Shown one piece after another: positions 1 through 64,000 of a stretch of DNA of 64,000 bases (position 1 is the stretch's first letter; each line of letters starts with the position of its first letter). The stretch comes from Alcaligenaceae bacterium (GTDB lineage Bacteria; Pseudomonadota; Gammaproteobacteria; Burkholderiales; Burkholderiaceae_B): contig JAJUGV010000005.1 in assembly GCA_029265795.1 (NCBI GenBank), positions 1 through 64,000 of the forward strand. Direction: 5' to 3'. The notes beneath the pieces were generated by a model. The model did no database searches. It had not been told where the DNA came from and saw only the letters and a list, made by a program, of their open reading frames with translations. A program made the translations under genes and the position numbers.

Positions 1-351
1 CAACGATCGTGGGTACTGCCGCCACTCAACAGTCCGACCCGGATGGCGATGGCAAGCATCTTCATCAGGTGCGGGCTGGAACCACCGGGTGCTGTATTGG
101 AAACCACTTCTGCTCGGCTCATTTATGCTTTGGCTCAGGCGGATGAACAGACTTTGAGCCTGGTGCCCCTAAATATCGGACGAGAGCTGGAGGGACTGGG
201 TGGCGTTCGCTATCTCGAATTCCCGGTCCCCTTCAGAATGCCGTTGGTCGGACTGATTATGCTAGCGAATCAACGGCATATTATGGCGCTGAAGCAACTG
301 CGTGCCATTGTGAGAGCGACAGTGGCAGAATGCTCTGGGGCATTGAGTTGA
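1..351 (+). CDS. LysR-type transcriptional regulator, C-terminal effector-binding part (5' truncated by window)
   Basis: Frame +1 is open from base 1 and ends at 351; translation has LysR substrate-domain C-terminal character (LPLNIGRELEGLGGVRYLEFPVPFRMPLVGLIML...). Confidence 0.5.
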   Translation, partial: QRSWVLPPLNSPTRMAMASIFIRCGLEPPGAVLETTSARLIYALAQADEQTLSLVPLNIGRELEGLGGVRYLEFPVPFRMPLVGLIMLANQRHIMALKQLRAIVRATVAECSGALS

Positions 352-381
352 GAGGTATGAATAGCACTGGAGGGCTCCGAC

Positions 382-858
382 TCAGCGTCGGCGGTACACC
401 AGGGCAATGCGCGCGACGGCGATTTCCAGCTCGCGGCTGCCCGCCTGGAAGGTCACGGGGCGGCCGCGTGTCGTGAAGCAGATGAGCTTCTTGGACGAGA
501 TCAGCGGGATGAATTTCACGAAGGAGATTTCATCCCAGGCGATCGCGCGTCGTCCGAGCCACGATTGCTCGATGCCGTTTTCCGTGATGCGTGTGACCGA
601 GGTGTGCATATAGCGTGCAAGCACGGCCAGGCCCAGCACGCAGATCACCAGGCTTGCCTTGATGGCGGTGCTGACCATCTCGCCCGCGGGACTGGCGGCA
701 GTCTGACCCAGGCGCAACACCACCAGGGCAAGCACCAGCCACGCCGTCCATTTCACCCACTTGGGCCAGGCCGGGCCTTCCAGCGGCAGCGGGCCGATTT
801 CGGCGAGCAGGGCGCGGCGCTCGTCCGCGTCGGGAGTCTGCAGGGCGCCAAGAACCAT
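382..858 (-). CDS. Hypothetical membrane protein (two TM segments followed by a PH-like domain)
   Basis: 158-aa ORF with two hydrophobic segments and a TENGIEQSWLGRRAIAWDEISFV-type segment. Confidence 0.6.
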   Translation of the reverse strand: MVLGALQTPDADERRALLAEIGPLPLEGPAWPKWVKWTAWLVLALVVLRLGQTAASPAGEMVSTAIKASLVICVLGLAVLARYMHTSVTRITENGIEQSWLGRRAIAWDEISFVKFIPLISSKKLICFTTRGRPVTFQAGSRELEIAVARIALVYRRR

Positions 859-876
859 GGTTTGCGCTCCGTCCGC

Positions 877-1785
877 TCAGGCAGCTTTGCGGGCGGCCAG
901 CGCGTTGCCGGCGCGGCTGGACGACTTGCGGCCCAGGTGGCCGGAAATCCATTGGCCGATGTCGATCACGGCGTCCAGATCGACGCCTGTCTTGATGCCC
1001 ATGCCATGCAGCATGTAGAGCACGTCCTCGGTAGCGACATTGCCGGTCGCGCCCTTGGCGTAGGGGCAGCCGCCCAGCCCGGCGACAGAGGTATGAAAAA
1101 TGGAGATGCCGGCCTGCAGCGAGGCCAGGATATTGGCCAGTGACTGACCGTAGGTGTCGTGGAAATGGCCGGCGACACGGGAGGGGTCGACGATTTCGGT
1201 GACCGCCTTCATGACGCGCTCCACCCGCCGGGGAGTGCCCACCCCGATGGTGTCGGCCACATCGATCTCGTCGCAGCCCAATTCCAGATAGCGGCGCGCG
1301 ACCTCCACGACGGCTGCCGGTTCGACATCCCCCTGGTAGGGGCAGCCCAGGGCGCAGCTGATGCTGCCGCGCAGGCGCAGACCGGCGGCCTTTACTGCTT
1401 CGGCTACGGGTTCGAAGCGGGCGATGGATTCGGCGATGCTGCAGTTGATGTTGGCCTGGGAGAAGGCTTCGCTGGCGGCACCGAAGATCACGACTTCGTC
1501 GGCGCCGGCGGCCAGAGCGGCATCGAAGCCGCGCATGTTTGGCGCTAGTACCGAATAGATCGTGCCCGGCCGGCGCTCGATAGCAGCCATCACCTGAGCG
1601 TTGTCCGCCATTTGCGGTACCCATTTAGGCGAAACGAAGGAGGTGGTCTCGATATTGGCAAAGCCGGCTGTCGAGAGCCGGTTGATGAGTTCCACCTTGA
1701 CTTCTGTTGGAATGAATTGCTTTTCGTTCTGCAGACCATCGCGTGGAGCGACTTCGACGATCTTCACTTTGTTTGGCGTGGCCAT
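877..1785 (-). CDS. mvaB: Hydroxymethylglutaryl-CoA lyase
   Basis: VKIVEVAPRDGLQNEKQFIPTEVKVELINRL and GGCPYAKGATGNVATED motifs; start placed at ATG 1785 behind a GGGAGA-type RBS. Confidence 0.92.
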   Translation of the reverse strand: MATPNKVKIVEVAPRDGLQNEKQFIPTEVKVELINRLSTAGFANIETTSFVSPKWVPQMADNAQVMAAIERRPGTIYSVLAPNMRGFDAALAAGADEVVIFGAASEAFSQANINCSIAESIARFEPVAEAVKAAGLRLRGSISCALGCPYQGDVEPAAVVEVARRYLELGCDEIDVADTIGVGTPRRVERVMKAVTEIVDPSRVAGHFHDTYGQSLANILASLQAGISIFHTSVAGLGGCPYAKGATGNVATEDVLYMLHGMGIKTGVDLDAVIDIGQWISGHLGRKSSSRAGNALAARKAA

Positions 1786-1874
1786 GTTGTCTCCCGAATC
1801 AGTCAACCTTAAATCATAACTTGAGGCTCACCCCGCTGGGTGAGCTATCGCCCGGGCCGGCGGTGATATAGCAG

Positions 1875-3086
1875 TCACAGCAATTCCTGTTGCCGCCTGA
1901 CGTAGCGGCCGTCCTCCAGCCTCTGGACGACGTCGCTTAGCTCAAGTTCAGTAAGTACGGCGGCGATCCGGGAATAAGCCAGACCGCTACGCCGGCAGAG
2001 TTGGTCAACGTCGGTCGGGTCGTAGCCCAGCGCCGTCAGTACGCGATTGACGGTGGGGTCTTTCAGCATGCTTCTGGCCGGTCGAGACGTCGGTGCAGTC
2101 GATTCGGCCGGCCGGTGGGTGGACCGGCTTTTCTGTGGATTTGCCGAGCTTTGAAGTGCGTCGGGTACCGGTCCGCTTCTCAGCAGCTCTTCTTCTATAT
2201 CACTGCCTTGCTCCACCAATTTAGCGCCTTGGCGGATCAGGGCATGGCAGCCTCTTGCGAGCGGGGCGTGAATGGAGCCGGGAATGGCGAAGACCTCCCG
2301 ACCGAATTCCAATGCTAAGCGTGCTGTAAGCAGCGAACCGCTCTGGACCGCCGCTTCCACTACCAGCACCCCTCGGGAAAGGCCCGCAACGAGCCGGTTG
2401 CGGTCGGGGAAACGGAATGGTTGGGCGGGGGTGCCTGGTGGATATTCAGTTACCAGCGCCCCGGCTGCAGCAATTCTTTCGGTTAACTCGGCATGCCGGT
2501 TGGGGTACACAATGTCTAAGCCACAAGCCAACACTGCTACCGTACTGCCTGCGTCAGCCGCCCGTAGCGCTCCTTCATGGGCAGCAGCGTCTATTCCTCG
2601 CGCCAGACCGCTGACAATCGTCCAACCCCGTTGCGCGAGGTGGCCGGCAAAGGCGCGGGCGTTATCTTTGCCGCCTTCCGTTGCGCTGCGGGCTCCCACA
2701 ATAGCCACTGCCGGGCGGTGAAGCAGGGCGGGGTTGCCTCTTACGTACAGGGCCACGGGCGGGTCGCTGGTGTCGAAGAGCGTTGCTGGGTATGAAGGGT
2801 CGGCCAGGGTAATCAGGTGGTATCCAGGCTGACCGAGCAGGCGCAGGCCTGTGCTGATGATCGCTTGTACCTCGTCGGTGGCGGGCGCGGATATACGTGC
2901 CGCCACATCTGCGCTGACGTGCCGGCTTAGCGACGAGGCCGTAGCCGAGAAAATGTACTGTGGCAGGCCGAACTCTTTAAGCAAATGGCGAGCGGCGGCA
3001 CGCCCTAACCCGGGCTCGACCGTTAGACGCAGCCACGCGTGCAGTTCTTCATGTGAGCGTTCGTTAACCATACCGTAGTGTGCCAT
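1875..3086 (-). CDS. dprA: DNA-processing protein DprA
   Basis: DprA/Smf Rossmann domain (AIVGARSATEGGKDNARAFAGHLAQRGWTIVSGLARGIDAAAHEGAL) and C-terminal winged helix. Confidence 0.93.
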   Translation of the reverse strand: MAHYGMVNERSHEELHAWLRLTVEPGLGRAAARHLLKEFGLPQYIFSATASSLSRHVSADVAARISAPATDEVQAIISTGLRLLGQPGYHLITLADPSYPATLFDTSDPPVALYVRGNPALLHRPAVAIVGARSATEGGKDNARAFAGHLAQRGWTIVSGLARGIDAAAHEGALRAADAGSTVAVLACGLDIVYPNRHAELTERIAAAGALVTEYPPGTPAQPFRFPDRNRLVAGLSRGVLVVEAAVQSGSLLTARLALEFGREVFAIPGSIHAPLARGCHALIRQGAKLVEQGSDIEEELLRSGPVPDALQSSANPQKSRSTHRPAESTAPTSRPARSMLKDPTVNRVLTALGYDPTDVDQLCRRSGLAYSRIAAVLTELELSDVVQRLEDGRYVRRQQELL

Positions 3087-3115
3087 GACCGATGACTGTC
3101 AGGAGAGAGGGCAGG

Positions 3116-3144
3116 TTGGGAATGTCCGGCCCGGGTTTTATAAT
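3116..3144 (+). promoter_or_regulatory. Sigma70-like promoter for def-fmt
   Basis: TTGGGA (3116-3121), 17-bp spacer, perfect TATAAT (3139-3144), about 100 nt upstream of def. Confidence 0.65.
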
Positions 3145-3243
3145 GGGGGTAACTGAAGCGCTCAGCCGGCTGCTATGCGTCGTTTGCGGTGTCATTACCA
3201 CGGCGCTCCGCTGAGTTGCCTTAACTCGATCTTGGACGCTTAA

Positions 3244-3756
3244 ATGGCCTTACTTCCCATCCTTCGATATCCGGACCCTCGCCTGCACAAGGTGGCGGAG
3301 CCCGTCCGCGAGGTCGACGACCGCATCCGTCAATTGGTGCGAGATATGGCGGAAACCATGTATGCCGCGCCGGGCGTGGGCCTGGCTGCTACTCAGGTCG
3401 ATGTCCATGAGCGTGTCATTGTCATTGACGTCTCTGAAAACGCCGACGACCTGCGTGTGCTCATCAACCCCGAAATCATCTGGCGAAGTGATGATCTGCA
3501 AGTGTACGAAGAAGGCTGCCTTTCGGTCCCCGGTGTTTACGACAAAGTAGAGCGGGCGGCCCGTATACGTGTTCGGGCTCTGAACGAAAACGGTGACACG
3601 TACGAATTCGATGCAGACGGGCTGCTCGCGGTGTGTGTGCAGCACGAAATGGATCACCTAATGGGGAAGGTATTTGTTGAATACCTGTCACCTCTTAAGC
3701 AGAATCGTATCCGCACCAAGCTGCGTAAGCAGGAACGCGAAGCATTGCGAGCCTGA
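3244..3756 (+). CDS. def: Peptide deformylase
   Basis: [15 protein letters not shown] and QHEMDHLMG motifs. Confidence 0.96.
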
Positions 3757-3761
3757 ACCCG

Positions 3762-4706
3762 ATGCGCATTGTTTTTGCAGGCACGCCCGATTTCGCCCGC
3801 CTCGGGCTCGACGCCCTTTTGCGTGCCGGCCATCATGTGCCGCTAGTGTTGACCCAACCCGACCGACCCTCCGGTCGCGGCATGAAATTACGCCCTAGCC
3901 CGGTTAAGGCGCTGGCACAGGAACACGGCATCCCCGTTGCGCAGCCGCGCAGCCTGCGTCTGGATGGCAAATATCCGCAAGACGCCCAAGATGCGCGTCA
4001 GGCGTTGCTGGATGCCGCACCGGCCCTCATGGTGGTCGCCGCCTATGGCTTGATCCTGCCGCGATGGGTGCTTGATCTTCCCGTTCATGGGTGCTTCAAC
4101 ATCCACGCCAGCCTTTTGCCCCGCTGGCGCGGCGCGGCTCCTATTCAACGCGCCATTCAGGCGGGCGACGAACTCACCGGCATCACCATCATGCAGATGG
4201 ATGAAGGTTTGGATACGGGTGACATGCTGCTGCGGCGTGAACTCGCTATCAGCGACACACACACGGCGGCTCAATTGCACGACGAGCTCGCCCAGATGGG
4301 GGCTGAGGCGATCGTCGACGCGGTGGCTCTGTTAGAGAAAGGGCAGTTGAAGCCCTCCCCGCAACCCGCAGAGGGTGTTACTTATGCCGAGAAGCTCGAT
4401 AAGGCGGAGTCCCCGCTCGACTTCACTCGGTCGGCCGTCGAGCTCGCCCGTACGGTGCGGGCCTTCAACCCCGTGCCGGGAGCAACGGCTCGTTTGCCCG
4501 GGCTGGATCAACCCGTAAAGGTTTGGGCGGCACAAGCGCTGGCGCGTGAAACTGATGCCGCCCCGGGTACACTGCTACAGGTCACGCCGGAAGGTATAGA
4601 TTTCGCCACCGCTGACGGTATATTGCGTGTGCTGGAGTTGCAGAAGCCCGGTGGCAAGCGGCAGCCCGTGGCCACTTTTGTACAGGGCTGGAATAGAAAA
4701 CACTAA
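3762..4706 (+). CDS. fmt: Methionyl-tRNA formyltransferase
   Basis: [43 protein letters not shown] motifs; adjacent to def. Confidence 0.96.
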
Positions 4707-4725
4707 TCAGGACAGCGGAAACGAC

Positions 4726-5274
4726 ATGACCCGTTATCGGCTCGGAGACAAAATTCCTCAAATCCATGAAAGTAGCTACGTAGCACGCGAAGCGACCGTC
4801 ATTGGCGACGTGCTCCTGGCAGCCAACACCAGCGTGTGGGCGGGCGCCGTATTGCGCGGCGATAACGAACCGATTTCGGTGGCGGAAGGCAGCAATATCC
4901 AGGAGGGGGCCGTTCTGCATACGGATCCCGGCTCCCCGCTGGCTATCGGCGAGCGGGTGACGGTGGGGCATCAAGCCATGCTGCATGGCTGTACGGTGGG
5001 CGAGGGCTCGCTCATCGGTATCCAAGCCGTGGTGTTGAATAATGCCGTTATTGGCAAGCACAGCCTGGTAGGCGCCGGTGCTATCGTGACCGAGGGCAAG
5101 TCGTTCCCCGAACGCTCGCTGATACTGGGGGCCCCCGCCAAAGTCGTGCGCACACTTTCCGACGAAGAAGTCGCGAAGCTGCAGAAAAGTGCGCAAAGCT
5201 ATATAGAACGGGCGTCCCTGTTCAAAACGGAAGTTGTCGCTCTTCCGGAGTCGGAACCAGACCAACATGTCTGA
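4726..5274 (+). CDS. Gamma-carbonic anhydrase / left-handed beta-helix hexapeptide protein
   Basis: Hexapeptide repeats (TVIGDVLLAANTSVWAGAVLRGDNEPISVAEGSNIQEGAVLHTDPG); start at ATG 4726 rather than upstream ORF limit. Confidence 0.9.
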   Translation: MTRYRLGDKIPQIHESSYVAREATVIGDVLLAANTSVWAGAVLRGDNEPISVAEGSNIQEGAVLHTDPGSPLAIGERVTVGHQAMLHGCTVGEGSLIGIQAVVLNNAVIGKHSLVGAGAIVTEGKSFPERSLILGAPAKVVRTLSDEEVAKLQKSAQSYIERASLFKTEVVALPESEPDQHV

Positions 5275-6214
5275 CGCCACGTCAGGGCGCTCAACCAGCA
5301 CCGCGCCTTTGTCAGCTACACTTGGCGTAAAACCGCTTGCGGGCATCATTACCCTGATTCTTTCCACCTGGGCATTGTCCGGGCTGGATGCATCGGGAAA
5401 ATGGGTAATGGCGGCGGGGGTGTCGCTATGGGTGCTGTGTTGGGTGCGCTATACGGTTCATCTGATACTGGTGCTTGCCCTGGTACTACCATCGCGCGGC
5501 ACCAGAGTGTTGCGTAGTGTACGGCCGCGCGCCCAATTGTTGCGCGGCGCCGTGATGCTGCTTGCGACACTGTTTTTCTTCAAGGCGCTTAGTTATCTAC
5601 CCCAGGCTGAGGCTACCGCTATCAATTTTCTCGCACCTCTCATCGTGCTTTCGCTCGCGCCGTGGCTGCTTAAGGAACCGCCGCGAGCTTCGCGATGGGT
5701 GGCAGCGGCGGTCGGTTTCGCGGGCGTATTGATTGTCATTCGTCCCGAAGCCGGTCTGCCACCGATTGGGGTGATGTGGGGGCTATTGACGGCCTGTACG
5801 TTCGCATGCCAGTTCATGGTTACTCGACGTGTCGCGGTGGACGACCCGATGACAACGTTGATCTGGAGTGGGGCATTCGGCACGGTGGCGTTGAGCGTCA
5901 CAATGCCTATGATATTGCCACAGGCCCTACCCACATTACGTGAGCTGGATGCGCTGCATTGGCTGGTTTTGATTTCCACCGGGGTGTGGGGCGCACTGGG
6001 TCATTTGTTGCAGATTCTGGCTTATCGATATGCGCCGGCCTCTCTGCTTGCACCTTTCATTTATATTCAGATTGTCGCGGCGGCTACGCTTGGCTGGTTG
6101 GTCTGGGGCCAATTCCCCGACGCGTTCAGCTGGGTGGGAATTGCGGTGATCTGTGGCAGTGGCGCATCTCTTGCGGTCTGGGAGTGGCACGCGCGGCGGC
6201 CACGCATTGCTTGA
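5267..6214 (+). CDS. DMT/EamA family transporter
   Basis: About 10 hydrophobic segments, EamA-like repeats; ATG 5267 overlaps the preceding stop. Confidence 0.88.
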   Translation: MSDATSGRSTSTAPLSATLGVKPLAGIITLILSTWALSGLDASGKWVMAAGVSLWVLCWVRYTVHLILVLALVLPSRGTRVLRSVRPRAQLLRGAVMLLATLFFFKALSYLPQAEATAINFLAPLIVLSLAPWLLKEPPRASRWVAAAVGFAGVLIVIRPEAGLPPIGVMWGLLTACTFACQFMVTRRVAVDDPMTTLIWSGAFGTVALSVTMPMILPQALPTLRELDALHWLVLISTGVWGALGHLLQILAYRYAPASLLAPFIYIQIVAAATLGWLVWGQFPDAFSWVGIAVICGSGASLAVWEWHARRPRIA

Positions 6215-6257
6215 AGTCTGGCGCATCCTGTCCGTCCTTTGTATTTATAATCCCGCC

Positions 6258-7271
6258 ATGACGAAGAAAATCCTGATCGTCCGCACCTCGTCACTGGGTG
6301 ATCTGGTGCACATGCTGCCGGCCATCAGCGACATTGCGCGCCATGTTCCGGGCGCTTGCATTGACTGGATCGTCGAAGAAAACTTCGCCGAGGTGCCTTC
6401 ATGGCACCCTGCAGTCAACGAAGTCATTACCGTCGCTCACAGGCGCTGGCGAAAAAGCTGGTGGGCACCCGAGACCCGGGCCGAACGGGCAGCGTTGCGT
6501 CGCAATCTGGCCGCGCGGCGCTACGACGTGGTTCTGGACATGCAGGCTCTCATGAAATCGGTGTGGCTGGTGCGTCAAACACACGGGGAACGGCACGGTT
6601 TGGACCGCCGGTCTGCGCGCGAACCCCTGGCTTCATTTTTTTACGATGTGCGACACCGTGTCGAATTCTGGCAGCCGGCAGTGATACGCCAGCGTACATT
6701 GGCGGCGTCGGCTTTCGGCTATCAATACGACGGCGAGCCCGACTTCGGTCTGGGTCGCTTCACACAGCACGCCGTGGTGGAACCCTATGCAGTCATCATG
6801 CCGTCGGCCAGCCGCGACGACAAGCTCTGGCCCGCCGAAAATTGGCGTATTGTCTTCGATCATCTTTCCAGTCAGGGGCTCGCGCTGCGCCTGCTGGCGG
6901 GAAACGAGCGCGAAGCTGAGCGCGCCCGTCAGCTTGTGCAAGGTCGCCAAGGGGCCGAGGTCATGCCGCGCATGTCCCTCGAACAGGTTGCCACTATGCT
7001 GGCGTCGGCACGGGTGATGGTAGGGCTGGATAGCGGGCTGACTCATTTGTCGGCGGGCCTCGGGCGGCCAACCATCGGCATTTACAAGGCATCCACGCCC
7101 GTACGCACACCGTTGCAGGGCTCTTCTTATACCGCGAGCCTGGGTGAGCGCGGCGCCGAGCCCTCTGCCCAGACCGTGTTGAGTGCGCTTGAACAGGCAC
7201 TGGCCTTCGAGGCCGAACGCACTCCGTTGCTTACGGGGCTGGACGGCACACAGCCCGAGACCAAGCAATAA
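6258..7271 (+). CDS. waaC: LPS heptosyltransferase I
   Basis: KILIVRTSSLGDLVHMLPAISDI N-terminus, VGLDSGLTHLSAGLGRPTIGIY; followed by waaA. Confidence 0.93.
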   Translation: MTKKILIVRTSSLGDLVHMLPAISDIARHVPGACIDWIVEENFAEVPSWHPAVNEVITVAHRRWRKSWWAPETRAERAALRRNLAARRYDVVLDMQALMKSVWLVRQTHGERHGLDRRSAREPLASFFYDVRHRVEFWQPAVIRQRTLAASAFGYQYDGEPDFGLGRFTQHAVVEPYAVIMPSASRDDKLWPAENWRIVFDHLSSQGLALRLLAGNEREAERARQLVQGRQGAEVMPRMSLEQVATMLASARVMVGLDSGLTHLSAGLGRPTIGIYKASTPVRTPLQGSSYTASLGERGAEPSAQTVLSALEQALAFEAERTPLLTGLDGTQPETKQ

Positions 7272-7279
7272 GGCTTGTT

Positions 7280-8605
7280 TTGAATCGATTTACCTACACT
7301 CTGTCCCTGCGTTGCCTGACACCCGTACTTCTGGGTTGGATGGCGGTGCGCGCACGTCGGGCGGGTGGCGACTGGGGAGTCATGTCGGGCGAGCGTTTCG
7401 GCCGCTATCGTCAGGACTCCCGTTTGCGTAACCCGGTCTGGGTGCATGCGGTGAGTCTAGGCGAGACGCGGGCGGCGCAGCCGTTATTGCGTGCTTTGCT
7501 CGATCACGGTGAGCATGTTTTGCTTACGCACCTGACAGTCACCGGGCTGGAAGAGGGGCAGCGCGCCTTTACCCGAGAAATTGCAGAGGGACAGCTGGAG
7601 CAGCAATGGCTGCCCTATGATTTTCCTGGTGCTACGGCCCGCTTCCTGGATCATTACCGGCCGGCGGTAGGCATACTTATCGAAAGGGAAATTTGGCCCA
7701 ACTTGTTGGCGTCTGCTCGCGCCCGCAAGCTGCCCATGATGCTGGTCAGTGCACGTTTTTCAGATCACGCTCTGCGAACCGTATTGCGGGCCGGCAAGGT
7801 GTTGCAGGAGGCTTATGCGGGTCTGGCGGCCGTACATGCACAGACGCTGCAGGACGCCCAACGGCTGGAACAAGCCGGCGCGCTCGCCGTGCGCGTCTCA
7901 GGGAACTTTAAATTCGACATCCAAGTTCCACAGGACCAGGTCGACAAGGGAAAGAAATTTGCCGAAGCGCTGAACCGTCGCATCGTCACCATCGCCAGCA
8001 CGCGCGAAGGTGAAGATGAAATGTTCATTCAGGCGATTCAGAAGCATGTTCGACGTATGCAGGCCCAGGGGCAGGAACCTCATGAGGCCGTCACCTTTCG
8101 ATTGGTTCCGCGCCATCCGCAACGTTTTGAAGCGGCGGCTCAAATGCTGGCGGAAGCTGAGCTTCCGTTTGAGCGACGTTCGGCCACCCTGGCCGGTAGC
8201 GACTGCTGCGCGAGTGCAGTGCGCACAGCACGGAATGCCGTAGTGCTGCTGGGGGATACGGTGGGCGAGATGGTACGCAACTATGCATCCAGCCACGTTG
8301 CGATCATCGGGGGCAGTTTCGCCCCGCATGGGGGGCAGAATCTCATTGAGGCCTGTGCTGTCGGGGTGCCGGTGATCGTCGGGCCGCACACCTACAATTT
8401 CGAACAAGCGGTGAACGACGCTATCCATGAAGGCGCGGCCCTGCGAGCTCAAGATGCGGAAGCGGCTTTACAGCTGGCGCTTCAGTTGCTCGATGACCCG
8501 CGCCGGCTGGCGCAAATGGGTGAAGCGGCAGAAGATTGGGTCCGCCAGCACGCCGGCGCAGTTCAGAGGGTAATGGATAGCTACCTTACGCTGCGCAAGC
8601 AGTAA
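7280..8605 (+). CDS. waaA: 3-deoxy-D-manno-octulosonic acid (Kdo) transferase
   Basis: VWVHAVSLGETRAAQPLLRALL, GGSFAPHGGQNLIEACAVGVPVIVGPHTYNF; TTG start. Confidence 0.95.
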   Translation: MNRFTYTLSLRCLTPVLLGWMAVRARRAGGDWGVMSGERFGRYRQDSRLRNPVWVHAVSLGETRAAQPLLRALLDHGEHVLLTHLTVTGLEEGQRAFTREIAEGQLEQQWLPYDFPGATARFLDHYRPAVGILIEREIWPNLLASARARKLPMMLVSARFSDHALRTVLRAGKVLQEAYAGLAAVHAQTLQDAQRLEQAGALAVRVSGNFKFDIQVPQDQVDKGKKFAEALNRRIVTIASTREGEDEMFIQAIQKHVRRMQAQGQEPHEAVTFRLVPRHPQRFEAAAQMLAEAELPFERRSATLAGSDCCASAVRTARNAVVLLGDTVGEMVRNYASSHVAIIGGSFAPHGGQNLIEACAVGVPVIVGPHTYNFEQAVNDAIHEGAALRAQDAEAALQLALQLLDDPRRLAQMGEAAEDWVRQHAGAVQRVMDSYLTLRKQ

Positions 8606-8624
8606 TCCAATTTAACTGGCCGGC

Positions 8625-9461
8625 TTAAGGTTCCAGCCCGTGGTACTTGCGGCCAAGTTCCAGCGTCGCCCTGAAGAACCCTTCCTTGCTGCCACAGTCG
8701 TAGCGTACCCCGTCGTACTGGACGCCGTAGACGCCGCGAGTCTGCATCAGGCCCGCGATCCCGTCAGTGAGCTGGATTTCCCCACCGACACCGGCTTGCG
8801 TCTGGCGCAGATGCTCGAAGATTTCAGGTTCAAGAATGTAGCGCCCCACCACTGCCAAATCTGATGGTGCGTCTGCCGGCGCGGGCTTTTCTACGATGCC
8901 TCGTACACGCGTTGTCTTGTCGTTGACCGGTTCGCCGGTAATGATTCCGTAGCGGTCTGAGTGTTCCGGCTCAATTCGCTGGATGGCCAGCACGCTGCCG
9001 TTATGTTCGTGTGCCGCCTCCACCAGCTGCTGTGTGACGGAGCCGCGCGAGTCAATAAGGTCGTCTGCCAGCAATACGGCGAACGGTTCGTTTCCGACGA
9101 TGGGCGCGGCGCACAGCACCGCGTGGCCGAGCCCCAGGGGTGCCGGCTGGCGGGTGTAAATGCAATTCACATGCGGCGGCAGTATGTTGCGTACGACCTC
9201 GAGCAGTGCCGACTTATTCTTGGCGGCGAGTTCTGCCTCTAGCTCTGGAATGGAGTCGAAGTGGTCTTCAATGGCTCGCTTGTTGCGACCCGTGACGAAG
9301 ATCAGGTCGGTGATGCCCGCGGCGACGGCCTCTTCGACCGCATACTGTATCAACGGCTTGTCGACGATCGGCAGCATTTCTTTGGGCATGGCTTTGGTGG
9401 CGGGCAGAAATCGGGTGCCGAGACCTGCCACGGGAAACACTGCTTTGCGTATGGGTTTCAT
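8625..9461 (-). CDS. galU: UTP--glucose-1-phosphate uridylyltransferase
   Basis: [40 protein letters not shown]; likely start ATG 9461. Confidence 0.96.
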
Positions 9462-9647
9462 CGGTCGAGAGAGATCAAGAAAGAAGTGATGGTCAGGTAG
9501 ATAGGTGCCGCGCTGATAAGCAAGCACCATGCCGGATCTTTGCAAGGGCCATAATGTATCAAATCAGTGGTTTGAGTGCCGAGTTCGTGCTCCCCGGGCC
9601 GCCCGCGCTGGTTTACACTCCGCTTAACAGCATTTTTCCCGGCAGCC

Positions 9648-9860
9648 ATGCGTTTTCTCTTTTTTCTCGTATTACTGGCGAATGTGGTCGTGCTTGCATA
9701 CGGTCAGGGATTCATGGGGCCGCCGCCCAGCGAAGAAGGCCGCACACCGCGCCTGCTGTCAGAGCGTAACCAGCATATCGTAAAGTTCGGCGAAGCACGA
9801 CTCGCGAGAGCGGGCCAGCCGTCGGTCCCCGCCCCTGTCCAGCAATCTGCAGCCAAGTAA
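9648..9860 (+). CDS. Small hypothetical protein with N-terminal TM/signal segment
   Basis: MRFLFFLVLLANVVVLAYGQGFMGPPPSEEGRTPRLLSERN; start at ATG 9648. Confidence 0.6.
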   Translation: MRFLFFLVLLANVVVLAYGQGFMGPPPSEEGRTPRLLSERNQHIVKFGEARLARAGQPSVPAPVQQSAAK

Positions 9861-9873
9861 ACTGCCGTTCCCT

Positions 9874-10713
9874 TCAGGCTGCAACCATTGCAGCCAGGCC
9901 ATCCAATACGGGGGCTTCCAGCCATTGCGGTGCAACCAACGGCATCTTCAGATCGGACTGAGCAAGCGCCAACCCATTGTTGACCTCATGTTCCACCAGC
10001 GGCCACCCCCCGCCGGTGCAATACAGTTGCGGTGCCACTCCAAGGCTGGCTACCGCGCATCGCCATTGCCGGATGACGGCACCCGCCTGAGCTGCGGCAA
10101 TACCGGTCGTGATCGCGCTATGTGTGTTGCGAGGGAAAGCCGTACTATCCCCCTCTGCGTAAGGCAGACCTGCAGTACCGCTGGCTAGAGAACGGCGCAT
10201 TAGTTCCGGGCCGGGCAAAATGACGCCGCCTTCGAAGCGCCGTGTTGAAGCTGCCGACCCATGCGAAGCGGCGGTAGCCGCGGAAGGGCTCAAAGGGCCC
10301 AGCGTATCGATGGTTGTTGCCGTGCCGAAACTTGCCAGTATGGCCGCCTGTTCGGTGTGCCTGCTCAGGCCGATCAGTGAAATCCAGCGATCATTGCCCA
10401 GCTGCCCGGGCTCGTCGTACAGGTTCATAATGCCGGCGGCGCTTTCACTGCTGCGCAGCCATCGCAGTGGAATGTTGCGCCGAGTTAAGACTCTTTCGAG
10501 CATGGCGTTTAAGTGCGAGCCTGCGACGCTCACGCCCAGCGCAGCATTCGGAACCCGAGGCAGTTGATCCAGCCACGCCTCGAGTCGGCCCAGTTCCGCG
10601 TGAGGCAGAGCCAATGTCTGGGGTTCGCGTCGGGAATGCCCCTCGCGCAGCCAGCCAAACTTTACCCGGGTATTGCCGGCGTCGACCAGCAGCACCGTGC
10701 TCGTGTTCTTCAT
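9874..10713 (-). CDS. coaX: Type III pantothenate kinase (CoaX; Baf-type)
   Basis: LLVDAGNTRVKFGW, NDRWISLIG, ASFGTATTIDTL, GGVILPGPELMRRSLASGTAGLP. Confidence 0.93.
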   Translation of the reverse strand: MKNTSTVLLVDAGNTRVKFGWLREGHSRREPQTLALPHAELGRLEAWLDQLPRVPNAALGVSVAGSHLNAMLERVLTRRNIPLRWLRSSESAAGIMNLYDEPGQLGNDRWISLIGLSRHTEQAAILASFGTATTIDTLGPLSPSAATAASHGSAASTRRFEGGVILPGPELMRRSLASGTAGLPYAEGDSTAFPRNTHSAITTGIAAAQAGAVIRQWRCAVASLGVAPQLYCTGGGWPLVEHEVNNGLALAQSDLKMPLVAPQWLEAPVLDGLAAMVAA

Positions 10714-11573
10714 GTCATTCTCGCCGAGACTTCGCCCACCGACACCGCGTGTTCACCCGCGGCGTTGCGCAGCAATAACTGGCCGTTTTCGTTCACCCCT
10801 GCTGCGTTGCCGCTGCACACAATGCGGTCATTGTCGATGATGTCGATCCGCTGCCCGACCAGCCCGTCCACCTTGGAATAGCGCTCAGGAAGTCCGGTGA
10901 ACCCCTCTGTCGTAATTGCGCTCAGGTTTTCGTACCATGCCCTGGCAATACGCATCACTATGACTTCGGGTCGTACACGTGAGGCGGCACTGTCCGCCCT
11001 GGCCACTTCGGACCAGTCGGCAATGCGTCGATTCAGCGAGGTGCTTAAGGCGCGGGCATCATCCAGATTGATACCTATGCCCAGAATCGCTACATGATGA
11101 TCTGCAGTCAGACGGGCGGTGCCCGCCCGTGTTGCTTCAACCAGAATGCCGGCCAGCTTGGCAAAGCGCCATTGCACGTCGTTGGGCCACTTCATTGTGA
11201 GTAAGGGGCGGTTCGAGGCGGTGAGAAGCCCGCGCAATGTCTCAGTTGCCACCAGTCCTGCGTACGGGGATAGCGTGGCCAGCCGGGCCGGCGGGAGAAA
11301 AACGTCAAAGGCGCACGAAAACATCAGATTCGCGCCGGAGCGATTCTGCCAGCTGCGTCCGGCTCGCCCGCGGCCGCGTTCCTGCAAATGGGCCCCCAAC
11401 AGCCATGGACGGGCGAGGGTGCCGGCTTCGGCACGGGCGCGCTGCAGCAGGTCGGCATTGGTAGAGGTTGTTCGGCCTACCCACTCGATGCTGCGAAATT
11501 CCGGCAATCCCTGCTGAAGCAAGGATTGCATGCGCTCAGGCATGGGCAGGGGCAATTGAGGCAAGGATGGCAT
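10710..11573 (-). CDS. birA: Biotin--[acetyl-CoA-carboxylase] ligase
   Basis: STNADLL, ERGRGRAGRSW, MKWPNDV; 4-nt overlap with coaX. Confidence 0.93.
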   Translation of the reverse strand: MPSLPQLPLPMPERMQSLLQQGLPEFRSIEWVGRTTSTNADLLQRARAEAGTLARPWLLGAHLQERGRGRAGRSWQNRSGANLMFSCAFDVFLPPARLATLSPYAGLVATETLRGLLTASNRPLLTMKWPNDVQWRFAKLAGILVEATRAGTARLTADHHVAILGIGINLDDARALSTSLNRRIADWSEVARADSAASRVRPEVIVMRIARAWYENLSAITTEGFTGLPERYSKVDGLVGQRIDIIDNDRIVCSGNAAGVNENGQLLLRNAAGEHAVSVGEVSARMT

Positions 11574-11630
11574 GCAGTTCAGATGGGTGTCGTAAAATGC
11601 TTCGGTCCCCGTTATAACTCATTTGGAAAT

Positions 11631-12305
11631 ATGCAGGTCCGCACAGAAATCCTTTCCTTTGACGGCGAGGCCGGCAGCATCGAATGTGCCCTAGATCGCC
11701 CCGGCGGCGACGTACGCGGCTGGGCCTTGGTGCTTCATCCCCACCCCTTGCATGGCGGTACGCGCGACAACAAGGTCGTCACCACCATAGCGCGCGCCTG
11801 CGTCGAGCACGGCCTGGCTGCATTGCGCCCTAACTTTCGAGGCGTGGGCGGCTCTGGGGGCGAGTTTGACCATGCGCGCGGCGAAACCGCCGACATGGTC
11901 GCGGTGGTCGATCAGTTTCAACAACGTTTCCCCCAAGTCGCAGCCGGCTTATGGGTAATGGCGGGCTTCTCCTTTGGTACATCGGTGGCGGCACAGGTAT
12001 ATTCTGAGTTAGCCGCGCAGTCGCTGCGTACACCTGACCGCCTGATACTCACCGGTAGTGCCGTTGAGCGTTTTCGACACCGCGACGTTACCGTGCCTAA
12101 CGACACGCTACTGATTCATGGTGAAGCCGACGAAGTCGTACCCCTGTCGGAAGCCATGGAGTTTGCCCGCGGCGCCAGCCTGCCTATGGTGGTAATGCCG
12201 GATGCCGGCCACTTCTTCCATGGCAGGCTGTTGGTGTTGCGTGCTCTTGTGCAACAAAGCCTGCGGGCCTTACCCGAACCAATTTATACCGATGACATCC
12301 CGTAA
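11631..12305 (+). CDS. Alpha/beta hydrolase (small serine hydrolase family)
   Basis: LHPHPLHGGTRDNKVVTTIARA, NFRGVGGSGGEFD, GFSFGTSVAAQVY, HGEADEVVPL; start at ATG 11631. Confidence 0.88.
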   Translation: MQVRTEILSFDGEAGSIECALDRPGGDVRGWALVLHPHPLHGGTRDNKVVTTIARACVEHGLAALRPNFRGVGGSGGEFDHARGETADMVAVVDQFQQRFPQVAAGLWVMAGFSFGTSVAAQVYSELAAQSLRTPDRLILTGSAVERFRHRDVTVPNDTLLIHGEADEVVPLSEAMEFARGASLPMVVMPDAGHFFHGRLLVLRALVQQSLRALPEPIYTDDIP

Positions 12306-13515
12306 ACGTACTATCTACACATCCATATCAGCCCTCGCAGGTGCGTTGGCTTTGGCCACCGCCTCCTTCCTTTCACATGCCCAAGACGGCTCTGCCGCGC
12401 TAGCTTCCGCCGCCACGCCGGCGACGGTGGCCATGGTCGGCGATCTCTCCAGCGTGCCTGCACCCGTCCTTGGTGCGCGTGCATGGCTGAGCCTGGACAT
12501 GAATAGCGGTCAGGTCATTGCAGCACACAATCTCGACGAGCGCATCGAGCCGGCCTCCCTGACCAAGATCATGGCGGCCTACCTGGTGTTCGAGGCCCTG
12601 GAAAGCGGTCGGCTCACCCTGGAGCAGACGGTACATGTGTCCGAAAACGCCTGGCGCACTGAAGGCTCGCGCATGTTCATCAAGCCCAACTCACAGGTGT
12701 CTGTGCACGACCTCCTGCAAGGGATGATCGTTCAATCAGGTAATGATTCCACGGTTGCGCTGGCAGAGGCTATTGCGGGCAGTGAGTCCGCTTTCGTGGC
12801 ACTCATGAACGAAGAGGCCGCTCGCCAGGGGCTCACTAATACGAATTTCATGAATTCGCCCGGCTTGCCGCACGACGATCACCTGACTACGGTGCGTGAC
12901 ATGGGTACATTGGCGGCCAACCTCATAAACCGCTTCCCGCAGTACCTGCACTACTACAGTCAGAAGGAATACACCTACAACAATATCAAGCAGAACAACC
13001 GCAATCGGCTGCTGTGGGCCGACAGCACGGTGGATGGTCTGAAGACCGGCCACACGAAGTCGGCGGGATATTGCCTGATTGCGACTGCACAGCGTGACGG
13101 CAGGCGTGTGCTGACCGTCCTGGTGGGGGCTGCCAGCGATTCGGCTCGTGCAGAGAACAGCCTCAAGTTGCTGAACTGGAGCTTCCAGAACTTCGATACG
13201 GTCAAACTCTACGACAACGAGCGTGCCATGGTGACGGCGCGTGTGTGGGAGGGCGAAGCCGAAACCGTCGGCCTGGGCTCTAACACTCCGGTATGGGTCA
13301 CGGTTCCACGTGGTAAGGCCGATCAGGTGCGCCCCGTGGCGCAATATCAGCAACCTCTGATTGCGCCGCTGACAAAGGGCGCCAGAGTGGGTGATGTGTC
13401 GCTATCCATGGACGGGCACGTGCTGCGCACCGAATCGCTGCACGTCCTGGCCGATGTGGCACAGGCCGGCATCTTCGGCCGTATCTTTGACAAGATCCGC
13501 CTGCTCTTTGAGTGA
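12292..13515 (+). CDS. dacC: D-alanyl-D-alanine carboxypeptidase (PBP5/6 family)
   Basis: EPASLTKIMAAYLVFEAL (SxxK), SGNDS (SxN), DGLKTGHTKSAGYCLIATA (KTG); signal peptide. Confidence 0.93.
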   Translation: MTSRKRTIYTSISALAGALALATASFLSHAQDGSAALASAATPATVAMVGDLSSVPAPVLGARAWLSLDMNSGQVIAAHNLDERIEPASLTKIMAAYLVFEALESGRLTLEQTVHVSENAWRTEGSRMFIKPNSQVSVHDLLQGMIVQSGNDSTVALAEAIAGSESAFVALMNEEAARQGLTNTNFMNSPGLPHDDHLTTVRDMGTLAANLINRFPQYLHYYSQKEYTYNNIKQNNRNRLLWADSTVDGLKTGHTKSAGYCLIATAQRDGRRVLTVLVGAASDSARAENSLKLLNWSFQNFDTVKLYDNERAMVTARVWEGEAETVGLGSNTPVWVTVPRGKADQVRPVAQYQQPLIAPLTKGARVGDVSLSMDGHVLRTESLHVLADVAQAGIFGRIFDKIRLLFE

Positions 13516-13525
13516 CGCCCACACC

Positions 13526-14389
13526 ATGATCCCGAACGTTGACAACGATAGTCTGGTCTACCTGAACGGCGAACGCGTCCGGTTGCGCGACGCTAAAGTG
13601 TCGGTGCTTGACCGTGGCTTCATCTTTGGTGACGGCGTCTACGACGTCGTGCCTGCTTACGATGGCAAGCCTCTGCGTATGCACGCGCATCTTGCCCGGC
13701 TGGAGCGCAGTCTGGAGGCGGTGCGCATACCTTGCGACCTGACGCGCGCCGATTGGGAACGCATCGTTCTGGAACTGATCGAAGGTTCGGGTCTGGCGGA
13801 TTGCGTGGTGTATATCCAGGTCACGCGCGGGGTGGCCCGGCGTGACCATGCTTTTCCAGAGGGCGTGGAACCCACTGTTTTTTGCATGGTCTCACCATTC
13901 ACACGGCCCGACGAGCGCTTACGCCAACAAGGCCTGAGCGCCGTTTCGCTGCCCGATGAACGGTGGCTGCGCTGCAATATTAAATCGGTCTCACTGTTAG
14001 GTAACGTCTTGGCGCGACAGGCGGCGATCGACGCAGGCGTCGACGATGTGATCCAGTTTCGTGACGGTCACCTCACTGAAGGCTCGGCGGCGAATATCTG
14101 GGTCGTTCGTAACGGCACCCTGCTGGCGCCGCCGCGTGACGAGCTCATACTAGAGGGCATACGTTATGGCCTGATGGAAGAGCTGGCCGATCGCTGCGGT
14201 ATCCCCTTTGAAGCACGGCCCGTGACCGAAGCCGAAGTCGCTTCTGCCGACGAGCTGATGTTGACATCCGCCACCAAGGAAGTGCTGCCGATCACCCGCT
14301 ATAACGGCCAAGCCGTTGGAAGCGGCCTGCCGGGTCCGGTATATGCCCGTCTGAGGGCAGCCTACGATGCGGTGATTGCCGCACTTTGA
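13526..14389 (+). CDS. D-amino acid aminotransferase (class IV PLP)
   Basis: VSVLDRGFIFGDGVYDVVPAYDGKPLRMHAHLARLERSL, LTEGSAANIW; followed by a YbeD-like protein and lipB. Confidence 0.9.
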   Translation: MIPNVDNDSLVYLNGERVRLRDAKVSVLDRGFIFGDGVYDVVPAYDGKPLRMHAHLARLERSLEAVRIPCDLTRADWERIVLELIEGSGLADCVVYIQVTRGVARRDHAFPEGVEPTVFCMVSPFTRPDERLRQQGLSAVSLPDERWLRCNIKSVSLLGNVLARQAAIDAGVDDVIQFRDGHLTEGSAANIWVVRNGTLLAPPRDELILEGIRYGLMEELADRCGIPFEARPVTEAEVASADELMLTSATKEVLPITRYNGQAVGSGLPGPVYARLRAAYDAVIAAL

Positions 14390-14390
14390 C

Positions 14391-14666
14391 ATGAAAGAGA
14401 TACCGCCTGAAGAGTCCCTGATTGAGTACCCTTGTGATTTTCCCATCAAGGTAATGGGGAAGTCCCATCCCGAGTTCGCGCAAATTCTGACCGAAGTCGT
14501 GTTGCGTCATGATCCCGGCTTCGATCCTGCCTCCGTCGAAATGCGCGCCAGCAAAAGTGGCAACTATCTGAGTGTGACCTTCACCGTGAGGGCGACTTCG
14601 CGTGAACAGCTCGATGCACTGTATCGCAGCCTGCATGGGCATCCGCTGGTCAGCGTTGTTCTCTAG
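14391..14666 (+). CDS. YbeD/DUF493 family protein
   Basis: [19 protein letters not shown]...; conserved position next to lipB. Alternative in-frame upstream start at 14376. Confidence 0.88.
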
Positions 14667-14668
14667 CG

Positions 14669-15340
14669 GTGCCGGGCAGGAATATGCAATACCGTTGGTT
14701 GCCTCCGCGTGTGCCGTACGTACCTGTGTGGGAGGCGATGCGCGAGTTCACCGAAACAAGAACCGAATCCACGCCCGATGAAATCTGGTTGGTGGAGCAT
14801 GCGCCTGTTTATACGTTGGGTCAGGCCGGCAAGCCAGAGCATTTGTTGAATCCCGGCGATATCGAAGTGGTGCAGTGCGACCGCGGAGGCCAGGTGACCT
14901 ATCACGGGCCGGGGCAGGTGGTGGCGTATTGTCTGTTCGATCTCAAGCGCCATGGGATCTTCGTCAAAGAGTATGTGGCCAGACTTGAAGACGTCATCAT
15001 CGCCACATTGGCGGACTTCGGCGTGCCGGATGCGCGCCGCATGGAGGGTGCGCCGGGGGTATATGTGCCCTATGATGAGAGTCGGGGCGGCTACGATCCG
15101 CAAGGTGAGCAGCTGGCAAAGATCGCCGCTCTGGGCATCAAGCTGCGTTACGGAAGGGCCTATCATGGCCTGGCCTTGAATGTGGATATGGATCTCGCCC
15201 CATTTGGCGGCATCAATCCCTGTGGTTACCAAGGGATGCCCACGGTCGACTTGCGCCGTTGCGGGGTCAGTACCTCAGTGCAGCAGGTTGGCGAGCGGCT
15301 GGCCACGCGTCTGCAAGCCACATTTCATCACGACACATAA
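14669..15340 (+). CDS. lipB: Octanoyltransferase LipB
   Basis: [53 protein letters not shown]. Confidence 0.96.
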
Positions 15341-15350
15341 AGGAGACGTC

Positions 15351-16136
15351 ATGGATATGTCGGAAGCACCCGTCATCAGCCGGCTCGCTCAAGGGGTGTT
15401 GACCCTCACGTTGAACCGCCCGAGTCAGTTCAATGCTTTGTCCGAAGAAGTGCTGACGGCTTTACAAGGCGCGTTCGACCATGCGGCGGCGGATGACACC
15501 CTGTCCTGCGTGGTGCTGGCCGCTACAGGGCGTGCGTTTTGCGCCGGCCATGACCTCAAGCAGATGCAGGCCAACCGCGACCACGAATACTATCTGCAGC
15601 TATTTCAGCAGTGTGGCCGGCTGATGCAGTCTATTGTGAACTTTCCCGTTCCCGTCATCGCCAAGGTGCAGGGCGTGGCAACGGCCGCGGGTTGTCAATT
15701 GGTGGCCAGCTGCGACTTGGCCGTAGCCGCCGACACCGCCAAGTTCGCCGTATCGGGTATCAATGTCGGCTTGTTCTGTTCCACCCCCGCGGTGGCGCTG
15801 TCACGTAATGTGTCTGCCAAGCAGGCGTTCGAAATGCTGATCACCGGCGAATTCATCAGCGCAGAGCAGGCGGTTGCAAGCGGGCTGATTAACCGTGTCG
15901 CTCCCGCGAACGAACTTGATGCCGCCGTGGACGCCTTGGTGACATCCATTTGTGAAAAGAGTCCGGTGGCGGTGCGCACCGGCAAGGCGATGTTCCACAG
16001 GCAGCGCGCTATGGCGCTGCCTGACGCCTACGACTTCGCAGCCCGAACTATGGCGCGCAACATGATGGCCGACGATGTGCTCGAAGGCATCGACGCCTTC
16101 ATCAACAAGCGCCCGCCGGTCTGGAAAGGCCGTTGA
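15351..16136 (+). CDS. Enoyl-CoA hydratase/isomerase family protein (ECHDC3-like)
   Basis: Crotonase fold signatures (AFCAGHDLKQM, VQGVATAAGCQLVASCDLAVAA); AGGAG RBS before ATG 15351. Confidence 0.92.
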   Translation: MDMSEAPVISRLAQGVLTLTLNRPSQFNALSEEVLTALQGAFDHAAADDTLSCVVLAATGRAFCAGHDLKQMQANRDHEYYLQLFQQCGRLMQSIVNFPVPVIAKVQGVATAAGCQLVASCDLAVAADTAKFAVSGINVGLFCSTPAVALSRNVSAKQAFEMLITGEFISAEQAVASGLINRVAPANELDAAVDALVTSICEKSPVAVRTGKAMFHRQRAMALPDAYDFAARTMARNMMADDVLEGIDAFINKRPPVWKGR

Positions 16137-16209
16137 TCTATAAGGGCATTACTCGCCGTTTGACTTGGCACGTTAAAATGCTCTTAAACACCCGATAGCC
16201 AGGAATTTT

Positions 16210-17217
16210 ATGTCCACACCCAATGAGCAGGCCGCCGAGCGCAAACCTACGGTGCGCCCGGCCGCTTATGATCCAAACGCCAAGCAAAAGTCAGCAGACA
16301 AGACCTCCCGTCTGCCCATCAAGATCGTTCAGACTGAACGTCTGAAAAAGCCTGAATGGATACGGGTGAAGGCGGCGGCTCCCGGTTCGCGCTTCCATGA
16401 CATCAAGCGCATTCTGCGCGAGAACAACATGTTTACGGTATGCGAAGAAGCATCCTGCCCCAATATCGGCGAATGCTTTGGCAAGGGCACCGCCACCTTC
16501 ATGATCATGGGCGACAAATGCACCCGGCGATGCCCCTTCTGTGACGTCGGCCACGGCCGGCCAGACCCGCTTGATCCCAACGAACCCGCCAATCTGGCCC
16601 GCAGCATCGGCGCCATGCGGCTTTCGTATGTGGTGATCACCTCCGTTGATCGAGACGATCTGCGCGACGGCGGTGCAGCCCACTTCGCAGAATGTATTCG
16701 CGAAGTTCGCCACCATTCACCGCAGACCCGCATCGAGGTTTTAGTGCCCGATTTTCGTGGTCGCTTGCAGCGCGCGCTCGATATCTTCAAGGTGGAACCG
16801 CCCGATGTCATGAATCACAACCTGGAAACGGTGCCAAGGCTGTATAAGCAGGCGCGTCCCGGTGCCGACTACATGCATTCCCTCAAACTCCTGAAGGAGT
16901 TCAAGGAATTGTGCCCAGACGTCCCCACCAAGTCGGGGCTGATGGTCGGCTTGGGGGAAACCGACGAAGAAATTCTCGAAGTCATGCGCGATATGCGAGA
17001 CCACGGCATCGAGATGCTCACTATCGGTCAATACCTGCAACCTTCGGCGCATCACCTGCCCGTGTTGCGTTACGTGCACCCCGACACTTTCAAGATGTTC
17101 GAGCGCGAAGCCTATGCCATGGGCTTTACCCACGCCGCTGTGGGCGCCATGGTGCGGTCTTCTTACCACGCCGACGAACAGGCTCACGCGGCAGGTTTCA
17201 ACCCCGCTACGGCCTAA
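16210..17217 (+). CDS. lipA: Lipoyl synthase (radical SAM)
   Basis: [39 protein letters not shown]. Confidence 0.97.
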
Positions 17218-17264
17218 TCAATCCGTAACGCCCTGCATTGCGCTCCAGGCGGATCGCGTGTAAA

Positions 17265-17289
17265 CAGCGTAAGGACAGTCTTTACGCTG
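17265..17289. repeat. Inverted repeat/hairpin upstream of pntAA (CAGCGTAAGGA-CAG-TCTTTACGCTG)
   Basis: 11-bp stem with one G.U-type mismatch and 3-nt loop in the lipA-pntAA intergenic region; no T-run on the + strand. Confidence 0.6.
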
Positions 17290-17319
17290 GTTGCTCGCTC
17301 GTGACGACAGGAGTCGGAT

Positions 17320-18456
17320 ATGCGGATAGGCGTACCCGCCGAGACGGCGGCAGGAGAAACCCGGGTAGCGGCAACACCGGAAACGGTCAAGAAACTGGTG
17401 GCTCAAGGCCACGCAGTATGCGTGCAGTCCGGGGCGGGTGAGGCAGCCAGCGCTGTCGACGACGCCTATCGCGATGCGGGCGCTGAAATCGTCGATGCGC
17501 AGTCCGCGTTGGCGGCCGATCTCGTGCTCAAGGTTCAGGCTCCCAGCCCGGCGGAGCTGTCACTCATGAAGCCCGGCGCAGCCGTAGTCGGCATGCTGAA
17601 TCCCTTCGATACAGGCGGGCTGCAGCGGTTGGCTGAAGGCGGGCTCACGGCGTTCGCCCTGGAAGCCGCGCCGCGCACTACACGGGCCCAAAGCATGGAC
17701 GTGCTGTCCAGCCAGGCCAATGTGGCGGGCTACAAGGCGGTCATGTTGGCCGCTAACGAATATCAACGTCTCTTCCCCATGCTAATGACTGCGGCGGGCA
17801 CCATCAAGGCCGCTCGCGTCGTCGTGCTAGGCGTTGGCGTGGCGGGCTTGCAGGCGATCGCTACGGCCAAAAGGCTGGGAGCCGTGATCGAAGCCTCTGA
17901 CGTCCGGCCGGCAGTAAAGGAACAAGTCGAATCGCTGGGTGGAAAATTCATCGACGTTCCTTACGAGACCGATGAAGAGCGTGAAGCTGCCGAAGGTGTG
18001 GGGGGCTATGCCCGGCCCATGCCGCAAAGCTGGCTGGACCGACAGAAGGTGGAAGTGGCAAAGCGTGTGGCGCAGGCCAATGTTGTGATCTCCACTGCGC
18101 TCATTCCGGGACGGCCGGCGCCCGTTCTCATCACGGAAGACATGGTCAGGGCGATGCGCCCGGGTTCCGTCATTGTTGATATCGCGGCGGGCCGTGCGGC
18201 CGATGGCGTCAGCGGCAATTGCCCATTGACCGAAGCGGGGCGGGTAGTGCGTAAGCACGACGTGGTGATTATTGGGCATACCAACCTGCCGGCCCTGGTA
18301 GCTGCCGACAGCTCTAGTCTTTATGCTCGCAATGTGCTGGATTTCCTCAAGCTAGTGCTGCCGCCTGAAGCCTCACAGCTGCAGCTGCCTATGGATGACG
18401 ATATCGTTGCTGCATGTCTGGTGGCGCACGAAGGCAAAGTGTTGCGTCGTACCTGA
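17320..18456 (+). CDS. pntAA: NAD(P) transhydrogenase subunit alpha part 1
   Basis: MRIGVPAETAAGETRVAATPETVKKL, VVLGVGVAGLQAIATAKRLGAVIEASDVR. Confidence 0.94.
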   Translation: MRIGVPAETAAGETRVAATPETVKKLVAQGHAVCVQSGAGEAASAVDDAYRDAGAEIVDAQSALAADLVLKVQAPSPAELSLMKPGAAVVGMLNPFDTGGLQRLAEGGLTAFALEAAPRTTRAQSMDVLSSQANVAGYKAVMLAANEYQRLFPMLMTAAGTIKAARVVVLGVGVAGLQAIATAKRLGAVIEASDVRPAVKEQVESLGGKFIDVPYETDEEREAAEGVGGYARPMPQSWLDRQKVEVAKRVAQANVVISTALIPGRPAPVLITEDMVRAMRPGSVIVDIAAGRAADGVSGNCPLTEAGRVVRKHDVVIIGHTNLPALVAADSSSLYARNVLDFLKLVLPPEASQLQLPMDDDIVAACLVAHEGKVLRRT

Positions 18457-18481
18457 GCCTACTCCTGAGAGGGACCGACAC

Positions 18482-18799
18482 ATGGACGCTATTTCGCCCT
18501 TGCTGTTGAATTTCATCATCTTCGTGCTTGCCATCTATGTCGGCTATCACGTGGTCTGGAATGTAACGCCGGCCTTGCACACACCGCTCATGGCCGTCAC
18601 GAATGCCATTTCCGCCATCGTCATTGTGGGGGCAATGCTGGCGGCGGCCCTCACTGAAACTCCGTTGGGCAAGGTCATGGGGGTATTGGCCGTCGCGCTG
18701 GCTGCGGTCAATGTCTTTGGCGGGTTTCTGGTCACGCGCCGAATGCTGGAGATGTTTAAGAAGAAGGAACGTAAGCCGGTACGGGAGGATGCCAAATGA
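18482..18799 (+). CDS. pntAB: NAD(P) transhydrogenase subunit alpha part 2
   Basis: Small 3-TM protein between pntAA and pntB; FIIFVLAIYVGYHVVWNVTPALHTPLMAVTNAISAIVIVGAML. Confidence 0.92.
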   Translation: MDAISPLLLNFIIFVLAIYVGYHVVWNVTPALHTPLMAVTNAISAIVIVGAMLAAALTETPLGKVMGVLAVALAAVNVFGGFLVTRRMLEMFKKKERKPVREDAK

Positions 18800-20217
18800 G
18801 CATGAATCTTGTCGTCTTCCTTTATTTGCTGGCTTCGGTATGCTTCATTCAGGCACTCAAGGGGCTGTCGCATCCCACCACCTCCATTCGCGGCAACCTC
18901 TTTGGCATGGTGGGCATGGCCATCGCCATTTTCACGACCGCCGGGCTGATCATCACGCTGGCGTCGTCGCCACTGGGGTTGGGGTGGGTTTTGTTAGGGC
19001 TGCTGCTTGGAGGCTCGGTGGGCACCGTCATGGCGCGGCGGGTCGAAATGACAAAAATGCCCGAACTGGTGGCCTTCATGCACAGCATGATTGGGTTGGC
19101 GGCCGTCTTTATTGCCGTAGCCGCCGTCGCAGAGCCGTGGGCGTTTCAAATTACCGAACCCAACGGGCCGATTCCCGGTGGTAACCGTATCGAGCTTGCA
19201 CTCGGAGCATTTATTGGGGCAGTGACGTTCACCGGCTCGGTGATCGCCTTTGGCAAGCTTAGCGGCAAATACAAGTTTCGCCTGTTCCAGGGCGCGCCGG
19301 TTCAGTTCAAGGGGCAACACTTGCTCAATGCGGCGCTGGGGCTTGCCACACTTTTCTTCATTTTCGGCTTCTGGCATTCTCAAAGCTGGCTGGATATCCT
19401 GCTTGTCATTGCGTTGGGATTCGCGTTGGGGGTGCTCATCATCATCCCGATCGGCGGCGCAGACATGCCTGTCGTAGTGTCCATGCTGAACAGCTACTCG
19501 GGCTGGGCGGCCGCAGGCATTGGGTTCAGCCTAAATAACTCCATGCTCATCATTGCCGGGTCGCTGGTCGGTTCCTCCGGGGCCATTCTCAGCTACATCA
19601 TGTGCAAAGCGATGAATCGCTCATTCTTCAACGTGATACTGGGCGGCTTTGGTGGGGATGACGCGGCGGCGGCTGCAGATGACGGTCAGCAGCGCACAGT
19701 GAAGAGTGGCAGTGCCGAGGACGCCGCGTTCATCCTGGGCAATGCGGAAAGCGTTGTCATCGTTCCGGGCTATGGGCTAGCGGTGGCGCGGGCGCAGCAT
19801 GCCGTTAAGGAACTTGCCGATAAGCTGGTGGATATCGGCGTCACGGTGCGTTATGCCATTCACCCGGTGGCCGGTCGCATGCCCGGACACATGAACGTGC
19901 TCCTGGCCGAGGCCGAAGTACCTTACGACCAAGTCTTCGAAATGGAAGACATCAACACCGAATTTGGGCAGGTCGACGTGGCGATTGTGCTCGGCGCGAA
20001 CGATGTCGTAAACCCGGCTGCCCAACAAAAAGGCTCGCCTATCTATGGCATGCCCATTCTCGAGGCTTACAAGGCCAAGACGGTCATTGTCAATAAACGG
20101 TCCATGGCAGCCGGCTATGCCGGGCTGGACAACGAGCTGTTCTATATGGAAAAGACCATGATGGTGTTCGGTGACGCCAAGAAAACCGTCGAGGAAATGA
20201 CCAAAGCCATCGACTAA
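18796..20217 (+). CDS. pntB: NAD(P) transhydrogenase subunit beta
   Basis: GADMPVVVSMLNSYSGWAAAGIGFSL, VIVPGYGLAVARAQHAVKEL, VAIVLGANDVVNPAA. Confidence 0.96.
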   Translation: MSMNLVVFLYLLASVCFIQALKGLSHPTTSIRGNLFGMVGMAIAIFTTAGLIITLASSPLGLGWVLLGLLLGGSVGTVMARRVEMTKMPELVAFMHSMIGLAAVFIAVAAVAEPWAFQITEPNGPIPGGNRIELALGAFIGAVTFTGSVIAFGKLSGKYKFRLFQGAPVQFKGQHLLNAALGLATLFFIFGFWHSQSWLDILLVIALGFALGVLIIIPIGGADMPVVVSMLNSYSGWAAAGIGFSLNNSMLIIAGSLVGSSGAILSYIMCKAMNRSFFNVILGGFGGDDAAAAADDGQQRTVKSGSAEDAAFILGNAESVVIVPGYGLAVARAQHAVKELADKLVDIGVTVRYAIHPVAGRMPGHMNVLLAEAEVPYDQVFEMEDINTEFGQVDVAIVLGANDVVNPAAQQKGSPIYGMPILEAYKAKTVIVNKRSMAAGYAGLDNELFYMEKTMMVFGDAKKTVEEMTKAID

Positions 20218-20237
20218 GGTGTGTTTCAACCGTTAAC

Positions 20238-20279
20238 TTGTCCTGGCACAAAGAAGGCACACGCTTGCTGTAGTCCAAT
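20238..20279 (+). promoter_or_regulatory. Candidate Crp/Fnr-family operator plus -10 (copy 1): TTGTCCTGGCACAAAGAAGG ... TCCAAT
   Basis: Imperfect palindrome TTGTC-N4-CACAA at 20238-20251; TCCAAT at 20274-20279. Same arrangement recurs at 22097-22138. Confidence 0.7.
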
Positions 20280-20330
20280 CAAATCAGGGCGGGTCTGCGC
20301 GAGGCAGCCCGCAAGACAACAAGGACTGCC

Positions 20331-21191
20331 ATGCGTTTGCGTACGATTGCTTCCGCCATTTCCAGGCTTGCTGCGGCAGGCGGCCTGCTTGCCTTGGCAA
20401 CGAGTGTATTACCGGGTATGCAGGCCTTCGCCGCTGATGCCACTGACGGACTGTTGGTCACCATTGCTCCCGGAAAAGTCGAGTACTACACGACCGCAGA
20501 GGCACTGGTAAACGGGATGCCGGCCATGCCCGCTCGGCTGACTGTCGAATTTGATCGGCCGATGCGCGTGATGAAGCGGCTGGTAAGCCAGGCCGAATAT
20601 GCAGAGTGTGTGCGTGAAGAGGGTTGCCGCCCCTTGCATAAGGATCACCGGGATGACGTCTCTCCTGAGTTGCCGGTGGTCGGCGTGAGCTGGGACGATG
20701 CCACCGCCTATGCACGTTGGTACAGTGCTCGGACCGGGCAGCATTACCGCCTGCCCACCTATGCAGAATGGGTGCACTTGGCGGGAGAAGTCTTCAAGGA
20801 AGACCTGCGCCTTGACCTCTACCGGCCGGACGATGCCAATAACCCGGCTCAGCGTTGGCTGGCGGAGTATGCGCTCGAATCCCAGCGCAAGGCTGCCGCA
20901 GACCCGTTCCCGCGCCCGTTCGGTACGTTCGGCAGCAACGCGGCGGGAATTCTGGATTTGGGCGGTAACGTTTGGGAATGGACTAACACCTGCCATGTCC
21001 GCCGGTACGTGGACGAGGAAGGCAACGAGATCTTGCCCGCCACAGAAAACTGTGGAATACGGGTGGTCGCCGGTTCGCACCACAGCCTGATCACCGATTT
21101 CATGCGCGACCCCAAGGCAGGCGCATGTTCGGTGGGTATACCACCTTCCAATCTGGGTATACGCCTGATAGTGGATGAGTCAGGAAGCTAG
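20331..21191 (+). CDS. Periplasmic SUMF1/EgtB/PvdO-fold (FGE-like, NirV-like) protein
   Basis: Signal peptide; VVGVSWDDATAYARWYSARTGQHYRLPTYAEWVHLA, DLGGNVWEWTNTC, SNLGIRL signatures. Confidence 0.85.
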   Translation: MRLRTIASAISRLAAAGGLLALATSVLPGMQAFAADATDGLLVTIAPGKVEYYTTAEALVNGMPAMPARLTVEFDRPMRVMKRLVSQAEYAECVREEGCRPLHKDHRDDVSPELPVVGVSWDDATAYARWYSARTGQHYRLPTYAEWVHLAGEVFKEDLRLDLYRPDDANNPAQRWLAEYALESQRKAAADPFPRPFGTFGSNAAGILDLGGNVWEWTNTCHVRRYVDEEGNEILPATENCGIRVVAGSHHSLITDFMRDPKAGACSVGIPPSNLGIRLIVDESGS

Positions 21192-21209
21192 CAGGATCGC
21201 AGCCGCTGC

Positions 21210-21959
21210 TTACAGCGGTTGCACTGAGCTTTTACGTGTTGAGGAATTCCCGGCGCTTTCGATCGGTTCGCCTTCAGCGAGGCGTATCAGGTCGTCCACC
21301 TTGCGGACTACGACCCGCTTGCGCCCCGTAATCACCAGACCACGATCTTTCCATGCACTGAGCAAGCGGCTGACGGTATGTAAGGTGGTGCCGGTCATTT
21401 CGGCGATTTCTTGACGGGTGATCGGGAAATTAATGGCGATGCCGTCGTCGGTTTTTTCTCCTGATGAGTCGATCAGCCGGAGAATACAGCGTGCGACACG
21501 CTGCTCGACTTCTTCGGTGGACAGCTCTTTGATGCGGGTATGAGCGTCTTGCAGACGCTGACCCACCGCCTGTAAGGCGTTAGCGGCAAATTGCAGATTC
21601 CCGGTCATGAAGCGGTCCCATTCGGCCGACGGCCATGCCAACACGATACTTTCTTCGACGGCCACGCATGAAGCCGGGTAAGTGGGGCGGCGCATGGCTT
21701 TGGCAATGCCGAAAACTTCACCGGGGATGACATAGCGCACCATGACCTGTTCGCCTTCCGCCGTGGTTTGCAGCACTTTCAGGTGACCGTGCAGCAGAAC
21801 GAAAAAATGTTCGGCATTCTGCCCCTGTTGAAAGACCGAGTCGCCGGCGTTCAGGCGCATGGGGCGAGCGATGGAAAGCACTGTGTCCAGGTCTTTGTCG
21901 GGGACCGCTCGGAAAAGATCGAGGTTCTTGACGAGAGAACGAGGAATGTTGGTGCTCAT
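21210..21959 (-). CDS. Crp/Fnr-family transcriptional regulator (no N-terminal Fe-S cysteines)
   Basis: cNMP-binding-like fold (AGDSVFQQGQNAEHFFVLLHGHLKVLQ) and HTH_Crp (ITRQEIAEMTGTTLHTVSRLLSAWKDRGLV). Confidence 0.92.
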   Translation of the reverse strand: MSTNIPRSLVKNLDLFRAVPDKDLDTVLSIARPMRLNAGDSVFQQGQNAEHFFVLLHGHLKVLQTTAEGEQVMVRYVIPGEVFGIAKAMRRPTYPASCVAVEESIVLAWPSAEWDRFMTGNLQFAANALQAVGQRLQDAHTRIKELSTEEVEQRVARCILRLIDSSGEKTDDGIAINFPITRQEIAEMTGTTLHTVSRLLSAWKDRGLVITGRKRVVVRKVDDLIRLAEGEPIESAGNSSTRKSSVQPL

Positions 21960-22096
21960 CTCGGGCCCTGCAGGTTCGGGAGTTTCATTCTATCACCTGT
22001 AACCCTTCGCTTAGTGGGGCTGCTCCCTATGCGCCCGCTAAAGCGGGGTAGGGGCTGTGATGGTTCGGGTAAACCCGTAAGTATCGTATTCCGTAT

Positions 22097-22138
22097 TTGT
22101 CGTGGCACAAAGAAGGGGTGGGTGACTTACGGTCAAAT
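22097..22138 (+). promoter_or_regulatory. Candidate Crp/Fnr-family operator plus -10 (copy 2): TTGTCGTGGCACAAAGAAGG ... TCAAAT
   Basis: Matches copy 1 at 19/20 positions; -10-like TCAAAT at the identical offset (+36 from first T). Confidence 0.7.
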
Positions 22139-22204
22139 GGAACCGTACACAGAAACAGATCGGCGCCAGCCGATATGAACAAACCCGGCACAGGAGAGCC
22201 CACT

Positions 22205-22534
22205 ATGTTCAAGCGTTCAGCCAAATTTGCGTTGGTCGTCGTTCTTGCCGCAGGGATGCTCCCTGCACTCGCTTCGGCGGCTGGAGAAGCCATCGACCCT
22301 GCAGGCGAAAAACTCTACAAGTCGGCATGTCTCGCTTGCCACATGGCCGGCGTGGCCGGCGCTCCCAAACTGGGCGACAAGGCTGCCTGGGCGTCCCGCA
22401 TGGAGCGCGGCATGGATGCAATGATGGAAGTCACCATCAACGGGAAGGGCGCGATGCCGCCTCGTGGAGCTACGAAGGCTGATGATGACACCCTGCGTGC
22501 CGCCGTCGAATACATGATTGCAAAATCGCAATAA
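22205..22534 (+). CDS. Cytochrome c5-like monoheme c-type cytochrome
   Basis: Signal peptide, CLACH heme motif, GDKAAWASRMERGMDAMMEVTINGKGAMPPRG. Confidence 0.9.
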   Translation: MFKRSAKFALVVVLAAGMLPALASAAGEAIDPAGEKLYKSACLACHMAGVAGAPKLGDKAAWASRMERGMDAMMEVTINGKGAMPPRGATKADDDTLRAAVEYMIAKSQ

Positions 22535-22616
22535 GCGCTGCGGGGGCCCGCCCGCCGACCCGTCTCGGCGCTCGGGAAAATCCTTATCTTGCGGGGCGGG
22601 TCACCTCGTTACACTG

Positions 22617-22647
22617 GGCTCCATGCCGATGGCATGGGGCCTTTTTT
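22617..22647 (+). terminator. Rho-independent terminator downstream of the cytochrome c gene
   Basis: GGCTCCATGCC-GAT-GGCATGGGGCC (11 bp with one G.U) followed by TTTTTT. Confidence 0.85.
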
Positions 22648-22696
22648 CATGTTGTTCAGGCTCCCCGACACTTTTAACGATAAGGGGCAACAAAAC

Positions 22697-24277
22697 ATGA
22701 AGTCCATTCGCAAGACCATCGCCTTCACGGCGTTGGCTGCCACGCTTTGCTTCTCCGCCGCTGCGCAGGCACGAGACCTAGTCATCGCTCTGCGCTCCGA
22801 ACCCACCTCGATGGATCCGCAGTTCCACTCGCTGACACCGAATACGCAGCTGTCAGAAACCCTGTTCGATCCACTGGTGCGCACCGATGCGGTCGCCAAG
22901 CCTGTACCGTCCCTGGCAGAGTCCTGGACGGTCGATGGCGATACCTGGACCTTCAACCTACGCAAGGACGTCAAGTTCTCAGATGGTACGCCGTTTACGG
23001 CTGAAGACGTCGTCTTCACCTACGACCGGGTGCCCAAGGTACCTAACAGCCCGTCGTCCTATGCGCTCTATCTGAGCAGCATCGACCGGCTGGAAGTGGT
23101 TGATCCGCATACGCTTAAGATCATCACCAAGGGGCCTTCGCCCGTGCTTCTGCCTAACCTGGCAATGGTGCCGATCATGTCGTCTAAGGCGGCTGCAGGG
23201 CCGGCACCCGAGGGTAAGACCACTGTCGAGCTGAACCGGGGTGATGGTTTAGTAGGCACCGGTCCGTATAAGTTCGTCTCCTGGAAACGCGGCGCTGAAA
23301 TCGTCTTCGAGCGCAACGAAAACTACTGGGGCGAAGCGCCCGCATGGGATCGCGTTATTTACCGGCCCATTACCAATCCTGCGGCACGCGTGGCTGCTCT
23401 GCTAGCCGGTGACGTCGATCTTATCGAGGATCCTCCCACCGACGACCTGCCCAAGCTCAAGCAAAACAAAGATCTGTATGTGCAGGAAACACCATCGGTC
23501 CGTGTCATCTACATTGCCTTGCTGCAGGGCGACGACCTTCCGCCCGGCATGTCGGGTACAGACGGCAAGAATCCACTACAGGACCGTCGCGTACGTGAGG
23601 CCCTCTCGTTGGCGATCGACCGTCAGAGCATCGTAGATCGTGTGATGGGTGGTTCCGCGATGGCCGCGGGCAACCTGCTGGCCTACCCAGGCTTCGGTAC
23701 CTCCGAGAAATACGCTAAGGCGCCTGCCGCAGACGTCGAGCGCGCCAAGCAATTGCTGGCAGAAGCCGGTTACCCCAATGGTTTCACCATGTCGCTGGGT
23801 TCACCTGCGGGGCGCTACACCAACGACCAGCGAATCGCCCAAGTCGTGGCGGCCATGTGGGCACGCATCGGCGTGAAGGTGAATGTCGAAACTATGGCAC
23901 CCGCCGTGTTCTTCAAGCAGCGTAATGCTCATGCATTCAGCGCCTATCTGGCCGGTTGGGCGGCGTCATCGGGTGAAATGCTCAACCCGCTGAATTCGCT
24001 GGTGGTTACCAAGCAGCCTGAACTCGGCCTGGGTACCACCAACTGGAGTAAGTACTCCAATCCGGAAGTCGACAAGCTGGTGCTGGAAGCTTCGCGCACA
24101 CTCGAAGATGACAAGCGCGCAGAGCTGTTGCAAAAGGCCAGTGGCATGGTCATGGACGACTACGGGATCTTGCCGCTGCAATTTGAGATGTCGGTATGGG
24201 CCATGAAGAATGACATCCGTTATGCAGGGCGGGCCGATCAGATGACACTGGCTCAAGACATGAAGCCGGCACCCTGA
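22697..24277 (+). CDS. Peptide/nickel-type ABC transporter substrate-binding protein (SBP family 5)
   Basis: Signal peptide; LVIALRSEPTSMDPQFHSLTPNTQLSETLFDPLVRTD; VDGDTWTFNLRKDVKFSDGTPFTAEDVVFTYDR. Confidence 0.94.
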   Translation: MKSIRKTIAFTALAATLCFSAAAQARDLVIALRSEPTSMDPQFHSLTPNTQLSETLFDPLVRTDAVAKPVPSLAESWTVDGDTWTFNLRKDVKFSDGTPFTAEDVVFTYDRVPKVPNSPSSYALYLSSIDRLEVVDPHTLKIITKGPSPVLLPNLAMVPIMSSKAAAGPAPEGKTTVELNRGDGLVGTGPYKFVSWKRGAEIVFERNENYWGEAPAWDRVIYRPITNPAARVAALLAGDVDLIEDPPTDDLPKLKQNKDLYVQETPSVRVIYIALLQGDDLPPGMSGTDGKNPLQDRRVREALSLAIDRQSIVDRVMGGSAMAAGNLLAYPGFGTSEKYAKAPAADVERAKQLLAEAGYPNGFTMSLGSPAGRYTNDQRIAQVVAAMWARIGVKVNVETMAPAVFFKQRNAHAFSAYLAGWAASSGEMLNPLNSLVVTKQPELGLGTTNWSKYSNPEVDKLVLEASRTLEDDKRAELLQKASGMVMDDYGILPLQFEMSVWAMKNDIRYAGRADQMTLAQDMKPAP

Positions 24278-24284
24278 GCACGTC

Positions 24285-25262
24285 GTGACCGCCACCATTA
24301 TTCGTCGCCTGCTGCAAACGGGGCTGGTTGTACTGGTCATGTCGGCACTGGTGTTCGCCGGTCTCTATGTGATCGGCGACCCGGTACTCATGATGGCCAG
24401 CCCCGAGGCCACAGACCTTGAACGTGAAGCAATCCGGCGTAACCTCGGCTTGGACAAGCCACTCTGGGAACAGTATTTCATCTTCCTGAGTAAGGCGGTT
24501 CAGCTGGACTTCGGCAACAGCTTTCTTACGGGGGAGTCGGCCATGCATCTCATTCTTGAGCGCATGCCGGCAACTCTAGAGCTAGCGACGCTTGCGATGT
24601 TCATATCGATGGTGGTGGGCATTCCTCTTGGGATCTATGCCGGTCTGCATCCGGAACGGCTGTTGTCCCGCAGCATTATGTCCGGCTCCGTCCTGGGTTT
24701 TTCCCTACCCAATTTTTGGGTCGGCCTGATGCTGATTATGTTGTTTGCAGTGATGCTGGGCTGGATGCCTGCAGGGGGCCGTGGGCCGGTCGAAGATTTC
24801 GGCCCCATCCAACTGAGTATCTTCAATTGGGAAGGCCTGCGCAGTCTGATTTTGCCCGCATTAACTATCGCGACCGCCAAGTGCGCACTCATCATTCGCG
24901 TGACTCGCGCGGCGACACGCGAATGCCTGCCGCAGGACTACATCAAGTTCGCGCGTGCTAAGGGTCTGCACGAGCGTCGCGTATTGGGTGTGCATCTGTT
25001 GAAGAACATCATGATTCCCATCGTGACCATCGGCGGCCTGGAATACGGTCAGGTTTTTGCATTTGCGGTGGTGACGGAAACGGTTTTCTCATGGCCCGGC
25101 ATGGGCAAGTTGCTGATCGACTCCATAGTGAATCTGGACCGGCCGGTTGTTGTGGCCTATCTCATGCTGACCGTCGTGTTCCTTGCCATGTTGAATCTGA
25201 TTGTGGACATCGGCTACACCGTGCTTGATCCGCGCGTACGCTTGGGAGCCACCGCATCATGA
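24285..25262 (+). CDS. Peptide ABC transporter permease (DppB-like); GTG start
   Basis: TM protein with FARAKGLHERRVLGVHLLKN EAA-type loop; operon position. Confidence 0.92.
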   Translation: MTATIIRRLLQTGLVVLVMSALVFAGLYVIGDPVLMMASPEATDLEREAIRRNLGLDKPLWEQYFIFLSKAVQLDFGNSFLTGESAMHLILERMPATLELATLAMFISMVVGIPLGIYAGLHPERLLSRSIMSGSVLGFSLPNFWVGLMLIMLFAVMLGWMPAGGRGPVEDFGPIQLSIFNWEGLRSLILPALTIATAKCALIIRVTRAATRECLPQDYIKFARAKGLHERRVLGVHLLKNIMIPIVTIGGLEYGQVFAFAVVTETVFSWPGMGKLLIDSIVNLDRPVVVAYLMLTVVFLAMLNLIVDIGYTVLDPRVRLGATAS

Positions 25263-26197
25263 GTCGTGTCGTAGAACCCATGCAGCTGGATACCGCTGTC
25301 GAGGCCGGCGCGGCGCGGGTCGCCACTACCCGTTGGCGTCGCTTCGTGGCTCAGTTTGCCTCCAGTAAGACGGCTGTCATTGCGCTTGTCGTGCTGCTGC
25401 TGTCCATTGCAGCAGCCGTATTTGCACCCTGGTTGGCGCCGCAGAACCCCTTCGACCTGGCCAGTTTGGACATCCTCGACGCCAAGATGCCGCCAGGTAG
25501 CACGAATTTCGACGGCAGCCTGACTTACTGGCTGGGCACTGACGGCCAGGCACGCGATGTACTTTCCGCCATTCTTTACGGCATGCGAATCAGCCTATTC
25601 GTGGGCTTTGTGTCGGTGACGGCTGCGTTCGTTATTGGGGCGGCTGTGGGGTTGGTGGCTGCGTATTTTGGCGGCCGTATCGACGCATTCCTGATGCGAG
25701 TCGTCGACATGCAGCTGTCGTTTCCCTCTATTCTTGTGGCGCTGGTGTTGCTGGCGGCCTTGGGCAAGGGCGTAGACAAGGTCATTATTGCGCTCATTGT
25801 GGTGCAGTGGGCCTATTTTGCCCGTGCCGCGCGGGCTGCAGCCATCGTTGAGCGCAACAGGGAATACGTCGAAGCCGCCCGTTGCATGGCGCTTAGCTGG
25901 CACCGTATTTTGTGGCGGCATGTGTTTCCCAATTGCATACCGCCACTCATGGTGATTGCCACCATCGATCTGGCGCACGCCATTGCTTTAGAAGCCACGT
26001 TATCGTTTCTTGGCGTGGGAGTGCCGGTCACTGAACCGTCGCTGGGCATGCTGATTTCCAATGGATTCGAGTTCCTGCTGTCGGGCACCTACTGGATCTG
26101 TTTCTTTCCGGGGATTGCGCTGGCGATCGTAGTGGTGGCCATCAATCTGGTGGGCGACCATTTGCGGGACATCCTCAATCCCCGCAACGAGGTCTAA
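25259..26197 (+). CDS. Peptide ABC transporter permease (DppC-like)
   Basis: WLGTDGQARDVLSAILYGMRISL, EAARCMALSWHRILWRHVFPN; 4-nt overlap. Confidence 0.92.
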   Translation: MSRVVEPMQLDTAVEAGAARVATTRWRRFVAQFASSKTAVIALVVLLLSIAAAVFAPWLAPQNPFDLASLDILDAKMPPGSTNFDGSLTYWLGTDGQARDVLSAILYGMRISLFVGFVSVTAAFVIGAAVGLVAAYFGGRIDAFLMRVVDMQLSFPSILVALVLLAALGKGVDKVIIALIVVQWAYFARAARAAAIVERNREYVEAARCMALSWHRILWRHVFPNCIPPLMVIATIDLAHAIALEATLSFLGVGVPVTEPSLGMLISNGFEFLLSGTYWICFFPGIALAIVVVAINLVGDHLRDILNPRNEV

Positions 26198-26199
26198 CA

Positions 26200-27198
26200 A
26201 TGACCCCAATACAAGAGCACCGCAAGGGGAATGAGCTTCTGCTGGATGTACAAGGCCTGCAAACATGGTTTTACACCCGAGATGGCGTGGTCAAGGCTGT
26301 CGACGGTGTTTCGCTGCATTTGCGTCCCGGTGAAATTTTAGGGTTGGTCGGTGAATCAGGTTCGGGTAAGAGCGTGACGGGTTTTTCCATCATGGGTCTG
26401 GTGGGCGAGCGTGGCAAGGTCAGGGCCGAGCGCATGATGTTCGACGGCTATGACCTGACCAAGGTAAGCCCGGAACAGATGCGTAACCTGCGTGGTAATC
26501 GTCTGGCCATGATCTTTCAAGATCCCATGATGACGCTGAACCCCACCTTGCGCATCGATACGCAGATGATCGAAACAGTACGTGCGCATGAGAAAGTGTC
26601 GCGGCAGGCTGCGCGCGCTCGAGCACTAGAGGTCCTGCGTATGGTAGGAATTCCGGCGCCTGAAGCCAGGCTCATGGTCTACCCGCACCATCTTTCAGGC
26701 GGCATGCGTCAGCGTATCGCCATTGCCATAGCGTTGCTCAATGGCCCGAAGCTCATTATTGCGGACGAACCCACCACAGCGCTGGACGTCACCATACAAG
26801 GGCAAATTCTTTACGAGGTGCAGAAGCTTTGCCGTGAGATGGGGACGGCGCTAATTTGGATCACACACGATTTGGCCTTGGTGTCGGGGCTCGCCGATCG
26901 TATGGCTGTCATGTATGCCGGTCGCATTGTGGAATCCACCAGCACTCAAGCGCTCATCGACCAGCCCATGCATCCCTATACACACGGCTTGATGGCATCC
27001 ATCCCGTCGTTGGGCACCCGCGGCGAGCCCTTGTTTCAGATTCCCGGTTCCACGCCATCGTTATTGAACCTGCCGACGGGCTGCGCCTTTCGCAGCCGAT
27101 GCTATCGAGCCGATGCTCAATGTGAGCACACTCCCGAAACGCGTGCGCTTGCCCCCGGACACGAAGTCAGATGCTGGCATAGCGGAGAGCGGATATGA
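26200..27198 (+). CDS. Peptide ABC transporter ATP-binding protein (DppD-like)
   Basis: GLVGESGSGKSVT Walker A, LSGGMRQRIAIAIAL signature, IIADEPTTALDV. Confidence 0.94.
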   Translation: MTPIQEHRKGNELLLDVQGLQTWFYTRDGVVKAVDGVSLHLRPGEILGLVGESGSGKSVTGFSIMGLVGERGKVRAERMMFDGYDLTKVSPEQMRNLRGNRLAMIFQDPMMTLNPTLRIDTQMIETVRAHEKVSRQAARARALEVLRMVGIPAPEARLMVYPHHLSGGMRQRIAIAIALLNGPKLIIADEPTTALDVTIQGQILYEVQKLCREMGTALIWITHDLALVSGLADRMAVMYAGRIVESTSTQALIDQPMHPYTHGLMASIPSLGTRGEPLFQIPGSTPSLLNLPTGCAFRSRCYRADAQCEHTPETRALAPGHEVRCWHSGERI

Positions 27199-28274
27199 AA
27201 CTTGGCTCTGCCATCATGCAGGTGGAAGGTTTACGGCGCGAATATGTGCAGCCGTCCGACTTCATTGATCGTATCGGGCGTCGGCTGCGAGGCCAGGGCA
27301 AACCGTCGCCCGTGCAAGCGGTGATGGGTGTGGATCTAGACATTCGTCATGGTGAGGTTCTGGCCATCGTAGGGGAATCAGGCTGCGGCAAGACCACATT
27401 GGGCCGCATGCTGACCGGCATTATTCCCCCTACAGCCGGAAAAGTTCTGTACCGAGGCCGGGATATCGCCGGCTTGCATGGGCAGCAGCGGCGCGATTAC
27501 GAGCTGGCTGTGCAGATGATTTTTCAAGATCCGTTCTCATCATTGAATCCGCGTATGCGGGTGCGCGACATCATCGGCGAAGCACCGGTGGTGCATGGGC
27601 TGGTCAGCCGTGCAGAGCGCGACGACTACGTTTGCAACCTGCTGCGCAAGGTAGGGCTGGACCCAGATTATCGTGAACGTTATCCCCACCAATTCTCGGG
27701 CGGGCAGCGTCAACGCATCGGTGTGGCGCGTGCACTAGCCCTCAAACCATCGATCATCGTGTGTGACGAGGCGGTGGCTGCCCTCGATGTCTCCATCCAG
27801 GCGCAGGTATTGAACCTGTTCATGGAGCTGCGTCGAGACTTCGACCTCACTTACGTCTTTATCAGTCACAACCTTGGGGTGGTCAGCCACATTTCCGATC
27901 GCGTAGCCATCATGTATTTGGGCCGTATTGTTGAACTGGCGGACACCGAGCGGGTGTTTTCGCAAGCCAGCCATCCGTACACCCAGGCCTTGCTCAAGGA
28001 ATTGCCCGTACTCAGCGCAGGCAAGCGGCGTTTCGACCCCATCTCCGGTGAACTCCCATCGCCCGCCGACCCGCCCTCCGGTTGTGCATTCCATCCCCGT
28101 TGCCCGCGGGCGATGGATCGGTGCCGCGCAGAAAGGCCTCTCATGCAGAAAATTGCCCCCGGCCACTGGAGTGCCTGCCATCTGAACGACACGGGCGAAT
28201 CCATTCCGGTTGCTTCAGGCACGCCGGTAGCTGCTGTGTCATTGCAGACAGACCCTAATACGGAGATTGCGTGA
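27195..28274 (+). CDS. Peptide ABC transporter ATP-binding protein (DppF-like)
   Basis: IVGESGCGKTTLGRML, FSGGQRQRIGVARALAL, CDEAVAALDVS. Confidence 0.94.
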   Translation: MKLGSAIMQVEGLRREYVQPSDFIDRIGRRLRGQGKPSPVQAVMGVDLDIRHGEVLAIVGESGCGKTTLGRMLTGIIPPTAGKVLYRGRDIAGLHGQQRRDYELAVQMIFQDPFSSLNPRMRVRDIIGEAPVVHGLVSRAERDDYVCNLLRKVGLDPDYRERYPHQFSGGQRQRIGVARALALKPSIIVCDEAVAALDVSIQAQVLNLFMELRRDFDLTYVFISHNLGVVSHISDRVAIMYLGRIVELADTERVFSQASHPYTQALLKELPVLSAGKRRFDPISGELPSPADPPSGCAFHPRCPRAMDRCRAERPLMQKIAPGHWSACHLNDTGESIPVASGTPVAAVSLQTDPNTEIA

Positions 28275-28275
28275 C

Positions 28276-29136
28276 ATGAAATTCGCTGATTCGGACTTCG
28301 AGCCGTATCGCCTGCTGACCCCAACAGTCGAGGCCGTTCCCCTGGTATGTGACTCACCTCATAGCGGCAGCACCTATCCGCAGGACTTCCAGACGGTGCT
28401 TCCGGTCTCCGTCTTGCGCTGGGCTGAAGACGCCTATGTGGATGAGCTGTGGGCGTCTGTGCCTCGGCACGGTGGTACGTTGCTGTGCGCCGAGTTTCCC
28501 CGCAGCTATGTCGATGTAAACCGCGAGCTCGATGACATCGACCCCAATATTCTGGCAGAACCCTGGACCAGCGAGATCCGCCCCACGGAAAAATCCCGTC
28601 TTGGCTATGGCCTTTTTTGGCATAGTGTGAATGGCCGTGCCATGTATGACCGCAAATTATGGGTGGGCGAGCTTGAAAATCGTATCAGTACTTTCTACGA
28701 GCCTTACCACAGCGCCCTGTGGAAGCAGATACACCATGCCGTCGACCGCTTCGGTATGGTGTGGCACCTGAACCTGCATTCGATGCCATCGGATTCTTAC
28801 GCCGCGCTTCAGCAGGGTAGTGAGCGTCAATTGGCCGATTTCGTGTTGGGCGACCGCGACGGCACCACTTGCGATCCGACCTTTACCGGAATTATTGAAG
28901 ACTATCTAACCGGTTGCGGATATACCGTGGCGCGCAATGACCCCTTCAAAGGGGTGGCGTTGGTGGCACAGGTCGGTCATCCAGCTGAACATCGTCACAG
29001 CTTGCAAATTGAGCTGAATCGCAAGCTATACATGAATGAAACCACCTTCGAGAAATCGGGCGACTTTGTCAGCCTGCAGCGCGATCTCGACGGCCTGGCG
29101 GCGCACTTACGCAAATTTATACAGAGCTTGATGTAG
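28276..29136 (+). CDS. N-formylglutamate amidohydrolase family protein
   Basis: VPLVCDSPHSGSTYPQDF, DAYVDELW, FPRSYVDVNRELDDID, WHLNLHSMPS; follows the ABC genes directly. Confidence 0.9.
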   Translation: MKFADSDFEPYRLLTPTVEAVPLVCDSPHSGSTYPQDFQTVLPVSVLRWAEDAYVDELWASVPRHGGTLLCAEFPRSYVDVNRELDDIDPNILAEPWTSEIRPTEKSRLGYGLFWHSVNGRAMYDRKLWVGELENRISTFYEPYHSALWKQIHHAVDRFGMVWHLNLHSMPSDSYAALQQGSERQLADFVLGDRDGTTCDPTFTGIIEDYLTGCGYTVARNDPFKGVALVAQVGHPAEHRHSLQIELNRKLYMNETTFEKSGDFVSLQRDLDGLAAHLRKFIQSLM

Positions 29137-30022
29137 GCGCCTGCGGCTCCAGATAGGCGCCGCTGCTGCGCAGCTGATCTTCGGCAACATCCAGTGCCTC
29201 GATGGCCTGGCGGCCGGCACGGCTGAGCAGCTGGTTTGCCAGCACCTCGACAAGCACCATGGCGGCGGCGGAAGTCGGGAAAAAGCCGGGCGTTTCTGTG
29301 GCAAATAAAAGCGTGACTTCTGCATGCTGTGCCACCGGTGCGACCTCGCTGTCGCAAATGGCGATGATCCGGCAGTTACGCTGCCGTGCCGCCTGAGCCA
29401 CACGTAAGCCTTCTTGTGAGTAAGGCGCAAAACCAATAATGACAACGACATCCCTTGGCTCGAGGGCGCGCAGCTCCATTTCCAGCAAACCCGCGTCACC
29501 TCGCAGCAATGTCACCGAATTGCGAAATAGCCGGTACAGGTAGTGGAGCGTGTGGGCGGCGGCATGTGAGGCTCTGAACCCCGCTACATGTACGTGTCGT
29601 GATCGTTGCAGCAAACGGATGGCGGCAGGCAGCCGGTCGGTATTCAGGTCTTCCAGTAGCTGCAGGTTCAGCGTCTGTGTCATGACATGGCGGCTGAGGG
29701 TAGTGCGGACGCTGCGGTGGCGTACGACTTCACGCGCCTGATCTGCATAGCGGCGCGGGATCTGATGCAGACCCCTGATGAAGACCTGACGCATATCTTC
29801 CCAGCCGGAATAGCCTAATGCTTGCGCGAATCTGACAAGCGTAGCGGGTTGAACGCCGGCATCTGTAGCAATGCGCCGCATCGATTGCACGGGAACCTCG
29901 GCAGGGAAATCAATGAGGTAACGTGCGCCGATCTGGAATTGCGGGCTCATTTCCGGGAAGCGTTCCCTGACCAGAGCAACCAACTCGTCAAGAGTGTGTG
30001 GGGGTTGTTGCTTCTTTGCCAT
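29117..30022 (-). CDS. RpiR/MurR-family transcriptional regulator (HTH + SIS)
   Basis: N-terminal HTH_6 (MRRIATDAGVQPATLVRFAQALGYSGWEDMRQVF) and SIS domain; start at ATG 30022. Confidence 0.9.
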   Translation of the reverse strand: MAKKQQPPHTLDELVALVRERFPEMSPQFQIGARYLIDFPAEVPVQSMRRIATDAGVQPATLVRFAQALGYSGWEDMRQVFIRGLHQIPRRYADQAREVVRHRSVRTTLSRHVMTQTLNLQLLEDLNTDRLPAAIRLLQRSRHVHVAGFRASHAAAHTLHYLYRLFRNSVTLLRGDAGLLEMELRALEPRDVVVIIGFAPYSQEGLRVAQAARQRNCRIIAICDSEVAPVAQHAEVTLLFATETPGFFPTSAAAMVLVEVLANQLLSRAGRQAIEALDVAEDQLRSSGAYLEPQAPTSSSV

Positions 30023-30086
30023 AGTCGCGACTGAAAAAACTACAGCATAGAGGATTTTGTTGATTTGTGTGTTGCATAAGGATAGA

Positions 30087-30098
30087 GTGTTGAAACAC
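30087..30098. promoter_or_regulatory. Inverted repeat GTGTT-GA-AACAC, candidate operator in the rpiR/aminotransferase divergent region
   Basis: Perfect 5-2-5 palindrome 28 nt upstream of the aminotransferase ATG. Confidence 0.45.
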
Positions 30099-30125
30099 CT
30101 GTTGAATTTATCTACGGTTGATTCC

Positions 30126-31589
30126 ATGACACACGTATTCCATCGCAACCCACATCAGTCCCTAGAATTTGCCGCACGCGGCGAAGGTATACGGGTTTTC
30201 GACCGTAATGGCCGCAGCTATATCGACGCCTGCGGCGGTGCGGCTGTCTCGTGCCTGGGCTATGACCATCCGCACGTCATTGGCGCTATCAAGAAGCAGC
30301 TCGACGAGATGGCTTATGTCCACTCTTCCTTTTTCACCACTGAGGCATGCGAGGATTTGGCGGAATTTCTCGCGACGCGTGCGCCGGGCGATTTGAACCA
30401 CGTGTATTTCGTTTCGGGCGGATCCGAGGCGGTCGAGGCGGCACTCAAGCTGGCTCGCCAGTATTTCGTCGAAAAAGGCGAAACCTCGCGCCGGCATTTC
30501 ATCGCTCGTCGTCAGAGCTACCATGGCAACACGCTCGGCGCTCTGGCAATCGGTGGCAATGCGTGGCGTCGTGAACCCTTTCTTCCACTCTTGATCGAGG
30601 CTCATCACGTATCGCCGTGCTACGCGTATCGCGACCAACGTGCCGGCGAGTCCGAAGAACAATATGCGCAGCGCTTGGCCGACGAGCTTGATGCCAAGAT
30701 CCGCGAGCTAGGGCCGGAAAACGTTGCGGCGTTCGTTGCCGAAACAGTGGTAGGAGCCACCGCCGGTGTGCTGCCGCCTGTTGGAGGCTACTTCAAGAAG
30801 GTGCGCGAGGTCTGCGACCGCCACGGCGTTTTGCTGATTCTCGACGAGGTCATGTCAGGTATGGGCCGCACCGGCCACCTTTACGCCTGCGCAGAAGATG
30901 ACATCGTTCCCGACATCATCGCAATCGCCAAGGGTCTTGGGGCCGGGTATCAGCCGATCGGCGCCATTGTTGCGACCAGCCGTATCTATGACACCATCGT
31001 GAATGGTAGCGGCTACTTCCAACATGGCCACACCTATATGAGCCACGCCACCGCATGCGCGGCCGCGTTGGCGGTGCAACAGGTCATTGAGCGCGATGGG
31101 CTTCTGGCCAACGTCCAGGAACGCGGCGAACAGCTGCGTACGGCGCTGCGCGAGCAGCTTGCCGATCATCCTAATGTTGGTGACATACGCGGCAGAGGGC
31201 TGTTTGTAGGGGTGGAGTTTGTCGCTGAAAAGGCCGGCAAGACGCCGTTGGACCCCAGCATGCGGATTCACGCCGCCCTGAAAAAGTGCGCAATGGAAAA
31301 CGGCTTGATGATCTACCCGTCTGGAGGCACGGTCGACGGCAAGCAGGGCGATCATGTGTTGTTTGCGCCGCCCTTTACCTGCACCGCCGCCGATATCGAC
31401 GAAATCGTGGAAAAGTTTGTTATGACAGTGCGCACTGTGCTGCCCGCCGGCGACAACTTATCGCGATTGCCGTTGCCCAGGAGCGTCGTCGTACCAAACC
31501 GTGACGTTTCCCTTGACATACAGGGGCTGGTGGCTGCCATGCCAAGCATGGACGCGGTGAACCAGATAGATCGGACCGCCGGCCTCTAA
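30126..31589 (+). CDS. Class III pyridoxal-phosphate aminotransferase
   Basis: GRSYIDACGGAAVSCLGYDHPHVIGAI, FVSGGSEAVEAALKLARQYF, LILDEVMSGMGRTG, AIAKGLGAGYQPIGAI; ATG 30126. Confidence 0.93.
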   Translation: MTHVFHRNPHQSLEFAARGEGIRVFDRNGRSYIDACGGAAVSCLGYDHPHVIGAIKKQLDEMAYVHSSFFTTEACEDLAEFLATRAPGDLNHVYFVSGGSEAVEAALKLARQYFVEKGETSRRHFIARRQSYHGNTLGALAIGGNAWRREPFLPLLIEAHHVSPCYAYRDQRAGESEEQYAQRLADELDAKIRELGPENVAAFVAETVVGATAGVLPPVGGYFKKVREVCDRHGVLLILDEVMSGMGRTGHLYACAEDDIVPDIIAIAKGLGAGYQPIGAIVATSRIYDTIVNGSGYFQHGHTYMSHATACAAALAVQQVIERDGLLANVQERGEQLRTALREQLADHPNVGDIRGRGLFVGVEFVAEKAGKTPLDPSMRIHAALKKCAMENGLMIYPSGGTVDGKQGDHVLFAPPFTCTAADIDEIVEKFVMTVRTVLPAGDNLSRLPLPRSVVVPNRDVSLDIQGLVAAMPSMDAVNQIDRTAGL

Positions 31590-31928
31590 GCCATTGAAGG
31601 CCGGTGTGTTGATCGACCGGCCGACAATATCCACACAACGTTGGGTGCCACCCCAGCAAAGCGATGACTGCACATCCGCCTGCCCGGCATAGTCGCGGTT
31701 TGCATAAACTTTGGTGATGACTGAGCCCGCAGGTATCCTTGGGCCGGGATTGTATGCAACGGTGGCGGCTTGGCCCACGCTATGCAGGCCGCTACTTACC
31801 GCCGCAGCAGTCCAGGCTCGCTTGCCTGGTTCTGCCCAGGCGTGGCTAGCATAAGCGACCGCGAACAAAGCCACCGCAAGCGCCGGCCGGCTTACGCTTC
31901 CCGGTTTGGACGGGCGTAGTCGAGTCAT
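31458..31928 (-). CDS. flhE: FlhE-family protein (orphan flagellar/secreted FlhE homologue)
   Basis: Signal peptide (ALFAVAYASHAWA) and FlhE-like layout (SSLCWGGTQRCVDIVGRS...FNGLEAGGPIYLVHRVHA...VKGNVTVWYDD) resembling E. coli FlhE (RLCSQSRCVELEGQSG...IAAAEPLRFIWEV...NEVIVNYR). Confidence 0.78.
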   Translation of the reverse strand: MTRLRPSKPGSVSRPALAVALFAVAYASHAWAEPGKRAWTAAAVSSGLHSVGQAATVAYNPGPRIPAGSVITKVYANRDYAGQADVQSSLCWGGTQRCVDIVGRSINTPAFNGLEAGGPIYLVHRVHAWHGSHQPLYVKGNVTVWYDDAPGQRQSR

Positions 31929-32497
31929 GGTGTCGCGTTATCGCGGCTCCACAGCACATCCGGCGTGCCTTGGGCACGGTTGATGGCTCGGGCGAGCACA
32001 AAGCAAAGATCCGAAAGCCGGTTCAGATAATGGCGCACATGGCTGCTGGCTTCGGGCTCGCCGGCGGCAGCGTCGCGGCGCTCCAGGGCAACGACTGAGC
32101 GCTCGGCACGCCTGCAGACACTCCGTGCCAGGTGGGCGAGAGCCGCCGCTCTGCTGCCGCCGGGCAGAATGAATTCCTGCAGCTTGCCTAGTTCAGCGTT
32201 GTAATCCGTGATGGCCGCATCGAGGCCTGCCACATGCGCTTCCTGTACGGCAACATGGCCGGGAATACAGAGTTCCGCGCCGAGATCAAAGAGCTGATTC
32301 TGAATACGCTCCAGTAAAGTGTCGATGTCGGCCGGCAGCGATTCAGTACGCAGCAAACCCAGGACGCTATTCAGTTCGTCGACTTCCCCCAGTGCCGTGA
32401 TGCGTGCATCATCTTTGGGGATACGGGTGCCGTCACCCAATCCGGTCGTGCCGTCGTCACCACCACGGGTGGTAATCACAGAAAGTCGTGTTGCCAT
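31925..32497 (-). CDS. Cob(I)yrinic acid a,c-diamide / ATP:cob(I)alamin adenosyltransferase (PduO-type)
   Basis: TTRGGDDGTTGLGDGTRIPKDDARITALGEVDELNS, LARSVCRRAERSV, YLNRLSDLCFVLAR. Confidence 0.94.
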   Translation of the reverse strand: MATRLSVITTRGGDDGTTGLGDGTRIPKDDARITALGEVDELNSVLGLLRTESLPADIDTLLERIQNQLFDLGAELCIPGHVAVQEAHVAGLDAAITDYNAELGKLQEFILPGGSRAAALAHLARSVCRRAERSVVALERRDAAAGEPEASSHVRHYLNRLSDLCFVLARAINRAQGTPDVLWSRDNATP

Positions 32498-32557
32498 ATT
32501 GCTTGTGGGGCCCCTGATCGCGGTATGCTAGAAACTGTTTCTTGTGGAGATTATCGC

Positions 32558-32854
32558 ATGTTCAGTCCAAGCGTCCGGCCCGCATTGGCCGCCGCCCTGG
32601 CCGTGATGACCTGCTACAGCATCCCGGCGCAGGCTCAGGAAGGCAGCGGTTCAGGCGAAATACGTCGTATCGATGCCGATGCAGGCAAAATTACCATCAA
32701 GCACGGCCCCATTTCAGAGCTAGACTTGCCCGCTATTACGCTGGTCTATCAGGTCGACAAAACTTTGCTAACGGGTTTCCAGCCCGGCGACAAGATCAAG
32801 TTCACGGCCCGTCGTGTTGACGGGCAATATGTAGTCATCCAGCTTTCCAAATAA
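32558..32854 (+). CDS. CusF-like small periplasmic protein
   Basis: Signal peptide; GEIRRIDADAGKITIKHGPISELDLPAITLVYQVDKTLLTGFQPGDKIKFTARRVDGQYVVIQL aligns to the CusF OB-fold. Confidence 0.8.
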   Translation: MFSPSVRPALAAALAVMTCYSIPAQAQEGSGSGEIRRIDADAGKITIKHGPISELDLPAITLVYQVDKTLLTGFQPGDKIKFTARRVDGQYVVIQLSK

Positions 32855-32886
32855 TTTCTGGGCGGCCTATGGTGTCAACGACCCTG

Positions 32887-34218
32887 CTACAACACGTAGC
32901 GGGCAAGGTCTTCGCTGGCTGCAGTTTCCTTGAGCTTCTCGTCTACATAGGCGGCATCGACCGTGACCGTTTCCCCTTCGTGTGAGGTGGCGTCGAAGGC
33001 GAGGTCTTCTAACAGCTTCTCCATCACGGTGTAGAGGCGTCGTGCACCGATGTTCTCGGTGCGTTCGTTCACCGAATAAGCCAGTTCAGCCAGGCGGCGG
33101 ATGCCGTCTTCGGTGAAGTCGAGATTCACGCCCTCGGTGCCCATCAGTGCGTGGTATTGCTTGGTTAGCGAAGCATCGGTGTCGCACAGTATGCGAACGA
33201 AGTCGTCTGCGGTGAGCGAATCGAGTTCTACGCGGATCGGGAAGCGCCCCTGCAGTTCGGGAATGAGGTCCGACGGACGCGAGAGGTGGAAGGCACCGGA
33301 GGCAATGAACAGGATGTGGTCGGTGCGCACCACGCCGTATTTAGTGTTGACGGTCGTTCCTTCGACCAAGGGAAGCAGGTCGCGCTGCACGCCCTGACGG
33401 GATACGTCGCCGCCAGAATGTTCCTGGCGCGTTGTGATCTTGTCGATCTCGTCCAAAAACACGATGCCGTTCTGCTCGGCGTTCGCAATCGCTTCGGCTC
33501 GCAGCTCTTCTTCGTTGATGCGCTTTGCCGCTTCTTCCTCAGTAAGCAGGCGAAAGGCTTCCTTGACCGCCATCTTGCGCTGCTTTTTCTTTTCGCGACC
33601 CAGGCCGGCGAACATGCTGCGCAGCTGCTCGGTCATTTCTTCCATGCCGGGAGGGGCCATGATCTCCATGTGCGGCAGCGTTTGCTCGACTTCAATTTCA
33701 ATCTGCATGTCGTCGAGCTTGCCTTCGCGCAAACGCTTGCGAAACACCTGGCGTGCGCTGTTTTCCTCGCGCTCCGGCTCGCCCTGGGCATTGCGTGCAG
33801 GCGGCACCAGAACGTCCAGAATGCGATCTTCTGCGGCATCTTCGGCCAGCGTGCGCACACGCCGCATGGCGACTTCGCGGGTCAGTTTGACCGAGGCATC
33901 GACCAGATCACGGATGATGGTCTCGACGTCACGGCCTACATAGCCGACTTCGGTGAACTTGGTGGCCTCGACTTTGATAAAGGGGGCATTGGCCAGTTTG
34001 GCCAGCCGACGGGCGATTTCAGTCTTGCCGACGCCGGTGGGGCCGATCATGAGAATGTTCTTCGGCACGATTTCATGGCGCAGTGGCTCGGGTACCTGTT
34101 GACGGCGCCAGCGGTTGCGCAGGGCCACCGCTACTGAACGTTTGGCTTGTTGCTGCCCGACAATATGTTTGTCGAGCTCGGAGACGATCTCTCCGGGGGT
34201 CATGTTGATCGCGGACAT
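32887..34218 (-). CDS. hslU: ATP-dependent protease ATPase subunit HslU
   Basis: [78 protein letters not shown]; 443 aa from ATG 34218. Confidence 0.97.
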
Positions 34219-34258
34219 GGCAAATATGGTGAGTATCTGGGAATGCGGCGTCGGGGCG

Positions 34259-34792
34259 TTACAGGGTCTCGACGACGTGATTCTGGTTCGTGTAGATGCA
34301 AAGGTCGCCGGCGATGGCCAGGGACTTGCGAACGATGTCTTCGGGTGACAGATCGGTGTTCTTGAGCAGCGCAAGAGCCGCGGATTGGGCATAGGCGCCG
34401 CCGGATCCGATAGCGGCGATGCCGTCTTCAGGTTCCAAGACGTCGCCGTTGCCGGTCAGTACCAGGGTATGTTCGTTGTCGGCCACGATAAGCATAGCTT
34501 CCAGACGACGCAGTACGCGGTCGGTACGCCAGTCTTTGGTCAGTTCCACCGCCGCACGCAGCAGGTTGCCCTGGTGTTTTTCGAGCTTGGCTTCGAAGCG
34601 TTCCTGCAGCGTGAAGGCATCCGCGGTAGCGCCGGCAAAGCCTGCCAGTATGCGGTCTTGATAAAGCTTGCGAATCTTGCGGGCCGTGCCCTTGATCACG
34701 ATGTTGCCCAGCGTGACTTGGCCGTCTCCGCCAATGGCGACCTGATCGCCACGACGGACGCAAAGTATGGTGGTAGCGTGAAATTGTTCCAT
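34259..34792 (-). CDS. hslV: ATP-dependent protease subunit HslV
   Basis: [43 protein letters not shown]. Confidence 0.97.
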
Positions 34793-34862
34793 GGAATCTT
34801 CCTATTGAAGCTTTCACATGGGGATGCCTGCTTCAATTTCAAGTGAAGAGGCGAAAGATGCG

Positions 34863-34883
34863 GCGGGCGGACAGGCCGCCCGC
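34863..34883 (-). terminator. GC-rich hairpin downstream of dksA (possible terminator)
   Basis: GCGGGCGG-N5-CCGCCCGC perfect 8-bp stem, only a weak T-tract on the minus strand. Confidence 0.45.
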
Positions 34884-34902
34884 GCGAAGAGAAGAGGTGT
34901 GC

Positions 34903-35346
34903 TTAGTCGCCGTAGAGTTTCTGGCGCATTTCGCGACGCTCTTGAGCTTCGAGCGACAGCGTCGCGGTGGGGCGAGCCAGCAGGCGCGCAATACCGATTG
35001 GTTCGCCGGTTTCTTCACAATAGCCGTAATCGCCCGCATCGATACTGGCGATAGCCTGTTGAACTTTTTTCAGCAGTTTCCGTTCGCGGTCGCGGGTACG
35101 CAGTTCCAGAGCGTGCTCTTCCTCGATGGTGGCACGGTCGGCCGGATCAGGCACGAATTGGGTTTCGCGCAAGTTCTCCGTGGTGGCACCTGCGTTATTG
35201 AGGATTTCCTGCTCGAGCTCTTTCAGACGATTGCGAAAGAAAGCGAGCTGAACCGGATTCATGTATTCGGATTCCGGCATGGCCAGGAGCTCTTCTTCAG
35301 TAGGAAGTTGCTCCGGAGTCATGACGTTGGCAGTTTTACTAACCAT
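34903..35346 (-). CDS. dksA: RNA polymerase-binding transcription factor DksA (Cys-poor type)
   Basis: DRATIEEEHALELRTRDRERKLLKKVQQAIASIDAGDYGYCEETGEPIGIARLLARPTATLSLEAQERRE. Confidence 0.93.
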   Translation of the reverse strand: MVSKTANVMTPEQLPTEEELLAMPESEYMNPVQLAFFRNRLKELEQEILNNAGATTENLRETQFVPDPADRATIEEEHALELRTRDRERKLLKKVQQAIASIDAGDYGYCEETGEPIGIARLLARPTATLSLEAQERREMRQKLYGD

Positions 35347-35415
35347 GTTGCATCCTCTTTCTTCTAGTGAGAGTCGGGGAGCCGTACGCAGAACGGGTGT
35401 CTTGCGCGAACCGGC

Positions 35416-36510
35416 TCATACCAGACATTGTTCCAGACCCCGCTTGAAAATCTCTTGGGGCAGTTTACGACCTATGAATACCATCTTGGTACTAGGCTTT
35501 TCACCTGAAAGCCAGGGTTTACCGGGCTCTGCGCCCATCATCATGTGTACGCCCTGAAACAGCATGCGGCGATTAATACCTTTCAGGAAAAGGATTCCCT
35601 TATACCGCAGCAGGTCAGGGCCGTAGACCTGAACGATGCCGCCCAGGAATTCTTCGAGGCGCTCCGGGTCGAAAGCACGGTTTGACCGGAATACAAACGC
35701 GCCGATCTCATCCTGATGAGCATGGTGATGATGATGGCCGTGATCGTGTCCGCAGTGTTCTCCACATTCCCCTTCATGGTCGTGGTGATGGTGCGAATGA
35801 GCGGCATCCGGATGTTCTTCGGCAAGAAAGTCCGGGTCGATATCCAGAATCGTGTTCAGATTGAAGCCACTGATATCCAGCAAGGCCTGGAGGTCAGTTT
35901 CACCGAAATGCACGGGCGTGATGGGCGCGCGTGGATTAATACGCAGCAGGCGGGCACGTAGTGCCTGATACTCCTCATCACTTACCAGGTCTTTCTTGGA
36001 AACCAGGATACGGTCGGCAAAGCCGGCCTGTTTCTGCGCTTCTTCCTGGCGATCCAGCGTTTCCATGCCGTGCTTGGCGTCAACCACGGTGATGACGGCG
36101 TCCAACTTGTAATAGCCGGCAATTTCGTCGTCCATGAAGAAGGTCTGGCAGACGGGGCCCGGGTTTGCCATGCCGGTGGTTTCGATGATGACGCGTTCGA
36201 AGTTCAGCTCGCCTGACTGGCGGCGCTGACGCAATTCGTCGAGCGTACGCATCAGGTCACCCCGCACGGTACAGCAGACACAGCCATTGCTCAGCTCGAC
36301 GATTTCTTCGTCAGTGTCCTGCACGAGAAGGTCGTTGTCGATGCTTTCGGGGCCGAATTCGTTTTCGATGACGGCAATGCGCTTGCCGTGATACTCGGTG
36401 AGAATCCGCTTTAACAGTGTGGTCTTTCCAGCCCCGAGAAAGCCGGTTAGTACGGTGACTGGCACCATGTCTTGGATGCGTGGCTTTCCAACGCTTGCGG
36501 CTTGACTCAT
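35416..36510 (-). CDS. CobW/COG0523 GTP-binding metal chaperone with His-rich segment
   Basis: VTVLTGFLGAGKTTLLKRIL, CVCC motif, HPDAAHSHHHHDHEGECGEHCGHDHGHHHHHAH; start at ATG 36510. Confidence 0.92.
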   Translation of the reverse strand: MSQAASVGKPRIQDMVPVTVLTGFLGAGKTTLLKRILTEYHGKRIAVIENEFGPESIDNDLLVQDTDEEIVELSNGCVCCTVRGDLMRTLDELRQRRQSGELNFERVIIETTGMANPGPVCQTFFMDDEIAGYYKLDAVITVVDAKHGMETLDRQEEAQKQAGFADRILVSKKDLVSDEEYQALRARLLRINPRAPITPVHFGETDLQALLDISGFNLNTILDIDPDFLAEEHPDAAHSHHHHDHEGECGEHCGHDHGHHHHHAHQDEIGAFVFRSNRAFDPERLEEFLGGIVQVYGPDLLRYKGILFLKGINRRMLFQGVHMMMGAEPGKPWLSGEKPSTKMVFIGRKLPQEIFKRGLEQCLV

Positions 36511-36559
36511 GACTGATCTCTCGCTGTTCACCGGCCTGTAGCCGGGCAAAATCCAGTGT

Positions 36560-36572
36560 GCGATTACATCAC
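36560..36572 (-). promoter_or_regulatory. Degenerate Zur-box-like element upstream of the COG0523 gene (GTGAT-GTA-ATCGC)
   Basis: 5-3-5 spacing as in the box at 37086-37098 but one half-site mismatch. Confidence 0.25.
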
Positions 36573-36582
36573 AGAGGAAGGG

Positions 36583-37062
36583 TTAGGGCAAACGACCATT
36601 GCAGACCTTGCAAAGGCCTCGCAATTCGGTCTCGTGGCCGGAGAGCCGGAAGCCCGCTTGCGCCACTTTATCGGCCAGCCTTTCGGTCAGCGCCGGGTCT
36701 CTTAGCTCGGCTACCAGGCCGCAACTGGTGCACACCACAAGGAGATCGTGTGGCTCGCCCGCAGCGTCGCGACAGGCCGTCCAGGCGTTGATAGCGTCCA
36801 GTCGGTGTACGAGGCCTTCTTCAACCAGAAAGTCCAGCGCGCGATAGACGGTGGGTGGGGCTGCACCGGCGAGGTCATCGCGTATGAGCTCAAGCAATTC
36901 ATATGCCTTAACGCTGCGACCCTGCTGCAGAAGGATTTCCAGCACTTTACGGCGAATAGGAGTCAGGCGCCTTCCACGCGATTCACACAGCGTGTGCGCG
37001 GTTTCTAGTTGCGCGGCAATCTGCGCCGCAGTGGGTGAAGCCTGGACATTCATGGTCATCAT
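36583..37062 (-). CDS. zur: Zinc uptake regulator Zur (Fur family)
   Basis: Fur fold (RRLTPIRRKVLEILLQQGRSVKAYELLELIRDDLAGAAPPTVYRALDFLVEEGLVHRL), CTSCG and CKVC; divergent from znuCBA. Confidence 0.9.
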   Translation of the reverse strand: MMTMNVQASPTAAQIAAQLETAHTLCESRGRRLTPIRRKVLEILLQQGRSVKAYELLELIRDDLAGAAPPTVYRALDFLVEEGLVHRLDAINAWTACRDAAGEPHDLLVVCTSCGLVAELRDPALTERLADKVAQAGFRLSGHETELRGLCKVCNGRLP

Positions 37063-37085
37063 CAGTTTGTTCAGTACTTAGACAT

Positions 37086-37098
37086 GTTATAACATAAC
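37086..37098. promoter_or_regulatory. Zur box (GTTAT-AAC-ATAAC) in the zur/znu intergenic region
   Basis: Perfect inverted repeat with the half-site and spacing of gamma/betaproteobacterial Zur sites; 24 nt from the zur start. Confidence 0.8.
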
Positions 37099-37124
37099 GA
37101 AATTCTCGCTTAGCTGCATTCATC

Positions 37125-37271
37125 ATGATATCCATCGTTCCAGCTTCCAGTTCGCGCAGACACAAGCGCGTCTCCTTGCTGATGGCCTCAAGTCTGACCC
37201 GTATTGCCGTGGCGCTTGCTGCAGTGCTGGCGATCTGGCTGGCGACGGCATGGGCGCTGGGGTGGGTGTGA
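37125..37271 (+). CDS. Small single-TM protein (48 aa) at the head of the znu operon; not in the supplied ORF track
   Basis: MISIVPASSSRRHKRVSLLMASSLTRIAVALAAVLAIWLATAWALGWV; its TGA (37269-37271) overlaps the znuC ATG (37271) as TGATG. No strong RBS seen. Confidence 0.45.
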   Translation: MISIVPASSSRRHKRVSLLMASSLTRIAVALAAVLAIWLATAWALGWV

Positions 37272-38011
37272 TGGCGGCGCGTCCTGATACTTATTCGCCC
37301 GCGGCTGTGATTGAGTTGGAAGAAGTCAGCCTTGGCTGGCGAGACAAGGTAGCCGTACGGGATTTGAGCGGTTGCTTCGAGAAAGGTTCGCTCACCGCTG
37401 TGGTGGGCCCCAACGGGGCCGGCAAATCCACCCTGCTGCGGGGCATTATGGGTTTGGTGAGCCCGCTGGCCGGGCGCATCCGTGTGACGGGTGAAAGCGA
37501 CGGAACACCCGCATTCATGCCCCAGCAGGGGGACTTCGATCGCAGCTTTCCGGTCAGCACGCGTGATTTTGTGGCGATGGGAGCGTGGCGTCGGGTGGGG
37601 CCGTGGCGTGCTTTCAGTAGCGCCGAACGGCAGCGACTGGACGAAGCAATGCAGGCTGTCGGCTTGGGGGATTTTGGACGCCGGCCACTTTCGACGCTGT
37701 CCGGCGGGCAGTTGCAACGCGCCTTATTCGCCAGGCTGATGCTCCATGATGCTGACACCTATATGTTGGACGAGCCCTTTTCCGCCGTCGATCGTGCCAC
37801 GACCGAAGACTTAATGGATTTGGTGTTGGAGTGGAATCGCTGTAATAAGACGGTGGTCGTGGTATTGCATGACCTGGAATTGGTTCGTCGCTGTTTTCCG
37901 CAAACATTGCTCCTTGCCGGGCAATGCGTTGCCTGGGGAAGTACAGATGAGGTATTGACCCCAGAGAACCTGCACCTGGCACGTCACCTGTGTGCGGGAG
38001 ATTACCTGTGA
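37271..38011 (+). CDS. znuC: Zinc ABC transporter ATP-binding protein
   Basis: VVGPNGAGKSTLLRGIMGLVSP, LSGGQLQRALFARLML, LDEPFSAVDRATTEDL. Confidence 0.92.
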   Translation: MAARPDTYSPAAVIELEEVSLGWRDKVAVRDLSGCFEKGSLTAVVGPNGAGKSTLLRGIMGLVSPLAGRIRVTGESDGTPAFMPQQGDFDRSFPVSTRDFVAMGAWRRVGPWRAFSSAERQRLDEAMQAVGLGDFGRRPLSTLSGGQLQRALFARLMLHDADTYMLDEPFSAVDRATTEDLMDLVLEWNRCNKTVVVVLHDLELVRRCFPQTLLLAGQCVAWGSTDEVLTPENLHLARHLCAGDYL

Positions 38012-38907
38012 ACAGTATTGAGTTACTGTATTTGCCGTTCGTGGAATTCGGTTTCATGCGTCGCGCACTGGTCGGCGCAGTCGCCCTCGCGTTGGCTGCT
38101 GGGCCACTTGGCGTATTTCTGATTCTGCGGCGTATGAGCCTCATGGGCGATGCGATGGCGCACGCCATACTGCCCGGCGTAGCCGTAGGCTTTTTGACCG
38201 CCGGGCTTTCCCTTACCGCTATGACCATCGGGGGCATGATCACCGGAGTGATCGTGGCCTTGCTGGCCGCTGCGGTAGCGCGTCTCACACCACAGCGTGA
38301 AGATGCCAGTTTTGCGGCGTTCTACCTGGTGTCACTCGGCGTGGGAGTGCTTTTGATTTCACTGCGCGGCAGTAATATGGAGCTATTGCATGTGCTGTTT
38401 GGGACAGTGCTTGGAATGAGCGATGCCGCCCTGCTATTAGTGGCTGCCACTTCCAGTATTACCTTGCTGGTGTTAGCCCTTATCTTCCGGCCGCTGGTGC
38501 TTGAGTGCATGGACCCTTTGTTTCTGCGCAGCGAAAGCCGCATGGGGCCGGTGGTTCACGTCGTCTTTCTGCTATTGCTCGTCATGACCTTGGTGGCCGG
38601 ATTTCAGGTCTTGGGCACACTCATGGTAGTAGGCATCATGATGCTCCCAGCGGCGGCGGCGCGCTTTTGGGCCGTGACCGCAATCGGCCAAATGGCGTTA
38701 GCTGCATTGGTGGGGGCTTTTGCCTCGTTCTCCGGTCTATTGCTTTCGTACTACGCCAATCTGCCTGCTTCTCCGGCGATCATATTGGCTGCAGGAATTG
38801 TATATTTTCTTTCTGTGACCTTTGGTAGGCAGGGGGGCTTGTGGCAGGTAGCCAAGCAGGCTCGTGCCCGTAGCCTGCGGCTTTCCCGAATCCCGGAGCG
38901 AAACTGA
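38008..38907 (+). CDS. znuB: Zinc ABC transporter permease
   Basis: ABC-3 permease (FMRRALVGAVALALAAGPLGVFLILRRMSLMGDAMAHAILPGVAVGFL); GTG start overlaps znuC stop. Confidence 0.92.
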   Translation: MNSIELLYLPFVEFGFMRRALVGAVALALAAGPLGVFLILRRMSLMGDAMAHAILPGVAVGFLTAGLSLTAMTIGGMITGVIVALLAAAVARLTPQREDASFAAFYLVSLGVGVLLISLRGSNMELLHVLFGTVLGMSDAALLLVAATSSITLLVLALIFRPLVLECMDPLFLRSESRMGPVVHVVFLLLLVMTLVAGFQVLGTLMVVGIMMLPAAAARFWAVTAIGQMALAALVGAFASFSGLLLSYYANLPASPAIILAAGIVYFLSVTFGRQGGLWQVAKQARARSLRLSRIPERN

Positions 38908-39917
38908 TGCCTTATCACAAGTTCTATACATCGTTCCCGCATCGCGCCCGGCGCAGGCGATTGCTGGGCATGGCTGGTGGTGCATTGGTGTTGGGTGCGT
39001 GGTCTGCAAGGGCAGTCTCACGCGATCCGCTGCCCGTGGTGGCCAGCTTTTCTATTCTGGGCGACATGGTGCGCGAGATCGGTGGAGAGCGAGTGACGGT
39101 GACCACCATAGTGGGGCGCAACAGCGACGTCCACAGCTTTGAACCCACGCCCGGGGACGCCAAGGCTTTGCAGCAGGCAAAGGCGCTGGTTTTGAACGGC
39201 CTGGGCTTTGAAGCCTGGCTGCCGCGATTGGTGGAGGCCTCCGGCTTCAATGGCGTGAGCGTGACCGCCAGCGAGGGCGTGGTGGTGCGCCAATTGAATC
39301 CCGAAACCGGCGAGGCGACGCACACTGAATCCAAGCATGCCGAAGCCGGGCATGGCGATCACGATCACACGCATGGCGATGTGGATCCCCACGCATGGCA
39401 GGATTTAGCCAACGGCATGCTGTACGCACGTAACATTGCAGCCGGGCTGGCGCGTGCCGACCCTCGGAATGCCAGTTATTACGAAAGTCGGGCGTCAGGG
39501 TATATCGCAAGAATGAAAGCGCTGGACAACGAAGTGCGCTCGGCCCTTGCCGCGATTCCTCCCGAACATCGGAGGGTGATTTCCTCGCACGACGCTTTCG
39601 GTTACTTCGGGGATGCCTACGGTATCGAGTTCATTCCAGTGGCGGGGCTGTCGAGTCAGGCGGAGCCCTCGGCACGCGATGTGGCGCGCATCATTCAACT
39701 GGCCCGCGAAAAACGCGTCAGCGGGGTGTTCATCGAAAACATGAGCAATCCGGCCTTGGCGCAGCAGGTGGCGCGGGAAAGCGATGTGCTCATGGGCGGC
39801 ACTCTTTATTCCGATGCTCTGGGGCCGGCAGATCAGCCGGCTTCTACGTATCTGGGGATGGTGAGCTGGAATGCAGGCCGGCTGGTTTATGTGCTTAAGC
39901 AGAGCGCACAAAAATAA
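38907..39917 (+). CDS. znuA: Zinc ABC transporter substrate-binding protein
   Basis: VVASFSILGDMVREIGGERVTVTTIVGRNSDVHSFEPTPGDAKAL; His-rich loop HAEAGHGDHDHTHGDVDPHAWQD. Confidence 0.94.
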   Translation: MPYHKFYTSFPHRARRRRLLGMAGGALVLGAWSARAVSRDPLPVVASFSILGDMVREIGGERVTVTTIVGRNSDVHSFEPTPGDAKALQQAKALVLNGLGFEAWLPRLVEASGFNGVSVTASEGVVVRQLNPETGEATHTESKHAEAGHGDHDHTHGDVDPHAWQDLANGMLYARNIAAGLARADPRNASYYESRASGYIARMKALDNEVRSALAAIPPEHRRVISSHDAFGYFGDAYGIEFIPVAGLSSQAEPSARDVARIIQLAREKRVSGVFIENMSNPALAQQVARESDVLMGGTLYSDALGPADQPASTYLGMVSWNAGRLVYVLKQSAQK

Positions 39918-39929
39918 GCGCCGCAGGCG

Positions 39930-40892
39930 TTATGCCGGGTCTTTCTTGCGCCCCGCGCGGGGGTGAGCCTGGTCGTAGGCTTGTGCCAGGTGCTGGAAAT
40001 CCAGGCGGGTATAGATCTGTGTAGTCGAAATATTAGCGTGGCCTAGTAACTCCTGGACGGCGCGCAGGTCTTGTGCCGATTGCAGAAGATGGCTGGCAAA
40101 ACTGTGCCGAAGGCTGTGTGGATGCACATGCACAGGAAGCCCAGCACGCCTGGCCAGTCCGGCCAACTGTTTCTGAACCACACGGGGCGAGATGCGGCCG
40201 CCTCTTACACCAAGGAATAGGGCGGCGTCGGAATCGGCATCGATGACAGGTCGGCGCTCCAGCTGCGGACGCATCTGCAACCATTGCTGCAAGGCTTCTA
40301 TCGCCTTGCGGCCTAAAGGCACGCTGCGCGATTTTCCTCCCTTGCCCCGGACGATTGCTTCGCCGGCTTCCAGGTCGATCCAACTATGTGACTCATACCC
40401 GGGTTGACGCCGATGCTGTATATCCAAACCTACCAGTTCCCCCAAACGCAGACCGCTTGAATACAGTACCTCGAACATAGCCTGATCGCGCCACTCCACT
40501 GCGCTTGTGGGCGAAGGGAGCCCGCTACGCTCAAGAAGCGACTGCGTCTGGTCGACCGATAGTGCTTTGGGCAGAGGCCGGGTTGCTTTAGGCGCCCGTA
40601 CCCCGACGACAGGGTTTCCCGGCAGGCCCGCCCGAGGTGCCCACCATGCATAAAAGCCGCGCCAAGCCGAAAGCATGCGCGCCAGACTACGCGGGTGATG
40701 ACCGGCTGCGTGCAGGCGTGCTACGGCCTGCCGTATATGGATTTCGGAGACCCGTTCAAGCGGAACGTCGCGGGCGTACTCGCAAAGTAGTTGCAGATCG
40801 CGCCGGTACCCCGCCAGCGTGTGCACGGAGTAGCGTCGCTGGCCGCCCAGGAGCTGCAGCCACTCGACCATTGGCGCCGGCAGCGTAACCAC
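39930..40892 (-). CDS. xerC: Tyrosine recombinase XerC
   Basis: Phage_int_SAM_1 N-terminus; LYSSGLRLGELVGLD, HPHSLRHSFASHLLQSAQDLRAVQELLGHANISTTQIYTRLD. Confidence 0.95.
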   Translation of the reverse strand: MVTLPAPMVEWLQLLGGQRRYSVHTLAGYRRDLQLLCEYARDVPLERVSEIHIRQAVARLHAAGHHPRSLARMLSAWRGFYAWWAPRAGLPGNPVVGVRAPKATRPLPKALSVDQTQSLLERSGLPSPTSAVEWRDQAMFEVLYSSGLRLGELVGLDIQHRRQPGYESHSWIDLEAGEAIVRGKGGKSRSVPLGRKAIEALQQWLQMRPQLERRPVIDADSDAALFLGVRGGRISPRVVQKQLAGLARRAGLPVHVHPHSLRHSFASHLLQSAQDLRAVQELLGHANISTTQIYTRLDFQHLAQAYDQAHPRAGRKKDPA

Positions 40893-40900
40893 GATGCGGC

Positions 40901-41578
40901 TCAGGCGAGGTCGGCTACGGACACATCCGGCAGGCGCTGTAAAGACGCAGAGGCAAGCCGGCCTATTGTGGCAAGGTAGTCGGTGCCCATATCGCTGGTG
41001 AAACGCCCCGGGTCTTCAGAGCCGAGCACGAGCATGCCAAAGGCGTTGATACCACCATCGGGCCGCAGCGCTATGCAGGCTAGGGATTGAGCAGACTCGT
41101 CCAGCCATTCGGCGGCCGGGCTGCCTTGCGCCGGACCACAATACGGATTCACCAGCGAACCTGCGTAGTTTTTCAGGGCATCGCCGACTTCCTGTACGTA
41201 GGGGCTCGGGCCTTCCTTGTCCCACACCCGGAGAATGACCGTCGGCAACTCGAAGATGCCCTGCAGGCGGTCGACAATCAAAGCCGGTATTTCCTGCGCG
41301 TCGTCTTGTGCCAGCATGTCGCAACACCATTGCATAAGCTGCTGGCTAATACGCTCGTTACCGCTGGCGTTATGCAATAGCGTGGCGAGCTTCCATTCCA
41401 GCTCCTTGCAGCGATTGCGCAAGGTCAGTATCTGCCGTTCACCCAAAGAGATGGCGCGAGCTTCGTGCGGATGAGGCACGCGAAGATCGGCGAAGATTTG
41501 CGCGTGTTCCTGGAAAAATTGCGGATTCGTTTGCAGGAAGAGGGCGACGTCCTCGGGTGTAGGCGTCTGGCGGGTCAT
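40901..41578 (-). CDS. DUF484 family protein
   Basis: DVALFLQTNPQFFQEHAQIFADLRVPHPHEARAISLGERQILTLRNR; between xerC and dapF. Confidence 0.93.
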   Translation of the reverse strand: MTRQTPTPEDVALFLQTNPQFFQEHAQIFADLRVPHPHEARAISLGERQILTLRNRCKELEWKLATLLHNASGNERISQQLMQWCCDMLAQDDAQEIPALIVDRLQGIFELPTVILRVWDKEGPSPYVQEVGDALKNYAGSLVNPYCGPAQGSPAAEWLDESAQSLACIALRPDGGINAFGMLVLGSEDPGRFTSDMGTDYLATIGRLASASLQRLPDVSVADLA

Positions 41579-41608
41579 GAGTCGGGGTCCTCGAGATAGG
41601 TGGATCGT

Positions 41609-42493
41609 TCAGGCGGGCCTGCGCGCTTCATATTGTTCGACAAGAGCATCGATATCGACGCTACCTTGAAAAACGGTGGTGGCGGGGCCGCTCATGCGCA
41701 GGTTTCCGTTCTGCCAGGCGATTTGGAGTATGCCCCCCCGAGTATGGACGTGTACAGGCGAAGCAAGTCGCCCACGACGGATGCCGGCCACGGCGGCCGC
41801 ACAGGCGCCGGTGCCACATGCTAGCGTTTCACCCGCACCGCGCTCGTACACGCGCAGGCTGATAGTGTGCCGATCGAGTACATGCATGAAGCCAACATTG
41901 ACCCGGTCGGCGAAACGTTCATGAGATTCAATGAAGGGACCTGTCTGGTGGACGGCTGCAGCGTCAAGATCGTCGACTTCCAGCGCGGCATGCGGGTTGG
42001 AAATGCTCACCAGGGATAAACGGGCTGTACCGCCATCGGGTAGCGGCAGGTGCCACAACGTATCGGCCCCGCACGTAGAAGATTCCAGGCCGGCGGCATC
42101 GAAACCGACCGCCTCCGGGCCGTGGCGGGTCTGGCCCATATCAACTTCCACTAAGCCTGATTCGGACTCATGCAAGGTGATAAGACCCGTGGCGATTTCC
42201 GCGCGCAGCGGGTTGCGTCGTGACAGGCCCTGTTGGTGGACGAAGCGCACGAAGCAGCGCGCGCCGTTACCGCAGTGTTCGACCTCACCGCCATCGGCGT
42301 TGAAGATGCGGTAGCGGAAGTCCGCCTCGGGATGTGACGGCGCCTCGACCAGCAGAATTTGGTCGGCACCGATGCCGAAGTGGCGGTCTGCCAGCGCTCG
42401 GGCACGCTCAGGCGTCATGTCGATGGCCTGGCTCATGCCATCGAGCACGACGAAGTCGTTGCCGGCGCCCTGCATTTTTGTGAAGGTCCACAT
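41609..42493 (-). CDS. dapF: Diaminopimelate epimerase
   Basis: FTKMQGAGNDFVVLDG, NADGGEVEHCGNGARCFVRF, YERGAGETLACGTGACAAAVAG. Confidence 0.96.
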   Translation of the reverse strand: MWTFTKMQGAGNDFVVLDGMSQAIDMTPERARALADRHFGIGADQILLVEAPSHPEADFRYRIFNADGGEVEHCGNGARCFVRFVHQQGLSRRNPLRAEIATGLITLHESESGLVEVDMGQTRHGPEAVGFDAAGLESSTCGADTLWHLPLPDGGTARLSLVSISNPHAALEVDDLDAAAVHQTGPFIESHERFADRVNVGFMHVLDRHTISLRVYERGAGETLACGTGACAAAVAGIRRGRLASPVHVHTRGGILQIAWQNGNLRMSGPATTVFQGSVDIDALVEQYEARRPA

Positions 42494-42531
42494 CATGCAT
42501 TGCATTATACGGAGCTGCAGGGCGGCGCGAC

Positions 42532-43422
42532 TCAGTAAAAACGTGCCTCTCCGTCAGGGCGGGTTTTGTAACGGCGGTGCACCCAGTAATACTGGGCGGG
42601 CTCTGGACGGACCCAATCTTCAATGAGACGGTTGATGCGCGCGGTAGCTTCTTCCAGGCTTTCCTCACCGGGGAAATCCTGCAGCGGGGGCATTACAGTG
42701 ACATGGTATCGACCCGTGTCGGCGTCCAAGCGGCTCATGATGGGCACCACGGCAGCGTCGAAATTGCGGGCTATCTGAGCAGTGGTCAGTAGCGTTGCAG
42801 CCGGCACATCGAAGAAGGGGACGAATGCCGCGCCGGCCAGCCCCCAGTCCATGTCGGGCAGGTAGTAAATCGGTACGCCGTTGCGCAGCTGGCGTATCAG
42901 GCCGCGCACACCGTCATGCCGGCTAATCAAATGCACGGTGTTGAAGCGGCCTCGGCCTTCGCGAACCAGTTGATCCACGGTGGGGTCACTCTGGCGGGTG
43001 TACATGGTGGCGGATTCTTTCAGGAACAGGGTGAGACGTGTCGCAGAAGCATCCAGGCCGACGAAATGAGGTGCGAGCATGATGATGCGGCGCTTAGAGG
43101 CCAATAGCGACTCAAGATGTTCCAACCCTTCTATGGGGACGGTGTCATAAATTTCGTCGGTAGCACCGAACCACAACAGACCGCGGTCTATCACCGACTG
43201 CGCAAGCAGATGAAAATGCTCGCGCAGCCACGTTTCACGTTGGACAGCTGTCGCATGAGGAAATGCGACCGACAGATTGGTGCGCACGATATGCGCACGT
43301 GAACGCATTACGCGCGGCGCGAGCCAGCCCAGGGTCCGGGCCCAGCGGCGGCGGGCGCGAAAGCTGCTGCGGCCGAAATACGAAAACAGCCCGCGCAGCA
43401 ATGAAATTTTTTTGAAACTCAT
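42532..43422 (-). CDS. Lysophospholipid/lipid A acyltransferase (LpxL/HtrB family)
   Basis: TNLSVAFPHATAVQRETWLREHF, MLAPHFVGLDASA; YYWVHRRYKTRP C-terminus. Confidence 0.92.
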   Translation of the reverse strand: MSFKKISLLRGLFSYFGRSSFRARRRWARTLGWLAPRVMRSRAHIVRTNLSVAFPHATAVQRETWLREHFHLLAQSVIDRGLLWFGATDEIYDTVPIEGLEHLESLLASKRRIIMLAPHFVGLDASATRLTLFLKESATMYTRQSDPTVDQLVREGRGRFNTVHLISRHDGVRGLIRQLRNGVPIYYLPDMDWGLAGAAFVPFFDVPAATLLTTAQIARNFDAAVVPIMSRLDADTGRYHVTVMPPLQDFPGEESLEEATARINRLIEDWVRPEPAQYYWVHRRYKTRPDGEARFY

Positions 43423-44294
43423 GGGGAAGTGGTGTCCGGTAGCGGGGGCGCGTCGGACGGAATCTTGTAGCGGTTATAACTCCACAAATACTGCTCGGGG
43501 AAACGCTGTATCAGTGTTTCCATGCTGGAGTTGATCAGGCATGCGAGTGCTTCCGGGTCAGAAGGCAGGGGCTCGGGCAAGCGCAGATAGTGCATGCGCC
43601 AGCCTTTACCTCGCGGCAGGCGCTCACCCGCCAGTAGAATCACAGCTACGCCTGTTTGGCGGGCCAGTTTGCCCGCCAATGTCATGGTAAGAGCAGGGCG
43701 ACCGAAAAAGGGCGCCCACACACCGTCACCACTTCCCGGTACCTGGTCGGGCAGCATACCCACCGACTCACCCCGTTTGAGTGCGCGTACGAACTGTCTC
43801 ACCCCTTGCATCGTGGCCGGCACGGCCTTGAGGCCCGGGATATTGCGGGCCTGTTCCATAGCGGGTTCCAAAGCTGCGTAGCGGGGAGGGCGGTACATGA
43901 CGGTGAGCGGGCCGTACCTCACCATACAGCGCGCTGTGATTTCAAAGCACCCCAGGTGCGGAGTGAGGTAAAGAACCCCGCGCCCTTCGGCGTGCGCTTC
44001 TTTGACTATATGGTCTTCGTCGTTGATGACGCGCTTCAGGCATTCTTCAGTCTGCAGCCAGACTTTAGGGGTTTCGAGGATCATCGCGCCGGCTTCTGCT
44101 GCTGCACGCCGCGCGAAGGCAGGGTCGGTGTATCCCGCCTGCAGCGAGTTGGCGCGCAAGCGATTGCGGTAGCGGCCCGGTACGGCGTAGACGCAGCGGC
44201 CCAGAAACCGCCCCAAGCCGTGTAGCACCGGAAGTGGCAGCTTTGCCAGCACCCGGACCAGCATCAACACCATATGTGCGAGACCTTGTTGCAT
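43419..44294 (-). CDS. Lysophospholipid/lipid A acyltransferase (LpxL/HtrB family)
   Basis: GVLYLTPHLGCFEITARC, MLPDQVPGSGDGVWAPFFGRPA, YLWSYNRYK. Confidence 0.92.
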   Translation of the reverse strand: MQQGLAHMVLMLVRVLAKLPLPVLHGLGRFLGRCVYAVPGRYRNRLRANSLQAGYTDPAFARRAAAEAGAMILETPKVWLQTEECLKRVINDEDHIVKEAHAEGRGVLYLTPHLGCFEITARCMVRYGPLTVMYRPPRYAALEPAMEQARNIPGLKAVPATMQGVRQFVRALKRGESVGMLPDQVPGSGDGVWAPFFGRPALTMTLAGKLARQTGVAVILLAGERLPRGKGWRMHYLRLPEPLPSDPEALACLINSSMETLIQRFPEQYLWSYNRYKIPSDAPPLPDTTSP

Positions 44295-44339
44295 GTAATG
44301 AGTGGGAGAAATACGGTATTTTCGCTTAAAATGCCGTCT

Positions 44340-44408
44340 ATCGCTGAGTTAACCGACAACTTGCGGAGCGATGGCACCCGTTTAGGGTGCGAAACAAACC
44401 GCTAAAGC
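44340..44408 (+). ncRNA. SAM-II (SAM-alpha)-type riboswitch upstream of metK, with an additional hairpin
   Basis: ATCGCT-GAGTTAACCGACAACTTGCGG-AGCGAT (P1 and loop) and GAAACAAACCGCTAAAG, matching the SAM-II pattern CGCUGAUUUAACCG...GCUAAA; pseudoknot GCGG (44363-44366) with CCGC (44399-44402). Confidence 0.85.
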
Positions 44409-44506
44409 GTCGCGCCCAGAATACCTGCACGCCGGGTTGGAGGTGCAACGCAACCGACCAACCGGTGCCCGCATGATCGTGGCGCCACTCTGCAGGAATA
44501 AGCTCT

Positions 44507-45673
44507 GTGGCAAAGAACAGTGATTTTCTCTTTACTTCCGAATCGGTCTCAGAAGGCCATCCCGACAAGGTGGCCGACCAAATCTCCGACGCGGTCCTTG
44601 ACGCCATTTTCACCCAAGACCCCAATGCCCGTGTAGCGGCCGAAACGCTGTGCAATACAGGGCTGGTGGTAATGGCCGGCGAAATCACCACGACGGCCAA
44701 TGTTGATTACATCCAAGTTGCGCGCGATACGCTGAAGGGTATCGGCTACGACAACAGCGATTTCGGTATCGATTACAAAGGTTGTGCCGTACTGGTGGCT
44801 TACGATAAGCAATCGCCCGATATCGCTAGGGGGGTCGATCGTAGCCCAGAAGACCTGCTTAACCAAGGCGCAGGCGATCAAGGCTTAATGTTCGGCTATG
44901 CTTGTGACGAAACGCCCGACCTGATGCCGGCCCCCATCTGGTATGCGCACCGGCTGGTGCAGCGCCAGAGCGAGCTGCGTAAAGACGGCAGGCTGCCCTG
45001 GCTGAGGCCCGACGCCAAATCGCAGGTAACGTTCCGTTATGTCGACGGTCGCCCGGTCGAAGTCGACACCGTAGTATTTTCGACCCAGCACGCGCCCGAA
45101 ATTTCGCAGGACGATATCCGCGAAGCCGTTGTTGAGCACATCATTAAGCCGATTATTCCCGAAGGCCTGCGTACCGATAAAACACGCTTTCTGGTGAACC
45201 CCACCGGCGTATTCGTCATCGGCGGTCCGCAAGGTGATTGCGGCCTGACAGGGCGCAAGATCATTGTCGATACTTACGGCGGCGCCTGCCCCCATGGAGG
45301 GGGCGCGTTCTCGGGCAAGGATCCCTCAAAGGTCGACCGCTCCGCCGCCTACGCCGCCCGCTACGTTGCAAAAAACGTGGTGGCGGCCGGCCTGGCACGT
45401 CAGTGCCAGGTACAGCTGAGCTACGCCATTGGTGTGGCCGAACCTATCAACATCACCATTTATACGGAAGGCACCGGCGTGATTCCAGACGAGCAGATCG
45501 CCCGCCTGGTGCGCGAGAACTTCGACCTGCGTCCACGCGGCATCATCGAGATGCTCGACCTGTTGCGCCCGATTTATTCCAAGACTGCGGCCTATGGCCA
45601 TTTTGGCCGAGCTGAACCGGAATTTAGCTGGGAGGCCGTGGATAAAGTGCAGGTGCTGAAGCAGGCGGCCTAA
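44507..45673 (+). CDS. metK: S-adenosylmethionine synthase
   Basis: [55 protein letters not shown] start. Confidence 0.97.
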
Positions 45674-45693
45674 TCTTTTAAAAACGTGCTCAT

Positions 45694-45719
45694 CACCCCG
45701 GTGCTCTCGCGCCGGGGTG
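45694..45719 (+). repeat. Hairpin downstream of metK (CACCCCGG-N10-CCGGGGTG)
   Basis: Perfect 8-bp stem; no downstream T-run, so terminator status uncertain. Confidence 0.5.
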
Positions 45720-45735
45720 AAACTAAGCTAAAATA

Positions 45736-45813
45736 GAAGACCCCCGAGGGGCGCTGCAACGGTGGCAACACCGCTAGGCTCGGGGTCTTCCAACAGTTTC
45801 AACGGCGCTCATC
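45736..45813 (+). ncRNA. S-adenosylhomocysteine (SAH) riboswitch upstream of ahcY
   Basis: GAAGACCCCCGAGGGGCGCTGCAACGG...CCGCTAGGCTCGGGGTCTTC...AACGGCGCTCATCC matches the SAH riboswitch core (CCGAGGnGCGCUGCaaCn...AGGCUCGG...AACGGCGCUCA). Confidence 0.93.
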
Positions 45814-45840
45814 CTTACCCGTATCCGGGGAAGATGAGCG
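45806..45840 (+). promoter_or_regulatory. Alternative hairpin overlapping the SAH riboswitch pseudoknot strand (putative expression platform)
   Basis: CGCTCATC (45806-45813) pairs perfectly with GATGAGCG (45833-45840), inner CCCG/CGGG stem. Confidence 0.65.
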
Positions 45841-45889
45841 AACCACACACTTCTTCCCTCGGCACGGGTTCTATTGGGGCTTTCATACC

Positions 45890-47308
45890 ATGAACTCTGT
45901 TGCTGACACCGCTTTTTCCGATTACAAGATTGCCGATATCTCGCTGGCCGAATGGGGCCGTCGCGAAATCGCCATTGCCGAAACCGAAATGCCCGGCTTG
46001 ATGGCCGTGCGCGAGGAATACGCCGGCAGCCAGCCGCTTAAGGGCGCCCGCATTGCGGGAAGCCTGCACATGACTATCCAGACTGCCGTGCTCATCGAGA
46101 CACTCAAGGCGCTGGGGGCGGAAGTCCGCTGGGCATCGTGCAATATCTTCTCCACTCAAGATCACGCTGCTGCTGCAATTGCTGCAGGCGGGACGCCGGT
46201 CTTCGCCATCAAGGGCGAAACGCTGGAAGACTACTGGCAATACACTCACGAAATCTTTAACTGGCCCGGCGAAGAGCAGGCCAACATGATCCTGGACGAC
46301 GGTGGCGACGCCACACTGCTGCTGCATCTGGGCGCGCGTGCCGAGAAAGACTTGTCCGTGCTCGACAATCCGGGCAGCGAAGAAGAGCGCGTGCTGTTTG
46401 CGTCAATCCGCGATCGGCTCGCGGCCTCGCCCGATTGGTATTCCACCCGCCTGGCGCAGATTCGCGGGGTGACGGAAGAAACCACGACCGGGGTGAACCG
46501 CCTCTACCAGATGTCCAAGAAGGGCGAACTGGCTTTCCCGGCCATTAATGTGAACGATTCGGTCACTAAGTCTAAGTTCGACAACCTGTATGGCTGCCGC
46601 GAATCGCTGGTTGACGGTATCAAGCGTGCCACCGACGTCATGGTGGCCGGCAAAATCGCCGTGGTGATCGGCTTTGGTGATGTGGGCAAGGGTTGCGCCC
46701 AGGCATTGGCCGCACTGCGCGCCCAGGTTTGGGTCACTGAAATCGACCCCATTTGCGCCCTGCAAGCCGCCATGGAGGGCTACCGCGTCGTCACCATGGA
46801 AGAGGCGGCAGACAAGGCCGACATCTTCGTGACGGCCACGGGCAACTACCATGTGATTACGCGTGAGCACATGGAGCGCATGAAGGATCAGGCCATTGTC
46901 TGCAACATTGGTCACTTCGACAACGAAATCGACGTCGCCAGCCTGGAAGAGCTGCAGTGGGAGGAGATCAAGCCGCAGGTGGACCACGTGATTTTCCCGA
47001 ACGGTAAGCGCATCATTCTGCTGGCCAAGGGGCGTCTTGTGAACCTGGGTTGCGCGACCGGCCACCCCTCCTTTGTGATGTCGGCATCCTTCACCAACCA
47101 GACTATCGCGCAAATCGAGCTTTTCACTCGTGGCGAGCATTACAAACAAGGTCAGGTTTACGTGCTGCCGAAGCATCTCGATGAGAAGGTCGCAAGCCTG
47201 CATCTGAAGAAACTGGGTGCGCAGTTGACCCGTCTGAGCCCCGAGCAGGCAGACTACATCGGCGTGCCGCTCGACGGTCCTTACAAGCCCGATCACTACC
47301 GTTACTGA
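45890..47308 (+). CDS. ahcY: Adenosylhomocysteinase
   Basis: [61 protein letters not shown]-terminus. Confidence 0.97.
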
Positions 47309-47316
47309 GGCCGCTC

Positions 47317-47655
47317 ATGACGCTATTACTCGTCTGGATACTCAATGCAGTCGCCCTGCTGATCGTGGCGTATCTGCTGCCCGGCATCAACGTCGCTTCG
47401 TTCGGCGCGGCTCTCATCGCCGCGCTGGTGCTGGGCTTGCTGAATACCCTCGTCAAGCCGGTGCTGGTGCTGCTAACGCTGCCCATCACAATTGTGAGTC
47501 TGGGCCTGTTCCTGCTGGTGCTGAATGCCCTGGTCTTCTGGTTTGCCGGCTCCATCCTAAAGGGTTTTCACGTAAACGGTTTCTGGTGGGCGCTGTTGGG
47601 CGCTCTGGTGTATAGCCTGATTTCAGGTCTGCTTTCGAGGTTATTGGTGCAATGA
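47317..47655 (+). CDS. Phage holin family (DUF/4-TM) membrane protein
   Basis: Four hydrophobic segments, ALVLGLLNTLVKPVLVLLTLPITIVSLGLFLLVLNALVFW motif typical of this family. Confidence 0.88.
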   Translation: MTLLLVWILNAVALLIVAYLLPGINVASFGAALIAALVLGLLNTLVKPVLVLLTLPITIVSLGLFLLVLNALVFWFAGSILKGFHVNGFWWALLGALVYSLISGLLSRLLVQ

Positions 47656-48491
47656 GTGGTGGAAAAACTATCAGTCTGGAGTTCTTTCCTCCACGCGAAG
47701 AGTCTGCACGTGAAAAGCTGGTAGTGGCGGCGCGCGAGCTCGTGGCTCGCAAGCCTGCCTATGTCAGTGTCACCTATGGTGCGGGCGGCTCCACACGCAG
47801 CGGCACTGCTGACACCGTGCGCCTGATGCAATCCCTGGGTGTTGATACCGCCCCGCATTTGTCGTGTATCGGCTCCAGCCGTAGCGAACTGCGCGAGATT
47901 CTCGACGAATATCGTGAGCAGGGCATCCGGCGCATCGTGGCACTGCGGGGCGATCTGCCCTCCGGCATGGGCCGATACCCCGGCGAGGTGCACTACGCCA
48001 ACGAACTGGTGAGCCTGATACGCGAACACAGCGGCGACTGGTTTCACATCGAAGTGGCCGCGTATCCGGAAGTTCACCCGCAGGCGGGCAGTGCTGCTGC
48101 CGATCTGCAGCATTTCATCGACAAGGTGAAGGCAGGCTCTAACGGCGCCATCACGCAGTACTTTTTTAATGCCGACGCCTACTTCGATTTTGTTGAGCGC
48201 GTTCGGGCGCAGGGCGTTGACGTTCCTATCGTGCCGGGCATCATGCCCATCACCAATTACAAGCAGCTGGCTCGTTTTTCCAACATGTGTGGGGCGGAGA
48301 TCCCGCGTTGGCTGGAGTCACGGCTTGTGGATTTCGGTGATGACCTCGCTTCTCTACGTGCGTTCGGCGCCGATTTTGTAACGGAAATGTCCCAGCGCCT
48401 GCTGGATCAGGGTGCGCCGGGCCTGCATTTCTATACATTGAACAACGCCGAAGCCACGCTGGCGGTGTGGGAAAGGCTGGACGTCGCCTGA
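47652..48491 (+). CDS. metF: 5,10-methylenetetrahydrofolate reductase
   Basis: ISLEFFPPREESAREKL, VSVTYGAGGSTRSGT, HLSCIGSSRSELREIL, ITQYFFNADAY. Confidence 0.96.
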   Translation: MSGGKTISLEFFPPREESAREKLVVAARELVARKPAYVSVTYGAGGSTRSGTADTVRLMQSLGVDTAPHLSCIGSSRSELREILDEYREQGIRRIVALRGDLPSGMGRYPGEVHYANELVSLIREHSGDWFHIEVAAYPEVHPQAGSAAADLQHFIDKVKAGSNGAITQYFFNADAYFDFVERVRAQGVDVPIVPGIMPITNYKQLARFSNMCGAEIPRWLESRLVDFGDDLASLRAFGADFVTEMSQRLLDQGAPGLHFYTLNNAEATLAVWERLDVA

Positions 48492-48496
48492 TAGCG

Positions 48497-49126
48497 CTAA
48501 AGGGCGGGCGCGGGAACCGCCCAGCCCTTATCGGTCAATATGCCGTCGAGGCGTACATCATGTGGCTGCGAGATGTGGCCGATTTCGCTTAAGTCGCCGG
48601 TTGCCCATGCAATACCGATGGTTACAAAGGGGTGGCCCGCTTCCTTGAGCGCGGCCAGTGTGCGATCATAATATCCGCCACCGTAACCCACGCGGTCGCC
48701 GGCACGGGTGTAGCCGAGCGTGGGTACCAAAATGATGTCAGGAAGCGGTGCCGGCCCGCTCACTGGCTCTTGTATGCCGTAAGCGCCCTTACGCATTGGG
48801 CCATCCGGTTCCCATGTGTGGAATTCCAGCGGTGCATCAGGAGCGGTGACCACAGGCAAAGATACCTGGTAGCCGTCTTCTTCCACCCATTGGCGCAGCA
48901 GGGGCAGCAACTGCGGTTCTTCGGGCATAGACCAAAATGCCGCAATATTTTTGGGTGTCGGCCGGCCTTCTTCACGCAGACGGGTGACGTTCGTGGCAAG
49001 CCACGTGTACAGGCGACCACGGATCAGCAGCGCTCCCCGACTGCTGTCCGATGAGCTCTGTGCAGCCCGCAACTCTTTGAGTCGCGTACGCAGTTGGACT
49101 GCGTTATTCTCTTTATTCTCGTTCAT
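48497..49126 (-). CDS. 5-formyltetrahydrofolate cyclo-ligase
   Basis: ILVPTLGYTRAGDRVGYGGGYYDRTLA; start at ATG 49126 rather than the long ORF limit. Confidence 0.93.
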   Translation of the reverse strand: MNENKENNAVQLRTRLKELRAAQSSSDSSRGALLIRGRLYTWLATNVTRLREEGRPTPKNIAAFWSMPEEPQLLPLLRQWVEEDGYQVSLPVVTAPDAPLEFHTWEPDGPMRKGAYGIQEPVSGPAPLPDIILVPTLGYTRAGDRVGYGGGYYDRTLAALKEAGHPFVTIGIAWATGDLSEIGHISQPHDVRLDGILTDKGWAVPAPAL

Positions 49127-49153
49127 GGCGGTGTCTGGTAGGAAGGACGTAAG

Positions 49154-51286
49154 ATGATAGCCAATAGGCCAACGTATCGGCAAACTGCTGCAACGCAGCG
49201 AAAAAAAACCGTGCAACGCAGGCTCGGCCTGATTTTGGCGGTCGGTGTTCTTGCCGTGGCCGGCTGTTCTAGGTCGCAGTCGGGCGTGCAGCTGAGCGAA
49301 GTCATCGAAGATATCGACCTGCGGCAGACATTGGTGGCCGAATCCAGCGGCAAAGCCATGGCAGCGGCAAAACCGGGTGCGAAAAAAGTTGAGCCTGTAC
49401 GCCTCATTGTGCCCCCAGAAGCACGTGAGGCGGTAGTACAGGCACGCGAGGCCATGCGAGCCAAGCAGTGGGACCGTGTACAAGCGCTCATCCCTCAAGC
49501 TGACAAAGACCCGGTGCTGGGCTTCTATGTGCGCTACTGGTGGCTGCTGAATCGACTTCAAGATCCGGCGCTGCCAGTTCCCGAAAGCGAAATACAGGAA
49601 TTCTTTGCTCGCAATCAGGATGCCTACCTGGCAGACCGGCTCAAGCGCGAATGGATGATCGCCGCCGGTAAGGCGGGCGACTACCAACAGGTGCTGGGGT
49701 TGGCGCCGGTCGTGGTGGATAACGCCGAATCCCGTTGCACCGTGCTCATGGCAGAACACATGAGTGGGCGTAAGATACGGCCCGCCGACGCCGTCGACGC
49801 TTTTTCGCCCGGTCCGGCTTGCTGGACCATGCTCGACCAGTTCTATGAGCGCAAGGTTCTTGGGTGGTCAGACCTGCAAGGCATGCTGCGGGCGTCTCTC
49901 GAAACCAACCGGCATGGTAATTCTCGACGTTTGGCCGCCATTATGTTCGACGGCGCTCAAATGCGTGACTACACCGCCATCATGAAAGACCCGAGCAAAT
50001 GGCTTCAGGGGCGCCAGCCCCCACGTAGTCCGGCTGAACTTGAACTCACCGCCATTGCCCTTTCACGTCTTGCCTATGGGCCCAAGCGGCTTGAGAATGC
50101 CCGCTGGATCGAGAAAAACTGGGAAGGTACGCTGCCGCGGCCCTATATGGAATGGGTGTGGAGCCAGTTCGGTCTTGTGGCGGCGCTCAATGTTGAGCTC
50201 GACGCTGCCCGCTGGTATCGCAAGTCGGGCAACTTCCGCATGACCGACTACAACCACGCCTGGCAGGTGCGTGCGGAATTGCGCCAGCCGGTTATCGACT
50301 GGAATCAGGTCGCCAAGGCGGTGCGCCGGATGTCGGCAAGGCAAGCGGCGGAACCGGTCTGGGTTTACTGGTATGCACGTGCGTTAAGCGCGCTGGGCAA
50401 CCAGCAGGCGGCACAGGAACACTACCGGTCTATTGCTAATGATCTCAGCTTCTACGGCCTGCTGGCCAGCGAGGAGCTGGGGCAATTGCAACCCCTACCG
50501 TCCGCGCCGGCGCCGGTAACGGAAAGCGAACTAGCCGAGGCCCGCAACCATCCTGGGCTGCAACGCGCCGCAGCGCTGTTCGAGCTCGGTTGGCGGCCCG
50601 AAGCCGTGCCCGAGTGGAACTTCAGCCTGCGCGGCATGAGCGACCGTCAACTGCTGGCGGCTTCCGAGTTCGCACGCGAAAAGCACATCTACGATCGGGT
50701 GGTCAATACCTCCCTGCGTACCGAGCAGGAAATCGACCTTACGCAGCGCTTTATTGCACCGTTTTCCGGCGAGGTATCGCAGAAAGCTCGCGAGATCAAT
50801 CTGGATCCGGCCTGGGTCTATGGTGTCATCAGGCAGGAGTCCCGGTTCATCACGGATGCGCGGTCGCGCGTCGGGGCATCAGGGCTGATGCAGCTGATGC
50901 CGGCCACAGCGAAATGGGTTGCGAACAAGATCGGCATGAAGGATTTCCATCCTTCGCGGGTGAATGAGTTCGAAGTCAATACCATCTTGGGTACGAACTA
51001 TCTGCGCATGGTGCTCAATGACCTGAATGGCTCGGAAGTGCTGGCGACTGCCGGCTATAACGCGGGGCCGCGGCGCCCGGTGCAATGGCGTTCCAAGTTG
51101 GCTGCGCCTGTCGAAGGGGCCATCTTTGCTGAAACCATACCCTTCACTGAAACTCGCATCTATGTGAAGAACGTCATGTCTAACGCTATCTATTACGCGA
51201 CTCTTTTCACCGGTCAGCCGCAATCGCTGAAGGCCTGGCTAGGCACCGTTGAGCCGGCCGCTAATCGGCAGGTGGCTTTGCCTTGA
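49154..51286 (+). CDS. Soluble lytic murein transglycosylase (Slt70-like lipoprotein)
   Basis: VAGCSRSQ lipobox, alpha-superhelical U-domain, [44 protein letters not shown]. Confidence 0.94.
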
Positions 51287-52401
51287 CCCGCATTGATCCG
51301 GTGCTCCAGGGCCTTCAAGTCTATGTTGTGGGCGGAGCAGTGCGCGACGAATTGTTGAACCTGCCTGCCGGTGACCGCGACTGGGTGGTGGTGGGCGCCA
51401 CCCCCGCCGATATGGAGGCCCGGGGCTTCATCCCGGTGGGTGACGACTTCCCGGTTTTCCTGCATCCCCGCAGCAAAGAGGAATACGCCCTGGCCCGCAC
51501 CGAACGGAAATCCGGTCGGGGTTACAAGGGGTTCACCTTCTACACGGGAACCGACGTTACGCTTGAAGACGACCTGCAGCGGCGTGATCTCACCATCAAC
51601 GCCATTGCCCGCCACGCCGATGGTACGCTGGTGGACCCTTGCGGCGGCTTACGCGATCTTGAGGCAAAAGTGTTGCGCCATGTCGGTGCCGCCTTCTCCG
51701 AAGATCCTGTGCGGCTGTTGCGCCTGGCTCGTTTCGCCGCGCGCTTCCCAGACTTCTCGGTGGCGCCCGAAACGTTGAAGCAGGCGGAACAACTGGTGGA
51801 GTCGGGCGAGGTCGACGCGCTCGTAGCAGAACGAATATGGCAGGAAGTGGCGAAGGGGCTCATGACCCGGCGCCCGGGACGCATGTTCGAGGTATTGACC
51901 GACACCGGGGCGCTGCCACGGGTAATGCCCGGGCTGGTGTATGTTGAAGAAATCGGCGATCAGCTTGCAAAGGCGGCCGAGCGCGGCTTACCGCTGGCCT
52001 CACGATACGCGGTGCTATGTCGGCTGACCGACGATTCCGATGCGCTGAGCCGCCGTATCCGAGCCCCTGTCGAATGTGCCTCGTATGCGCGGCTTCTGCG
52101 TGTTTTACTTGCCGGCCTATCGGCAGCAGATGCCGAATCCGTACTTGGCCTGTTGGAAGCCTGCGATGTGTTACGCAAGCCGGATCGCTTCCTCGACCTG
52201 TTGAAGGCTTGCGCCTGTGTGCGCGATGTCGACGAGGCGGCATGGGTGCAGCGGATGCAGGCCGTACGGGGGGTGGATGCGGGCGCGATTGCCAAATCCT
52301 GCCCTGACCGCAAACACATTCCAGCGGCGGTACGCGCCGCTCGGCTGGCGGCGCTACAGGCGGTTTGCTCTACAGAGCCCCTCTCCGGTCACCCTGAATG
52401 A
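51283..52401 (+). CDS. cca: Multifunctional CCA tRNA nucleotidyltransferase
   Basis: [43 protein letters not shown] start. Confidence 0.94.
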
Positions 52402-53560
52402 AACCCAGCAAAGGCGGCTCGACCCCCCGGCCCACTGCCAGAACCTTGAAAAGCTCGCCCATTTCCGCCTCTGAAACCAGTTTCTGAACGGCAGATAACT
52501 GGGCCGGCATGTTTGACGTTTGCGGGCCGGTCATCGCAGCCTGCAATAGAGACGGCAACCCGGCGTTCAGTAGGAAACGCGCCTGGTTGGTGTAGCCCAG
52601 TACGTCCAGGCCGCCTTCCAGTGCGGCATCAGCCATGGCGGTGAAATCCACATGCGCAGTGATATCCTGGATCCCTGCCAGAACCAAAGGCTGATCGTGG
52701 CTATGGTGACGGAAGTGGCACATTAAAGTGCCGGTCAGTCTCTGGGGATGATAATACTCACGCTGGGGAAAGCCGTAGTCAATCAGCAATGCCGCCCCGT
52801 TCTTGAGCCAGCCGCCGAGCTGCCTGACCCAGGCTTCTGCCTGAAGGTTGACCTCTGAGCGGTAGCCGGGAAGGGCCGGCATACGATTTTCGATCACTGA
52901 CCGTAGATCCGCGTTTGCAGGCTGTTCTTCCCATTCGAAAGGGGGAGAGCCTTCCGGGCGGGCCTGTACACCCAGCTCCATTAAATGGCCGGCTTCGTTC
53001 CAGCGAAACAGCGTCACCGGCATGGCGTCCAGCACCTCGTTCGCGACGACGCAACCTTCAAAGGCATCCGGTAGCGTATCCAGCCACTCTACAGATTGCG
53101 CCCACGGCGCCAGTCGTTCAGCTTGTCGTGCAGAGAGATCTGCCGAGACTTCAAGAATTTGATACCGGATGTCGATGCCCAATTCCTGCAGCGCAGGAAT
53201 CAAGGACGCGGCCAGAGCTCCGGTACCGGCTCCGAACTCAAGTACCGTGTTCGTGCCGGTCATCTTAAGTATCTGCGCAACCTGCCTCGCCAGTACTTGT
53301 CCAAATAGCGGAGTCATCTCGGGCGCGGTGGTGAAGTCGCCGGTAGGCAAATCAGCACCGAATTTGGTGTTGCCTGCCGCGTAGTAACCCAGGCCCGGCG
53401 CGTAAAGTGCCTGCGCCATCCATTCTTCGAACGAAAGCCTGCCCTGTGGACTTGCCGTGAGGCACTCGAGCAAATGGTTTTCTACGAGTTGCGAGTGTGC
53501 AGCGCTTTGCGGGTCAACCGGCGGCAGGCCCGCAGGCAGCAACGGAGATGCCGGCATCAT
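52370..53560 (-). CDS. SAM-dependent methyltransferase, MidA/NDUFAF7 (COG1565) family
   Basis: [68 protein letters not shown]. Confidence 0.93.
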
Positions 53561-53757
53561 GATTCAATATCCTTTGCGGGGCGGTCGGCTTGTTCTGACT
53601 TCTTGCGACTGAGGATGCGAAGGGCGTTGTACATGGACAGCAGAAAGGAAATCAGCAATGCTGCGATGAAGGCAACAAGGTAATTTCCCAGAACAATCCA
53701 TAGCGGCAGGGACAGTATCAGCGCCAGCACGAAAGGGTGGTTCACAAGCTGCTTCAT
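53557..53757 (-). CDS. Small conserved membrane protein
   Basis: 66-aa, two TM segments; 4-nt overlap with the downstream methyltransferase gene. Confidence 0.7.
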   Translation of the reverse strand: MKQLVNHPFVLALILSLPLWIVLGNYLVAFIAALLISFLLSMYNALRILSRKKSEQADRPAKDIES

Positions 53758-53831
53758 GGGTGGCTACTATACCAGCGCCGCCGGCGTGTGGCCCTCTGAC
53801 TTCAGAGCCGCACGCGGGGCTGCTTCACAGC

Positions 53832-55316
53832 TTAATAACGGGCTGCGTTGCGATGGCTGCGCTCGTTGCGGCGAGCTGGAGCTGCCCGGCCGGCTGGAGC
53901 GGCATTCCCTGGGCGCCGGCTGCGACGTACACCTTCACCCTGGGGTTTTCGGTCAGCAGACCATTCGGTGCGACGGTCGCTCTTCCACTCAGGCTTCGCT
54001 TCCTTGCCACGGCCGGGTTGCCACTCGCCGCGGCCCTCCGGCCGGCGATCGGTCTTCCATTCCGGCTTGCGCGCACCTTGGGGCCGTCCCTGGCCGTCGC
54101 GCCGCGTGCTGCCGTGGGAGCCACGATACCCGCCGCCACCACCGCCCGGCCGCTTGCCGAAGCTACGTTGCGGCTTGCGTTGTGGTTCGAGACCGGCGAT
54201 TTCGTCCATGGGAATGCTTCGACCGATGAAATGCTCGATGCGGCGGATCTTGTGTCGTTCCGAATGGATTGCCAAGGTGTAAGCCTGACCATTGCGACCG
54301 GCACGACCGGTACGACCGATGCGGTGAACATAGTCTTCCGCATGCATGGGAAGATCGTAGTTAAACGCGTGGCTGATGCCTTGTACGTCGATGCCGCGGG
54401 CGGCGACGTCAGTAGCAACCAGAATACGTACACGGCCACGTTGCAACATGCCCAGTGTGCGAGTGCGCTGGCGCTGGTTCATGTCGCCATGTAACGCGGC
54501 GGCGGCATAACCCTGTTCGTTCAAATAGCCGGCCAGATCGTCCGCCCCACGCTTGGTGGAGGTAAAGACAATGGCCTGATCAAGGGACGTGTCACGCAAA
54601 AGGTGATCCAGCAGACGCAGCTTGTGGGAGCCATCATCGGCGTAAAGCAGTGTCTGCTCAATGTTTTCATGGCGCTGTTTCTGGCTGGCTAGTTCCAGGC
54701 GAACCGGATTGCGCATCATGCGGGAAGCCAGCTGCGCTACCGTGCCGTCCAGCGTCGCAGAGAACAACAATGTTTGTCGCTCGGCAGGAAGGCGGGCGAT
54801 GATGGACTCGATCTCTTCAATGAAACCCATGTCCAGCATGCGATCGGCCTCATCCAGCACCAGAGTACGGACGGTCGACAGGTTGACGCGTTTGGCCTGC
54901 AGGTGATCGATAAGCCGTCCCGGCGTGGCAACCAAGACGTCCACACGGCGCGACAGCGCTTTGATTTGTGCGCCGTAGGGCATGCCGCCCACAACGGTGG
55001 CGATACGCAAGCCATTGATGCCGGCGCCATAGACACGAGTCGCGTCTGCGACCTGCAGAGCCAGTTCGCGGGTGGGCGTCAGGACCAGCACTTGGACGCC
55101 GCTGCCTTTATTGGAAGGAAGTTGCGCGATCCGGTTCAGAGTGGGCAGCATGAACGCAGCAGTCTTGCCGCTACCGGTCTGCGAGGACACCATCAGGTCC
55201 TCGCCTGCCATGGCTCGCGGAATGGCGGTTGCCTGAACAGGCGTGGGTTGGCTGAAGCCGGCACGGTCGAGCGCCGACAACAGGGTCGGGATGAGTCCCA
55301 GGGATTCAAAAGACAT
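53832..55316 (-). CDS. rhlE: DEAD-box RNA helicase RhlE with basic, Gly/Arg-rich C-terminal tail
   Basis: MSFESLGLIPTLLSALDRAGFSQPTPVQATAIP, SQTGSGKTAAFMLP, LDEADRMLDMGF, VHRIGRTGRAG. Confidence 0.95.
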   Translation of the reverse strand: MSFESLGLIPTLLSALDRAGFSQPTPVQATAIPRAMAGEDLMVSSQTGSGKTAAFMLPTLNRIAQLPSNKGSGVQVLVLTPTRELALQVADATRVYGAGINGLRIATVVGGMPYGAQIKALSRRVDVLVATPGRLIDHLQAKRVNLSTVRTLVLDEADRMLDMGFIEEIESIIARLPAERQTLLFSATLDGTVAQLASRMMRNPVRLELASQKQRHENIEQTLLYADDGSHKLRLLDHLLRDTSLDQAIVFTSTKRGADDLAGYLNEQGYAAAALHGDMNQRQRTRTLGMLQRGRVRILVATDVAARGIDVQGISHAFNYDLPMHAEDYVHRIGRTGRAGRNGQAYTLAIHSERHKIRRIEHFIGRSIPMDEIAGLEPQRKPQRSFGKRPGGGGGGYRGSHGSTRRDGQGRPQGARKPEWKTDRRPEGRGEWQPGRGKEAKPEWKSDRRTEWSADRKPQGEGVRRSRRPGNAAPAGRAAPARRNERSHRNAARY

Positions 55317-55643
55317 GATTACCTTTGCCGTGGAAGGCGGTATTTGCGCGCAGGGCCGAGCATGGCCAGGAAAGGCACGCGGTTGAGTGGATCATCGTGC
55401 CGACCCAATCAACCCGGATGCACGGAATTCGTGCGCCGCGCAAAACGGCAAGGTACTGGAAGGTCAGGGTGCGATGTTGTGCGGCATACGCTTTTGATGG
55501 CGGCCCGCTGCAAGGTGAACTGTTAATTAGCTCATGCAGGGCCTGCATCCATGCCGACACTTTTCTAGAATGCAGCCCGCCATTATAGGATGAACTTGGT
55601 GATCCGGCTAGTGTTTGTTGTTTTTTCCGGATTCTTAGCTAAG

Positions 55644-56885
55644 TTAGCCGGTCATTGCGGCATGGGATACCCACTGAATGGGTTGCACCCCTTGCGCGCT
55701 CAGCCAGGCGTTGGCCTGTGAAAAGTGGCGGCATCCTATAAAGGGGCGAGGCGGCCGCGATGCAGACAATGGCGAGGGGTGGTTGGCCATGAAAATCGTG
55801 TAGGCCTGACCCTTCTCTCGGATAGATGTTTGCTTGCTTTGAGCATGACTACCCCATAGCAGGAATACTTTGGGTTGTGCCGTGGCGGCCACTGTGTCGA
55901 TAAGTGCGTCAGTCACGATCTCCCAACCTTTACGGGCATGTGAGCCCGCCGCGCCTTGTTCCACGGTAAGGCTGGTGTTGAGCAACAGTACCCCCTGGTG
56001 ACTCCAGTCAGACAGGTCAGTGCGACGGCGCCGCGGCATGTCCGGGTATTCCTGCGCCAGTTCATTGAAGATGTTGCGCAGGCTGGGGGGCGTCGGGCAC
56101 CCGTCAGGGACCGAGAATGCCAACCCCTGCGCCTGGCCGGGGCCATGGTAGGGGTCCTGTCCCAGTATCACTACGCGCACGTCTTCTGGAGCCAGCTCTT
56201 CCAGCGCTCGAAATATGCGCGCTGGAAAGATCACCGCACCGTCCTGCAGCCGCTGCGCGAGAAACTCGTCCAGGCGGGCAATGGCGTCTTGTACCGCTGG
56301 TGTGTCCAATGCGGTCCGCCAACCGGGGTGTAGGCGGGCGAGCTGCCGACTGGGAAGTTCCTGCAGCCGGTTGGACGAAGGCACAGAAGACGGGGCCGGC
56401 GAAGCAGCCGGTTCGCTGTTGCCATTACCGAATGTGTGCTGCAGACTGACCTTCAATGCCATGGTGTACTCACCCTGTAGCGCTGCCAAGGCTTCATGGC
56501 GCTCTTTCCAGCTTGCCTGACTGTCTGAGTCGCGCTCCCGTTGCGGCGCCCAGATGCTATCCGGAAACCAAGGGTCGTCCTTCCAGCGGGGAATGACATG
56601 CCAATGCAAGTGAGGCGTCATATTGCCCAGCGACGCCAGGTTTACTTTGTCTGCCGCCAAAATACGGCGCTGCACACTTTCCACAACGAATACGGCCTGC
56701 ATCAGTAGTTGCTGGTCTGCCGCTTTCAAATCGCTCATTTCAGCGACATGGTGCTGCCAGATGATGCGCGTGTAGCCCGGAAGGTCGGGCTCCTGCACGT
56801 AAACCACTCTAAGTGCCTGGTTGCGCCAGATCAGCAAGCCGCCGTCTTCGACGCAGAGCCCGCATTCGTTTGGCTTTTGGGTCAT
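55644..56885 (-). CDS. ung: Fusion protein: N-terminal HIT-family hydrolase domain + C-terminal family 1 uracil-DNA glycosylase
   Basis: Single 413-aa frame: HLHWHVIPRW (HIT triad) then Pro/Ser/Ala linker then VVILGQDPYHGPGQAQGLAFSV and HPSPLSA (UDG motifs). Confidence 0.88.
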   Translation of the reverse strand: MTQKPNECGLCVEDGGLLIWRNQALRVVYVQEPDLPGYTRIIWQHHVAEMSDLKAADQQLLMQAVFVVESVQRRILAADKVNLASLGNMTPHLHWHVIPRWKDDPWFPDSIWAPQRERDSDSQASWKERHEALAALQGEYTMALKVSLQHTFGNGNSEPAASPAPSSVPSSNRLQELPSRQLARLHPGWRTALDTPAVQDAIARLDEFLAQRLQDGAVIFPARIFRALEELAPEDVRVVILGQDPYHGPGQAQGLAFSVPDGCPTPPSLRNIFNELAQEYPDMPRRRRTDLSDWSHQGVLLLNTSLTVEQGAAGSHARKGWEIVTDALIDTVAATAQPKVFLLWGSHAQSKQTSIREKGQAYTIFMANHPSPLSASRPPRPFIGCRHFSQANAWLSAQGVQPIQWVSHAAMTG

Positions 56886-56898
56886 TGTGCGGGCTGCT

Positions 56899-57690
56899 TC
56901 AGGCGAAAAACATCTCGTGGAGAGCGGCGCCCGGATCTTCTGCCCGCATGAAGGCTTCGCCCACCAGGAAGGCGTGAACCTCGTTATTTCGCATGAGTTT
57001 GACGTCATCCGGAGTGAGGATGCCGCTTTCCGTCACCACACGCTTGCCTTCCGGAATCAGAGGCAGCAGGTCGAGCGTGTTTTGCAGAGAAGTTTCGAAG
57101 TTGCGCAGATTGCGGTTGTTGATACCGACCAGCGACGTCTGAAGCTGCAGCGCAGTTTCGAGTTCGCTCCGGTCGTGCACTTCCACAAGCACATCCATGC
57201 CTAGTTCCAGCGCTACGGATTCGAATTCCTTGAGCTGGGCCAGGCTGAGCGCGGCGACAATCAACAAGATGCAGTCGGCGCCCAACGCGCGGGAATGGAT
57301 GATTTGGTAGGGGTCGACGATGAAGTCCTTGCGCAGCACGGGCAGGGAACACGCTGCACGCGCCTGACGCAGGTAATCGTACGAGCCCTGGAAGTACTGC
57401 ACATCGGTCAGCACCGACAAACATGCGGCGCCATGTGCGGCATATGTGCTGGCAATTTCGGTGGGGTTGAAGTTCTCGCGAATGACGCCCTTGGAGGGTG
57501 AGGCTTTTTTGATCTCAGCAATCACGGCGGGTTTGCCGCGGGCGATCTTGTCTTCCAAGGCGCGGCCGAACCCGCGCACGTCTTTGCGACTCTTTGCTTC
57601 TCGCAGAAGGTCGGATTCGCTTCGCATTTGGCGAGCGGTGGTGACTTCTACTTTCTTTGTTTCCAATATCTTGGCGAGAATGTCATTCAT
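56899..57690 (-). CDS. trpC: Indole-3-glycerol-phosphate synthase
   Basis: [50 protein letters not shown]. Confidence 0.97.
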
Positions 57691-58718
57691 GCGGACAATT
57701 TCTCCGTGTAACTGCGGAATTCTTCAAGTTTGGCGCGTGCCGCGCCGTTCCGCATGCATTCGTGAGCGAGCTCGAGGCCTTCCTTAATGGAAGCAGCCCC
57801 GTTGCCGGTGTAGATGGCTAGGCCGGCGTTGAGAGCAACGATATCACGGGCCGGACCTTCGACGTTATTCAGCGCTTCCCTGATGAGCCCTGCGGATTCT
57901 TCCCGGCTGGCGACTTTGATGCTGCGATTTGACACCATCGACATGCCGAAATCTTCCGGGTGGATTTCGTATTCGCTCACTACGCCGTCTTTCAGTTCGC
58001 CGACCATCGTGGCTGCGCCCAGTGAGCCTTCGTCCATGCCATCCTTTCCATGTACGATCAGCACGTGATTCGCGCCCAGGCGCTCCAATACTCGTACTTG
58101 GATCCCTACCAGGTCGGGATGAAAAACGCCCATCAGCTGGTTGGCCGCATTGGCCGGGTTGGTGAGCGGGCCAAGGATATTGAAGATGGTGCGTACCCCC
58201 AATTCCTTACGGATGGGAGCCACATTCTTCATGGCGGAATGGTGCGCAGGGGCAAACATGAAACCGATGCCGATCTCTTCAATGCATTCGGCGACCTGTT
58301 CCGGCGACAGGTTGATATTGATGCCCAGCGCTTCCAGTACATCGGCACTGCCGGACGACGAAGACGCGCTTCTGCCACCGTGCTTGGCGATCTTGACGCC
58401 GGCAGATGCGGCTACAAACATCGCCGCGGTCGAAATGTTGAAAGTGTTGGAACCATCGCCGCCCGTACCACACATGTCCAGCAAGTTGCTGGGGTCGGCG
58501 ACCGGAACGGGTAGCGCAAATTCGCGCATGACCTGAGCCGCGGCGGTGATTTCGCCAATGGTTTCTTTCTTAACGCGCAGGCCCATCAACAATGCAGCGG
58601 CCGTCGGCGCAGGTATTTCGCCACGCATGAGCATGCGCATAAGGTGGAGCATTTCATCGTGGAAGATTTCTCGATGCTCAATACAGCGGGTTAGGGCTTC
58701 AGTAGTGGTAATGGTCAT
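57687..58718 (-). CDS. trpD: Anthranilate phosphoribosyltransferase
   Basis: [36 protein letters not shown]. Confidence 0.97.
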
Positions 58719-58726
58719 GGGAATCG

Positions 58727-59299
58727 TCAGGCTTGGATTTGGAGAAAGTTTTTCAGCAGGGCGTGACCATGCTCGCTTAGTACGGATTCGGGATGGAACT
58801 GTACGCCGTAAATGGGCAAGGCATTATGACGAAGCCCCATGATTTCGCCATCGGCGGTTTCCGCGGTGACTTCCAGGCAGTCCGGAAGGGAGTCGCGCTC
58901 GACGGCTAGCGAGTGGTAGCGGGTGACGGTGAATGGTGATGGCAGGCCGGCGAAGACATCGGTGCCGCGATGCGTGATTTCGGATACCTTGCCATGCATG
59001 ATCTCCCGGGCGCGCACGACGCGCCCTCCGAAGGCCGCGCCGATGGCCTGATGCCCCAGGCAGACCCCAAGAATGGGTACACGCCCGCTAAAGTGGCGGA
59101 TGACCTCTACAGAAATCCCTGCTTCGGCTGGAGTGCACGGCCCCGGAGAAATACAAATTCGCTCGGGCTGCAGCGCTTCGATCTCTTCAATCGTGATCTG
59201 GTCGTTGCGATGCGTATGAACCTCCACACCCAGCTCCCCGAAATACTGCACAAGGTTGTAGGTGAAAGAATCATAGTTATCCAGCATCAACAGCTTCAT
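58727..59299 (-). CDS. trpG: Anthranilate synthase component II (glutamine amidotransferase)
   Basis: [53 protein letters not shown] 59299. Confidence 0.96.
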
Positions 59300-59310
59300 G
59301 GCATTCTCCG

Positions 59311-59366
59311 AAACTGGGGTCAGACCCCGGTTTTGCAAAGAAACTGGGGTCTGACCCCACTTTTGA
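59311..59366. repeat. Tandem pair of 30-bp units containing the palindrome GGGGTC(A/T)GACCCC
   Basis: AAACTGGGGTCAGACCCCGGTTTTG (59311 on) and AAACTGGGGTCTGACCCCACTTTTG (59341 on), exactly 30 bp apart. Confidence 0.9.
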
Positions 59367-59744
59367 GCGGGAGCATTTTGGGGGGAGTTTGAGGTATGCA
59401 TCGGCAGTTCTCCTTGTTGGGAGTCGCCGTGCCGGGGAGCTATCTGGAGTCGACCTTGTCTACCGGTACGGCGACAAGGCGCGGTTTGAGCCCGCAGCGA
59501 CATGCCGCTTCCTTAGAGGAAGCGCCACCACAGGGTTACGAAGGGCGTCGCGATTTGGCTCATGTGATAGGGTGTGTGAATTCTTTTGGGTGACTGCCCG
59601 CTTTACCGCCGTCTGTGACAGGCGTGGAGCAATTACATCCGAGACGATTCTATCACGCGCATTTGATTTTGCGGGGTTCACTGCGCCGTTTGGCGCATGC
59701 TCGTTGCTGCCCTAGAATCATCATCTCGCATCAGTGGTGATTTC

Positions 59745-60983
59745 ATGGCCGACGAAAGCCAAAAAAGTTCAGACATTTCTTCTGCTTCGGCAGGTTCAGA
59801 GGCGGCGATGCAAGGGCGTGGTATGTCGCGCAGCTTCCTGATTATGCTGGTCACGGTGGCGGCGATCAGCCCCTTGGGCATCAATCTGTACCTGCCGTCC
59901 ATGCCGGGTATGGCGGCGTCGCTCGGCGTGGATTATGCCGCGGTGCAGGTGACCTTGTCGGTTTACCTGGCCGCCGTGGCGGTCGGGCAACTGATAATCG
60001 GGCCGGTGTCCGATCGCTACGGGCGTCGCCCGGCGCTTCTAGGGGGGCTGGTGCTGTTTGTGATCGGCTCGCTCATCTGCTTGCTGGCCCCGAATATCGC
60101 CGTTTTAAATGTGGGGCGCGTCATTCAAGCGCTGGGGGGGTGCGCGGGCATCTCGCTGAGTCGCGCTATTGTGCGCGATATGTATGACCGCACCCAGGCG
60201 GCCAGTATGATCGCCTATGTCACGATGGGCATGGCGGTGGCGCCTATGATTGCGCCAACGATCGGCGGGGTGCTGGAAGCCATGCACGGCTGGCGGGCGT
60301 CCTTTGCGTTTCTGATGCTCTTTGGTGTGGGCACACTGGTGGCGACATACCGCATGCTTCATGAAACCAACCCATGGCGCGGCGCAGCGAGCGGGCCACG
60401 GCAACTGCTGCAGGGGTACCGTCAGCTTCTGGGAATGCCGGCTTTTTGGGGGTTCGCATTCACTGCCGCACTCACTTCCGCTGCTTTCTTCGCCTTTGTG
60501 GGCGGCGCAGCCTACGTCACCATCGAACTGATGGGGCGCTCACCGGTTCAATACGGCCTGTACTTCGGGTTGGTGTCGGTCGGGTATATCGCCGGTAACT
60601 TCTGCTCGGGGCGGTTCGTCTCCAAGCTCGGGCCACAGCGCATGATACGGCTGGGCATTCTGTTGTCGGGTTCTTCGGTGGTGTTGATGGCCGCCCTGTA
60701 TGGCCTGGACGACATGCAACCGGCTTTCATCTTCGTACCCACGATGTTGCTGGGCGTGGGCAACGGCCTGGTTCTGCCTAGCTGTGTGGCCGGCGCGGTC
60801 AGTGTGAAGCCTGAAGTCGCCGGCGCGGCGTCTGGGCTTGCAGGCAGCATACAGATCGGGTTTGGGGCAATCGTCGCCCCGCTTGTGGGGGCGTTGGTTG
60901 CCACGTCAGCCTGGCCCATGATTTTGATCACAGGGGCTTGCATTTTGCTCAGCACGTTGAGCATACGCTTAGCGCTGAAATAG
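59745..60983 (+). CDS. Bcr/CflA family MFS drug transporter
   Basis: 12-TM MFS; LVTVAAISPLGINLYLPSMPGMAASLGVDYAAVQVTLSVYLAAVAVGQLIIGPVSDRYGRRPALL. Confidence 0.93.
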   Translation: MADESQKSSDISSASAGSEAAMQGRGMSRSFLIMLVTVAAISPLGINLYLPSMPGMAASLGVDYAAVQVTLSVYLAAVAVGQLIIGPVSDRYGRRPALLGGLVLFVIGSLICLLAPNIAVLNVGRVIQALGGCAGISLSRAIVRDMYDRTQAASMIAYVTMGMAVAPMIAPTIGGVLEAMHGWRASFAFLMLFGVGTLVATYRMLHETNPWRGAASGPRQLLQGYRQLLGMPAFWGFAFTAALTSAAFFAFVGGAAYVTIELMGRSPVQYGLYFGLVSVGYIAGNFCSGRFVSKLGPQRMIRLGILLSGSSVVLMAALYGLDDMQPAFIFVPTMLLGVGNGLVLPSCVAGAVSVKPEVAGAASGLAGSIQIGFGAIVAPLVGALVATSAWPMILITGACILLSTLSIRLALK

Positions 60984-61005
60984 CGGAATAGCGGCGGCAT
61001 GACTA

Positions 61006-61023
61006 GCGGGGGTATACCCCCGC
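61006..61023. terminator. 18-nt perfect palindrome GCGGGGGTATACCCCCGC between convergent MFS and trpE (possible bidirectional terminator)
   Basis: Palindrome in the convergent gap; no T-run on either side. Confidence 0.4.
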
Positions 61024-61029
61024 CGCCAG

Positions 61030-62550
61030 TCAGATCGGCTCGTCCAGACCGTTTTGCACCTGTTCCGCAGCGCGCAGTACAGCGCGCGCCTTGGCCTCAG
61101 TTTCCTGCCATTCTTTTTCCGGATCGGAATCCGCCACCACGCCTGCGGCCGCTTGAACGTAGAGCATGCCGTCCTTGATCAGACCGGTACGGATCGCAAT
61201 GGCCAGATCCATCTCGCCGCCGTAGCTCAGGTAGCCTGCCGCACCTCCATAGATGCCGCGCCGTACCGGCTCGAGTTCGTCGATAATCTCCATCGCCCGT
61301 ACCTTGGGCGCACCGGTGAGGGTGCCGGCGGGGAAGGTCGCTCGCAGAACATCCATGTTGCTCATGTCATCTTGCAGTTCGCCCGTTACGTTGGAGACCA
61401 GGTGCATCACATGGGAGTAGCGTTCGATGCTCATGGTGTCGGTGACTTCCACCGTCCCGGTTTTGGCGACGCGGCCAACATCGTTGCGCGCCAGATCAAT
61501 GAGCATGACATGTTCTGCGCGCTCCTTGGGGTCGGCGGTCAGCTCTTCCGCCAAACGCACATCCTCTTCCGGCGTGGAGCCGCGTTTGCGGGTGCCTGCC
61601 AGCGGTCGGATGGTAACAAGCGTCTTGTTCTCGTCTTCCTTCTTCACGATCTCCTGGCGCACCAGAATCTCTGGTGAAGAGCCCACCACATGGAAATCGT
61701 CGAAGTGCCAGTAGTAGAGGTAAGGGGAAGGGTTCAGCGAGCGCAAGGCGCGATAAAGCGACAGCGGTGAATCACGGAACGGCTTGGCAATGACCTGGCC
61801 GACCTGCACTTGCATCAGATCCCCGGATTCGATGTAGTCCTTAGCCTTGCGTACGGCAGCGAGGTAGTCTTCCTTGGCGAAGTCACGCCGTTCCTGGGTC
61901 TGCATGCTGGCATAGGCGTAGGGGATGGTAAGCGGCGTACGTAACTTCTCGCGTAGCTGCTTGTGGCGACGCTTCGCCAAGGCATAGGCCTCCGGCTGAG
62001 ACGGGTCGGCATACACCAGAATGTAGGTGCGGCCCGCGAGGTTGTCGACGATGACGAGTTCATCGATCTGCAGCAGCATGATGTCGGGCGTGCCTCCCTC
62101 CTGGCCGGCCGGGAAAGGTTTGGTGGCGGGGCCCAGGCGTGGCTCCATGTGTCGCACGGTGTCGTAACCGAAGTACCCCGCAAACCCGCCTGCAAAGCGG
62201 GGCATGCCCGGGCGCAGAGCAACCTTGAAACGGCGCTGGTAGTCTTCGATGAAGGCAAGTGGGTCGCCTTCATGAGTTTCCACAACTTCACCTTTATGCA
62301 CGACTTCAGTCTTCGTGCCATGGGAGCGCAGCACCGTCTTGGCTGGCAGGCCAATAAAGGAGTAGCGTCCGAAACGCTCGCCTCCCACCACGGATTCCAG
62401 CAGGCAGCTGTTGCGGCCGCCCTCCGGGCCGTTATGTGCCAGCTTCAGGTAAATCGCGAGCGGGGTGTCGAGGTCGGCATAGGTTTCCGCGATCAGCGGT
62501 ATGCGGTTGTAGCCTTGAGCGGCCAGAGCGTTGAACTCTATTTCTGTCAT
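61030..62550 (-). CDS. trpE: Anthranilate synthase component I
   Basis: [66 protein letters not shown] 62550. Confidence 0.97.
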
Positions 62551-62593
62551 GGGTGCCTCTTGCATTTTGGATAATGAGGCCGGGACAGAAAGA

Positions 62594-62624
62594 ACAAAGC
62601 CCGGCCATTTCTGGTAACCGGGCT
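62594..62624 (-). terminator. trp attenuator-type terminator between trpL and trpE
   Basis: Minus strand AGCCCGG-N13-CCGGGCT followed by TTTGTTCTTT. Confidence 0.65.
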
Positions 62625-62681
62625 GCTGTGTTGCTATTCGGGAGCCACGACGGAGCCGTGGCCGCCGGTGTGGGTAAAGAC

Positions 62682-62759
62682 TTACCGCAACCCGGGGTAC
62701 GAACGCCACCAGCGCCAATAGGCGCCGGAAACGGTGTACGAGTTGCGGGAAGTCGTCAT
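62682..62759 (-). CDS. trpL: trp operon leader peptide (25 aa, three Trp within four codons)
   Basis: Minus strand ATG...TAA encodes [25 protein letters not shown], followed by an attenuator-like hairpin then trpE. Confidence 0.82.
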
Positions 62760-62769
62760 GGTGTCTTTA

Positions 62770-63450
62770 TTACTGGCTGGTAGCTTCGAATGCCCAACGG
62801 CAGGCTTCATCGATGCCAAAAACTATACCATCAATATCCAGGGTGTGTATATCCAGCCCTTCGTTATAGCCGTAGGGCACCGCCAGCACAGTCATCCCGG
62901 CCGCCCGCGCTGCTTTAGCGTCGTTAATGGAGTCACCGATCACCAGCGCTTCAGAGGCCGAACACTCCAACAGTTCGCAGGCATGTAGCAGCGGCATGGG
63001 GTCGGGTTTTTTGCGCTCGCAGGTGTCGCCGCACACGACGGCGTCAAACCACGGCGACAGGCCGGTGTGTTCGAGCAAAGGCAGCGTGAATTCCGTGGGT
63101 TTGTTGGTGACAACGGCGAGTTTTGCCCCTTGCGAACGAAAGGCTTCCAGGCCCGCCAGCACACCCGGGTACAAGCGGGATTCTCGCCCGTTGACGGTGT
63201 GGTAGTGACGGTTGAATACGTCAAGCGCCTGCGCGACGGATTCGTCGTTGGCCGGCAGGTTTACCCGCTGGTCCTGAAGGCAACGCCGCACCAAATTCTC
63301 GGTGCCTTTACCAACATAGGTTGTGATGGTTTCAATGGGAAGAGTCGGTGCTCCCAGCTCCGCCAGCATGCCGTTGGCTGCGGCGGCAAGGTCGGGAATG
63401 CTGTCAAGCAGTGTGCCGTCGAGGTCAATCAGAATGGCGCGATAAGACAT
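62770..63450 (-). CDS. gph: Phosphoglycolate phosphatase
   Basis: ILIDLDGTLLDSIPDLAAAANGML, VVTNKPTEFTLPLLEHTGL, VIGDSINDAKAARAAGM. Confidence 0.95.
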   Translation of the reverse strand: MSYRAILIDLDGTLLDSIPDLAAAANGMLAELGAPTLPIETITTYVGKGTENLVRRCLQDQRVNLPANDESVAQALDVFNRHYHTVNGRESRLYPGVLAGLEAFRSQGAKLAVVTNKPTEFTLPLLEHTGLSPWFDAVVCGDTCERKKPDPMPLLHACELLECSASEALVIGDSINDAKAARAAGMTVLAVPYGYNEGLDIHTLDIDGIVFGIDEACRWAFEATSQ

Positions 63451-63468
63451 GGTGTAAGGCTCGGTGAA

Positions 63469-64000
63469 TCAGGCTGAGGTGTTACGGCATTTGAGAATTT
63501 CGGCGCGCATGGCATCGATCACGGTGCGATAGTCGGGCGCCCCGAATACGGCCGAGCCCGCCACGAAAGTGTCGGCACCGGCGGCGTGGATGGCGCCGAT
63601 GTTGTCGACCTTCACGCCGCCGTCGACTTCCAGGCGGATGGGCTGGCCTCCCGCTTGTACCCAGGCGTCTATTCGTCGCCGCGCGTCGCGCAGTTTATGC
63701 AAGGTGGAGGGAATAAACTGCTGCCCGCCGAACCCCGGGTTCACCGACATCAGTAACACGATATCCAATTTATCCATCACGTAGTCCATCCACCCAAGCG
63801 GGGTGGCGGGATTGAATACCAGCCCGGCTTTACATCCATGATCGCGAATCAGCGCGAGCGTACGGTCTGGATGACGCGAAGCTTCGGGATGAAAAGTGAT
63901 GATGTTGGCACCCGCCTTGGCGAATTGCGGGATAATGGCATCCACAGGTTCCACCATCAGGTGAACGTCTATCGGTGCGCTCGTATGAGGCCGGATAGCT
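63469..64000 (-). CDS. rpe: Ribulose-phosphate 3-epimerase (N-terminus beyond window)
   Basis: [70 protein letters not shown]; frame open to the window end. Confidence 0.95.

Follow-up and report, generated by a model that had tools for sequence, protein, structure and literature searches.

Analysis of a 64,000-nucleotide stretch of bacterial DNA (the window) revealed a minus-strand gene that encodes a HIT domain and a complete family 1 uracil-DNA glycosylase (UDG) in one reading frame. We propose, with a probability of roughly 0.75 for this reading as a whole, that its product is one bifunctional polypeptide that arose through in-frame joining of neighbouring operon genes; a bifunctional protein with independent domains is the best-supported reading. 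In one genus of Alcaligenaceae-like bacteria the fused gene has been retained by several species, and its conservation hints at a possible link between small-nucleotide chemistry and uracil repair in these bacteria, with the HIT-UDG fusion as a ready test protein for such a link. The gene, its parts and its neighbours are as follows.

55644..56885, minus strand: HIT-UDG fusion gene, 413 aa, 45.9 kDa (translation, Pfam and NCBIfam)
56544..56867, minus strand: HIT domain core, residues 7-114 (Pfam HIT; best solved relative 2oik, E 4.8e-37; conserved positions)
56592-56612, minus strand: HxHxHxx motif, HLHWHVI, residues 92-98, inside the HIT core
56439..56543, minus strand: HIT C-terminal helix, residues 115-149, ending LQGEYTMALKVSLQ, common to relatives (alignment of relatives)
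56373..56438, minus strand: linker, residues 150-171, HTFGNGNSEPAASPAPSSVPSS, variable in the alignment and predicted to be disordered
55671..56372, minus strand: family 1 uracil-DNA glycosylase, residues 172-405 (NCBIfam, solved relatives; pLDDT mostly >90)
56145-56162, minus strand: UDG motif GQDPYH
55761-55781, minus strand: UDG motif HPSPLSA
56460..56462, minus strand: internal ATG, a previously suggested UDG start, non-conserved
56899..57690, minus strand: trpC, 13 nt upstream of HIT-UDG; relatives usually carry pap between trpC and HIT
53832..55316, minus strand: DEAD-box helicase gene (rhlE-like), the downstream neighbour, kept in relatives

A preliminary description of the locus had claimed a single stop-free frame, composed of a HIT domain, a low-complexity linker and a complete family 1 UDG, that starts 13 nt after trpC, and our results agree on each point. 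Translation of the 413 codons from 56885 to 55644 encountered no stop, the Pfam and NCBIfam matches concur on the domain content, the linker is rich in Pro, Ser, Ala and Gly, and the measured distance from the trpC stop to the fusion start is the same. Upstream of 56885 the frame stays open to an ATG at 57008, but this stretch overlaps trpC.

The C-terminal half matches the Ung family over its full length. Pfam UDG covers residues 233-395 (E 1e-15), and the NCBIfam family 1 UDG equivalogs cover residues 185-396 with scores above the curated Ung cut-offs (NF003591, 303.7 bits against 237; TIGR00628, 232.6 against 185.75); Ung enzymes are also its nearest solved relatives. The window UDG shares with this family the GQDPYH water-activating loop, LLLNT and the HPSPLSA leucine loop, all intact, and differs from an ordinary Ung in that its native N-terminus and start codon are replaced by the HIT domain and linker. 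The sequence GQAQGL, earlier called unusual, proved to be normal, since 30 of the 31 distinct UDGs from the loci of the bacterial family carry Q at that position. Ung removes uracil from DNA, and from the intact motifs we infer that the UDG half does the same. The window genome encodes only one family 1 UDG, that of the fusion, together with a second UDG-superfamily gene elsewhere.

The N-terminal half is matched by Pfam HIT at residues 21-101 (E 1.6e-13; 51.6 bits against a cut-off of 21.5). H92, H94 and H96 are invariant across 12 relatives in the HIT alignment, as expected of the HIT superfamily, and residues 7-114 align end to end with 2OIK, HxHxHxx included. Whereas 2OIK, a bacterial HIT-family protein of 154 residues, stands alone, the window HIT lies N-terminal to UDG. 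A precedent of a kind is NitFhit (1EMS), in which, according to the PDB entry name, a HIT enzyme is likewise joined to an unrelated enzyme, a nitrilase; NitFhit has another partner and another domain order, however, and matches only weakly in sequence (E 0.05). Nucleotidyl conjugates are the substrates of HIT enzymes, and, judging from its family, the HIT half most likely hydrolyses small ones, for example Ap4A or AMP-X. No second HIT of this type is encoded in the window genome, which has two other HIT genes elsewhere. An AlphaFold2 model gave high confidence for UDG, low pLDDT for residues 153-169 and a helix at residues 120-152, in the region of the HIT C-terminal helix; the HIT half was modelled at low confidence because few HIT sequences were available in the alignment.

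The preliminary description had proposed a survey of the HIT plus family 1 UDG architecture. We searched 269 genomes from the family of the window genome and checked the reading frames at the loci, which recovered the architecture in six species of the genus and in a second clade of three genomes. Within the genus, HIT and UDG share one frame in six of the eight genomes (G000, which is the window genome, G001, G003, G004, G005 and G006), and the fused frame of G003 lies on contig JAJUFT010000019.1 of an independent MAG. Linker length, by one definition, is 22-56 residues, and linker sequence differs too, with a mean pairwise identity of 36%, where the HIT core reaches 70% and UDG 78%. All six are nevertheless free of stops and keep the phase; shuffling of the linkers put the chance of six stop-free linkers at 0.017, phase conservation being left out of this count. 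Every fused protein retains an intact HxHxHxx motif and intact UDG loops. dN/dS values (Nei-Gojobori, six fused pairs), which are approximate because dS is high, came to 0.12-0.27 in the HIT core and 0.06-0.15 in UDG, showing purifying selection on both halves.

These data bear directly on whether a sequencing or assembly artefact fused two separate genes. The window genome is a draft of 185 contigs with 6.5% contamination, which would allow such an error, but five more genomes of the genus have the same architecture with different linkers and the phase preserved in each; as the six assemblies are separate and their linkers all different, one common error is unlikely, and we regard an artefact as an extremely improbable explanation. 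A genuine HIT-UDG fusion, resulting from neither misassembly nor a frameshift, is thus strongly supported by the compared sequences. No whole-length match outside the family was found in order- and phylum-wide samples, in which strongly diverged fusions would escape detection, and we found no report of a HIT-UDG fusion in the open-licence literature. Long frames over UDG in many high-GC relatives were considered as fusions and rejected, as they contain no HIT. Both enzymes are ordinary, while the joined architecture appears to be new and, as far as sampled, restricted to two clades of one family.

The relatives show a clear route to the fusion, from operon neighbours through genes that overlap (by 4 nt, in one relative) to a single frame in which the downstream start is gone. 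The gene order trpD-trpC-(pap)-HIT-ung-rhlE was found in many genera, and HIT directly precedes ung as a separate gene at 17 loci or more, with 22-130 nt between the HIT stop and the UDG core. These separate pairs of related genera have the order trpC-(pap)-HIT-ung-rhlE, as at the fusion locus; unlike the single frame of the window, they consist of a HIT gene that ends in a stop and a UDG gene with its own start. G002 belongs to the genus but is unfused; its HIT stop and UDG start share 4 nt (ATGA), which is likely the precursor state of the fusion. The UDG tree placed the six fused genes apart from G002 and G007 (support 77), and G007 is best read as having lost HIT and kept ung. One fusion event would be the simplest reading, parsimonious rather than proven because supports in the concatenated tree are too low (34-40) to place G001, G002 and G007 relative to one another.

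We therefore envisage that, in the ancestor of most of the genus, HIT and the following ung, overlapping or nearly adjacent, would have been joined in frame with loss of the ung start codon, and that the flexible Pro/Ser/Ala/Gly linker would let both domains fold and act independently. The UDG may in addition have become dimeric through its HIT half, because HIT proteins are usually dimers.

A second question is whether the gene yields free UDG by internal initiation in addition to the full-length fusion. In unfused relatives the UDG ATG lies about 78-86 codons before GQDPYH, and none of the six fused genes of the genus retains this ATG. The internal start put forward earlier, an ATG at 56462 (MALKVSLQ...) preceded by AGGGTGAG, is indeed present in the window and speaks for two products, but it is not conserved: it lies inside the HIT C-terminal helix, all five fused relatives have Ala in place of its Met, and the AGGGTGAG bases encode the conserved LQGEY of that helix. 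Moreover, initiation at 56462 would give a protein of 29.6 kDa rather than the approximately 25 kDa anticipated. G006 has no in-frame ATG, GTG or TTG between HIT and UDG, so that its UDG would be made only as the fusion, and G001 has a lone GTG far upstream in the linker. The window ATG is thus probably not a start. Because the UDG ATG is lost, the ATG at 56462 is not conserved and the Shine-Dalgarno-like bases encode LQGEY, this UDG probably comes mainly or solely from the fusion; proteolysis in the linker, or weak initiation at GTG, TTG or the non-conserved ATGs of some species, may contribute.

In the second clade, G144, G145 and G158 (L142, L143 and L144), HIT reads through into UDG with an ATG kept at the usual, native UDG position, so both products may be made there, and a near relative, G213, has a stop between its HIT and UDG genes. 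This clade possibly represents a stop-loss fusion with dual products. For the window gene, taking the evidence on both sides together, we consider a full-length fusion accompanied by free UDG rather unlikely.

What the joined protein does as a unit can be approached by comparison with aprataxin, a HIT enzyme that undoes abortive ligation, also in the course of base excision repair (PMC6043908, PMC4530458). The HIT half could by analogy strip AMP from 5'-adenylated DNA after abortive ligation, with the attached UDG delivering it to sites of base excision, an idea made attractive by the action of aprataxin after abortive ligation (PMC6043908) and compatible with an intact HIT active site under purifying selection. 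However, the HIT profile matched bacterial HIT proteins, Ap4A phosphorylase and Fhit in the PDB, and none of the 27 PDB sequences matched up to E = 1 is named aprataxin. The C-terminal zinc finger of the aprataxin type is absent as well, HIT being followed by the linker and then UDG. In many relatives HIT adjoins the polyphosphate:AMP phosphotransferase gene, fitting small-nucleotide metabolism, and most members of the family have HIT and UDG as separate genes or at distant places. We accordingly find this role distinctly unlikely, and the same strong doubt attaches to the idea that the fusion is devoted to repair, with uracil excision physically coupled to HIT chemistry (AMP removal from adenylated DNA ends, or Ap4A sensing), and so plays in bacteria the part of aprataxin in base excision repair.

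Since HIT and ung were operon neighbours long before fusing, and neighbours can fuse without being functionally coupled, coupling is not implied, and the domains are probably not strongly coupled; the earlier suggestion that nucleotide or adenylate processing is coupled to base excision is possible. If the domains are uncoupled, the locus is a well-documented fusion of neighbouring genes and no more.

Several unfused UDGs near the genus (L147, L150 and L186-L189) have an N-terminal QxxLF-like motif (e.g. QVPLF, QRTLF) that resembles the sliding-clamp binding motif and is absent from the fused proteins; present in some genera only, it was considered and set aside.

The pap gene encodes polyphosphate:AMP phosphotransferase (TIGR03708), which converts AMP to ADP using polyphosphate and, as a user of AMP, would fit an AMP-releasing HIT enzyme. 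Each of the other seven genomes of the genus has it, and wherever the site is readable it immediately precedes HIT or ung (for example L134:993-2519). In G007 (L140) it is followed by ung with its own ATG, and that genome has no HIT of the fusion's type at E 1e-3. In the window genome pap is absent from the site, 56886-56898, and from the entire draft, and its recent loss would have placed HIT-UDG directly behind trpC.
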